Source of the DNA: Pseudomonadota bacterium
Lineage (GTDB): Bacteria > Pseudomonadota > Gammaproteobacteria > Acidiferrobacterales > Acidiferrobacteraceae
DNA: 43,393 bases
Assembly: GCA_021819125.1 (NCBI GenBank)
Contig: JAKARW010000003.1
Location: 32,829 to 76,221 of the forward strand
Reading direction: 5' to 3'
Positions 1-43,393 of the stretch are shown piece by piece. Each line of letters starts with the position of its first letter. The stretch's first letter is position 1. A model generated the notes under the pieces. It was not told where the DNA came from and made no database searches. It saw nothing but the letters and a program-made list of their open reading frames with translations. Both the position numbers and the translations under genes were made by a program.

Positions 1-1890
1 GCGATCATTGCGTTCGCCTTTCTCGGGTGGACGTTCCGGCGCGGCCTCGCGCGGCCGTTCGCGCGTGTCGGTGGGCGCCTTGGCCGGCGGTCGGCTGCGG
101 CCAGTGCCGCCACGCCGTGGCGGCCGCGCGGGGCGCACCGTGGGCGCCGCCGGGGCGGCCTCGGAGGGCGCTGGGCCTTGGGTTAAGGGCGACGCCACCG
201 TGCCGCCCAGGAGACGATGCAAAAAGGAGCGTATCAGGCCGTTGGCGGGAGCGGCGGGCGGCGGGCTCGCGCGTTCCGGCCGGGGCGGTGCAATCGGCGC
301 CAGCTGACCCACGGCCGGTCGCTCCACGGTCGGATTGGGTGGACGCGCGGGTTCCTCGGGCTCGACCTCGAGCGGGATCAGGTAACTTGGCGCGACGCGC
401 TCGGCCTCGATCTCCTCGGCCTTCAGGCGTTTGATGCGATAGTGCGGCGTCTCGAGATCGATGCTCGGCACGATCGTGATGGGTGTCCCCAGGCGCGATT
501 CTATACCGCTGATCTCGTGGCGTTTCTCGTTTAGGAGAAAGGTCGCGGTGGCAAGCGGCAGGTGCACATGCAGCGCCGCGGTATTTTCCTTCATCGCCTC
601 TTCTTGAATGAAGCGCAGGATCTGTAGGGCCGATGAGGGCACGCTGCGGATGTGGCCGGTGCCCTCGCAGCGCGGGCAGGTGAGACTGCTCGATTCGCCA
701 AGCGACGGCCGCAACCGTTGGCGCGACATCTCGAGAAGCCCGAAGCGGGAGATCCGTCCGACCTGGACACGCGCACGATCGGCCTTGAGGGCCTCGCTCA
801 AGCGCGTCTCCACCGCGCGCTGGTTACGCGTCGGCGTCATATCGATGAAGTCGATGACGATGAGGCCGCCTAGGTCGCGGATACGCAACTGCCGGGCAAT
901 CTCTTCGGCCGCCTCGAGGTTGGTGTTGAGGGCGGTTTCCTCGATGTCGCTTCCGCGCGTCGCGCGCGCCGAGTTGACATCGATGGTGACGAGCGCCTCG
1001 GTGTGGTCGAACACGACCGCGCCACCGGATTCCAGATGAACCTCGCGCGAAAACGCCGACTCGATCTGATGTTCGATCTGGTAACGCGAAAACAGCGGGA
1101 TCTCATCTTCGTAGAGCTTGAGCTTGCCGACGTTCTGCGGCATGACCTGCTGCATGAACTTCAGAGCGCGCTCGTAAATATCCTGGTTATCGATGAGGAT
1201 CTCGCCGATGTCGCTACGCAGATAATCGCGGATCGCGCGGATGACAAGACTGCTCTCCTGATAGATCAGGAAGGACGCCGGCTGGTCCTCGCTTGCGCGG
1301 GTGATGGCATCCCATAGCTGCACCAGATAGTCGAGGTCCCACTGAAGCTCCTCGACGCTCTTGCCGATGCCCGCCGTGCGAATGATGACCGAATAGTCAT
1401 CCGGCAGCTTGAGCTGGGCCATGGTGTCGCGCAGTTCGGCCCGCTCCTCCCCCTCGATGCGACGCGAGATCCCGCCGCCCTTGGGATTGTTTGGCATCAG
1501 CACCAGATAGCGACCGGCGAGGCTGATAAAGGAGGTGAGGGCCGCGCCCTTGTTGCCGCGCTCTTCCTTCTCGATCTGGACTACGATCTCCTGGCCTTCG
1601 CGGATGACATCCTTGATGCGTACCGGGCCCTGCGCGCCTTTGTTTTCGCCGCCGCTGAAATAGCTGCGCGAGATTTCCTTTAACGGCAGGAAGCCCTGCC
1701 GCTCGGCGCCGTAATCGACGAATGCCGCCTCGAGGCTGGGCTCGACGCGGGTGACCCGCGCCTTGTAGATGTTGCCCTTCTTTTGCTGGTAATTGGCCGA
1801 TTCAATGTCCAGATCGATCAATTTCTGGCCATCGACGATCGCCACACGCAATTCTTCCGATTGGGTGGCGTTAAAAAGCATTCTTTTCAT
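1..1890 (-). CDS. rne: Ribonuclease E, N-terminal 630 codons (3' end outside window)
   Basis: Endoribonuclease that starts mRNA decay and processes rRNA and tRNA, normally the scaffold of the RNA degradosome at the inner membrane. The reading frame begins at ATG 1890 ([10 protein letters not shown], as in Escherichia coli) with AGGA just upstream, and is open to the left edge. Visible parts: S1 RNA-binding domain around residues 35-125, the 5'-sensor/RNase H-like region, and the DNase I-like catalytic domain with the metal-binding aspartates at about D304 (TIDVNSARA) and D347 (IVIDFIDM). The zinc-link cysteines are C405 and C408 (CPRCEGTG). All fall within one residue of the E. coli positions. 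From about residue 520 the protein turns into Arg/Pro/Ala/Glu-rich low-complexity sequence, as expected for the degradosome scaffold. It diverges from rluC across a 337-bp leader, the usual arrangement. Confidence 0.97.
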
Positions 1891-2227
1891 GAATCCTGAC
1901 TCCGCCGCGTTGCGGCGCACGACCACCGGCCTTGAGAGAGGTCGGCAGTCCACGCGAGTGTGGGCGGCGAGGAAAGGGCCCGGATTAAGGGCATGAATCC
2001 GCTTTAAAACCCATCGCAGTAGACTTTCCGCCTCCCGGGCCAGGGGCGTACATCCGAGCACCTCTCCAGTTGGGCGAGGGGTGCGAAACCCTTAGTGTCA
2101 AGGCGACCGACTCGGTCGACCTTCGAAAATCGTTTTGTATGCAATCCAAAAGCTTGCTAGTATTGGATGCGTACGAAGGCGCACTATAGCAGCCGGGTTG
2201 CGCCCCGGCAATCTTTGGTTTCCCCTG
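1891..2227. promoter_or_regulatory. rne/rluC divergent intergenic region with structured rne leader
   Basis: This 337-bp gap holds no convincing gene. Read on the minus strand it would be the rne 5' leader and contains several short inverted repeats: GCCGC/GCGGC near 1902, CACCTCTCC/GGCGAGGGGTG-type arms near 2059-2084, and a perfect 15-nt palindrome at 2104-2118 (CGACCGA-C-TCGGTCG). The rne leader of enterobacteria folds into hairpins that let RNase E autoregulate its own mRNA, so a similar role is plausible here but is inference. For rluC a weak sigma-70-like pair is visible on the plus strand (TTGGAT at 2163-2168, 16 bp, TATAGC at 2185-2190). I see no clear canonical promoter for rne. Confidence 0.4.
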
Positions 2228-3172
2228 ATGTCTTGGCATGACAAGGCGGCTTCGGCGGTTCGTTTGGTGACGATAGATGCCGAGCGATCCGGGCAGCGCC
2301 TGGACAATTTTCTTCTGGCGGTCCTTAAGGGCGTTCCCCGAACGCATATCTATCGGATTGTCCGCAAAGGCGAGATCCGCATCAATAAGGGTCGGCGCAA
2401 GGCGGATTATCGCCTGCAGACCGGCGATGTCGTGCGCATTCCCCCGATCGAGGTCAAGGCGCCGCCCCCGCCGGCCCCGGATCTGGCATGGCTGCCCAAT
2501 CGCATTCTCTTTGAGGATGACTGGCTTTTGGTGTTGGATAAACCGGCCGGGATGGCGGTGCATGGCGGTTCCGGCCTGTCCTTTGGGGTGATCGAGGCGA
2601 TGCGCGCGCTGCGTCCGGCGGCCCGCGGTCTGGAGCTCGTGCATAGGCTCGATCGCCAGACGTCGGGTTGCCTTTTGATCGCCAAGCGGCGCTCGGCGCT
2701 ACGCGGCCTGCAAGAGTCTTTGCGCGCCGGGCGTTTTGGCAAGCACTATATGGCGCTTTTGCAGGGCGTGCTCACGGGGGGCGCGAGAACCGTGGATGCG
2801 CCGCTTTTGCGGCGCGACGCAGGCGAGCGTCGGGTGGTCGTGGATGCCGCGGGCAAGCCCGCGCAGACGCACTTTACGCCGTGCCGGCGCTTTCCTGACG
2901 CCACCTTGGTCGACGTCCGTCTGGGTACCGGACGCACCCACCAAGTGCGGGTGCATGCCGCGCATCTCGGATGCCCGGTGGCCGGCGACGAGCGCTACGG
3001 GGACCCCAAGATGAATGGCGTCTGGAAGCAAAGAGGACTGACGCGGCTCTTTTTGCATGCCGCGCGCCTGTCGTTCCCGCATCCGGCGAGCGGTGAGACG
3101 GTCGATATCGAAGCGCCCTTGCCAAAGGACCTCGTGCGGGTATTGGAGTCGCTCGATGCGCAAGGCTTATGA
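2228..3172 (+). CDS. rluC: 23S rRNA pseudouridine synthase RluC
   Basis: Converts U955, U2504 and U2580 (E. coli numbering) of 23S rRNA to pseudouridine. An S4 RNA-binding domain occupies about residues 20-80 (QRLDNFLLAVLKGVPRTHIY), followed by the RsuA/RluA catalytic domain. The catalytic aspartate sits in the HRLDRQTSG motif, and the C-terminal GRTHQVRVH motif is intact. The frame is open upstream to an ATG at 2135, but that extension is not like RluC, and ATG 2228 gives 314 residues, close to the family length. It is next to rne as in most gammaproteobacteria, and its last 17 bases overlap the HAD phosphatase gene, suggesting coupled translation. Confidence 0.95.
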   Translation: MSWHDKAASAVRLVTIDAERSGQRLDNFLLAVLKGVPRTHIYRIVRKGEIRINKGRRKADYRLQTGDVVRIPPIEVKAPPPPAPDLAWLPNRILFEDDWLLVLDKPAGMAVHGGSGLSFGVIEAMRALRPAARGLELVHRLDRQTSGCLLIAKRRSALRGLQESLRAGRFGKHYMALLQGVLTGGARTVDAPLLRRDAGERRVVVDAAGKPAQTHFTPCRRFPDATLVDVRLGTGRTHQVRVHAAHLGCPVAGDERYGDPKMNGVWKQRGLTRLFLHAARLSFPHPASGETVDIEAPLPKDLVRVLESLDAQGL

Positions 3173-3809
3173 ACTCTTGATCTTTGATTGGGACGGGACG
3201 CTCATGGATTCCGCGGAGCGCATCGTGCGCTCTTTCCAGGCGGCGGCCCACGACTGCGGATGGTACGCACTCGCCGACGACGCGATCCGCAAGACCATAG
3301 GTCTTGGGGTCGCCGAGGCCCTGACGCAGCTCTTGCCCGGGGAGGCCGCCACGCGCCGTCAAGCCATCGCCGCCCGCTACCGGGAACATTTTCTGCACTT
3401 AAACGATACGCCTACACCGCTCTTCCCGGGGGTCGCGGCCGGACTCGAGGATCTGCGCGCGAGGGGATACAAGATCGCGGTGGCGACTGGCAAGTCACGG
3501 ATCGGCCTGGACGCCGCGCTTGCGGCAAGTGGCACGGGCGGATTGTTTTGCGTAACGCGCTGTGCCGACGAGACGCGCTCGAAGCCCGACCCGCTCATGC
3601 TCCATGAGATCCTGGCCGAGACCGGGGTGCCGGCCGCTCAGGCGCTCATGGTGGGGGATACGAGCTACGATATCGAGATGGCCGCGCGCGCTGGCATCGA
3701 CAGTGTGGCGGTGGCCTATGGGGTCCACGACCCCGCGGACTTGCACATCCATGGGCCGCGGTTGTGTGTCGAGACCTTTGCAGAACTGTGCGCGTGGCTG
3801 CCCTCCTAG
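3156..3809 (+). CDS. HAD-superfamily phosphatase (phosphoglycolate phosphatase-like)
   Basis: Small-molecule phosphatase of the HAD-IA class, 217 residues, cytoplasmic. HAD motif I is FDWDGTLMDS with the nucleophile D11 and acid/base D13. Motif II lies in AVATGKS, motif III at the KPDPLM stretch, and motif IV in MVGDTSYDIEMA. The helical cap between motifs I and II resembles Gph and YqaB-like enzymes. The true substrate cannot be read from sequence. The start at ATG 3156 places the DxD motif near the N-terminus as usual and overlaps rluC by 17 bp. In Pseudomonas a HAD hydrolase occupies the same place between rluC and an SppA-like peptidase, so this is a conserved neighbour of unknown precise role. 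Confidence 0.88.
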   Translation: MRKAYELLIFDWDGTLMDSAERIVRSFQAAAHDCGWYALADDAIRKTIGLGVAEALTQLLPGEAATRRQAIAARYREHFLHLNDTPTPLFPGVAAGLEDLRARGYKIAVATGKSRIGLDAALAASGTGGLFCVTRCADETRSKPDPLMLHEILAETGVPAAQALMVGDTSYDIEMAARAGIDSVAVAYGVHDPADLHIHGPRLCVETFAELCAWLPS

Positions 3810-4138
3810 TGGTGTGCGCGAGCGCAGTCCTGGAGGACGGCGGTCGCGGCCGGCGGTTTGCCCTAAAGTCCGGGGACGAGGCCTTTGTCGTACGCCATGG
3901 TGGGGTGGTGCGCGCCTACCACAACCGCTGCCCGCACCGCGGCCTGGAGCTCGATTGGCAGGAGGGGCGCTTCTTCGACGCAAAAGGCGAGGTCCTGGTG
4001 TGTTCCGTGCACGGGGCGCGTTATGATCCCGCCCATGGAGGCTGTGTAGGGGGGCCGTGCCGCGATCGTGGGCTTACGGGCCTCGCTTGCCGGGAACAGG
4101 AAGGGTGGGTGGTGGTGGAGGAGGAGCCGCGGTTATGA
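3809..4138 (+). CDS. Small Rieske [2Fe-2S] ferredoxin-like protein
   Basis: A 109-residue stand-alone Rieske domain. The cluster ligands are plain: C41 and H43 in CPHRGLELDW and C65 and H68 in CSVHGARYDP. There is no transmembrane segment or Tat signal, so it is a soluble electron carrier rather than a bc1 subunit. Such single-domain proteins are often found as nitrite reductase small-subunit-like or unassigned ferredoxins. I chose GTG 3809, which overlaps the upstream stop (TAGTG) and begins just before the conserved strand CASAVLEDGGRG. An upstream in-frame ATG at 3764 would add 15 residues lying inside the HAD gene. Its end overlaps the next gene's start by four bases (ATGA type). Confidence 0.85.
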   Translation: MVCASAVLEDGGRGRRFALKSGDEAFVVRHGGVVRAYHNRCPHRGLELDWQEGRFFDAKGEVLVCSVHGARYDPAHGGCVGGPCRDRGLTGLACREQEGWVVVEEEPRL

Positions 4139-5139
4139 ATGACGAGAATGACAAGACGCGCGATGAGGGGCATGACGGACAATCACATCGGGATCAGCAC
4201 CCGGGGCTAAGCGAGGACTGGGCACGCGCGACGCTTGAGAAACTCGCGTTTGCCGCATTGCAGGAGCAGCGGCGCAGCCGCCGCTGGACGCTCGCCTTCC
4301 GGTTTCTGGTCATCATCTTGATCGTGGCGCTGTTTCTGGGCTACGAGGGGGCGCATATGCGCACCGCCGGGCTTGCCGGCCGCTTTACGGCACTGGTGCG
4401 CATGGACGGCACCATTCAGGAGGGCGGTCCGGCCAGCGCGCATGCGATTGATGCCGCCTTGCGCCATGCGTTCGCCGCCCATCCGGCGGGCGTGATCCTC
4501 GACGTCGACAGCCCAGGCGGCAGCCCCGTACAGGCGAGCGACATCAACGCCGAGATCTGGCGGCTGCGGACACGTTATCCGCACATCCCGGTGTACGCCG
4601 TGGTCCAAGACCTATGCGCCTCCGGCTGTTATTATGTCGCGGTGGCCACCGACCGGATCTACGCCAACCCCGCAAGCCTGGTTGGATCAGTCGGTGTGCT
4701 CATGGATGGGTTTGGCTACACGCGGCTCATGAAAAAGATTGGGGTCACGCGGCGGCTGTTGGTGGCCGGCGCCAACAAGGATTTTCTGGATCCGTTCTCA
4801 CCGCTTACCAAGGCCCATAAGGCGTTTGCCGAGAAGATGCTGACGCAGATCCACGAACAATTCATTCAGGCCGTGAAAAAGGGCCGGGGGGCGCGCCTAG
4901 AGCCGCATCGGGGACTCTTCAGTGGTTTGATATGGACGGGCTATCGCGCCCGCCAGTTGGGACTGATCGACGGTTTTGGGACCGTAGGACAGGTGGCAAG
5001 GCATCTTTTAAATGCCTCCCGTATCGTGGATTTTTCCCCGAAGGAGGGGCTTGTGACCCGCTTTGCGCAGCACTTGGGCGCCACCATGAGCCAGGCCTTT
5101 GTGACCCAGTGGCTCTCCCCCTTACCCCGTATGCTGTGA
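4135..5139 (+). CDS. S49-family signal peptide peptidase, SppA-like
   Basis: Membrane-anchored serine protease that degrades cleaved signal peptides and other membrane-embedded peptides. The 334-residue length matches the short single-domain S49 form. A single transmembrane helix spans about residues 53-70 after a hydrophilic, charged cytoplasmic N-terminus. The catalytic dyad is visible: nucleophile S163 in DLCASGCYYVAV and general base K215 in AGANKDFLDPFSPL. The DSPGGSP oxyanion motif is at about 125-131. The gene overlaps the Rieske gene by four bases and is followed by surE after three bases, so it is in one transcription unit with both. In Pseudomonas the same peptidase follows rluC and the HAD hydrolase. 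Confidence 0.92.
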   Translation: MNDENDKTRDEGHDGQSHRDQHPGLSEDWARATLEKLAFAALQEQRRSRRWTLAFRFLVIILIVALFLGYEGAHMRTAGLAGRFTALVRMDGTIQEGGPASAHAIDAALRHAFAAHPAGVILDVDSPGGSPVQASDINAEIWRLRTRYPHIPVYAVVQDLCASGCYYVAVATDRIYANPASLVGSVGVLMDGFGYTRLMKKIGVTRRLLVAGANKDFLDPFSPLTKAHKAFAEKMLTQIHEQFIQAVKKGRGARLEPHRGLFSGLIWTGYRARQLGLIDGFGTVGQVARHLLNASRIVDFSPKEGLVTRFAQHLGATMSQAFVTQWLSPLPRML

Positions 5140-5142
5140 ACC

Positions 5143-5895
5143 GTGAAACGGATATTGATCAGCAACGATGACGGATACATGGCCACCGGTCTTGGATGTT
5201 TGGCCACGCATCTTGCGCGCACCGCCGAGATCACGGTGGTGGCGCCGGACCGAGATCGTAGCGGGGCGAGCAATTCGCTGACTTTGCTGCGGCCACTGCG
5301 CGTATCGCGCGCCGCCAACGGTTTTTTCTTCGTTGATGGCACTCCCACCGATTGCGTGCACGTCGCGATCACGGGACTGCTTCAACACGAGCCCGATATG
5401 GTCATCGCCGGCATCAATCACGGCGGGAATCTCGGTGACGATGTTTTGTATTCCGGAACTGTGGCGGCGGCCATGGAGGGGCGGTTTCTCGGGCTGCCAG
5501 CCATTGCCGTGTCGCTCGCGGCGGCCAATCCCGTCCATTTTTCGACCGCGGCGGCGGTTATCGAACATCTGCTTGAAGCGCTCACCCCCGAGACCTTGCC
5601 CGCCGATACCGTATTAAACGTGAACGTGCCCGATGTCGCCTATGCCGACCTGCGCGGCTTTGAGGCGACCCGTCTCGGGCACCGTCATAAGTCTGAGCCT
5701 GTGATCGCGGCGCATGATCCGCGTGGACGGCCGATCTATTGGGTGGGGCCGCCGGGCAGCGCCGAGGACGCCGGTCCTGGCACCGATTTTCATGCGATCG
5801 CCGCGGGCTATGTCTCGGTAACGCCCATACACGCCGACTTGACCCGCCACAACGCCCTCGATGCCCTCAAGGTTTGGTGCCGGGAGACGTTGTGA
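5143..5895 (+). CDS. surE: 5'/3'-nucleotidase and polyphosphatase SurE
   Basis: Hydrolyses nucleoside monophosphates and short polyphosphate, and is linked to stationary-phase survival. 250 residues. The N-terminal ILISNDDGY motif supplies the metal-binding D9 and D10. Further metal-site residues are in the [10 protein letters not shown] loop and the [17 protein letters not shown] segment, all intact. The start is GTG 5143 placed three bases after the SppA-like gene. The stop overlaps the pcm GTG (GTGA). This begins the classic gammaproteobacterial surE-pcm-nlpD-rpoS string. Confidence 0.96.
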
Positions 5896-6554
5896 GTCGC
5901 GAACCGCACTTCGGTGCCGGCATGACCTCGGCGCGCACCCGCGAGCGTCTTATAGGACGGCTGCGCGAACAGGGCATACGCGATGAGGAGACGCTCGCGG
6001 CACTGTCTTCGGTCCCCCGGCACTTGTTCGTCGATGAGGCCTTGGCAAGCCGCGCCTATGAGGACACGGCGCTACCCATAGGACACGGACAGACCATTTC
6101 CCAGCCCTATATCGTAGCGCGCATGACCGCGGCGGCGCGCACCTCGGGACCGCTTACGCGGGTCTTGGAGATCGGTACGGGCTCAGGATATCAGGCGGCG
6201 GTGTTGGCGCGTCTTGCCGGGCACCTCTATACGGTGGAGCGCATAGCGGGGCTTGTGCGCGCCGCACGCCAGCGCTTCCAGACGCTGCGGCTTGCCAATG
6301 TCACCGTACGCCACGCCGACGGATGCGAGGGCTGGCCGGATGAGGCGCCGTTCGACGCCATCCTCGTCACCGCCGCGGCGCGCACGGTGCCCCATGCGCT
6401 CTTTAGTCAGCTAAAGGAAGGCGGGCGCCTTGTGGTACCGGTAGGCGTCGACGGCCAAGAGCTTTTGCTCTATCGCCGGCGCGGCACGGCGATGACCTTT
6501 GAACGCCTTGAGGTAGTCAATTTCGTGCCACTGCTCCCCGGGGAAATCGTGTAG
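5892..6554 (+). CDS. pcm: Protein-L-isoaspartate O-methyltransferase
   Basis: Uses S-adenosylmethionine to methylate L-isoaspartyl residues, the first step in repair of aged proteins. SAM-binding motif I is [13 protein letters not shown], and the substrate-recognition loop [13 protein letters not shown] is present. I placed the start at GTG 5892, which overlaps the surE stop and has GGGAG seven bases upstream, giving 220 residues. ATG 5922 would give a length matching E. coli Pcm and cannot be excluded. nlpD follows after two bases. Confidence 0.95.
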
Positions 6555-6556
6555 AC

Positions 6557-7318
6557 ATGCATCGCGCGTTATGGATTGGGTGCGTGCTCGCGGTGCTCGT
6601 AGGGTGCGTGGCTCGCTTCCCCGCGCCTATTCAAAACGACGGCACGACGCTCGCCGGCACCCCTGGCTATTATCGGGTCCTGCCGGGCGACACCTTATAC
6701 AGCATTGCCTTTGAAACTAGGCACGACTACCACACCCTGGCGCGCTGGAACCATATTCCGCCGCCTTACGACATCACCGTGGGGGAACGGTTACGCTTAA
6801 GCGCGCCGCCTGAGCGGGTGGCGCAAGGCCTTGCGGGAAACCCGGTTCGGCCCCGTTTTTTAAGTCCGATACGGCCTGCGCCGCCCAGACAAAACCCACC
6901 TGCCGCCTTACCGCAGACGCCTTCGTCGGTTATGCGCTGGATATGGCCGGCGCGTGGCACCGTCGAAGCGACTTTCGGGCGCGGCCCACTCAGCGGGCGG
7001 CCGGGTAATCGCGGCATTGATATCCTCGGGCGACCCGGGGAGCCGGTGCGCGCCGCCGCCGCCGGGCGTGTCGTCTATCGCGGTAGTAGACTTCCTGGTT
7101 ACGGTAAGCTTATTATCATTAAAGAAAATAATGAGTACCTAAGCGCGTATGCGCATAATGCGCGTATTGAGGTAGAGGAGGGGGCGATGGTGCGGCAAGG
7201 TGAGGTCATTGCCGTGATGGGGGACAGCGGTACCGATCGGGTGGAACTTGAGTTCGAGATCCGCCGCCGCGGGATTCCGGTGAACCCTCTGCGCTATCTG
7301 CCCGAAAGACACCACTAG
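6557..7318 (+). CDS. nlpD: NlpD-type lipoprotein: LysM plus degenerate LytM domain
   Basis: Outer-membrane-anchored activator of the cell-division amidase AmiC. The lipobox is LAVLVGC, with the lipid-modified cysteine at about residue 17. A LysM peptidoglycan-binding repeat covers about 38-82 (YYRVLPGDTLYSIA). A Pro-rich linker leads to a C-terminal LytM/M23 domain. That domain lacks the zinc ligands of active M23 peptidases: NRGIDI stands where HxGxD is expected, and ELEFEI replaces HLHFEI, so it should activate rather than cut. This is the same pattern as E. coli NlpD. In E. coli the main rpoS promoter lies inside nlpD. An AT-rich patch at 7095-7135 is the only candidate spot here, but I see no good -35. 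Confidence 0.93.
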   Translation: MHRALWIGCVLAVLVGCVARFPAPIQNDGTTLAGTPGYYRVLPGDTLYSIAFETRHDYHTLARWNHIPPPYDITVGERLRLSAPPERVAQGLAGNPVRPRFLSPIRPAPPRQNPPAALPQTPSSVMRWIWPARGTVEATFGRGPLSGRPGNRGIDILGRPGEPVRAAAAGRVVYRGSRLPGYGKLIIIKENNEYLSAYAHNARIEVEEGAMVRQGEVIAVMGDSGTDRVELEFEIRRRGIPVNPLRYLPERHH

Positions 7319-7342
7319 CAAGAAAAAGAGGTACAACCGCTC

Positions 7343-8335
7343 ATGATCGAATCGGAACTCGATGAGAATACGGTAGAGACACCGGAGCCGGAAGCTCTTG
7401 AGGGGACGGAGACAGAGGAGGTCTTGGAGGTGGCCGGAGATGCGCCGGGGGTGACGGTCGGCAGCGCTCCGGAACGCGAAAGTGAAAGCGACGACACGAC
7501 CGGCCCGCAGGCCGATGCGACCCAGCTCTACCTGCGCGAGATCGGATTTTCGCCGCTGCTCACGGCCGAGGAGGAGGTCTATTACGCGCGCAAGGCGTTA
7601 CAGGGCGACAAGGCCGCGCGCCATCACATGATCGAATGCAACTTGCGGCTCGTAGTCAAGATCGCGCGCCGCTACATGAATCGCGGACTGGCCCTGCTCG
7701 ACCTGATCGAGGAAGGCAATCTCGGGCTCATACGCGCCGTCGAGAAATTCGATCCGGAGCGTGGTTTCCGTTTTTCGACCTACGCCACATGGTGGATCCG
7801 GCAGACGATCGAACGCGGGATCATGAACCAGACACGAACGATACGCCTGCCGGTCCATGTCCTGAAAGAGATCAATATCTATATGCGGGCGGCCCGCCAC
7901 CTGGCCCAGAAGCTCGACCACGAGCCCACGCCCGAGGAAGTGGCCTTCCTTCTCGACAAACCGATCCCCGACGTGCGCGCCATGATGGGCCTAAACGAGC
8001 GCATCGCGTCAGTCGACGCGCCCCTCGACATCGACCCCGACCGCTCGCTGCTCGATGCCATTGCCGATGACAAGATCGCAAACCCGGAGAAGGTCCTGCA
8101 AGACGAGGATCTCCACGGTCAGATCGCGGCGTGGCTTGCGGAGCTAAACGAAAAGCAGCGCGAAGTCGTGGAGCGTCGCTTCGGCCTGAACGGGCGCGAC
8201 GTCTCGACCTTGGAACAGGTGGGCGCGGATATCGGCGTGACGCGCGAACGCGTCCGGCAGATTCAGGTGGAGGCCTTGCGGCGCCTGCGCGGCATGCTCG
8301 AAAGGGGCGGCTACTCGATGGACGCGCTCTTTTAG
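7343..8335 (+). CDS. rpoS: RNA polymerase sigma factor RpoS (sigma-38)
   Basis: Stationary-phase and general-stress sigma factor, 330 residues. After an acidic N-terminal tail (1-55), region 1.2 begins at [16 protein letters not shown] (58-73). Region 2 with the -10 binding helix is at about 97-165 ([18 protein letters not shown]). Region 3 follows ([18 protein letters not shown]), and region 4 with the helix-turn-helix is at about 287-316 ([18 protein letters not shown]). Position after nlpD and length distinguish it from RpoD (which carries a long region 1.1) and RpoH. GAGGT precedes the ATG by about ten bases. It ends eight bases from the converging Mth938-like gene, and no clear Rho-independent terminator is visible between them. 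Confidence 0.96.
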
Positions 8336-8343
8336 CTTCAAGG

Positions 8344-8745
8344 TCAGGGGTTCGCGCCAATCGGGGGCGGGGGGTCTGCGAGCAGCAGACCGGCGACCAC
8401 TCGGCGCCCCTCGCTCATGAGCAGGTTATAGGTCCGGCAGGCGGCGGCGGTGTCCATGCATTCGATGCCGACCTGGGCTAAAGCAAACGGCGCGAGCCAC
8501 GCAGGCGGCGGGAAACGCAGTACGCCGCCTGTGCCAAGCAGGATGATCTCGGGGGATCCCACGCCGAGTTCAGCCAGGCTTGCGGCATCGAGTTCCCCGA
8601 AATGCCGGGGGCGCCAGTCGGGCGTGACCTTATCGGGCGTGAGGATGACGCTGCGCTCGTAGACGAGGTCGTCGATACTTATCCGGCCCGGCTCGTAACG
8701 GCGGATGAGGCGCCGCCCGTCGCCAGTATCCAGGTGAATCTTCAC
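8344..8745 (-). CDS. Mth938-domain (DUF498) protein
   Basis: A 133-residue single-domain protein of the Mth938 fold family, whose eukaryotic member NDUFAF3 helps assemble respiratory complex I. The bacterial function is not established. Family features seen are the ISIDDLVYERSVILTP segment, the EIILLGTGG strand-turn near residue 85, and the GIECMDTAAACRTYNLLMSEGR helix with near-invariant MDT and TYN. No membrane segment or signal peptide is present. The start is GTG 8745 with GGAGG six bases upstream. It is divergent from alaC and converges on rpoS. Confidence 0.85.
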   Translation of the reverse strand: MKIHLDTGDGRRLIRRYEPGRISIDDLVYERSVILTPDKVTPDWRPRHFGELDAASLAELGVGSPEIILLGTGGVLRFPPPAWLAPFALAQVGIECMDTAAACRTYNLLMSEGRRVVAGLLLADPPPPIGANP

Positions 8746-8764
8746 GAAAGTCCTCCGATCGACA

Positions 8765-8793
8765 TTGACAGGACGGCAGTTCGCCCGTATGTT
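8765..8793 (+). promoter_or_regulatory. Sigma-70 promoter for alaC-hom-thrC
   Basis: A perfect -35 TTGACA (8765-8770) is followed by a 17-bp spacer and -10 TATGTT (8788-8793). Transcription would start near 8800, giving an approximately 88-nt leader before the alaC ATG at 8889. A short hairpin (GGCCG/CGGCC near 8842-8861) lies in that leader. This is assignment by consensus only. Confidence 0.6.
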
Positions 8794-8888
8794 CGCGGTT
8801 CAAACGGCCGTGGTTGGCGCGTCGCTCATGCCACGGTTTTGACCGGCCGAAAGCGCCGTCGGCCTCGTCCGGGCATCCCAGGTGGAGT

Positions 8889-10088
8889 ATGGATCAGTTT
8901 CCCCGCATAAAGAGATTACCGCCGTACGTCTTCAACATTGTCAATGACCTGAAAGCCGAGGCCAGGCGACGCGGCGAAGACATCATAGACTTCGGGATGG
9001 GTAATCCCGACCACGCCACGCCGCAACATATCGTAGACAAGTTGTGCGAGGCCGCGCAACGGGGGGATACGCACCGGTATTCGGTATCGCGGGGGATCCC
9101 GCGTTTAAGGCGCGCTATCTGCCACTGGTATGAGACCCGTTATGGGGTCACGCTCGATATGGATCGCGAGGCGATCGTGACCATCGGCTCGAAGGAGGGC
9201 CTGGCGCATCTGGCATTGGCGACTACCGGTCCCGGTGACGTGATCCTGGTCCCGAACCCGAGCTACCCGATCCATCCCTACGGCTTTGTGATCGCGGGCG
9301 CCGACATTCGTCACGTCCCGCTCGTGCCCGGCGGGGATTTCTGTGCCGAACTCGAGGCCGCGATCCGCAACTGCTGGCCCAAGCCCAAGATGCTGGTTTT
9401 GAACTTTCCGAGCAACCCCACCGCGCAGTGCGTGGATCTTGGCTTTTTCGAGAAGGTAATCGCGGTGGCGCGGGATCATGGCATCTACGTCATCCACGAC
9501 CTCGCCTACGCAGACATCGTGTTCGACGGCTACAAGGCCCCCTCGATCCTGCAGGTGCCCGGGGCGATGGAAGTGGCGGTCGAGTTCTTTACGCTTTCGA
9601 AAAGTTATGACATGCCCGGATGGCGGGTGGGTTTTATGTGCGGCAACCGTGAGCTCGTGGCGGCGCTGGCACGCATGAAGTCCTACCTCGATTACGGTAT
9701 GTTCACGCCCATCCAGATCGCCGCGATCCTCGCGCTCGAGGGTCCGCAGGAGTGCGTGGCTGAGATCCGCGACCGTTATCAGAGGCGGCGCGACGTCTTG
9801 TGTGACGGCTTGAAAGCGGCCGGATGGGATGTGGATGTGCCTAAGGCGACGATGTTTGTGTGGGCCAAGATCCCCGAACCGTTTCGGGAGATGAAATCGC
9901 TCGAGTTCGCGAAGAAGCTCCTGCTCGAGGCCAAGGTGGCGGTGTCGCCGGGCATCGGCTTTGGGGAGTACGGCGATGACTATGTGCGCTTTGGCCTCAT
10001 CGAGAACGAACATCGCACGCGCCAGGCGGTGCGCAGCATTCGCGATCTTTTGCGACGTGCGGGTGTATCCGTGAAGGAAGCCCTGTGA
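8889..10088 (+). CDS. alaC: Alanine transaminase AlaC (class I/II PLP aminotransferase)
   Basis: Transfers an amino group from glutamate to pyruvate to form alanine. 399 residues, closely following E. coli AlaC throughout: [14 protein letters not shown] at the start, [27 protein letters not shown] and [17 protein letters not shown]. The PLP lysine is K238 in [15 protein letters not shown] 8889 has GGTGGAG upstream and starts exactly where the family alignment begins; the frame is open further up but unconserved. The stop overlaps the hom GTG by GTGA, so alanine and threonine synthesis genes are translationally coupled. A broader transaminase role, for example on homoserine-pathway keto acids, cannot be excluded. 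Confidence 0.94.
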
Positions 10089-11395
10089 AGGCGGTCCGCG
10101 TCGGCCTTTTGGGTTTCGGGGTCGTGGGCGGCGGCACGCTCACGGTCTTGACGCGCAATGCCCATGAGATCGCGCGCCGCGCCGGACGTGGCATAGAGAT
10201 CGTAAAGATCCTTACGCGCGATCCGGGCAAGCACCGCGCGCAACCCGCGCCCGAGGGGCTCATCACCACGGATGCCGCACAGATCCTAGACGACCCGACC
10301 ATAGAAGTCGTAGTCGAGACCATGGGCGGTATCGAACCGGCGCGCTCCTACATCCTGGCTGCGATCAACAAGGGTAAGCACGTCGTCACCGCCAACAAGG
10401 CCTTGATTGCCACCGCCGGCAACGAGATCTTCGCGGCCGCGCGCGCGCGAGGCGTGGTCGTGGCCTTCGAGGCGGCGGTGGCCGGCGGGATCCCGATCAT
10501 CAAGGCGATCCGCGAAGGACTCGCCGGCAATCGTATTCGCGGGGTCGCCGGCATCATCAACGGGACCTGCAACTATATTTTGACCGAGATGCGTGAACAT
10601 AAGACGGAGTTCGCCACGGCCCTGGCGCAGGCCCAGAAGCTAGGCTACGCCGAGGCCGACCCGCATTTCGACATCGATGGGATCGATGCCGCGCATAAGC
10701 TTACGATCCTCGCGGCTATTGCCTTTGGCATACCGCTTGCGTTTAAGCAGGTGTATATCGAAGGCATACGCGATCTTGAATCCGCCGATATCGCGTACGC
10801 CGCGGAGCTTGGCTATCGCGTCAAGCATCTCGGGATCGCGCGGCGCGTGGCCGATGGCATAGAGCTGCGCGTCCATCCGGTGCTGATCCCGCAAAAACGG
10901 CTCATCGCCAACGTCGACGGGGTCATGAATGCCATCCTGGTGTCGGGTGATGCCGTGGGTTCGACTTTGTTCTACGGGCCGGGGGCCGGCGCCGAACCTA
11001 CGGGATCGGCGGTGGTCGCCGATATCGTCGACGTGGTGCGCACGCTCACGACCGATCCCGAGCTTCGCGTGCCCCATCTGGCATTCCAGCCCGACGCCTT
11101 GTCCGATGGTCCGATATTGGACATGGCGGATGTGACAACGGCCTGTTATCTGCGGTGCGAGGCCGAGAACCGACCCGGCGTGCTGGCCGACATCACGCGC
11201 ATCCTGGCCGATCTTGGCATCAGTATCGAGGCGATCCTGCAAAAGGCCCCCGAGCCCGGCGCGCATACCGTGCCGGTCATTCTCTTGACCCACGGCGTAC
11301 GCGAGGCACAGACCGACGCCGCAATTGCCCGTATCGCGGCATTGTCTGCGGTCACCGGCAAGATCCGGCGCCTGCGCGTCGAATCATTCGCATAG
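10085..11395 (+). CDS. hom: Homoserine dehydrogenase with C-terminal ACT domain
   Basis: Reduces aspartate-4-semialdehyde to homoserine, the branch point to threonine and methionine. 436 residues. The N-terminal nucleotide-binding fold starts at [17 protein letters not shown]. The VTANKALIA and [11 protein letters not shown] motifs and the catalytic region with [15 protein letters not shown] are intact. A C-terminal ACT domain at about residues 350-430 ([21 protein letters not shown]) implies allosteric control, typically by threonine. It is monofunctional, with no aspartokinase domain. The GTG start overlaps the alaC stop, and thrC follows after 15 bases. Confidence 0.96.
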
Positions 11396-11410
11396 GAGCG
11401 AAAAGTCTTT

Positions 11411-12481
11411 ATGAGTCGTTATACCGGTATCATCGCGCGTTACCGCGACTGGCTTCCGATCGCAGACGACAGCCGCATCATCACGCTAGGCGAGGGCAAT
11501 ACGCCGCTCATCCGGCTCGATCGGTTGACGCGCACCACGGGACGGGCGGCGGCCTTGTATGTGAAGTTCGAGGGCCAAAATCCCACCGGGTCGTTCAAGG
11601 ATCGCGGCATGTGCTTTGCCGTGACCAAGGCCTGCGAGGCCGGTTCGCGCGCCATCATCTGTGCGTCCACCGGCAATACCTCGGCATCGGCGGCGGCCTA
11701 TGCGGCGCGCGCCGGGATTACCGCCTTCGTTTTGATCCCGGAGGGCAAGATCGCGCTTGGCAAGCTGAGTCAGGCCATGATCCATGGCGCGATGGTGGTG
11801 CAGATCCAGGGGAACTTCGATGCCGGCATGCGGCTCGTAAAGGAGATCGCGGAGACTACGCCCATCACGCTTGTCAATTCCGTCAATCCCTACCGTTTAC
11901 AGGGCCAGAAGACCGCGGCCTTCGAGATCGTGGATGCCCTGGGATTTGCGCCGCACTACCATTACCTGCCGGTCGGCAATGCCGGCAATATCAGCGCGCA
12001 CTGGTTTGGATATCGGGACTATGCGCGCGACGGACGGTGCGCGATCCCAAAGCTTGTGGGCTATCAGGCGGCGGGGTCGGCACCGTTTGTCGACGGCCGG
12101 ATGGTCGATGCGCCGGAGACCGTAGCCACCGCCATCCGCATCGGCCATCCGCAGTCATGGGCGCTTGCGCAATCGGCGCGCGAGGCCACTGGCGGCTGGT
12201 TTGGGGCAGTCGACGATACGGAGATCCTGGCCACACAGAAACTCCTGGCGCGCGAGGAGGGGATCTTTTGTGAACCGGCCTCGGCGGTGTCGGTGGCGGG
12301 GGCCTTGCGCGATCTGCGCGCCGGACGCATCGAAGAGGGCACGACCGTGGTGTGCACGGTCACAGGTCACGGCTTGAAAGACCCCGACGTCGCGATCCGC
12401 CAAGGGGAGGCAAGCGAACTCGTGACCGTCGCCCCCACGCTTGCGGCGGTGCGCTCCGTCATCCTTGATCACTCGTCCTAG
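11411..12481 (+). CDS. thrC: Threonine synthase
   Basis: PLP enzyme converting O-phosphohomoserine to threonine, final step of the pathway begun by hom. 356 residues, the shorter class (plant/Bacillus-like fold without the long N-terminal domain of E. coli ThrC). The cofactor lysine is K63 in PTGSFKDRGM. ASTGNTSASAAAYAARAG binds the phosphate, and GNAGNISAHW is present. The start has AGGAG-like sequence (aggagcgaaaag) at the end of hom. No terminator is seen in the 57 bases before the next gene. Confidence 0.95.
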   Translation: MSRYTGIIARYRDWLPIADDSRIITLGEGNTPLIRLDRLTRTTGRAAALYVKFEGQNPTGSFKDRGMCFAVTKACEAGSRAIICASTGNTSASAAAYAARAGITAFVLIPEGKIALGKLSQAMIHGAMVVQIQGNFDAGMRLVKEIAETTPITLVNSVNPYRLQGQKTAAFEIVDALGFAPHYHYLPVGNAGNISAHWFGYRDYARDGRCAIPKLVGYQAAGSAPFVDGRMVDAPETVATAIRIGHPQSWALAQSAREATGGWFGAVDDTEILATQKLLAREEGIFCEPASAVSVAGALRDLRAGRIEEGTTVVCTVTGHGLKDPDVAIRQGEASELVTVAPTLAAVRSVILDHSS

Positions 12482-12538
12482 GATGCATCGCGCCGCCGCG
12501 CGCACCTATCTTCACCACGCCATCCAGCCGGGGTCCTG

Positions 12539-13525
12539 ATGATGACGCCGGCGCCCGAGGCCCCAGCCGTCACGCTCTACGTGCCCGGACTCTATGGAGG
12601 CAAGGGATGGCCCAAGCCCCCGCCCGCAGCGCTCACGCACATCCTGGCGCGCACGCATCGCGCGCCCGGGGGTCGCGAGGGTTACGCATCACGCGCGCTT
12701 GCGCTTTTTGATCTGCCGCCCTCGGCCGGACTTGCGGGGCTTGCGCGCTTGGGCGAGGGATGCGTGCGCGATGATCGCTGGTGGGTACGCTGCGACCCGG
12801 TGCACCTGGCGGTGGATGGAGACCGCCTGCTGCTTTTGGATAACGACACCTTGACTCTCGAAGCCCACGAGGCGCAACGTCTGAGCGCGCGCGTCGCCTC
12901 GGTGTTTGCGGTAGATGGGGGGACGATCGAGGCCTTGGCGCCGACCCGCTGGTATCTGAGCCTGCCGAACCCCGAACCCTTGCACGCCATCGCCATCGCC
13001 GAGGTCGCGGGCCGCAACATCCACGATTACCTGCCTGCGGGCCACGCCCGCTATTGGCGCACCCGGTTAAACGAGGCGCAGATGGTGCTGCATGAGGCCT
13101 TGAGTGCCGGGCACGGGGGTGAGGCCGTGCGCGGCGAGGCGAACAGTATTTGGCTCTGGGGACCAGGGCACATGCCGCCGCCGGCCAAGCCGGCCTTCAC
13201 GCATGTCCTGACCGACGATGTGCTTATACGGGGGATGGCGCAGGTCACCGGGGCAAAAGTGGCGGGACTGCCGGCGGGGGTTTCCCACGTGGATTACACG
13301 CACTCGACCCTGATCGTCTTACGCGGCGCGCAAGGCGCGGTGCAGTATGGCGATACCGAGGCGTGGACCGCGTTTTTGGAGGCATTTGTCACGGCCTGGT
13401 GGAAACCGCTTGCCGCCGCCGTGCGCGATCGGCGGCTTGCGCGGTTGTCATTGATCGGCGATGGCGGCCCGCGCCATATCCTGGAGCCGGGCTGGTGGCG
13501 GGCGTTTACGAGGCGGTGGCGATGA
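12539..13525 (+). CDS. RpfE-type / phosphoglycerate mutase-like protein upstream of recJ
   Basis: 328-residue cytoplasmic protein that I recognise only by family and position. Its N-terminus VTLYVPGLYG and the C-terminal VDYTHSTLIVLRGAQGAVQYGDTEAWTAFLEAF with RLSLIGDGG resemble the proteins annotated RpfE-type regulatory or cofactor-independent phosphoglycerate mutase-like, which lie beside recJ in xanthomonads and other gammaproteobacteria. I do not see a full metal-binding set of a true alkaline-phosphatase-superfamily mutase, so catalysis is doubtful. The stop overlaps the recJ start by ATGA, so the two are made together, which hints at a link to RecJ or to nucleotide metabolism. Biochemical function unknown. 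ATG 12542 is an equally possible start. Confidence 0.75.
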   Translation: MMTPAPEAPAVTLYVPGLYGGKGWPKPPPAALTHILARTHRAPGGREGYASRALALFDLPPSAGLAGLARLGEGCVRDDRWWVRCDPVHLAVDGDRLLLLDNDTLTLEAHEAQRLSARVASVFAVDGGTIEALAPTRWYLSLPNPEPLHAIAIAEVAGRNIHDYLPAGHARYWRTRLNEAQMVLHEALSAGHGGEAVRGEANSIWLWGPGHMPPPAKPAFTHVLTDDVLIRGMAQVTGAKVAGLPAGVSHVDYTHSTLIVLRGAQGAVQYGDTEAWTAFLEAFVTAWWKPLAAAVRDRRLARLSLIGDGGPRHILEPGWWRAFTRRWR

Positions 13526-15192
13526 GCGCGCGAGCGACGCCGCCTGCCATGGTCGACGCGGTCCTCGACCGCCTGTATGCGGCACGCGGGGTCTGGGATC
13601 GTGCCGCAGAGATGCCAGGGCTCGCGGCGCTCGTCGCGCCCGACACCTTGAGTGGGTTGGACCGGGCCACCGAGGCCCTGGCCGATGCCATAACGAAGGG
13701 CGAGCGCATCCTTGTCATCGGCGACTACGACGCCGACGGGGCGACCGGCACCGCGGCGGCCGTGCGCGGGTTGCGGCGTCTGGGGGCACGCGATGTCGAT
13801 TATCTGATTCCGGATCGGGCGCGCGAGGGGTATGGCCTCAGTACTGCCATTGTCGAGCGCGCCGCACGCCTCGATCCGCGCTGGATCGTGACCGTCGATA
13901 ACGGCATCAATAGTCTCGAAGGGGCGCAGGCGGCGCGCGCCCGGGGATTGCGGCTCATCATCACCGATCACCATCTGCCCGGCGCCGCGCTGCCGGAGGC
14001 GGCCGCCATCGTCAACCCAAACCAGCCCGCCGACCGCTTTCCGAGCAAGGCGCTGGCCGGTGTCGGCGTGGTGCTCTATGTCTTGATCGCACTGCGCCGG
14101 CGGCTCGCGGCCGACCACGTGCCGCTTGCCGATCTTCTGGATTTGGTGGCGCTCGGCACGGTTGCCGACTGTGTGCCGCTCGATGCCAACAATCGGGTGC
14201 TGGTGCGCGAGGGCCTGCGGCGCATGAATGCCGGACGCGCCTGTGCCGGCATCGAGGCCTTGCTGCTGGTAAGCGGCAGGCGGCCCGGACGGATCTATGC
14301 CCAGGATCTCGGTTTTCAGATCGGGCCGCGGTTGAATGCCGCCGGACGCCTGGCCGATATGAGCGTGGGCGTGCGCTGTCTGCTCACAGATGACCGCAGC
14401 GAGGCCTTGGCGCTGGCGCGCGAGCTCGACGCCCTAAACCGCGAGCGGCGCGAGCGCGAGGCGCAGATGCAGGCCGAGGCCGGCGCGCGCCTGGCGGTGT
14501 CGGTCGAGGCCGACACCCTGGCCGCCGGGATCTGTCTCATGGAGCCGCATTGGCATCCGGGTGTCGTCGGGATCCTCGCCGGGCGCCTCAAGGATGCCCA
14601 TAAGCGGCCGGCGATCGTGTTTGCGCCTGCTGAAGACGGGTTTTTGCGCGGCTCGGGCCGTAGCGTGCCGACACTCAATCTACGCGATACCCTGGCGGCC
14701 ATCGGCGAACGTCACATAGGTCTCATCCGCCAGTTCGGCGGACACGCCGCCGCCGCCGGCCTGACGCTCGCCCCAGACGACTACCCGCGGTTTGCGGCGG
14801 CGTTTGCCGATGAGGTCGAACGGCGCATCGGGCGTGGCCCGTTCGCCGATGCGCGCGATGACGGTGCGCTCCAACCAGAGGAGCTGACCCTGGCGCTCGC
14901 GGCGGCGATCCGCGCCGGCGGCCCCTGGGGCAATGGGTTTCCCGAACCGCTTTTCGAGGGCTTTTTCGAGGTGGCGGAGGCGGTGATCATGAAGGATGCG
15001 CATCTGCGCCTAAGGCTTGCCATGGGCGGGCGCGGTGAACCCGTGAAGGCCCTCATGTTTCGCTGCAATCAGGCGCCGGCGGTCGGTATCCGCATTCATG
15101 CGCGCTATCATCTGGGGATCGACGATTACGGCGGGCGCGAGACGCTTTGTCTGTACCTTGTGGACTGGCACGCCGTGTCGCCCGAGCCTTAA
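13522..15192 (+). CDS. recJ: Single-stranded-DNA-specific exonuclease RecJ
   Basis: 5'-to-3' single-strand DNA exonuclease used in RecFOR recombination, mismatch repair and base excision repair. 556 residues. DHH-superfamily motifs: GDYDADGATGT (D68, D70, D72), VTVDNGI (D126) and TDHHLPG (D149-H150-H151). Further DHH/DHHA1 features are ALGTVADCVPL and the C-terminal RQFGGHAAAAGL, followed by the RecJ OB fold. It is slightly shorter than E. coli RecJ (577). ATG 13522 overlaps the preceding stop and is preceded by GGCGGTGGCG. Confidence 0.95.
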   Translation: MSARATPPAMVDAVLDRLYAARGVWDRAAEMPGLAALVAPDTLSGLDRATEALADAITKGERILVIGDYDADGATGTAAAVRGLRRLGARDVDYLIPDRAREGYGLSTAIVERAARLDPRWIVTVDNGINSLEGAQAARARGLRLIITDHHLPGAALPEAAAIVNPNQPADRFPSKALAGVGVVLYVLIALRRRLAADHVPLADLLDLVALGTVADCVPLDANNRVLVREGLRRMNAGRACAGIEALLLVSGRRPGRIYAQDLGFQIGPRLNAAGRLADMSVGVRCLLTDDRSEALALARELDALNRERREREAQMQAEAGARLAVSVEADTLAAGICLMEPHWHPGVVGILAGRLKDAHKRPAIVFAPAEDGFLRGSGRSVPTLNLRDTLAAIGERHIGLIRQFGGHAAAAGLTLAPDDYPRFAAAFADEVERRIGRGPFADARDDGALQPEELTLALAAAIRAGGPWGNGFPEPLFEGFFEVAEAVIMKDAHLRLRLAMGGRGEPVKALMFRCNQAPAVGIRIHARYHLGIDDYGGRETLCLYLVDWHAVSPEP

Positions 15193-15316
15193 GTGGGTTA
15201 CACTGCGCGTAAATGGCGGGCCTTTGTGGCTTGGTGCGAGGAGGCGCCCGGCGGGGCGCGCCGTGTGCGGGATGGGTCCCGAAGGTGGCTATGATGAGGC
15301 GCGTTGGAACTATCAC

Positions 15317-16210
15317 ATGAACATCAAATCCCTTGCCGAATGCGTTGGCAACACACCGCTTGTGGCCCTCAAGCGACTGGGCACGGAACGCGGGAATCGT
15401 CTGCTTCTAAAGCTCGAGGGCAATAACCCGGCGGGCTCGGTCAAGGATCGGCCGGCGTTCAACATGATCGAGGCCGCCGAGCGCCGCGGGACGATACGCC
15501 CGGGCGACACCCTGATCGAGGCCACGAGCGGCAATACCGGGATTGCGTTGGCCATGGCCGCCGCGGTCAAGGGCTATCGCATGGTGCTCGTCATGCCAGA
15601 GCACATGAGCACGGAACGTCAGGGGCTCATGCGCGCCTTCGGCGCGACGCTGATCCTCACGTCGCGCGCCGGCAGCATGGAGGAGGCGATCGATACGGCG
15701 CGCGCCATGGAGGCCCGCGGCGAGGGCCGCATCCTCGACCAGTTCTCAAATCCCGACAACCCCGATGCCCACTACCGGACCACCGGCCCGGAGATCTGGC
15801 GCGATACCGACGGCACCGTGACGCATTTCGTGAGCGCCATGGGGACCACCGGGACCATCATGGGGACCTCGCGTTATCTCAAGGAGCGTAACCCGGGGAT
15901 CGTCGTCATCGGCGTACAACCCACGGCCGGGTCGTCGATCCCGGGTATAAGGCGTTGGCCGGCAAACTATCTTCCGGCGATCTATGAGGCGGCGCGTGTG
16001 GACCGCATCATCGACATAGACCAGAAGGAAGCCGAGGAGATGACGCGCCGGCTGGCGCGCGAGGAGGGGATCTTTTGCGGGGTTTCCTCGGGGGGCGCGG
16101 TGGCCGCGGCGCTTACGCTTGGCGCCACGCTTAAGAATGCGCTGATCGTCAGCATCGTCTGCGACCGTGGTGACCGTTATCTGTCCACGGGCGTGTTTCC
16201 GGCTCCATGA
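15317..16210 (+). CDS. cysM: Cysteine synthase CysM
   Basis: PLP-dependent O-acetylserine sulfhydrylase B, which uses sulfide or thiosulfate to make cysteine or S-sulfocysteine. 297 residues. The PLP lysine is K43 in NPAGSVKDRPA. The TSGNTGIALA loop and the SSGGAVAAAL phosphate-binding loop are intact. The motif GIRRWPANYLPAIY is characteristic of CysM rather than CysK. Start ATG 15317 is chosen because MNIKSLAECVGNTPL matches the family; ATG 15272 is in frame 15 codons upstream and neither has a strong ribosome-binding site. A TATGAT -10-like hexamer lies at about 15291-15296 without a clear -35. The stop overlaps the next ATG. Confidence 0.93.
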   Translation: MNIKSLAECVGNTPLVALKRLGTERGNRLLLKLEGNNPAGSVKDRPAFNMIEAAERRGTIRPGDTLIEATSGNTGIALAMAAAVKGYRMVLVMPEHMSTERQGLMRAFGATLILTSRAGSMEEAIDTARAMEARGEGRILDQFSNPDNPDAHYRTTGPEIWRDTDGTVTHFVSAMGTTGTIMGTSRYLKERNPGIVVIGVQPTAGSSIPGIRRWPANYLPAIYEAARVDRIIDIDQKEAEEMTRRLAREEGIFCGVSSGGAVAAALTLGATLKNALIVSIVCDRGDRYLSTGVFPAP

Positions 16211-16983
16211 ACGTCCTTGTCTTCGATATCGAGACCGTGCCGGATGTGGCCGCGGGGCGACGCCTCTACGGCCTGGATCTGGGCGACGAGGACGTGGCCC
16301 GGGTGATGATCCACAGGCGACGCGAGGAGTCCGGCCAAGAGTTTCTGCGCCACTATCTGCACAAGGTGGTGGCGATATCGGTCCTTTTGCGCCGCAATGA
16401 CGAGTGCCGTGTGTGGTCGCTCGGTGATCCCACGGCCACGGAGGCGGAGATCCTCGGGCGCTTCTTCGAGGGCCTAGAGCGGTTTTCACCGACGCTCGTG
16501 TCGTGGAATGGCGGCGGCTTCGACCTGCCGGTTCTGCATTACCGCGCGCTTTTGCACAAGATCCCTTGTAGCCGTTATTGGGAGACCGGCGAGGAGGATA
16601 GCGCGTTTCGCTGGAACAATTACCTAAGCCGCTATCACGCGCGGCATACGGACGTCATGGATGTGCTCGCGGGTTACCAGGCGCGAGCCACGGCCCCTTT
16701 GGATGAAATATCAACGTTTCTGGGCTTTCCCGGCAAGCAAGGCCATGATGGTGCCGAGGTTTGGGGCCGTTATCGCCGTGGCGAGATCGACGCGATCCGC
16801 GACTACTGCGAGACCGATGTCCTTAACACCTATCTCGTGTTTCTGCGGCTTGAGCTTATGCGCGGGCATCTCACGCCCGAGGCGCACGGCAAGGAGGAGG
16901 AGCGGTTGAAGGCCGTCCTTACGGCCTCCGGCAAGACTCATCTGTCAGAGTTTTTGCGGGCGTGGGAGGCGACTCCGGCATGA
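16207..16983 (+). CDS. Predicted 3'-5' exonuclease related to PolB exonuclease domain
   Basis: 258-residue DEDD-family nuclease of the kind described as predicted PolB-like 3'-5' exonuclease. Motif Exo I is VFDIETVPD (D7, E9). Exo II appears as SWNGGGFDLPVLHYRA, and Exo III as RDYCETDVLNTYLVFLRLEL. No polymerase domain follows, so it is stand-alone. The role is probably proofreading-like or end-trimming repair, but this is inference. Four-base overlaps on both sides (with cysM and rlmD) place it firmly in the long operon that also encodes a uracil-DNA glycosylase and UvrC. Confidence 0.88.
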   Translation: MNVLVFDIETVPDVAAGRRLYGLDLGDEDVARVMIHRRREESGQEFLRHYLHKVVAISVLLRRNDECRVWSLGDPTATEAEILGRFFEGLERFSPTLVSWNGGGFDLPVLHYRALLHKIPCSRYWETGEEDSAFRWNNYLSRYHARHTDVMDVLAGYQARATAPLDEISTFLGFPGKQGHDGAEVWGRYRRGEIDAIRDYCETDVLNTYLVFLRLELMRGHLTPEAHGKEEERLKAVLTASGKTHLSEFLRAWEATPA

Positions 16984-18299
16984 GGGCCCGGCGGTTTTCG
17001 GAGGACGCCACCTGCGTCATCACCTCCTTGAATCACGATGGGTCCGGTGTGGGACACTGCGATGGCAAGGTGGTGTTCGTGGATGGGGCGTTGCCCGGCG
17101 AGGAGGTGCGGTTTCGCTATCTCGGCCGCCGGCGCCGCTATGATACCGGGGCGGTGCAAGAGATTCTGGTGCGCTCCTGCGAGCGCGTGGAGGCGCGGTG
17201 CGCGCATTTTGGGGTCTGCGGCGGCTGCCAGCTCCAACATCTCGAGCCCACCGCTCAGCTCATCCATAAAGAGGGTATCGTGCGCGAGGCCTTTGCCCAT
17301 ATCGCCCAGGTGGACTGCGCGAGCTGGGCGCCGCCGGTGGCGGGCCCGGTGTTCGCCTACCGGCGCCGGGCCCGGCTCGGGGCGCGGGTCGTCGACAAGA
17401 AGGGCGGGCTTTTGCTCGGTTTTCGGGAACGCCGGCACTCTTATATCGCGCCCCTGTCTTATTGCCACACGCTGGATGTGCGCCTCGGTGCGCGTCTTGC
17501 TCAGGTGAAGGCGCTCCTGGAAAGCCTGTCTTGTCCCGAGGCCATCCCCCAGATCGAGTTCGCCGCAGGCGATGAGGCCGCGGCCTTGGTGGTGCGCCAT
17601 CTGCGCGACCTGACCGCAGCCGACCGGCAGGCGCTCGGGGCCTTTGGCGCGACGCATGGGTTTGCCATGCATGTCCAGGCCGGAGGACCCGAGACCGTGC
17701 AATATGTGGGCGGCTTAAACGAGGTCTTGCGCTATGCCCTGCCAGAGTTCGCAGTCGCGTTGACCTTCGGGCCCACGGATTTCATTCAAGTGAACGCCAA
17801 GATCAATAACGCCATGGTGGCGCAGGCGGTGGACTGGCTCGACCTTCATGCCGACTCCGATGTACTCGACCTTTTTTGCGGTCTCGGAAACTTTACCCTG
17901 CCCATCGCTCGTCGCGCGGGCTCGGTATTTGGTATCGAGGGAGTGGCGGCGCTCATCGATCGGGCGCGGGCCAATGCCCATAGTAATGGGATAGAAAACG
18001 CCATGTTCGCGGTCGCCGATCTGGATGTCGAGACCGTGGGCGACCAGCTCGGCGACCGGCGGTTCGACGCAGCCCTCCTCGATCCGCCGCGTACGGGGGC
18101 CATGGCGGCGGTGAAAGCCCTGGCGGCGCGGGGCGTGCCGCGGCTCGTTTATGTATCATGCAATCCCGCGACTTTGGCGCGGGATGCGCAATGGCTCGTG
18201 CATCAGGGGGGGTACCGTCTGATGCGCGCAGGTGTCGTGGATATGTTTCCGCAGACCCACCATGTCGAAGCCATGGCCTTGTTCACAAAAGATCCCTAG
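16980..18299 (+). CDS. rlmD: 23S rRNA (uracil(1939)-C5)-methyltransferase RlmD
   Basis: SAM-dependent methylation of U1939 in 23S rRNA. 439 residues. The N-terminal TRAM domain (about 1-65) is followed by the [4Fe-4S] ligands C74, C80, C83 (CAHFGVCGGC) and C162, which match the E. coli spacing almost exactly. The SAM site includes DVLDLFCGLGNFTLPIAR, and the catalytic cysteine is C394 in LVYVSCNPATLARD. The start overlaps the preceding stop by ATGA. The stop TAG abuts the next ATG directly. Confidence 0.95.
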   Translation: MRARRFSEDATCVITSLNHDGSGVGHCDGKVVFVDGALPGEEVRFRYLGRRRRYDTGAVQEILVRSCERVEARCAHFGVCGGCQLQHLEPTAQLIHKEGIVREAFAHIAQVDCASWAPPVAGPVFAYRRRARLGARVVDKKGGLLLGFRERRHSYIAPLSYCHTLDVRLGARLAQVKALLESLSCPEAIPQIEFAAGDEAAALVVRHLRDLTAADRQALGAFGATHGFAMHVQAGGPETVQYVGGLNEVLRYALPEFAVALTFGPTDFIQVNAKINNAMVAQAVDWLDLHADSDVLDLFCGLGNFTLPIARRAGSVFGIEGVAALIDRARANAHSNGIENAMFAVADLDVETVGDQLGDRRFDAALLDPPRTGAMAAVKALAARGVPRLVYVSCNPATLARDAQWLVHQGGYRLMRAGVVDMFPQTHHVEAMALFTKDP

Positions 18300-18785
18300 A
18301 TGGCCTACATCGAGATCGACGTCGCCACCCAGGGCCTGCGGCTTTGCGAGCGCGAGGGCGGACGGGTGTTATGGGAGACGAGAGTGGCCACCGCCAAAAA
18401 CGGGGTGGGCGAGCGCTACGGGAGCTATCAGACACCGCGCGGCCTGCATATCGTGCGCGCCAAGATCGGTGCCGGCGCCCCGCGTGGGGCGGTGTTCGTC
18501 GGGCGTCGCCCGACCGGCGAAATCTACAGTCCGGCGCTGCGCCGCCTCCACCCCCAGAGGGATTGGGTGTTGACGCGCATCCTGTGGCTGAGCGGGCTTA
18601 CCGTAGGCGAGAATCGCCTGGGCGAGGTCGATACCATGCGTCGCTATATTTATATCCATGGGGCCCCGGATGAAGACCCGATGGGCATACCCTCGTCGCA
18701 TGGTTGCATCAAGATGCGCAACGACGAGGTTATGGAACTCTTTGAACGGGTGCCGCCTGGCACAAAGGTGCGTGTCATTGCGTAA
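18300..18785 (+). CDS. YkuD-type L,D-transpeptidase domain protein
   Basis: 161-residue L,D-transpeptidase catalytic domain. The active-site signature HGAPDE...SSHGCIKM gives H120, H134 and the nucleophile C136. Unlike classical L,D-transpeptidases there is no signal peptide, membrane anchor or LysM domain: the protein starts directly with the first strand (MAYIEIDVATQGLRL). It is therefore either cytoplasmic or exported by a route I cannot see. Sitting directly before nagZ suggests a role in muropeptide handling or recycling, which is inference. The start is contiguous with the rlmD stop. Confidence 0.88.
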   Translation: MAYIEIDVATQGLRLCEREGGRVLWETRVATAKNGVGERYGSYQTPRGLHIVRAKIGAGAPRGAVFVGRRPTGEIYSPALRRLHPQRDWVLTRILWLSGLTVGENRLGEVDTMRRYIYIHGAPDEDPMGIPSSHGCIKMRNDEVMELFERVPPGTKVRVIA

Positions 18786-18794
18786 GGAGACGCC

Positions 18795-19823
18795 ATGTCC
18801 CTAGGTCCGGTCATGATGGATTTGGCAGGAGTTGCGCTCTCGCCAAAGGAGCGCGAGCGGTTGCGCCACCCGCTGGTCGGGGGCGTGATCCTCTTTAGCC
18901 GGAATTACGAAAACCCGAGGCAGCTTCGCGCGCTGACCGCCGAGATCCGTGCCTTGCGCGACCCCCCGCTTATCATCACGGTCGATCACGAAGGTGGGCG
19001 TGTTCAGCGTTTCCGGGAGGGATTCACGGACCTTCCGGCGTGCGCGCGCATCGGCGAGATCTATGCGCTCGATCGCGCGCGCGGGCGCAAACTGGCGCAC
19101 GCCGCAGGCTATGTCATGGCCGCCGAACTGTTAGCGCATGGCGTGGATATGAGTTTCGCGCCGGTGCTTGACCTCGGGCATGGCGTGAGCACCGTGATTG
19201 GTGACCGGGCGTTCGCTGAAGACCCGTTGGTGGTGACCGAACTCGCCCGGCAATATGTGCAGGGCATGACCCAGGCGGGAATGGCGGCCTGTGGCAAGCA
19301 CTTTCCGGGGCACGGTGGGGTGACCGGGGATTCCCATACCGAGCTGCCGGTCGACGACCGCCCGCTGTCAGCACTCAAGAGCGCGGACCTGGTGCCGTTT
19401 TCGCGCCTGTGCCCGATGGTCTTGGCGGCGGTTATGCCGGCGCATGTCCTGTACCCGCGGGTTGATACGCAACCGGCCGGGTTCTCGCGCGTGTGGCTGC
19501 AGGACATATTGCGCAAGACACAGCGCTTTAGCGGGGTGATATTCAGTGACGATCTCAGCATGGCCGGCGCCCACGGCGCGGGCGATCTCGGCGCGCGTGC
19601 CCATAAGGCGTTGGCGGCGGGCTGCGATGTCGTGCTTGCCTGCAATGATGCGGATGGTCTCGATGGCCTGTTCGAGGCGCTCGCGGGCTACGTCAACCCC
19701 TTGTCGCAGGCGCGCATGACACGCCTGCACGGGCGTCCGGCGTGGACCGCAGACGAGCTGCCGGCAAACATCGACTATCGCGCAGGCCGTGAGCTCTTGC
19801 GATCATTGCGTGAATCGCTATGA
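18795..19823 (+). CDS. nagZ: Beta-N-acetylhexosaminidase NagZ
   Basis: Glycoside hydrolase family 3 enzyme that removes GlcNAc from 1,6-anhydro-muropeptides in cytoplasmic peptidoglycan recycling. 342 residues. The hallmark KHFPGHG is at 168-174, with VTGDSHTELP containing the Asp-His acid/base pair. The nucleophile Asp lies in SDDLSM (251-256), and ITVDHEGGRVQRF is typical. A strong AAGGAG precedes ATG 18795. No signal peptide, as expected. The stop overlaps the UDG start by ATGA. Confidence 0.96.
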   Translation: MSLGPVMMDLAGVALSPKERERLRHPLVGGVILFSRNYENPRQLRALTAEIRALRDPPLIITVDHEGGRVQRFREGFTDLPACARIGEIYALDRARGRKLAHAAGYVMAAELLAHGVDMSFAPVLDLGHGVSTVIGDRAFAEDPLVVTELARQYVQGMTQAGMAACGKHFPGHGGVTGDSHTELPVDDRPLSALKSADLVPFSRLCPMVLAAVMPAHVLYPRVDTQPAGFSRVWLQDILRKTQRFSGVIFSDDLSMAGAHGAGDLGARAHKALAAGCDVVLACNDADGLDGLFEALAGYVNPLSQARMTRLHGRPAWTADELPANIDYRAGRELLRSLRESL

Positions 19824-20506
19824 GCGCGGTCACGAGGCGGCGCGCATCCCCAAAGCCCACGTCTGACCTGCCGACTCGAAGCACGGCGGGGCTTTCGCGT
19901 TGCCGCCGGTGCCCTAGGCTTGCCGCGTTTCGCGACGAGACCAAGGGTCGCTACCCGCAGTATCGCTGTCTGCCCGTTGCGGCATTTGGCGATGAGACCG
20001 CGCGGCTTGTGATCGTGGGCTTGGCACCAGGCCTCCATGGCGCCAACGCGACTGGCCGCCCGTTTACCGGCGACTATGCTGGCATCCTGCTCTATGAGAC
20101 CCTTTATCGCCTGGGCCTTGCCAATCGCGCGCAATCGCTGGCGGTCGATGACGGGTTGGTGCTGACGGGCGCGCGCATCACCAACGCCGTCAAATGCGTG
20201 CCCCCGGGCAATCGCCCGACGGCAGACGAGATCCGCACCTGCGCGCCCTATGTGAACGCAGAGCTTGCCGCTCTACCCGAAGGTGGCGTTATCATGGCCC
20301 TTGGGCGCATTGCCCACGAGACCGTGCTGCGGGCATTTGGCGTGCCGCTCGCCCATCACCGGTTCGCACACGGTGCGCGTCATGAGGTGGCAGGCCGGAT
20401 CGTATGGGACTCTTATCATTGCAGCCGCTACAACACGCAGACCAGGCGTCTGACAACGACGATGTTCGAAGCGGTGTTGGGGGCCGCCCTGCGCGAGGTG
20501 TCATGA
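19820..20506 (+). CDS. Family-5 uracil-DNA glycosylase (UDGb type)
   Basis: Removes uracil and related deaminated bases from DNA. 228 residues. Motif I is GLAPGLHGANATGRPFTGD (67-85), the alanine-rich form that separates family 5 (UDGb) from family 4. Motif III-like DSYHCSRYNTQT lies near the C-terminus. Probable [4Fe-4S] ligands are C28 and C31 (CRRC) with a second pair spaced CVPPGNRPTADEIRTC. Four-base overlaps join it to nagZ and uvrC, putting base excision and nucleotide excision enzymes under joint expression. Confidence 0.9.
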   Translation: MSAVTRRRASPKPTSDLPTRSTAGLSRCRRCPRLAAFRDETKGRYPQYRCLPVAAFGDETARLVIVGLAPGLHGANATGRPFTGDYAGILLYETLYRLGLANRAQSLAVDDGLVLTGARITNAVKCVPPGNRPTADEIRTCAPYVNAELAALPEGGVIMALGRIAHETVLRAFGVPLAHHRFAHGARHEVAGRIVWDSYHCSRYNTQTRRLTTTMFEAVLGAALREVS

Positions 20507-22302
20507 GCGATCTACGCGAGCTGGTGCGGGGTCTGGGGGATTGCCCGGGGGTCTACCGCATGCTGGACGAAAGCGGGGCGGTGCTCTATATCGGCAAGGC
20601 GGTGAGTCTGCGCAAACGCGTGAGCAGCTATTTGCGGCCGGCGAAAAGCCCGCGGATCGCCTCGCTCATGAGTGCCGTGCGCCACATAGAGGTCACGGTG
20701 ACCCATACCGAGACCGAGGCCCTGCTGCTCGAAAATAACCTCATAAAGGCTTTAAGACCTCGTTATAACGTCTTGTTACGGGACGATAAAAGCTATCCCA
20801 TGATCTTTCTCGGCGGGGCCGGGGATTTCCCCCGGCTCGGATTCCACCGGGGCGCGCGGCGCGAGCCTGGCCGCTATTTCGGGCCCTATCCCAGCGCCAC
20901 GGCCGTGCGCGAGACCTTACACCTCCTCCAACGGGTGTTTCCGGTCCGTCAGTGCGAGGACTCGGTGTTTCGCAACCGCACGCGCCCCTGCCTGCAATAT
21001 CAGATCCACCGATGCTCGGGACCGTGCGTCGGACTCGTCGCCAAGGAGGATTATGCGCGCGACGTCGAGCACACGTTGTGGTTTCTCGAGGGCCGAAACA
21101 AGACCCTGCTCAGTGACTTAAAGCGCCAGATGACAGAGGCTGCGGCACGGCTCGATTTCGAGCAGGCCGCGCGGCTTCGTGACCGCGTGGCGCTTTTACA
21201 TGCGGTGCAAGAGCGCCAGTACGTCGATAACGATAAGGGTGATGCCGATGTCCTGGCGGTGGCCGAAGAGGAGGGCGTGCTGGCCGTCGCGATCCTGGCG
21301 ATACGCGGGGGGCGTCAGCTTGGTTGCAAGACGCTATTTCCGCGCGTTCCCGAGGCCATGTCCGCGCAGGAGGCGCTGGCCGCCTTTCTGCCGCAATATT
21401 ATCTCGGACAATCTCCGCCGACGCATATCTATCTCGGGATCCCGATTGCGGGGCGAGAGTTGATCGCCCAGGCCTTACGCGCGGACTGCGGGCATTCCGT
21501 GACGATGGCCGTGCCCATGCGCGGGATGGCCCGCCAATGGGTGGCGTTGGCAAAGACTAATGCCGCCGATGCCCTGCGCCGTAGGCAGGCCGAGCGCGCC
21601 GGTCATAGCGCGCGCTGGGCGGCGATGGTCGCCGCTCTTCAACTTACGGCGGCGACCCGCGTGGAATGCTTTGACATCAGTCACACACAAGGCGAGCTTC
21701 CCGTGGCCTCGTGCGTGGTGTTCGGTCCCGAAGGGCCGATCAAGAGCGACTATCGGCGTTTTCATATCGAAGGAGTGGGGGCCGGTGACGATTATGCGGC
21801 TATCGGCCAGGCGGTGGCGCGCCGCTACGCCAAGGCCCCGCTGCCTGATCTGGTGTTGATCGACGGCGGCGCAGGGCAGGTTGCGCGCGCCCATGAGACC
21901 TTGCAGACCCTGGGATGCCAGGCGCGAATTCTTGGTATCGCCAAGGGGCCGGATCGTCGATTCGGGGACGAGGAGTTTTATGAGCCGGGACACACTGAGC
22001 CCTTTACCCTCGATCACGCGCCCGCGGCGTTGGTATTCTTGGCCTCGGTACGCGATGAGGCCCACCGGTTTGCCATAACCGGGCATCGCGCGCGACGCGC
22101 CAAGGCGCGCCTTGTGTCGGACCTCGATACCATTCCTGGCATCGGGCCGAAGCGCCGTCAGATTTTGGTCAAGGCCCTAGGGGGTGCGCGTTTTGTGGCG
22201 CAGGCCGAACTGGCCGATCTCGAGCGACTTCCGGGAATCAGCAAGGGGCTTGCGCAACGTATCTACGACATCTTTCACACCAAAGGCGAGCCGTGCCCTT
22301 AA
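20503..22302 (+). CDS. uvrC: Excinuclease ABC subunit UvrC
   Basis: Makes both incisions in nucleotide excision repair after UvrAB loads it. 599 residues. The N-terminal GIY-YIG domain (GVYRMLDESGAVLYIGKAVSLRKR) carries the 3' incision. A UVR motif that binds UvrB is at about 205-240 (LKRQMTEAAARLDFEQAARLRD). The RNase H-like 5' incision domain includes ECFDISHTQG and LVLIDGGAGQ, and a C-terminal helix-hairpin-helix pair ends the protein (DTIPGIGPKRRQILVKALGG). Start ATG 20503 overlaps the UDG stop. pgsA begins within its last ten bases, the same uvrC-pgsA order seen in many gammaproteobacteria. Confidence 0.97.
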   Translation: MSDLRELVRGLGDCPGVYRMLDESGAVLYIGKAVSLRKRVSSYLRPAKSPRIASLMSAVRHIEVTVTHTETEALLLENNLIKALRPRYNVLLRDDKSYPMIFLGGAGDFPRLGFHRGARREPGRYFGPYPSATAVRETLHLLQRVFPVRQCEDSVFRNRTRPCLQYQIHRCSGPCVGLVAKEDYARDVEHTLWFLEGRNKTLLSDLKRQMTEAAARLDFEQAARLRDRVALLHAVQERQYVDNDKGDADVLAVAEEEGVLAVAILAIRGGRQLGCKTLFPRVPEAMSAQEALAAFLPQYYLGQSPPTHIYLGIPIAGRELIAQALRADCGHSVTMAVPMRGMARQWVALAKTNAADALRRRQAERAGHSARWAAMVAALQLTAATRVECFDISHTQGELPVASCVVFGPEGPIKSDYRRFHIEGVGAGDDYAAIGQAVARRYAKAPLPDLVLIDGGAGQVARAHETLQTLGCQARILGIAKGPDRRFGDEEFYEPGHTEPFTLDHAPAALVFLASVRDEAHRFAITGHRARRAKARLVSDLDTIPGIGPKRRQILVKALGGARFVAQAELADLERLPGISKGLAQRIYDIFHTKGEPCP

Positions 22303-22886
22303 ACGCACCCAATATCCTGACCCTGCTGAGAATCACGCTCATTCCGGTGTTCGTGATCGTGTACTTTTTGCCGGTTTCGTGGGCCAATGCCGGGACGGCC
22401 GGGGTCTTTTTGTTGGCGGCCCTCACCGACTGGCTGGACGGGTATCTCGCGCGGCGCTGGAATCAGTCATCGGCGTTTGGGGCCTTTCTTGATCCGGTGG
22501 CGGACAAACTCATGGTGGCCACGGCACTCATCATGATCGTGGCCAACCCGAGACTGCATCCGCTACTGCTCAATGCCCCTCTTTTTTCGGTGGTGGTGTT
22601 GATCATCGTCGGGCGGGAGATCGCGGTCTCGGCGCTACGCGAGTGGATGGCGGAGGTGGGTAAGCGAAAAAGCGTGGCGGTGTCGGTGGTCGGCAAGTTC
22701 AAGACCGGCGCGCAGATGGCGGCAATCTTTTTGTTGCTCTACGAACGGCCGATCATCGGCATCCCGGCGTTTCGCGCCGGCGAACTCCTTTTGTATATAG
22801 CGGCCCTGCTCACGCTCTGGTCGATGGGCGTGTATCTGAAAGCGGCCTGGCCCGAGCTTACGAGAGGGGAGGATAAGGACCGCTAG
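22293..22886 (+). CDS. pgsA: Phosphatidylglycerophosphate synthase
   Basis: Integral membrane CDP-diacylglycerol--glycerol-3-phosphate phosphatidyltransferase, first committed step to phosphatidylglycerol and cardiolipin. 197 residues with about five hydrophobic segments. The CDP-alcohol phosphotransferase motif is complete: D46, D49-G50, A53-R54, G63, D67 and D71 in DWLDGYLARRW...GAFLDPVAD. GTG start, overlapping uvrC by ten bases. It is the last gene of the long coupled operon starting at cysM. Confidence 0.96.
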   Translation: MPLNAPNILTLLRITLIPVFVIVYFLPVSWANAGTAGVFLLAALTDWLDGYLARRWNQSSAFGAFLDPVADKLMVATALIMIVANPRLHPLLLNAPLFSVVVLIIVGREIAVSALREWMAEVGKRKSVAVSVVGKFKTGAQMAAIFLLLYERPIIGIPAFRAGELLLYIAALLTLWSMGVYLKAAWPELTRGEDKDR

Positions 22887-23003
22887 CAGGCGCGCGGCAC
22901 AACCGAAACAATAATTCGCTCATAGGTAAGTTTTCCACAGCAAGGCCCGTGGGGCCCTCTCAAACACATGAGGCATTTGGCAAGCAAACGGATTATGGGG
23001 GCA

Positions 23004-23038
23004 CTAAAAAAGGGAGGAGGGCGCGTGCCCCACTCCCT
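23004..23038 (-). terminator. Rho-independent terminator of the exported DsrE-like gene
   Basis: An imperfect hairpin at 23011-23038 (AGGGAG..GGGC, loop GCGT, GCCC..CTCCCT) is followed on the minus strand by a run of six T (complement of A 23006-23011). It lies 25 bases past the stop of the minus-strand gene. It may also slow plus-strand transcription coming from pgsA, though there it lacks a proper U-run. Confidence 0.75.
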
Positions 23039-23062
23039 CGGGCCTTCTTTATAAGTGCCGTA

Positions 23063-23587
23063 TCAGGGTTTCAAGGCCACATAGCCCTGCATCTCCTTGC
23101 GGGCGACCTCGAGGACGCCCGCCGGCACGACGCGCGCGAACGCAAAGATGTCCTTGCGCACCAGATGAGTGGCGAGCATGGCGTTGTGGCACGCGCGGAT
23201 CTTCAGACCATGGGCGGCGAGCTTCTCGAGCGGTATCCGGTTATGGGCGTCACTCCAGACCGACAGCATGCGTATTCCCGGTCCAAAGGCCACGAGCTCG
23301 AGGCGATAGCGCCGGGGGTTGTTGCCAAATGCCTTTTCGATATTGGTCAGGACCGCAACCGCGTAATTCCACCGGGCGGGCGCGGCGCTATCGACCTCGA
23401 TCACGGCCTTCAATACCTTGCCTTTGAAAAATGAGGGTGTCGGTAAAGGGTGACTGTTATAGAAGGCGGAATAATTATTATAGGATGCGGGACCGTAACG
23501 CAGTGCCCACGCCTGCGGTAACACCAGAAAAACCATGACCATGCCGACTAATAAAGCCTTATACGACCGCCACAAATAGGCACACAT
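23063..23587 (-). CDS. Exported DsrE-family-like protein
   Basis: 174 residues. The N-terminus MCAYLWRSYKALLVGMVMVF... is a classical signal peptide, probably cleaved after AWA near residue 28. The rest shows the DsrE/DsrF-like fold pattern: KAVIEVDSAAPARWNYAVAVLTNIEKAFG, LVAFGPGIRML, LKIRACHNAML with a conserved cysteine at about 133, and VVPAGVLEVARKEMQGYVALKP. Cytoplasmic DsrE relatives relay sulfur as persulfides; a periplasmic form could handle sulfur or thiol compounds outside the cytoplasm, which is inference. A strong AGGAG precedes the ATG, with AT-rich -10-like TATTAT/TATAAA about 25 bases upstream. It is a single-gene unit with its own terminator. Confidence 0.75.
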   Translation of the reverse strand: MCAYLWRSYKALLVGMVMVFLVLPQAWALRYGPASYNNYSAFYNSHPLPTPSFFKGKVLKAVIEVDSAAPARWNYAVAVLTNIEKAFGNNPRRYRLELVAFGPGIRMLSVWSDAHNRIPLEKLAAHGLKIRACHNAMLATHLVRKDIFAFARVVPAGVLEVARKEMQGYVALKP

Positions 23588-24083
23588 AACTATCTCCTCT
23601 CATCAATTTATAATAGAAACTACGAGCCTTCATGCCTCCTCAATCTTCCACAAGGCTCGTTCACGCTAGCCCGATGGGGCAGGTCTCGTCAATATCCCCC
23701 GCACGAAGCCCTTCAATCGGCGTCTTGGCATTCTCGCTCATGCGCCGATAGCGGCTTTCGACCCGCGGCTTTCCTTATGAACCTGTAGCGGCTCGATGGG
23801 CATCAACCTGCTTGTGTCAGCACGGGGCTATGTCGTCGTTATAGGGCGGGATCCGCGAGGTCGCCATGCCAGACAGGCCTTCAGCCAAAATCGTGCGCAA
23901 ACCCCGGGGTGCAGGTTTGACCGGCACCACATAATTGTCTCGGGATATTTTTTTGTCGCATGCATGACTCATGAGGCGACCCAGGATGCCTCGAATCCGC
24001 GTTGCCTCGATGATCGAATCTTGGCCAAAGAGGCTACACCTCGCCGCCTCGCAATCTTTAAGCCGGGTGCGTTGCGGTCTTTA
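23588..24083. other. Gene-poor 496-bp gap
   Basis: No convincing gene. The AT-rich first 40 bases form the leader and probable promoter of the exported DsrE-like gene on the minus strand. At about 23689-23769 the minus strand has a 26-codon ATG frame (MSENAKTPIEGL...) ending in TGA. It has protein-like composition but no ribosome-binding site and no match I recognise, and may be a remnant. Long plus-strand frames that run from here into the methyltransferase look like its antisense shadow. Confidence 0.4.
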
Positions 24084-24800
24084 TTAGATAAAGGCGATGG
24101 ACTTTACATTACCAAACGGCGACAGGAAGACATCGACGATACCAAGCCCCGCTGCGTGCAAAAGATCCACGATATCCATGGCTTCGTAGAGGCACACGGG
24201 TTGCTGGATGGCGTGTCGGTGCGCCATGTCGGGTGCAAGATACGCAAATCGTTCCACGATCGGACGGTCTTTGTGAGGATATCGGCGCCCCAATTCCGAG
24301 CCAAGACCCGAGGCCGACAGAAAAACTCTGCCGCCTGGTTTAAGGTAATGCGTCCAGGCATGCACGGCCGTGACCGCCTCACTGTATCGCAGGTAATGAA
24401 TGGCTCGCTGGCAGATTATGGCGTCATAGGGTGCATGAGGCAGGGCTTTTGGTAAGGCGCGCATATCCGCCTGAATGAAAATCGGCGGCTGAATGGGGCG
24501 TCCGGTTAAGGCGCGCTGAATGTCTGCGCCGTGATCATGCCGGTCCACGGCGGTCACCAAGGCGCCACAGGCCACCATACGCAGGGTCTGCCCGCCCCTC
24601 CCACAAGCCAGATCCAGGGCCGATGGGCGGGTTGCGGGGCTTTGCGCAAACCGCGCATCGAGAAAGGCAAGGCAACGCTCATCCAGATCGTCCGCACGCT
24701 GGCTTGCGACATCAATGCCCTGACCGGCACTGGCAACGCGTCGACGCGTTCGCTCGTCAAGCCATGGTTCATTAGACTTGTCAGAGTTTTTGGAAACCAT
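24084..24800 (-). CDS. Class I SAM-dependent methyltransferase, substrate unknown
   Basis: 238-residue cytoplasmic methyltransferase. SAM motif I is ALDLACGRGGQTLRM, motif II AVDRHDHGADIQ, and the post-motif region is IFIQADMRALPK. YDAIICQRAIHYL corresponds to motif IV, and LKPGGRVFLSASG to the conserved strand 5 turn. The fold resembles TehB/UbiE-like small-molecule methyltransferases, but the substrate cannot be inferred. I start it at ATG 24800, which has AAAGGA seven bases upstream, rather than at the 13-codon-longer ATG 24839, which has none. It is monocistronic and flanked by long gaps. Two 11-bp direct repeats lie 45-70 bp upstream. Confidence 0.8.
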   Translation of the reverse strand: MVSKNSDKSNEPWLDERTRRRVASAGQGIDVASQRADDLDERCLAFLDARFAQSPATRPSALDLACGRGGQTLRMVACGALVTAVDRHDHGADIQRALTGRPIQPPIFIQADMRALPKALPHAPYDAIICQRAIHYLRYSEAVTAVHAWTHYLKPGGRVFLSASGLGSELGRRYPHKDRPIVERFAYLAPDMAHRHAIQQPVCLYEAMDIVDLLHAAGLGIVDVFLSPFGNVKSIAFI

Positions 24801-24844
24801 AAACACATCCTTTGTCGTCAGAGATTGCCCAATCATCATGCAAC

Positions 24845-24870
24845 CCGCTTACAGTAGAGCCGCTTACAGT
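24845..24870. repeat. Two 11-bp direct repeats upstream of the methyltransferase gene
   Basis: CCGCTTACAGT occurs at 24845-24855 and again at 24860-24870, a 15-bp period. They lie 45-70 bp before the methyltransferase ATG (minus strand, where they read ACTGTAAGCGG), a position suited to a regulator binding site. No regulator is encoded nearby. Confidence 0.6.
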
Positions 24871-24900
24871 TTGGCTATTGTCCGCAAGGGTAGTCTAAAC

Positions 24901-24957
24901 GGATTGCAATCCGGCGACACCTTGGCCGCTATGCCGGTTATGGGCCAAGGTGTCGCC
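24901..24957. repeat. 12-bp palindrome followed by perfect 15-bp hairpin
   Basis: GGATTGCAATCC (24901-24912) is a perfect palindrome. It directly abuts an inverted repeat whose arms are GGCGACACCTTGGCC (24913-24927) and GGCCAAGGTGTCGCC (24943-24957), with a 15-nt loop. There is no T-run on either strand, so it is not a standard terminator. Confidence 0.85.
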
Positions 24958-25261
24958 TGAGAACTTAACCGTGACCGACGGGGGTTTTCTTAAGGGGAAA
25001 GTCGCCGTCGATACGCTACGCGACTTGTGGCGGATCGTGGCCCAAGACAGGCGTATTTGTACAAGATGCGCCGCCGCGCACAAGCCTTTTGTTATTGGCA
25101 AAACCAGAATAGAAACTTTTCACGAATGACAACACTCTTCCCATACGGCGTGGCGATTGCGGTATTTTATGGGATAAAGAAACAAATAAAGTCCGGCATC
25201 AGTCCCGCGCGCCGCGGTTTGATGTGTGCGCCTCCCGCCGCGGCGGATTACAGCGCGCCGA

Positions 25262-25615
25262 TCAGGAAACGTCCCGCCGTTTGCCACTTTGCGACGAATG
25301 GCCTGGGAGATGCATGGGAAGCCACGTCGAAGGTCCAAGCTTTACGGCTTGCACAGGACCGCCCATGGGCTGGGTCCGGAACAGGGGTGCGGACCGCAAC
25401 GGGATGACCGCGATGTAGGTCACGATCAGATGCGCCGTGGGGCTGAGCCAAATGAGGCAAGACCGGGAATCGGCGCTGGGCGCGAGGATGTGGCCGCGAT
25501 GGCCGGTAAGGCCTATTTTGAACCAAAATATTACAATATGTGTTCTTTTAAGGGTTCTTTCTTGGTGGTACGCCTTGGCGTGCCCGGGGGACAGAGCGTG
25601 CAACGCCCCCGCCAT
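25262..25615 (-). pseudogene. Possible NicO/RcnA-like transporter remnant behind pstA
   Basis: A 117-codon frame starting four bases after the pstA stop begins MAGALHALSPGHAKAY. That resembles the HALxPGHGKA signature of NicO/RcnA nickel-cobalt efflux proteins, where the motif lies near the N-terminus. The rest (KIGLTGHRGHILAPSADS...) is only vaguely like the family and lacks clear transmembrane helices, so it would be frameshifted or decayed. The likeness rests on about a dozen residues and may be chance. If real, it marks a junction where the pst operon lost its 3' genes. Confidence 0.25.
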
Positions 25616-25619
25616 CGTC

Positions 25620-26495
25620 CTACCGTTGTTGGCCCGGACCCATCGGCCGTGTGCGCCGTAGAATGATGCTAAGTCCGATGTTGACGAGAAGCACCATCAC
25701 GATCACAAGGAAGGCGGCGGCAAACGCAAGCGCGTGCGCGGATCGATATGGCTGGTTGATGAAACTCCAGATGACGTAGGTCAGGTACCCGATCGGCTCG
25801 TGAATGAGCTTTCCATTCCACAGAAAATTCGACCAGCCGGCAGTATAGATCAAGGGGGCGGTCTCGCCTAAGGCGATGGCAATGGCAAACAGCACACCGG
25901 TCATGATCCCCGGGAGCGCAAGCGGCAGGGCGATGCGCGTAATGACCGTGAGCTCGCGAAATCCCAGGGCGTAGCCCGCTTCACGCAGGCTGTTTGGGAC
26001 CTGAAGGAAGGATATCTCGGTAAAACGCGCGATGTAGGGGACAACCATGATCGCGAGCGTCAGCGACCCGGCAAGTACCGAGAACTGCCAACCCATGCCG
26101 ATCACAAGCGTGACATAGCTGAAATACCCAAGGACAATCGACGGGACCCCGGCCAGGACATCGTCGAGGAACCGTACCGACCGGCCGAATCGGCCGCGCC
26201 CAAACTCAGAGAGATAAATTCCGGCGAGAATGCCGACCGGGGCGGCAAAGACCAGGGCCCCGAACACCAGGGCCAGCGTGCCGGTAATGGCATTGAGCAG
26301 CCCCCCGGAGATCCCATTCGTGACGTGCGTAAAGAGCGTGAACGACAACGCCGACAAGCCTTTGCGGATGACGGTATAGAGGATATCGAGCAGTGGGGCC
26401 GCGACCAGCACGAACGATACCGCCGCCAAGACCCAGCCAAGCCCCGACAGGCCTTTGCGGCGCGCGATACGCGACAACTTAAACGGGTGAGGCAT
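25620..26495 (-). CDS. pstA: Phosphate ABC transporter permease PstA
   Basis: Inner-membrane permease subunit of the high-affinity phosphate transporter. 291 residues with six predicted transmembrane segments. The EAA-type coupling loop is visible as PNSLREAGYALGFRELTVITRIALPLALPG, the site that would contact PstB. The start ATG 26495 overlaps the end of pstC by 17 bases. It is the last pst gene: no pstB or phoU follows, although these normally come next. The C-terminus RRTRPMGPGQQR is full-length. Confidence 0.94.
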   Translation of the reverse strand: MPHPFKLSRIARRKGLSGLGWVLAAVSFVLVAAPLLDILYTVIRKGLSALSFTLFTHVTNGISGGLLNAITGTLALVFGALVFAAPVGILAGIYLSEFGRGRFGRSVRFLDDVLAGVPSIVLGYFSYVTLVIGMGWQFSVLAGSLTLAIMVVPYIARFTEISFLQVPNSLREAGYALGFRELTVITRIALPLALPGIMTGVLFAIAIALGETAPLIYTAGWSNFLWNGKLIHEPIGYLTYVIWSFINQPYRSAHALAFAAAFLVIVMVLLVNIGLSIILRRTRPMGPGQQR

Positions 26496-27444
26496 TACGC
26501 GAGGTTCCGGTCAGCAGGCGCGCTATGATATTAGTGATAACCGAGATAATGAACAGGATAAGGGCGATTTCCGCGAGCGACCTAACCGCCATGCCGGTCG
26601 GGTCCTGCATGGCGCTGTCGAGCTGCGAAACAATGAATGAGGCCATGGTCGTGATCGGGCTGTAGATGTTGCCCGGGAAGTAATTCAGGGCGCCTCCGCT
26701 CACCATGAGGACCGCCATGGTCTCCCCCAGGGCGCGGCCCAATCCGAGGATGCAGGCGCCTATGATGTTGGTACGTACCGCCGGCAACATGGCGCGTCGC
26801 ACCACCTCGAAATGCGTCGCCCCCAAGGCATAGGCGGCCTCCTTTGTCTCCGCCGGGACCCGGGCCAAGGCGTCGCGCACGGTGGCGGCGATGATGGGGA
26901 CGACCATGAGCGCGAGCACGATGGATGCCGCGAGCAGTCCATAACCGCTCCCGATAGGCCCCGCAAAGAACGGCACGAAACCTAGCACCGCTCGCAGTCC
27001 GGGCCCGAGGGTGTGGGCCACAAGCGGTGTGAGCACCGCGTAACCCCACAAACCGTAGACGACGCTCGGTACCGCCGCCAGCATCTCGACTACAAATGAC
27101 AGCGGGATTCTCAAACGACTGCGCAGACCTTCGGCTAAAAATATCGCCACCCCGAGGCTCACCGGAATGGCGATGACAAGCGCGATGGCCGATGTCAAAA
27201 GCGTGCCCACAATGAATACCAGAATTCCGTAGTTCGCCCCGATCGGCACTAATACACCACGCTGCTTCACGGGATTGGCATAGAGATTCCCAAGACTCCA
27301 GGTGTGGCCGACAAGAAAATGCCAGCCGTTAAACGTGAGAGCAGGCCAGGAGTAACGGGCAAGAAAGACAAGGACGGCGATCAAAGCGAGGGGTATGAGG
27401 CTTGTGACAAGTACAAGTATTATCCGAAACGGTCGAAGCGTCAT
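26479..27444 (-). CDS. pstC: Phosphate ABC transporter permease PstC
   Basis: Partner permease of PstA. 321 residues, about six transmembrane helices. The coupling loop is RVPAETKEAAYALGATHFEVVRRAMLPA, followed by GRALGETMAVLMVSGG, a segment typical of PstC. A GAGGG ribosome-binding site precedes ATG 27444. A GC-rich hairpin separates it from pstS, and pstA overlaps its end. Confidence 0.94.
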   Translation of the reverse strand: MTLRPFRIILVLVTSLIPLALIAVLVFLARYSWPALTFNGWHFLVGHTWSLGNLYANPVKQRGVLVPIGANYGILVFIVGTLLTSAIALVIAIPVSLGVAIFLAEGLRSRLRIPLSFVVEMLAAVPSVVYGLWGYAVLTPLVAHTLGPGLRAVLGFVPFFAGPIGSGYGLLAASIVLALMVVPIIAATVRDALARVPAETKEAAYALGATHFEVVRRAMLPAVRTNIIGACILGLGRALGETMAVLMVSGGALNYFPGNIYSPITTMASFIVSQLDSAMQDPTGMAVRSLAEIALILFIISVITNIIARLLTGTSRNASPV

Positions 27445-27460
27445 GAGGCCCTCAGGGAAA

Positions 27461-27489
27461 GGCCGGGGGCTCGTCGAGAGGCCCCGGCC
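27461..27489 (-). promoter_or_regulatory. pstS-pstC intercistronic hairpin (attenuator-like)
   Basis: Perfect 8-bp arms GGCCGGGG (27461-27468) and CCCCGGCC (27482-27489) enclose a 13-nt loop with a further CTC/GAG pairing. On the minus strand it begins ten bases after the pstS stop and is followed by TTTCCC, a weak U-tract. It probably stabilises pstS mRNA or partly terminates, giving more binding protein than permease. Confidence 0.6.
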
Positions 27490-27498
27490 ATCTGCTCC

Positions 27499-28584
27499 TT
27501 AATGGATCTTGGCGATTTGCTTGCGGCTCAGCGCCGAAATGCGTGGCGGTAATGCAATAAAATGCACTTGGCGCAGGAATTGGCGTGCGTTGCCTTCACG
27601 GGTATCCACCGCCCATGACAGGAACTCGCGCAAGGTCGTGGCCATAACGCCGCTCGGCTGATGATCGTTTACGATCGCATACTCGTAATTGATGATCGGG
27701 TAGGACTCGGCACCCGGGGCAAACACAAGGCTGATGCGTTCGTCGGCCGGGGTCTTCCTTACGAGCTCGGCGGCCGCCGCCCCCACGGTTTTCTTGCTGG
27801 GCAGCAGGAAGCGTCCGGCACGGTTTTTGAGAAGGGCGGTGCCAAGATGCGCGCGCGCCACCTCTTTCGTGAAGCTCACGCCAATATAGGCGATGGAGTA
27901 GGGGGTCTGGGCCGCGGCCTGCACCATCCCCGGATTGCCGAGCGCTCCCAAACCGCCCGGTACCGCAGGCCAACTGATGGTGGTGCCGTAGCCGACATGC
28001 GAGTTCCAGTACGGTGTCGAGAACGACAGATACTGACTGAAGATGAAGGTGTCCCCGCTGCCGTCGGTTCTGTGAATGGGGGTAATCAGGTGGTGTGGCA
28101 GACGCCGGCCTGGGTTTAGTCGGGCAATCGCCGGAGCATTCCAGTAGCGGATTTGACCATCATAGATACCGGCGAGGACGGGCCCACTCAACTTTAAATG
28201 GACGCCGTTAAGTCCCGGAATATTGTAGTTCACCGTCTGCGCCGAGATGGCGAGCGGGATATTCAAGACCGCGGGGTTCTGTTTGACCTGCATATTGCTC
28301 ATATAGGCATCGGATGCGCCGATCTGGGCGACGCCTGAAATGGCTTCGGATATCCCCGTGCCGCTGCCCGTCCCTTGGGTCGTGATGCGCACATTGGGAT
28401 GGCTGCGCGTATACGCCGGCACCCAGAGATTGAACAACGGATAAAGCAAAGTGGAGCCGGTCTCGGTCACATCGACCGTGCGCGCATATGCCTGTGACGT
28501 ATTCAGGATTCCGGCGACCGCCAGTGCGAGTACCGACCCCCCGAGTACGGCGTGGAGCGGGGACTTGCTTGTTCTTTTTAACAT
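27499..28584 (-). CDS. pstS: Periplasmic phosphate-binding protein PstS
   Basis: Substrate-binding subunit of the Pst transporter. 361 residues. The signal peptide covers about 1-34 (ending SQAYA). Phosphate-binding loops are recognisable as ETGSTLLYPLF, TTQGTGSGTGISEAI and IGASDAYMS, with the conserved HRTDGSGDTFIFSQYLS further on. The first gene of pstS-pstC-pstA, it lies 46 bp downstream of a Pho box. No lipobox is seen. Confidence 0.94.
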   Translation of the reverse strand: MLKRTSKSPLHAVLGGSVLALAVAGILNTSQAYARTVDVTETGSTLLYPLFNLWVPAYTRSHPNVRITTQGTGSGTGISEAISGVAQIGASDAYMSNMQVKQNPAVLNIPLAISAQTVNYNIPGLNGVHLKLSGPVLAGIYDGQIRYWNAPAIARLNPGRRLPHHLITPIHRTDGSGDTFIFSQYLSFSTPYWNSHVGYGTTISWPAVPGGLGALGNPGMVQAAAQTPYSIAYIGVSFTKEVARAHLGTALLKNRAGRFLLPSKKTVGAAAAELVRKTPADERISLVFAPGAESYPIINYEYAIVNDHQPSGVMATTLREFLSWAVDTREGNARQFLRQVHFIALPPRISALSRKQIAKIH

Positions 28585-28614
28585 AGCTGCCTCTAGGGTT
28601 GTGGATTGCCGTGA

Positions 28615-28648
28615 AGCCTACGGAGGATTCATGACAACCATATGACAG
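28615..28648 (-). promoter_or_regulatory. Pho box and -10 of the pstSCA promoter
   Basis: On the minus strand 28648-28631 reads CTGTCATATGGTTGTCAT, two 7-bp PhoB repeats (CTGTCAT and TTGTCAT) separated by four bases. It differs from the consensus repeat at one position. Ten bases later comes TAGGCT (28620-28615), a weak -10 at the distance expected when PhoB replaces the -35. This predicts induction of pstSCA by phosphate starvation. Confidence 0.8.
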
Positions 28649-29359
28649 GCATCGCGCGCGCCATTTTAACGCAAACCTGGCCGGTTGCCAGTACCACTTT
28701 TTCCGCTACCCCCGTATCGTCGACTGCCCTCGCGTGGCCGACCCTTCATGCGCGCGTCTTTTTTGGTCTGTGAACCCTGTTCTGAACGACCCTGAAATGG
28801 CGAGAGTAAACGCCGGGGAGGCGGTTTGCGTAAGCTCCGGCACGCGGTCACCCCACGGACGGACCGACCGGCCCATGCCAACCCCATGAGCGCCGCGATC
28901 CTACCGTAATGGCAGGTCGTCTTAAGCCCTCAGGCCGCGGTTTATATCGAGGATCACGTGACGACCATGCCCCGCCTTTCAGACGACCACACGAACCGCG
29001 ACTTGGCCCATACATATGAGAAACAAGTTGAATGGTATGATCTATCACGCTATTTAATAAGGTAAATAACTTTGTATTCCGGACGGACTTCTCGTCCCTG
29101 ATCGCCCGCAGGCGGCCTTTCCAGTGCGAAGCCACGCAAAAGCCCTCGATTATCTGCCACCCACATAAGGCGCTTGAAAAACGATGACGCGCACGGGCAG
29201 TGGTCGCTCGCCCTTCGGCCTCTGTCCGACCGGTATGTCGCCTGCGACATGGATCCGGCTTTTATGGGTTTGCCCGAATGATCGGGTCTGAGCGACTGAG
29301 AAACGACGGGTCTTCACAAGGCTCGAGGCCGGGGCGCCGCAGAGTCACCCTCCCGCGCG
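28649..29359. other. 711-bp gap upstream of pstS
   Basis: I see no supportable gene. Minus-strand frames of 66-95 codons overlap one another and have no ribosome-binding sites or recognisable sequence. An AT-rich island at about 29010-29075 stands out from the GC-rich surroundings and contains a weak plus-strand promoter-like pair (TTGAAT, 17 bp, TATTTA) with nothing obvious to drive. A 7-bp inverted repeat GGTCGTC/GACGACC (28915-28921, 28960-28966) is also present. Confidence 0.4.
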
Positions 29360-29593
29360 TTATCGCGGCGTCCCGGTGAAGGTCGGTGGAGGTGGGTCCC
29401 GGCACGGCATGGGGGTGTCGCAAGACGTGAGTCGGTCTTGCAACGCGCAATAGCCATAGGTTGCCCCGAGACTGCTCAGGCCAGACGATAACACGAGCAG
29501 CCCCGGGAACAGGTCCCCTTGCTCTAGCTCCTGGCCGGTGGTCCAGTGCCGGCAACCGACACAGCCCTTAAATGTTAATGCAGGGCTGTCCAT
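29360..29593 (-). CDS. Small Cys-rich protein overlapping yeiH-like gene (hypothetical)
   Basis: A 77-codon frame from ATG 29593, preceded by a G-rich GGGGG element and overlapping the end of the YeiH-like gene by 19 bases. The protein is MDSPALTFKGCVGCRHW... with cysteines arranged C11-x2-C14, then YGYC, then SCDTPMPC. CxxCxxW followed by GxC and a late Cys is a pattern seen in small metal- or Fe-S-binding ribbon proteins. The frame is open well upstream inside the transporter gene, so only the last part is proposed as coding. I do not recognise a named family. Confidence 0.45.
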   Translation of the reverse strand: MDSPALTFKGCVGCRHWTTGQELEQGDLFPGLLVLSSGLSSLGATYGYCALQDRLTSCDTPMPCRDPPPPTFTGTPR

Positions 29594-30888
29594 TGGCCCC
29601 CAAAGACCATCACGGACAATACATAGCCTACGACAAGGTTGACCATAACGCCCACGGAAAATACGAGCACCACTCGGCGTTCCACGGCCAACAATTGGCG
29701 AAAGTGCGTGTTTAAACCGATGGCAAGGAAGCAGAGCGTGAAGGCCCAGGTGCGCAGACCCACCAGTGGCACCAACAGATGATGGCGGAGCACGGGTGTC
29801 AACTGCAAGGTGAGGAAGCTCATAACGCCCGCGGCGAGCAAAAAGCCGATGACAAACTTGGGGACGCGCCGCCACCACACATGCGCGGCGGCTTGCTCAG
29901 AGGACAAAGGCTGCGCCCCTGGGGCGCGGTGCTGGGTCGCGGTGAACGTCCAGAAAATCGCCCACAACCCTATCCATACGTCGCGCCCGATCACTTTCGT
30001 CAAAGTAAACGCCTTGATCACCGCACCGGCGTGACCCACCATGGCCCCGAAGCTACTCGCCGCCGCCATGCCGGCGGCATCGGCGAGTTCCGATGTCCCG
30101 ATCCAGGCGCCTCCTTGCCCAGGGGTAAGCCCGAGTAACATCGCCAATTGCGGGAGCACTATCACCCACGCCAAAGCGAACAGGATGACAAGCGATATCG
30201 CCTGATAGATTTCGTGGCGTCGCGCCCCCACCGCGGAGCCCGCGGCCATGGCCGCGGATACGCCGCAGACCCCGGCACCGGTGCCGAGGACCGCCGCTTG
30301 ACCATGACTGAGACCCTGCCAGCGGCCAAGGCCATAGATCACCCCGACCGTAATGATCGTGCCGATCGCAGCCTGCATGAGGGCCGTAGACCCGGCGCTC
30401 AAGAGTAGCGAGATGGGAAAGGTGGCGCCGAGCAGGACGATCCCGGTCTTTAAGTAAAGCTCGACCCGCAGGGCCGGCTTCATCCAGTCCGGGATCGTCA
30501 CCGTGTTGCCTATGGCAAGACCCAGCAGTAATGCCACCACCGGCGGCTCAAGCTCAAAGCGCGCGGCACCGGCCCAGCCGGCGATCGCGAAGGTCACCAA
30601 GGCCAGCAGGAAAAGGGCCACGAATCCGATCAGGAACCGTTCGAGATCCAGATTGAGAAAGATCACCGGTATGGCAAGGAACAAGGAAAAAGCGATCGGT
30701 TGTAGTAAAACCGCGTCCCATTTATGCGTAAAGAATGTGAAAAGCGTAGCAAAGCTCTGCCAATGCAGCCCGGCGGTGTTCAAGCCCACCATTTGCGCAA
30801 GCGGTGAACCGGTCTGCCACGCCATCCATACCCCGAACAACGCAAGCAGCCCGATAACTGTGGCCCAAAAATCCTCAGTCTTCAGCAT
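29575..30888 (-). CDS. YeiH/UPF0324-family putative sulfate exporter
   Basis: 437-residue membrane protein with about ten to eleven hydrophobic helices, belonging to the YeiH / putative sulfate exporter family. Family features include ELEPPVVALLLGLAIGN, LRVELYLKTGIVLLGATF, GLSHGQAAVLGTGAGVCGVSAAMAAG and ELADAAGMAAASSFG. An N-terminal extension of about 70-80 residues with extra helices distinguishes it from the about 350-residue E. coli form. The transported substrate is not proven for the family. I use ATG 30888 because GGAGG sits eight bases upstream; GTG 30894 lies too close to it. Confidence 0.85.
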   Translation of the reverse strand: MLKTEDFWATVIGLLALFGVWMAWQTGSPLAQMVGLNTAGLHWQSFATLFTFFTHKWDAVLLQPIAFSLFLAIPVIFLNLDLERFLIGFVALFLLALVTFAIAGWAGAARFELEPPVVALLLGLAIGNTVTIPDWMKPALRVELYLKTGIVLLGATFPISLLLSAGSTALMQAAIGTIITVGVIYGLGRWQGLSHGQAAVLGTGAGVCGVSAAMAAGSAVGARRHEIYQAISLVILFALAWVIVLPQLAMLLGLTPGQGGAWIGTSELADAAGMAAASSFGAMVGHAGAVIKAFTLTKVIGRDVWIGLWAIFWTFTATQHRAPGAQPLSSEQAAAHVWWRRVPKFVIGFLLAAGVMSFLTLQLTPVLRHHLLVPLVGLRTWAFTLCFLAIGLNTHFRQLLAVERRVVLVFSVGVMVNLVVGYVLSVMVFGGQWTALH

Positions 30889-31653
30889 ACCCACCCCCTC
30901 CGTCTTTTTATAGTGGTCGGGCTTACGGTATTCCCGGAGCCCGTTTTTTACGGCCTCGCGCGCCGCCTTGCCATCGCACTGGCCGCTGTTTCAAGGTATG
31001 ACCGCAAACGCCGCGGGCGCCTTGACATTTAACAAACGAAAATCATGCAGGGTCTTTAAAGCCGTACGCGCCATCAACGAATCCTCTGGTTCCTTTTCCG
31101 CTTTGGGATGCGGGGGGCTTAAAGCATGATGAGGACCGCCTGCGTGACGCCACGGGCTCGGTTGCCAAGAAAAATCGGGGGCATGAGGTCGCCGCCGCAT
31201 GCCGTATCATTTCATTCACTGACGAGAGCGACGGCTTCAGGCGCGGTGGCGGCGCCGTTACCCCCCGCCGTCTTCGCATCTTTTGTTATCCCAATTTGTT
31301 TGCCATCATGCCTAAGCCATGAGCGGCAGACGGACCCGGTAATGGGCTTATAGCCGTGATCGGCCGCGCCGCCCAGGCGCCGCTTCTGTGGCGGCGCCCT
31401 AAATCTCGGCTTACCGGTCGCTAGGCCCTATGTATCGATGGATCCCATGCGGGAGGCAGAACTTAAAGGTCGCGGATCAAAAAGGGGTCATGACCGCAGG
31501 GCCCGCAAAAAACCATGCCAGGCTCGAGGGTACGGGGTCCGACAAGGCGCGCTTTGGACCTAGGCGGCGCACATCACTAAAAAAACGGGGCAGCGGCGCG
31601 CGATGGCGCAAGGCGCCCGCTCGGCGTAAGGAACCACGAACCGGTAGCAATCG
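30889..31653. other. 765-bp gap between yeiH-like gene and patB
   Basis: No convincing gene on either strand. Near 30919-30949 a weak hairpin (GGGCT/AGCCC) is followed by TTTTTT on the plus strand, but no plus-strand gene precedes it. A perfect 8-bp hairpin (GGCGCCGC, 7-nt loop, GCGGCGCC) lies at 31376-31398. A TTGACA at 31022-31027 has no -10 at proper distance. The promoter of patB is not identifiable. Confidence 0.4.
31376..31398. repeat. Perfect 8-bp GC hairpin
   Basis: Arms GGCGCCGC (31376-31383) and GCGGCGCC (31391-31398) with a TTCTGTG loop. There is no adjacent T-run. Position is 255 bp before patB and 490 bp before yeiH-like; function unknown. Confidence 0.7.
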
Positions 31654-32835
31654 ATGATAGACAAAAGAGAAAGTGCGGTGGATTTTGATGCGCCCATCGA
31701 GCGGCGCCACACCGCCAGTGTCAAATGGGACCGCTATCGAGACCGCGATATCCTGCCACTGTGGGTAGCCGACATGGACTTTGCGTCGGCGGACGTGATC
31801 GTGCGCGCCCTGCAAGAGCGCGTGGCGCATGGCGTCTTCGGATACGCAAACGCCCCCGAGGGGCTGCTCGAGGCGATCCTGGCCTACGTGCAGACCCATA
31901 ACGGCTGGACGCTGCGGCCGGAATGGATCGTGTGGCTACCGGGTCTTGTTTCCGCGCTCAATCTCGCGTGTCGCGCCACGGGGACCTCAGGCGACGCCGT
32001 GCTCACCCTAACGCCTATCTACCCACCATTTTTGAGCGCGCCACGCATGAGCGCGCGCCAACTCATCACCACCCCTTTGGCCTGCCGCGCGGACCGTTAT
32101 GTCATCGATTGGGAAGCCCTTGACGAGGCGGTCACCCCGACGACCCGGCTTTTTCTGTTATGCAACCCCCATAACCCCGTCGGCCGGGTGTACACGCGTG
32201 ACGAGCTCGAGCGCCTGGGCCGATTCTGCGAACGCCATGACCTCATCATCTGCGCAGACGAGATCCACGCAGGGCTCGTGCTCGATTTATCCTTGCGCCA
32301 TCAATCGATCGCGAGTTTGAATCCCGACCTTGCGCGGCGCACGATCACGCTCATGGCGCCGAGCAAGACCTTCAATGTGCCCGGGCTCGGGTTTGCGTTC
32401 GCGGTGATTCCGGATCCTGCCCTGCGTGAGCGGTTCCGCGCGGCCATGAAGGGTATCGTCCCGGATGTCAATGTACTCGGCTTCACCGCCGCCCTGGCAG
32501 CCTATCGCGACGCCGAACCCTGGCGCCGCGCCTTGCTCGATTATCTGCGGGGCAATGCGCAACTGACGATCAACGCCTTGCGCGCCATGCCCGGACTGAA
32601 AGTGACACCGCCAGAGGCGACCTATCTCGCGTGGATCGACGCCCGCGGGCTTGGCCTTCAAAACCCGCAGCGATTTTTCGAAAGCGCGGGGGTTGGACTT
32701 TCCGACGGTGCCGATTTCGGGGCTCAGGGCTTTGTGCGCCTCAATTTCGGATGCCGGCGGGCCCTGCTCGAGGAGGCCTTGGGCCGTATGCGACGCGCCG
32801 TCGAATCTCTCTCGGGAGGAGGGGCGCGATCTTAG
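31654..32835 (+). CDS. patB: PatB/MalY-type cystathionine beta-lyase (C-S lyase)
   Basis: PLP-dependent lyase that cleaves cystathionine or related thioethers to homocysteine or thiols, pyruvate and ammonia. 393 residues. Family signature regions: RRHTASVKWDRY near the N-terminus, LPLWVADMDF, LLCNPHNPVGRVYT (N174), CADEIHAGLVLD (D202) and the PLP lysine K238 in MAPSKTFNVPGLG. The RHTxSxKWD motif separates PatB/MalY from ordinary class I transaminases. Start ATG 31654 has only a weak ribosome-binding site. It stands alone, converging on maf, and together with cysM and hom would supply a methionine route. Confidence 0.88.
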   Translation: MIDKRESAVDFDAPIERRHTASVKWDRYRDRDILPLWVADMDFASADVIVRALQERVAHGVFGYANAPEGLLEAILAYVQTHNGWTLRPEWIVWLPGLVSALNLACRATGTSGDAVLTLTPIYPPFLSAPRMSARQLITTPLACRADRYVIDWEALDEAVTPTTRLFLLCNPHNPVGRVYTRDELERLGRFCERHDLIICADEIHAGLVLDLSLRHQSIASLNPDLARRTITLMAPSKTFNVPGLGFAFAVIPDPALRERFRAAMKGIVPDVNVLGFTAALAAYRDAEPWRRALLDYLRGNAQLTINALRAMPGLKVTPPEATYLAWIDARGLGLQNPQRFFESAGVGLSDGADFGAQGFVRLNFGCRRALLEEALGRMRRAVESLSGGGARS

Positions 32836-32904
32836 GCCACGGCTATGGCATAGACGCGCGCCGGCGGTCGATCCCAAAGTCCGGTGAGGAAACGCGCTTC
32901 GGAT

Positions 32905-33492
32905 CTAGGGAACTTCGAACCCTTCGGCCTCGAGCATCCGCACGAGGCGGATGAGCGGCAGGCCGATCAAGGTGGTCGGGTCATCGCCGATGAAGCGCTC
33001 AAAGAGGGCGATGCCAAGCCCCTCGGACTTCACGCTCCCGGCGCAGTCGTAGGGCCGCTCCTTCTCGAGATAGCGCGCGATACGCCGCTCATCGAGCACG
33101 CGAAACGCCACCTCAAACAGCGCCACCTCCGACTGGACGCGGCCGGTCTGCGCGTTCAAAAGCGCAAGTCCCGTATAGAGGCGCGCGGTCTTGCCGGAGA
33201 TGCGCCGCAACTGACGCGCCGCCTCCTCGAATCCGCCAGGCTTACCCACGATCTCGCCCTCGTATTCTGCGACTTGATCGGAGCCTATTATGAGGGCGTC
33301 AGGCGCCATGGGACTGACCGCCCGGGCCTTGGCAATGGCCAGACGTTCTGTCAAGGTGCGTGCGTCCTCCCCTGGGTGTCTGGTCTCATCGGTATCCGAG
33401 ACCATGACCTCGAAGCGAACCTTAAGCCGCGTCAAAAGCTCGTGCCGATAGCGCGAACCCGAAGCCAGCACGAGACGTCGCGGTACCGACAC
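32905..33492 (-). CDS. Maf-family nucleoside triphosphate pyrophosphatase (YceF-like)
   Basis: Hydrolyses non-canonical nucleotides; the YceF subgroup prefers m7GTP. 195 residues. RRLVLASGSRYRHELL is the Maf N-terminal phosphate loop, IIGSDQVAEYEGEIVGKPG contains the catalytic Asp region, and CAGSVKSEGLGIALFE is the conserved late loop. The E at DQVAE rather than DTVV favours the YceF type. GTG start two bases after the pycB stop, so it is the last gene of pycA-pycB-maf. In many gammaproteobacteria maf sits beside yceD-rpmF; here pycAB lies between. Confidence 0.9.
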   Translation of the reverse strand: MSVPRRLVLASGSRYRHELLTRLKVRFEVMVSDTDETRHPGEDARTLTERLAIAKARAVSPMAPDALIIGSDQVAEYEGEIVGKPGGFEEAARQLRRISGKTARLYTGLALLNAQTGRVQSEVALFEVAFRVLDERRIARYLEKERPYDCAGSVKSEGLGIALFERFIGDDPTTLIGLPLIRLVRMLEAEGFEVP

Positions 33493-33494
33493 CG

Positions 33495-35348
33495 TTAGCC
33501 GATCTCGATCAAGGCTTCGTTGGGATTGACGCTGTCGCCTTTCTTGACGTAGATGTTTTTCACGGTCCCCTTGACCGGGGCCGGCACCTCATTTTCCATT
33601 TTCATGGCCTCGATGACCAGCACCGGATCGCCCGCCTTCAGAACCTGTCCGACGGTCACGAGGACCTCGACCACGGTCCCCGGCATGGCGCTTGTGACAT
33701 CGCCGGCCTTGGTGGCGCGCGGCCGCCGAAGTCCCGAGCCCACACCGGCTGCGGGGGTTGTCATCGGCTCACGGAAATCCCCGCCCACACCATCGGTAGG
33801 CACGATGCTCATGGTTTCCACCATGATCTCTTCTGGCATGCCGTCGACATAAACGTAGAATGGCCGTTGCTCCTCGTTTTTATGCCCAGCCCCGCGGATC
33901 TTGATGTTGTAGGTCTCGCCATGCATCGTGACATTGAAGTCGGTGGGCGCGAGATAGCAGGGGGCGGACTGCGCCTCGGGCAAAGGCAAGAGTTCCTCGG
34001 GCCGTAGCGTGCCGGCGGCGCGCTCCTCTAGAAATTGACGACCAATCTCCGGAAACATGGCATAGGTCAAAACGTCTTCCTCGGTCTTTGCCAGATCCCC
34101 GATCTCGGCGCGCAATTTCGCCATCTCCGGCGGGATGTCGTCTGCCGGGCGATGGGTTATGACCGGCTGATTGCCGATGGCAAGCCGGCGCACGCGGCTA
34201 TCCACCGTCCCCGGGGGCGTGCCATAGCGGCCCTGGAGATACAGCTTGACCTCGTTTGTGATGCTCTTGTAGCGTTGACCGGTCAGCACGTTCAAAACCG
34301 CCTGGGTCCCCACGATCTGCGATGTCGGCGTAACGAGCGGGGGATAACCGAGATCGGCGCGCACGCGAGGGATTTCAAGCAGGACCTCGTCCATGCGCGC
34401 AAGCGCCCCCTGTTCCTTCAGTTGGTTCGCTAGATTAGAGATCATCCCACCCGGCACCTGATTGACGTGGACCCGGCTGTCGACCCCCGTATGGTCGCTT
34501 TCAAATTGGTGATACCGCTTACGCACGTCGCGGAAATAGGCGTTGATGCGCTCCAGACGCTCCAGGTCAAGCCCGGTATCGTGCGGCGTGCCCCGCAAGC
34601 CCGCCACCAGGCTTTCGGTCGGCGGATGGCTCGCGCCATCGGCAAAAGCCGACAAGGCGGTATCGATCAGATAGCAACCACTCTCGATCGCCTTCCATTG
34701 GCAGATGGAAGCCAGACCCGACATCGAATGGGAGTGCAGATGCAGCGGGATCTTCACGGCCTTCACGAGCGCCTTCACGAGCGCCGTGGTTTTGGTCGGC
34801 GTCAAAAGCCCGGCCATGTCCTTTATCGCGATCGTATGGCAACCCATGGCCTCCAGCTCGCGGGCCATGGCCACGAACGCCGGAACCCCATGCACGGGGC
34901 TTGTCGTGTAGCAGATGGTCCCCTCGGCGTGCTTGCCGTTTTGCAAAACCGCCTCGACCGCCACGCGCAGATTGCGCATGTCGTTCATGGCGTCGAATAT
35001 CCGAAACACATCGACACCGTCGTCGGCCGCCTTGGCCACGAACGCGCGAACGACATCATCCGAATAATGGCGGTAGCCGAGCAGGTTCTGGCCGCGCAAT
35101 AGCATTTGAATGCGCGTGCGCGGCAGGGCGGCCTTCAAAAGGCGCAGCCGCTCCCATGGATCTTCCTTCAGAAAACGCAAACAGGCGTCGAATGTGGCAC
35201 CCCCCCAAGCCTCAAGGGACCAGTAGCCGACGGCGTCGAGATCCGGACATGCGGGCAACATGTCCTCGGTGCGCAGGCGGGTGGCTATCAGGGATTGATG
35301 CGCATCCCGCAGGATCACGTCGGTGATTTGTACACGCGTCTTTGCCAC
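33495..35348 (-). CDS. pycB: Pyruvate carboxylase subunit B (carboxyltransferase + biotin domain)
   Basis: Transfers the carboxyl group from biotin to pyruvate, making oxaloacetate. 617 residues. The DRE-TIM/HMGL-type carboxyltransferase domain occupies about 1-300 (ITDVILRDAHQSLIATRLRTEDM, IKDMAGLLTPTK, LHLHSHSMSG). A conserved carboxylase domain follows. The C-terminal biotinyl domain carries the biotin lysine K583 in VIEAMKMENEV. The architecture equals oxaloacetate decarboxylase alpha (OadA), but with biotin carboxylase upstream and no oadB/oadG nearby, pyruvate carboxylase is the better call. GTG start. Confidence 0.9.
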   Translation of the reverse strand: MAKTRVQITDVILRDAHQSLIATRLRTEDMLPACPDLDAVGYWSLEAWGGATFDACLRFLKEDPWERLRLLKAALPRTRIQMLLRGQNLLGYRHYSDDVVRAFVAKAADDGVDVFRIFDAMNDMRNLRVAVEAVLQNGKHAEGTICYTTSPVHGVPAFVAMARELEAMGCHTIAIKDMAGLLTPTKTTALVKALVKAVKIPLHLHSHSMSGLASICQWKAIESGCYLIDTALSAFADGASHPPTESLVAGLRGTPHDTGLDLERLERINAYFRDVRKRYHQFESDHTGVDSRVHVNQVPGGMISNLANQLKEQGALARMDEVLLEIPRVRADLGYPPLVTPTSQIVGTQAVLNVLTGQRYKSITNEVKLYLQGRYGTPPGTVDSRVRRLAIGNQPVITHRPADDIPPEMAKLRAEIGDLAKTEEDVLTYAMFPEIGRQFLEERAAGTLRPEELLPLPEAQSAPCYLAPTDFNVTMHGETYNIKIRGAGHKNEEQRPFYVYVDGMPEEIMVETMSIVPTDGVGGDFREPMTTPAAGVGSGLRRPRATKAGDVTSAMPGTVVEVLVTVGQVLKAGDPVLVIEAMKMENEVPAPVKGTVKNIYVKKGDSVNPNEALIEIG

Positions 35349-35435
35349 GATTATTTACCTATCATCATGTGTTCTTGATTATACCCAAGGGCGCACCATG
35401 CGTCGCGTCCGATCATAAAGTTCGCCGATCGGCGC

Positions 35436-36854
35436 TCACAGACCATGGTGTGCGGCAATGGCCGCGGCGATCGCCGCCGCAAGATGCGACGTCGGGCGAC
35501 GAGCCGAGTAGTTGCTAAGCTCCGGATGGTCTTCGACGAATGCGGTGTTGAACAAGCCCGCACGAAACTCCTCGGTCTTTAGTATCTCGAGATGGTAGGG
35601 GATCGTCGTCTTGACGCCCGAGACCCCCATATCCAGCAGTGCGCGTCTGGCGCGCGCCAAGGCTTTCTCCCAGGTCAGCGCCCAGATCGTTAATTTGGCG
35701 CACATGGAATCATAATAAGGGGGGAACTCGTAGCCCGTGTAGATGGCGGCATCGGTACGCACGCCAGGACCACCGGGCGAGTAGTAGCGCGTTATGCGCC
35801 CGAAATTGGGCAGGAATTCATTTTTCGGGTCCTCGGCGTTGATGCGAAACTGCATGGCATACCCCCGCCTTTGGATGTCATCCTGCGCAAAGGACAGCGG
35901 ACTTCCGCCCGCGATCAGGATCTGCTCCTGCACAATGTCGACGCCGGTAATTTGTTCTGTAACCGTGTGTTCAACCTGCAGGCGCGTGTTCATTTCCATG
36001 AAATAGAACTGCTTATCTTGATCGAATAGGAATTCGACCGTGCCCGCGTTCTCATAGCCGACCTTTTTCGCGACACGTACCGCAAGACCGCAGACCTCGG
36101 CGCGCTGCGCCTCTGTGAGCTGCGGCGACGGAGCGATCTCCAGCAATTTCTGATGGCGTCTTTGTATGGAGCAGTCGCGCTCAAATAGGTGCACGACGTT
36201 ACCAAAACTGTCGCCCAGGATCTGGACCTCTATGTGGCGCGGATTGACGACGCACTTCTCAAGAAAGACCTCCGCCGCCCCGAAGGCCTTGGTGGTTTCA
36301 GAAACGACCCGGTCATACTGGCGGCATAGCTCCTCCTCGGAATCGCAACGCCGGATGCCGCGTCCGCCGCCACCGGAGGTGGCCTTGAGCATCACCGGAT
36401 ACCCTATGAGCCGGGCCGCAGCGATGGCCTCATCCAGGTTTGCGACATTGCCCTCGCTTCCCGGAACGACCGGCAGGCCGGCTTCGGTCGCGGCGCGGCG
36501 CGCAAGGGTTTTGTCGCCCATCTGGCGGATGACCGCCGGGGAGGGCCCGACAAAGATCAAGCCGCGACGCATGCAGATCTCGGCAAGCTCCGGGTTTTCT
36601 GACAAAAAGCCATACCCGGGGTGAACCGCATCACAACCCGCCCCAAGCGCCACGCTCGTGATCCGGTGGGCGTTCAGGTACCCGCCCACCGGATCGGGAC
36701 CGAGGTTGTAGGCCTCGCTTGCCTTTTTGACGTGTAAGGCGTGGCGGTCGGCATCGGTGTACACGGCCACGGATGCGATCCCAAGCTCAGCGCAGGCCCG
36801 GACTATCCGTACCGCGATCTCGCCGCGGTTTGCCACCAGTAGCTTTTTGATCAC
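35436..36854 (-). CDS. pycA: Pyruvate carboxylase subunit A (biotin carboxylase)
   Basis: ATP-dependent carboxylation of the biotin on PycB with bicarbonate. 472 residues. ANRGEIAVRIVRACAELGI opens the N-terminal domain. The ATP-grasp glycine-rich loop is KATSGGGGRGIRR, and the catalytic region includes EMNTRLQVEHTVTEQITGVD. It closely resembles AccC, but pairing with pycB rather than accB and slightly longer length favour pyruvate carboxylase. GTG 36854 has GGGAG seven bases upstream. A TACAAT -10-like hexamer (36898-36893, minus) lies about 40 bases upstream without a clear -35. It diverges from the fab operon, linking anaplerosis and lipid synthesis by position only. Confidence 0.9.
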   Translation of the reverse strand: MIKKLLVANRGEIAVRIVRACAELGIASVAVYTDADRHALHVKKASEAYNLGPDPVGGYLNAHRITSVALGAGCDAVHPGYGFLSENPELAEICMRRGLIFVGPSPAVIRQMGDKTLARRAATEAGLPVVPGSEGNVANLDEAIAAARLIGYPVMLKATSGGGGRGIRRCDSEEELCRQYDRVVSETTKAFGAAEVFLEKCVVNPRHIEVQILGDSFGNVVHLFERDCSIQRRHQKLLEIAPSPQLTEAQRAEVCGLAVRVAKKVGYENAGTVEFLFDQDKQFYFMEMNTRLQVEHTVTEQITGVDIVQEQILIAGGSPLSFAQDDIQRRGYAMQFRINAEDPKNEFLPNFGRITRYYSPGGPGVRTDAAIYTGYEFPPYYDSMCAKLTIWALTWEKALARARRALLDMGVSGVKTTIPYHLEILKTEEFRAGLFNTAFVEDHPELSNYSARRPTSHLAAAIAAAIAAHHGL

Positions 36855-37166
36855 CTGATACTCCCGAACTAGGCACGATAAGGCGGGGGGTTATTGTAAA
36901 GCTTTGGCCGCCAGTATTCATCAGAAAGTCATGAGATTCGGTGTTTTTAGGGGGCATGCGGCCCTTTTTAGGCCCGGATGCCGTGCCGGAAAATCACAAG
37001 ACCTGCGTCTCTTGCCCATAAAAGAGGCTACCCCGGCCCCTTTTTGCCCAACCTTACGCGCATCCATGGGCCATGGGCCGGCATCGATGCGGCCCATGGC
37101 CCACAGACCCGAATGCTGAGAGCCATTGCCATACGGCAAACGGCGGTTTCTCAAGGATGACGGATT
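36855..37166. promoter_or_regulatory. pycA/yceD divergent intergenic region
   Basis: No gene is supported here. The minus side holds the pycA leader and a TACAAT -10-like element. The centre holds a large inverted repeat at 37067-37103. The plus side ends in the yceD promoter (separate entry). The layout suggests regulated divergent transcription. Confidence 0.5.
37067..37103. repeat. 37-bp near-perfect inverted repeat upstream of the fab operon
   Basis: Arms TGGGCCATGGGCC (37067-37079) and GGCCCATGGCCCA (37091-37103) are perfectly complementary over 13 bp. The centre is G plus GCATCGATGC, itself a palindrome, so the whole element could cruciform or bind a dimeric regulator. It lies 64 bp upstream of the yceD -35. 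No T-run follows, so it is not a terminator. Confidence 0.85.
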
Positions 37167-37195
37167 TTGACAGCCCCCGGCCCCCTCTATATTAT
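37167..37195 (+). promoter_or_regulatory. Strong sigma-70 promoter of yceD-rpmF-plsX-fab, possibly leaderless
   Basis: TTGACA (37167-37172, 6/6), 17-bp spacer, TATTAT (37190-37195, 5/6). The expected start of transcription, six to eight bases after the -10, falls at 37201-37203, exactly on the yceD ATG. There is thus no room for a ribosome-binding site, predicting a leaderless transcript. Confidence 0.75.
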
Positions 37196-37200
37196 GGCGC

Positions 37201-37707
37201 ATGGAATCGGGTTTCCTGCCAAGATCCATCGACCCGGAACGGGCTGCGGATCAATGTCTTATGGTCGTCGGCAAGCTTGACTTGGCGCCCCTGACACGGC
37301 TGAGAGAATGGGCGGCGGAAGAGGGCGGGCGGATCAACGGTCGGCTGGTGTTTGCGCGAGACGAGCAGGGGCGAGCGGTCATGGAGGGTCATGCCGAGGC
37401 CGCGCTTCCTTTGCTCTGCCAACGATGCGCCGGCGTATTTCTGTTTGAGGTACGCGCCGATTGGCGGCGGGTATTCGTGCGATCAAAGGCCGATGAGCAC
37501 GATCTGGCGGAAACAGGGGTCGATGTCTGCTATCATGACGGCCCACTCGATGTCGCGGATGTGGTGGAAGAAGAGCTGATGCTGGCCCTCCCCATGGCGC
37601 CGCGACATCCTGAAGACTGCGAACCCATCCTGCGGCCGATAGCTGGGGCCCACCCGTTCGCCGGGTTGGCGGGATTATTGAAGCGCGATAGACGCGATAA
37701 TAAATAG
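37201..37707 (+). CDS. yceD: YceD/DUF177 protein (23S rRNA accumulation protein)
   Basis: 168-residue member of the DUF177 family found before rpmF in most bacteria; YceD affects 23S rRNA accumulation. Conserved features are the zinc-ribbon-like LLCQRCAGVF and the VEEELMLALPMAPRHP motif, ending with PFAGLAGLLKRD. The N-terminus SGFLPRSIDPERAADQC aligns in position with E. coli YceD, supporting ATG 37201 even though it lacks a ribosome-binding site and coincides with the predicted transcription start. rpmF follows after 19 bases. Confidence 0.93.
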   Translation: MESGFLPRSIDPERAADQCLMVVGKLDLAPLTRLREWAAEEGGRINGRLVFARDEQGRAVMEGHAEAALPLLCQRCAGVFLFEVRADWRRVFVRSKADEHDLAETGVDVCYHDGPLDVADVVEEELMLALPMAPRHPEDCEPILRPIAGAHPFAGLAGLLKRDRRDNK

Positions 37708-37726
37708 GAACTGAGGAAAGAACACA

Positions 37727-37906
37727 ATGGCGGTACAAAAGAGCCGTAAGACCCCCTCCAAGCGCGGCATGCGCCGTTCGCACGACGCCTTGTCCCGCCC
37801 GACCTTGTCCGTGGACTCCACGAGCGGCGAGACACACCGTCGCCATCACGTGAGCCCGGATGGCTATTATCGTGGCCGCAAGGTTCTCGACATCAAGTCC
37901 GACTAG
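37727..37906 (+). CDS. rpmF: 50S ribosomal protein L32
   Basis: 59 residues: starts [20 protein letters not shown] and ends [14 protein letters not shown]. The [12 protein letters not shown] signature is characteristic of L32. The zinc-binding cysteines of some L32 forms are absent, as in E. coli. GAGGA lies about nine bases upstream of ATG 37727. plsX follows after 19 bases, the conserved rpmF-plsX order. Confidence 0.97.
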
Positions 37907-37925
37907 GCCTGTCCCGGAGCCGTAA

Positions 37926-38945
37926 GTGACTATCACTATCGCCCTCGATGCCATGGGGGGTGATCATGGCCCGCGCGTCACGGTTGCGGCGGCGCTTTCG
38001 TTTCTGGAATCCCAGCCAGAGGCGTGCATTGCGCTCGTGGGACAACCAGGCGTGATCGAAAGCGAGCTGCGCCGGCTGGCGGCGGCACCCAACGAGCGCT
38101 TGCGGGTGGTCCCCGCCACCGAGGTCGTGCGTATGGACGAGCCCCCCGCCCAGGCCCTGCGAACCAAGCGTGACTCGTCGATGCGCGTGGCCGTGAGCCT
38201 GTTGCGCGACGGGCACGCGGATGCCTGCGTGAGCGCCGGTAACACCGGCGCGCTCATGGCGGTCGCGCATTTCATATTGAAGACCCTGCCCGGGATTGAT
38301 CGGCCGGCGATCGTGACCGCGCTCCCGACCCTCAATGGACACGTGCACTTGCTCGATCTTGGCGCGAATGTCGAATGTACCGGCGAGCACCTGCGGCAAT
38401 TCGCCGTGATGGGCGCGATCGTGGCCACGGCCGTCGATGGCAAGGAACGCCCGAGCGTCGGCCTTTTGAATGTCGGCGTAGAAGACATCAAGGGTAATGA
38501 CGTGGTCAAGGCCGCGGCCCAGTTGCTTGCGCATAGCGGGTTGAATTATATCGGCTATGTCGAGGGCGATGGCATTTACGCCGGACATGCCGATGTGATC
38601 GTATGCGACGGGTTCGTGGGGAATATCGCCCTAAAAACAAGCGAGGGCCTGGCGCGCATGATCCGCGCATTTCTGAAAGAGGAGTTTGGACGCACCATGC
38701 TTACCCGCCTAGCCGGCCTCGTCGCGCGGCCGGTCTTGAGGGCCTTTGCCCGACGCGTCGATCCTAAACGGTATAACGGCGCGACCCTGGTCGGTTTGAA
38801 CGGCGTGGTCGTAAAGAGCCACGGGGGCGCGGACACGATCGCTATGCGCAACGCCCTCGAGGTGGCCTTGCGCGAGGTTCGGCACAACATTCCCGATCGT
38901 ATCCGCCGAGAAATGGAGCCCCCTTCGCAGCGGGGATTGGCGTGA
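37926..38945 (+). CDS. plsX: Phosphate acyltransferase PlsX
   Basis: Converts acyl-ACP and phosphate to acyl-phosphate, feeding PlsY in phosphatidic acid synthesis. 339 residues. Signature regions are [13 protein letters not shown] at the N-terminus, [27 protein letters not shown], and [21 protein letters not shown] start with GGAG upstream. The end overlaps fabH by GTGA. Confidence 0.96.
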
Positions 38946-39898
38946 CCTACGCTCGCATCCTCGGCACGGGAAGTTTCCTGCCCGCGCGCGTTGTGACCAA
39001 TGCCGATCTCGCATCGACGGTCGATACATCAGACGAGTGGGTTGTGTCGCGCACTGGGATCCGCGAGCGGCGCATCGCCGGACCCGGCGAGACCACCTGC
39101 GATCTGGCGGAGCGCGCGGCCCGGCAGGCGCTGGATGCGTCGGGCTGTCTTGCCTCCGAGATCGATCTTGTGATCGTGGCCACGACCACACCGGATCGCG
39201 TCTTTCCCGGTACCGCCTGCCTTCTCCAGGAGCGCCTGGGGATTCATGGGCCGGCGGCCTTTGATGTCCAGGCGGTCTGCACGGGTTTCGTGTATGCGCT
39301 CACGATCGCCGAGAAATTCATTCGTGCCGGAGGCACGAAACGTGCGCTCGTGGTCGGTGCAGAGACCATGTCGCGTATTGTCGACTGGAATGACCGATCG
39401 ACCTGCGTATTGTTCGGGGACGGCGCCGGCGCGGTGGTGGTCGGGGCCAGTAACGAACCGGGGATTCTATCGTCACATCTGCATGCCGATGGGGCTTATA
39501 AGGAGCTTTTGACGGTATCGACCGGGGTCTCCGAACGGGGCCCCGCGACCGGTCGCATTACGATGCGCGGAAATGAGGTTTTCCGGATGGCCGTGACCAC
39601 GCTCGATGCCCTGGTCGGAGAGACCCTTGCCGCCAATAATATGAAGCAGACGGACATCCGCTGGCTGGTCCCGCATCAAGCCAACATTCGCATCATAGCG
39701 GCGACCGCCAAAAGGCTTGGCATGGCGATGGACCAGGTCATAGTCACTGTCGACCGGCACGGCAACACCTCGGCGGCATCGATTCCACTGGCCTTCGACA
39801 GCGGCGTCCGCGATGGACGCATCCAGCGCGGCGATGTCGTGCTCATGGAGGCGTTCGGCGGGGGATTGACGTGGGGCTCCGTGCTTCTCCGGTATTGA
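38942..39898 (+). CDS. fabH: Beta-ketoacyl-ACP synthase III
   Basis: Condenses acetyl-CoA with malonyl-ACP to start fatty acid synthesis. 318 residues. Catalytic triad visible: C113 ([12 protein letters not shown]), H245 (VPHQANIRI) and N275 (HGNTSAAS). The C-terminal [13 protein letters not shown] is typical. GTG start overlapping the plsX stop; fabD follows after 22 bases. Confidence 0.97.
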
Positions 39899-39920
39899 AA
39901 ATAGGATCGAAGAGGTAGCG

Positions 39921-40865
39921 ATGAACGCAAGCGGCGGTACGGCCTTTGTCTTTCCCGGACAGGGATCACAATCCGTGGGAATGCTGAAGGCCCTGGCGGC
40001 GGACCACTCACAGATCCTCGGGACCTTCCGGGAGGCATCCGAGGCGCTCGGTTACGACCTTTGGGAGCTTACGCAAAATGGCCCCGAGGAGGCGCTGAAC
40101 CGTACCGCCGTGACACAGCCGGCGCTGCTTGCAGCCGACGTCGGCTGTTACCGCGCCTGGCGCGCGCGCGACGGCATAGAGCCCGTGGTGATGGCCGGCC
40201 ATAGTCTCGGTGAATATGCGGCGCTGGTGTGCGCTGAGGCCCTGGATTTCCGGCAGGCCGTGCGGCTGGTGGCGCGGCGCGGCGCGCTCATGCAGGCGGC
40301 GGTGCCGCAGGGGGAGGGGGCGATGGCGGCCATCCTAGGGCTTGACGATGCGGCCGTAGAGGCGGTCTGTCGCGATTGCGCGCACGGCGAAACATTGGCG
40401 GCCGCCAACTACAACGCCCCAGGACAGGTCGTGATCGCCGGGACCAAGGCGGCTGTTGATCGCGCCCTCGTCGCCGCACGTTCGGCCGGAGCGCGGCGCA
40501 GTGTGGTGCTTGCGGTCAGCGCCCCCTCGCATTGCGGGCTCATGCGCGAGGCCGCGCAACAGTTTGCTCAGGACCTCGCGGGTGTGGCCTTGAACGCGCC
40601 GGCGGTGCCCGTCATCCATAACGCCACGGTAGCCGCCTTGTCCGAACCGGGCCCCATCCGCGAGGCCCTCGTAAGTCAGCTATTTTCACCAGTGCGCTGG
40701 GTTGAGACAATACGCCGGATGGCTGAATGGGATGTATCACGGATCCTGGAATGCGGCCCTGGGAAGGTGCTTACCGGCCTTAATAAGCGTATCGTTGATC
40801 TCCCATGCGCGTCCCTGGGAGAGCCGGCGGATTTTGGCGCGGCCCTTGGGGTCACAGGACCCTAG
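39921..40865 (+). CDS. fabD: Malonyl-CoA--ACP transacylase
   Basis: Loads malonyl groups from CoA to ACP. 314 residues. FVFPGQGSQSVGM at the N-terminus, the nucleophile S95 in AGHSLGEYAALV, H204 in SAPSHCGLM and a C-terminal ECGPGKVLTGLNKR are all present. GAGG precedes the ATG. fabG follows after 30 bases. Confidence 0.97.
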   Translation: MNASGGTAFVFPGQGSQSVGMLKALAADHSQILGTFREASEALGYDLWELTQNGPEEALNRTAVTQPALLAADVGCYRAWRARDGIEPVVMAGHSLGEYAALVCAEALDFRQAVRLVARRGALMQAAVPQGEGAMAAILGLDDAAVEAVCRDCAHGETLAAANYNAPGQVVIAGTKAAVDRALVAARSAGARRSVVLAVSAPSHCGLMREAAQQFAQDLAGVALNAPAVPVIHNATVAALSEPGPIREALVSQLFSPVRWVETIRRMAEWDVSRILECGPGKVLTGLNKRIVDLPCASLGEPADFGAALGVTGP

Positions 40866-40895
40866 GCCACCACGACAAGAATCAGGGAGACTTGC

Positions 40896-41639
40896 ATGGG
40901 ACTCGATAATGACATCGCCTTGGTCACGGGCGCAAGCCGCGGGATAGGCAAGGCGTGCGCGTTGCGGCTCGCGGCTCTTGGCGCGCGCGTTGTTGCGACC
41001 GCCACCTCGGAAAAGGGCCTTAGGGCCATCGCGGATTACTTCGCGGCGCATGATATCAAGGGCTGGTCATTCCTGCTCAATCTCTCGGATGCGTCCTCGA
41101 TCGACGCGTTGCTTGCGGAATTCGACAAGCGCGCACAGTGGCCGAGCATCCTGGTGAACAACGCCGCCATAACGCGCGATGCGCTCGCCATGAGGATGCG
41201 CGACGACGACTGGGACGCGGTCTTGACGACTAACCTTACGGGCGCGTTCCGGCTTACCCGCGGTTGCCTGCGGGCGATGACCAAGGCCCGTGGGGGGCGC
41301 ATCATCAACATAAGCTCGGTGGTCGGTGTGACCGGCAACCCCGGGCAGACGAACTACGCGGCGGCCAAGGCCGGCTTGATCGGTTTCGGACGCGCCCTGG
41401 CGCGCGAGGTGGGCAGCCGAAACATCACGGTCAACGCCATCGCCCCGGGGTTCATTGACACCGACATGACCCGCGGCCTAGGTCAGGAGCAAAGAGACGC
41501 CCTGTTGACACAAATACCGCTCGCGCGTCTGGGTTCCCCGGAGGATATCGCCTACGCCGTGGCGTTTCTGGCGTCCCCGGAGGCGTCCTATATCACCGGG
41601 ACCACCTTGCACATCAATGGTGGAATGTATATGAATTAG
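40896..41639 (+). CDS. fabG: 3-oxoacyl-ACP reductase
   Basis: NADPH-dependent ketoreductase of the elongation cycle, short-chain dehydrogenase fold. 247 residues. NADPH-binding TGASRGIGKA at 11-20, NNAAITRD, and the catalytic S141, Y154 and K158 (SVVGVTGNPGQTNYAAAKAG). APGFIDTDMT confirms the FabG subgroup. AGGGAG is well placed before ATG 40896. Confidence 0.97.
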   Translation: MGLDNDIALVTGASRGIGKACALRLAALGARVVATATSEKGLRAIADYFAAHDIKGWSFLLNLSDASSIDALLAEFDKRAQWPSILVNNAAITRDALAMRMRDDDWDAVLTTNLTGAFRLTRGCLRAMTKARGGRIINISSVVGVTGNPGQTNYAAAKAGLIGFGRALAREVGSRNITVNAIAPGFIDTDMTRGLGQEQRDALLTQIPLARLGSPEDIAYAVAFLASPEASYITGTTLHINGGMYMN

Positions 41640-41649
41640 CCGGCCGGCG

Positions 41650-41666
41650 CCCAAGGTAGACTTGGG
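41650..41666 (+). promoter_or_regulatory. fabG-acpP intercistronic hairpin
   Basis: CCCAAG (41650-41655) and CTTGGG (41661-41666) form a 6-bp stem with a 5-nt loop ten bases after the fabG stop. No U-run follows. It may protect or process the message so that acpP is expressed separately from fabG, as acpP usually needs far higher levels. Only weak promoter-like sequence follows. Confidence 0.4.
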
Positions 41667-41729
41667 TGGTGAGGATGTGGTAACTATGCCGCCGCACGGC
41701 TTCGCAACGATTCTCTGGAGGAATAAAAG

Positions 41730-41969
41730 ATGAGCAGCATCGAAGAGCGGGTAAAAAAGATCGTGGTCGAGCAACTCGGGGTTAATGAAAACGAGGTCTC
41801 GACCGACGCGTCGTTCGTCGACGATCTCGGCGCCGATTCACTTGATACCGTGGAACTCGTCATGGCGCTCGAGGAGGAGTTTGACTGCGAGATCTCGGAC
41901 GATGAGGCCGAGAAGATCACGACCGTGAAACAGGCGGTCGATTACATCACAGCGCATGCCGCGAATTGA
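41730..41969 (+). CDS. acpP: Acyl carrier protein
   Basis: 79-residue acidic carrier of growing acyl chains. The phosphopantetheine serine is S37 in [15 protein letters not shown]. The sequence [17 protein letters not shown] is near-identical in layout to E. coli AcpP. A strong GGAGGA precedes ATG 41730. Confidence 0.98.
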
Positions 41970-42020
41970 TTGAGGCTACGGTCCGAGCCTTGCCGTGCGT
42001 TCATATCCGGGGAGATTCGT

Positions 42021-43262
42021 TTGAATAAAAGGCGTGTCGTCATAACCGGGCTTGGGGCGGTCACGCCCCTTGGTCTTAATGTCGCCGAAAACTGGCGGCG
42101 CATCACCGCAGGCGAGAGCGGGATCGGCCCGGTGACGCAATTCGACACAACCGGATTCCCGTCGACCATCGCCGGGGAGGTCCGGGGATTTGACACAAGC
42201 GCGTTCCTGTCGGAAAAAGAAGCCCGCAAGATGGACCGGTTTATCCAGCTTGGCATAGCGGCCGGAGTGGAGGCCGTCAAGGATGCGGGCATCGTCGTGA
42301 CCGAGGCCAATGCCGAACGGATAGGATGTTATATCGGTTCGGGCATAGGCGGCGTTCACACGATAGAGGAGACCATGCGCCAGTACATGGAAAAAGGTGC
42401 GCGGCGCATCTCCCCTTTCTATATTCCGATGAGCATCATCAACATGATATCGGGGAACCTGTCCATACTGTGCGGATTCAAGGGCCCCAATCTGTCGATC
42501 GTAACGGCGTGCGCCACGTCGACGCACGCCATAGGCGAGGCCGGCCGCATCGTCGAGTACGGGGACGCCGATATTATGATCGCAGGCGGCGCGGAGGCCT
42601 CGGTGACACCGACCTCGATGGCGGGCTTTGGCAATGCGCGGGCGCTTAGCTCGCGTAACGACGATCCGACACGCGCCAGCCGCCCCTGGGATCGCGATCG
42701 CGACGGCTTTGTGTTGAGCGAAGGCGGGGCCATCGTGGTCCTGGAAGAGCTCGAACACGCCAAGGCGCGCGGTGCGCGCATTTACGCCGAGCTTCTCGGG
42801 TTTGGCATGAGCGGTGACGCCTACCACATGACAAGTCCGCCAGAGAACGGGGAGGGGGCGGCGCGATGCATGCGCTATGCCCTGCGCAATGCCGGCCTCG
42901 ATATTGCCGACGTGTCATATATCAACGCCCACGGGACCTCGACTCCGCTCGGCGATCGTGCCGAGACCATCGCGATCAAGCAGGTATTCGGGGATCGTGC
43001 GAAAAGACTTCCGGTCAGCTCGACCAAGTCGATGACCGGGCATCTTTTGGGGGCGGCGGGCGCCATAGAGGCCATCTACACGGCGCTTGCCATACACGAG
43101 CAGGTAGCACCCCCCACCATCAACCTCGATCAGCCAAGCGAGGACTGCGACCTCGACTATATCCCGCACACAGCGCGCGAGATGCCGATCACCCACGCCC
43201 TCTCGAACTCCTTTGGATTTGGTGGTACGAACGGGACGATCGTGCTCGGTCGCTTCCGCTAA
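42021..43262 (+). CDS. fabF: Beta-ketoacyl-ACP synthase II
   Basis: Elongating condensing enzyme. I place the start at TTG 42021, which has GGGGAG seven bases upstream and gives [18 protein letters not shown] and 413 residues, the same length as E. coli FabF; the frame is open back to the acpP stop but that part is not FabF-like. Catalytic C164 is in [14 protein letters not shown], with histidines in [11 protein letters not shown] and [10 protein letters not shown]. It ends at 43262 (TAA). The genes that commonly follow (pabC, mltG, tmk) are not there: a structured element begins four bases later. Confidence 0.96.
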
Positions 43263-43266
43263 CGCC

Positions 43267-43393
43267 GTCAACTACCCCACCCTAAAGGGTGGAGCTTGGG
43301 AAACCAAGCTGGGTTGACCAGGGGGCACGAGTAGTACCGTGCAGACGTTTGTAACGGGCGAGCAAGACGCACCGGCGAATGCTTCCTCAGTTC
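43267..43393 (+). ncRNA. Putative HEARO / IscB omega RNA, 5' part (runs off right edge)
   Basis: A chain of hairpins starts right after fabF. An outer stem GTCAAC (43267-43272) pairs with GTTGAC (43313-43318). Inside it are CCACCC-TAAA-GGGTGG (43277-43292) and AGCTTGG-GAAA-CCAAGCT (43293-43310) with a GNRA loop, forming a three-way junction. Next comes GCACG/CGTGC (43325-43342), then AGACGTTTGTAA (43343-43354) and GACGCACC (43366-43373). From memory, the IscB omega RNA (HEARO) has the same order: a 5' CAAC...GTTG-closed stem, then AGACxTTxGTAA, then GACGCACC. That RNA lies directly 5' of iscB, with its guide at the 5' end. The iscB gene would be outside the window. The alternative is the right end of an IS200/IS605 element whose tnpB lies on the minus strand. 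Either way it is transposon-derived structured RNA. Confidence 0.6.

Follow-up and report, generated by a model that had tools for sequence, protein, structure and literature searches.

The window, a stretch of 43,393 nt from a member of the Acidiferrobacteraceae, terminates inside a mobile element. Its last 127 nt (43267–43393, plus strand) are the 5′ part of an IscB omega RNA (HEARO, RF02033) and form the left end of an IS200/IS605-like, IscB-carrying element. We put the probability at about 0.93 that this element occupies the junction between fabF and pabB, directly before the ATGA with which pabB starts. Both ends of the element can be seen, in the same orientation and at a defined target site, and with them the RNA and the 3′ end of iscB. 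A preliminary description made from the letters alone had taken the RNA at this edge to resemble an IscB omega RNA; the observation and its interpretation as an IscB-type element are both supported.

The covariance search proposed in that description was run with cmscan, and RF02033 matches 43267–43393 on the plus strand, as required for the proposed element, with a score of 62.3 bits (E = 3.2e-12). The match covers model positions 1–117 of 211, the 3′ side of the RNA being cut off by the end of the contig. The gathering score of the HEARO model is 83 bits, and the partial copy falls below this and is unlisted in a scan at the gathering threshold because roughly half of the RNA lies beyond the contig end. 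Complete copies of related omega RNAs score 83–110 bits with the same model. A search of the whole genome of origin with the HEARO model at search threshold gave no match, again because the copy is truncated.

Starting at the 5′ terminus, the outer stem is formed by GTCAACT (43267–43273) pairing with GGTTGAC (43312–43318). Two hairpins lie within the 5′ part of the omega RNA, one with the stem CCACCC/GGGTGG and a TAAA loop, and the other a 7-bp hairpin in which AGCTTGG and CCAAGCT are connected by GAAA. A fourth stem comprises GCACG (43325–43329) and CGTGC (43338–43342), and is followed by the strings AGACGTTTGTAA (43343–43354) and GACGCACC (43366–43373). All these stems and strings had been named in the preliminary description, and each is present at the position given there. 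The minimum free energy of the 127-nt fold is −53.6 kcal/mol, compared with a mean of −40.6 kcal/mol for shuffled sequences (z = −3.4), and none of the 200 shuffles was as stable. The stems are kept in an alignment of 30 related copies, with both-side changes at four of the 23 predicted pairs, and the outer stem (columns 1–7/60–66) is preserved in all 30.

The RNA begins just downstream of an intact gene for a fabF-like beta-ketoacyl-ACP synthase (41970–43262, plus strand; PF00109 and PF02801), the stop codon of which is located 4 nt before the insertion. Related genomes are similar to the window across fabF, and this similarity ends within a few bases of the end of the gene, at the latest at 43266; the RNA is therefore an insertion right after fabF. 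The first base of the element is the G of GTCAAC at 43267; this boundary is common to more than 40 other copies, which begin there after unrelated flanks. In the relatives an open reading frame of ∼445–450 codons follows within a few bases of fabF and encodes a pabB-like chorismate-binding enzyme.

In the window genome pabB is found on a second contig, C60, where it starts with ATGA at base 123. The preceding bases (C60:1–122), outside the window and directly before pabB, are the other end of the element. C60:1–120 translates to DGYGYSWTKIAYTQGDAGTGAACAAALSLPRMNPGVSRAN, which is 82% identical over 39 aa to the C-terminus of IscB from a Sulfobacillus MAG (E = 5e-12). From the fabF–pabB synteny and the iscB tail before pabB it follows that one element lies between the two genes. 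The preliminary description had predicted an iscB gene to the right of the window on the plus strand. The far end of that gene is indeed present, its last 40 codons standing at the start of C60 in the same orientation as the RNA, while its central part (∼1.4 kb if the gene is full length), which would encode the PLMP, split RuvC and HNH domains, is absent from the assembly.

When the left flank (to 43266) and the right flank (from C60:123) are joined, they align without gaps to the uninterrupted site of three related genomes, with 69 of 80 positions identical. The joined flanks read ...CGCTAACGCC followed by ATGAATGG..., and the empty site of the relatives reads ...CGCTAACCCC followed by ATGGATGA..., so that there is no target duplication at the insertion. 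The assembly does not physically link the window contig (C31, ending at C31:76221, which is window position 43393) to C60, and the ends of the two contigs could be parts of two unrelated partial elements with a rearranged fabF–pabB junction. This is very improbable given the adjacency of fabF and pabB in the relatives, the gapless alignment of the flanks, and the presence in the genome of just a single left end and a single right end. An assembly chimera or contamination of the MAG could also have placed a foreign element end beside fabF, at the edge of the contig. MAGs of other phyla from acid environments contain similar elements, and the element ends look like overlaps of k = 127; but two independent contig ends hold parts that complement each other as the two ends of one element, precisely where the empty site lies, making an artefact of this kind harder still to credit.

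The single element between fabF and pabB is thus split by an assembly gap, across which it continues from the end of C31. The left contig stops exactly 127 nt inside the element, and the right contig opens with 122 element bases plus ATGAA, also 127 nt in all. In a Sandtown Methylacidiphilaceae MAG three stretches likewise break off 126 nt into an element of this kind. This suggests that a graph assembly with k = 127 was broken at a repeat, with other copies elsewhere in the community or in unbinned DNA. The value of k is deduced from these lengths; against it, the other copies that it implies are not seen in the bin. An iscB core was sought in the assembly of the genome itself and none was found. 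A match to NF040563 on another contig (C100; 37 bits, HNH part only) was rejected as an unrelated HNH protein that is present in all the relatives. Exact 30–31-mers of both element ends gave no match in viral contigs, and the gap is therefore not fillable from an identical copy; the phage records searched also gave no match.

Full-length relatives of the element measure ∼1.66–1.88 kb, and ∼1.4 kb is therefore missing here if the copy is full length. An intact nuclease gene at the fabF–pabB site is likely. Several copies from the same genus (G008, G005 and G012) are full length with open frames, and a repeat of 430 bp should be easier for paired reads to bridge than one of 1.7 kb, so that the complete break would mildly favour a full-length copy. 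It is rather unlikely that the element is instead an internally deleted derivative without nuclease, comprising the omega RNA and a short iscB 3′ remnant (∼430–700 bp) and mobilised or supplied in trans. Such two-ended deletion derivatives are found in relatives (L091, L098, L102 and L092, ∼428 bp; L074, 549 bp; L099, 600 bp), and the bin from which no iscB core was recovered would fit with this.

The right ends of the clade were defined by their hairpin and spacing, and not by the target. Of the 20 right ends that were recognisable and had this spacing, 19 are followed by ATGA and one (L146) by ATGG. All 18 of the ATGA insertion sites that could be scored open a reading frame of 60 aa or more (median 263), compared with 40% of the 544 ATGA sites from the loci concerned (median 37). 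The binomial probability (P = 7e-8) is indicative, as the right-end pattern was drafted after the first examples had been seen and some of the copies are related. The bias towards start codons could be explained by the purging of gene-breaking insertions, without special targeting.

In full-length copies of the clade the iscB frame is open for ∼450–550 codons, passing through the right-end hairpin up to the target. The iscB genes of this clade have no stop codon of their own. Their stop comes either from the TGA contained in the ATGA (A/TGA) or from a TG/A that is created at the junction, and the window element is of the junction type, with TG/ATGA at C60:121–126. More distant copies (for example on a Pseudomonas plasmid and in L142–L145) have an earlier stop codon within the element, and the target-supplied stop is therefore a trait of the clade. 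The stop overlaps the ATG of the downstream gene, and coupling plausibly keeps that gene translated. More tentatively, the clade may be specialised for operon start codons, with ATGA serving as TAM, as iscB stop and as start of the next gene, and with coupling lowering the cost of insertion. No report of target-supplied iscB stops was found in the open-access subset of the literature, which is weak evidence. The RNA, the protein family and the logic of insertion are already known, and the target-supplied stop is a modest new detail.

In the IscB family the guide is taken from the DNA that borders the scaffold on its 5′ side, and the TAM is a target motif at the opposite flank. From its place directly 5′ of the scaffold, a segment of ∼16 nt (43251–43266, plus strand), comprising the 3′ end of fabF with its TAA stop and 4 nt, is the putative guide. 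By analogy with known families, the omega RNA would carry this fabF end as guide, and guide-loaded IscB would recognise the empty fabF–ATGA–pabB site with ATGA as the target-adjacent motif. A Y1 transposase supplied in trans would excise the element, whereupon IscB would cut the empty site and repair from a sister copy would restore the element; the function of the nuclease would then be retention of the element. No tnpA was seen adjacent to the element. The same genome contains Y1 transposase genes that could work in trans, one intact (C48:8472–8816) and one with a stop codon (C69:432–785), both unlinked to the element.

An RNA at a contig edge can thus be identified correctly by eye, and the rest of its element traced to another contig end through synteny. 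A target that gives the nuclease gene its stop and the next gene its start is a testable reason for the persistence of such elements inside operons of needed genes.

A number of other arrangements were observed among the related elements. The ∼428-bp elements of the Sandtown Methylacidiphilaceae MAG (L091:5756–6183, L098:3276–3704, L102:405–833 and L092:6519–6947) have the omega RNA and both ends without the iscB core, and several of them each adjoin an ATG start. Internally deleted iscB genes, in which the N- and C-terminal parts are fused and the frame is open to the target stop, occur at L099:5276–5876 (112 codons), L008:3001–4293 (335 codons) and L113:643–1343 (136 codons). At L006 two IscB elements stand in tandem (6020–6096 and 5884–6015), the second inserted exactly at the right end of the first, so that this right end would be its guide. 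A 22-nt core of the omega RNA is identical across acid-environment MAGs assigned to Methylacidiphilaceae, Acidithiobacillus, Sulfobacillus and Clostridiales (L091–L108); its occurrence in several phyla hints at wide horizontal spread or at binning errors. Plasmid pAt1 of Allochromatium tepidum has a 5′ fragment of the omega RNA (L010:1069–1126) with no iscB annotated beside it, and an iscB elsewhere on the plasmid.

The window RNA resembles the HEARO/IscB omega RNA in matching from model position 1, in the order of its stems and in lying on the iscB strand, upstream of that gene, and differs in comprising only the first 117 of the 211 model positions. Homologous RNAs with 73–84% identity immediately precede iscB genes, either annotated or detectable, in plasmids of Pseudomonas and Polaromonas, in Acidithiobacillus, in Sulfobacillus and in others, and the IscB proteins of the relatives carry RRXRR and HNH domains. 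The elements on the plasmids of Pseudomonas paraeruginosa (NZ_CP027167) and Polaromonas JS666 are similarly ATGA-adjacent, with RNAs 74–76% identical to that of the window followed by annotated iscB. However, iscB of the Pseudomonas copy stops before the right end, whereas in the window clade the frame continues across the right-end hairpin to a stop supplied by the target. The related OMEGA nickase IsrB has a TAM of the NTGA type and is active on ATGA in vitro (PMC9581776). IsrB lacks the HNH domain that is present in the close relatives of the window element. For the target-supplied stop there is a precedent in IS870, which to our knowledge is not an RNA-guided-nuclease element. The stop codon of the IS870 reading frame is reported to be made by its target, CTAG (ref. 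93 in PMC6471742). The target of the window element is ATGA, which doubles as the start codon of the gene that follows.
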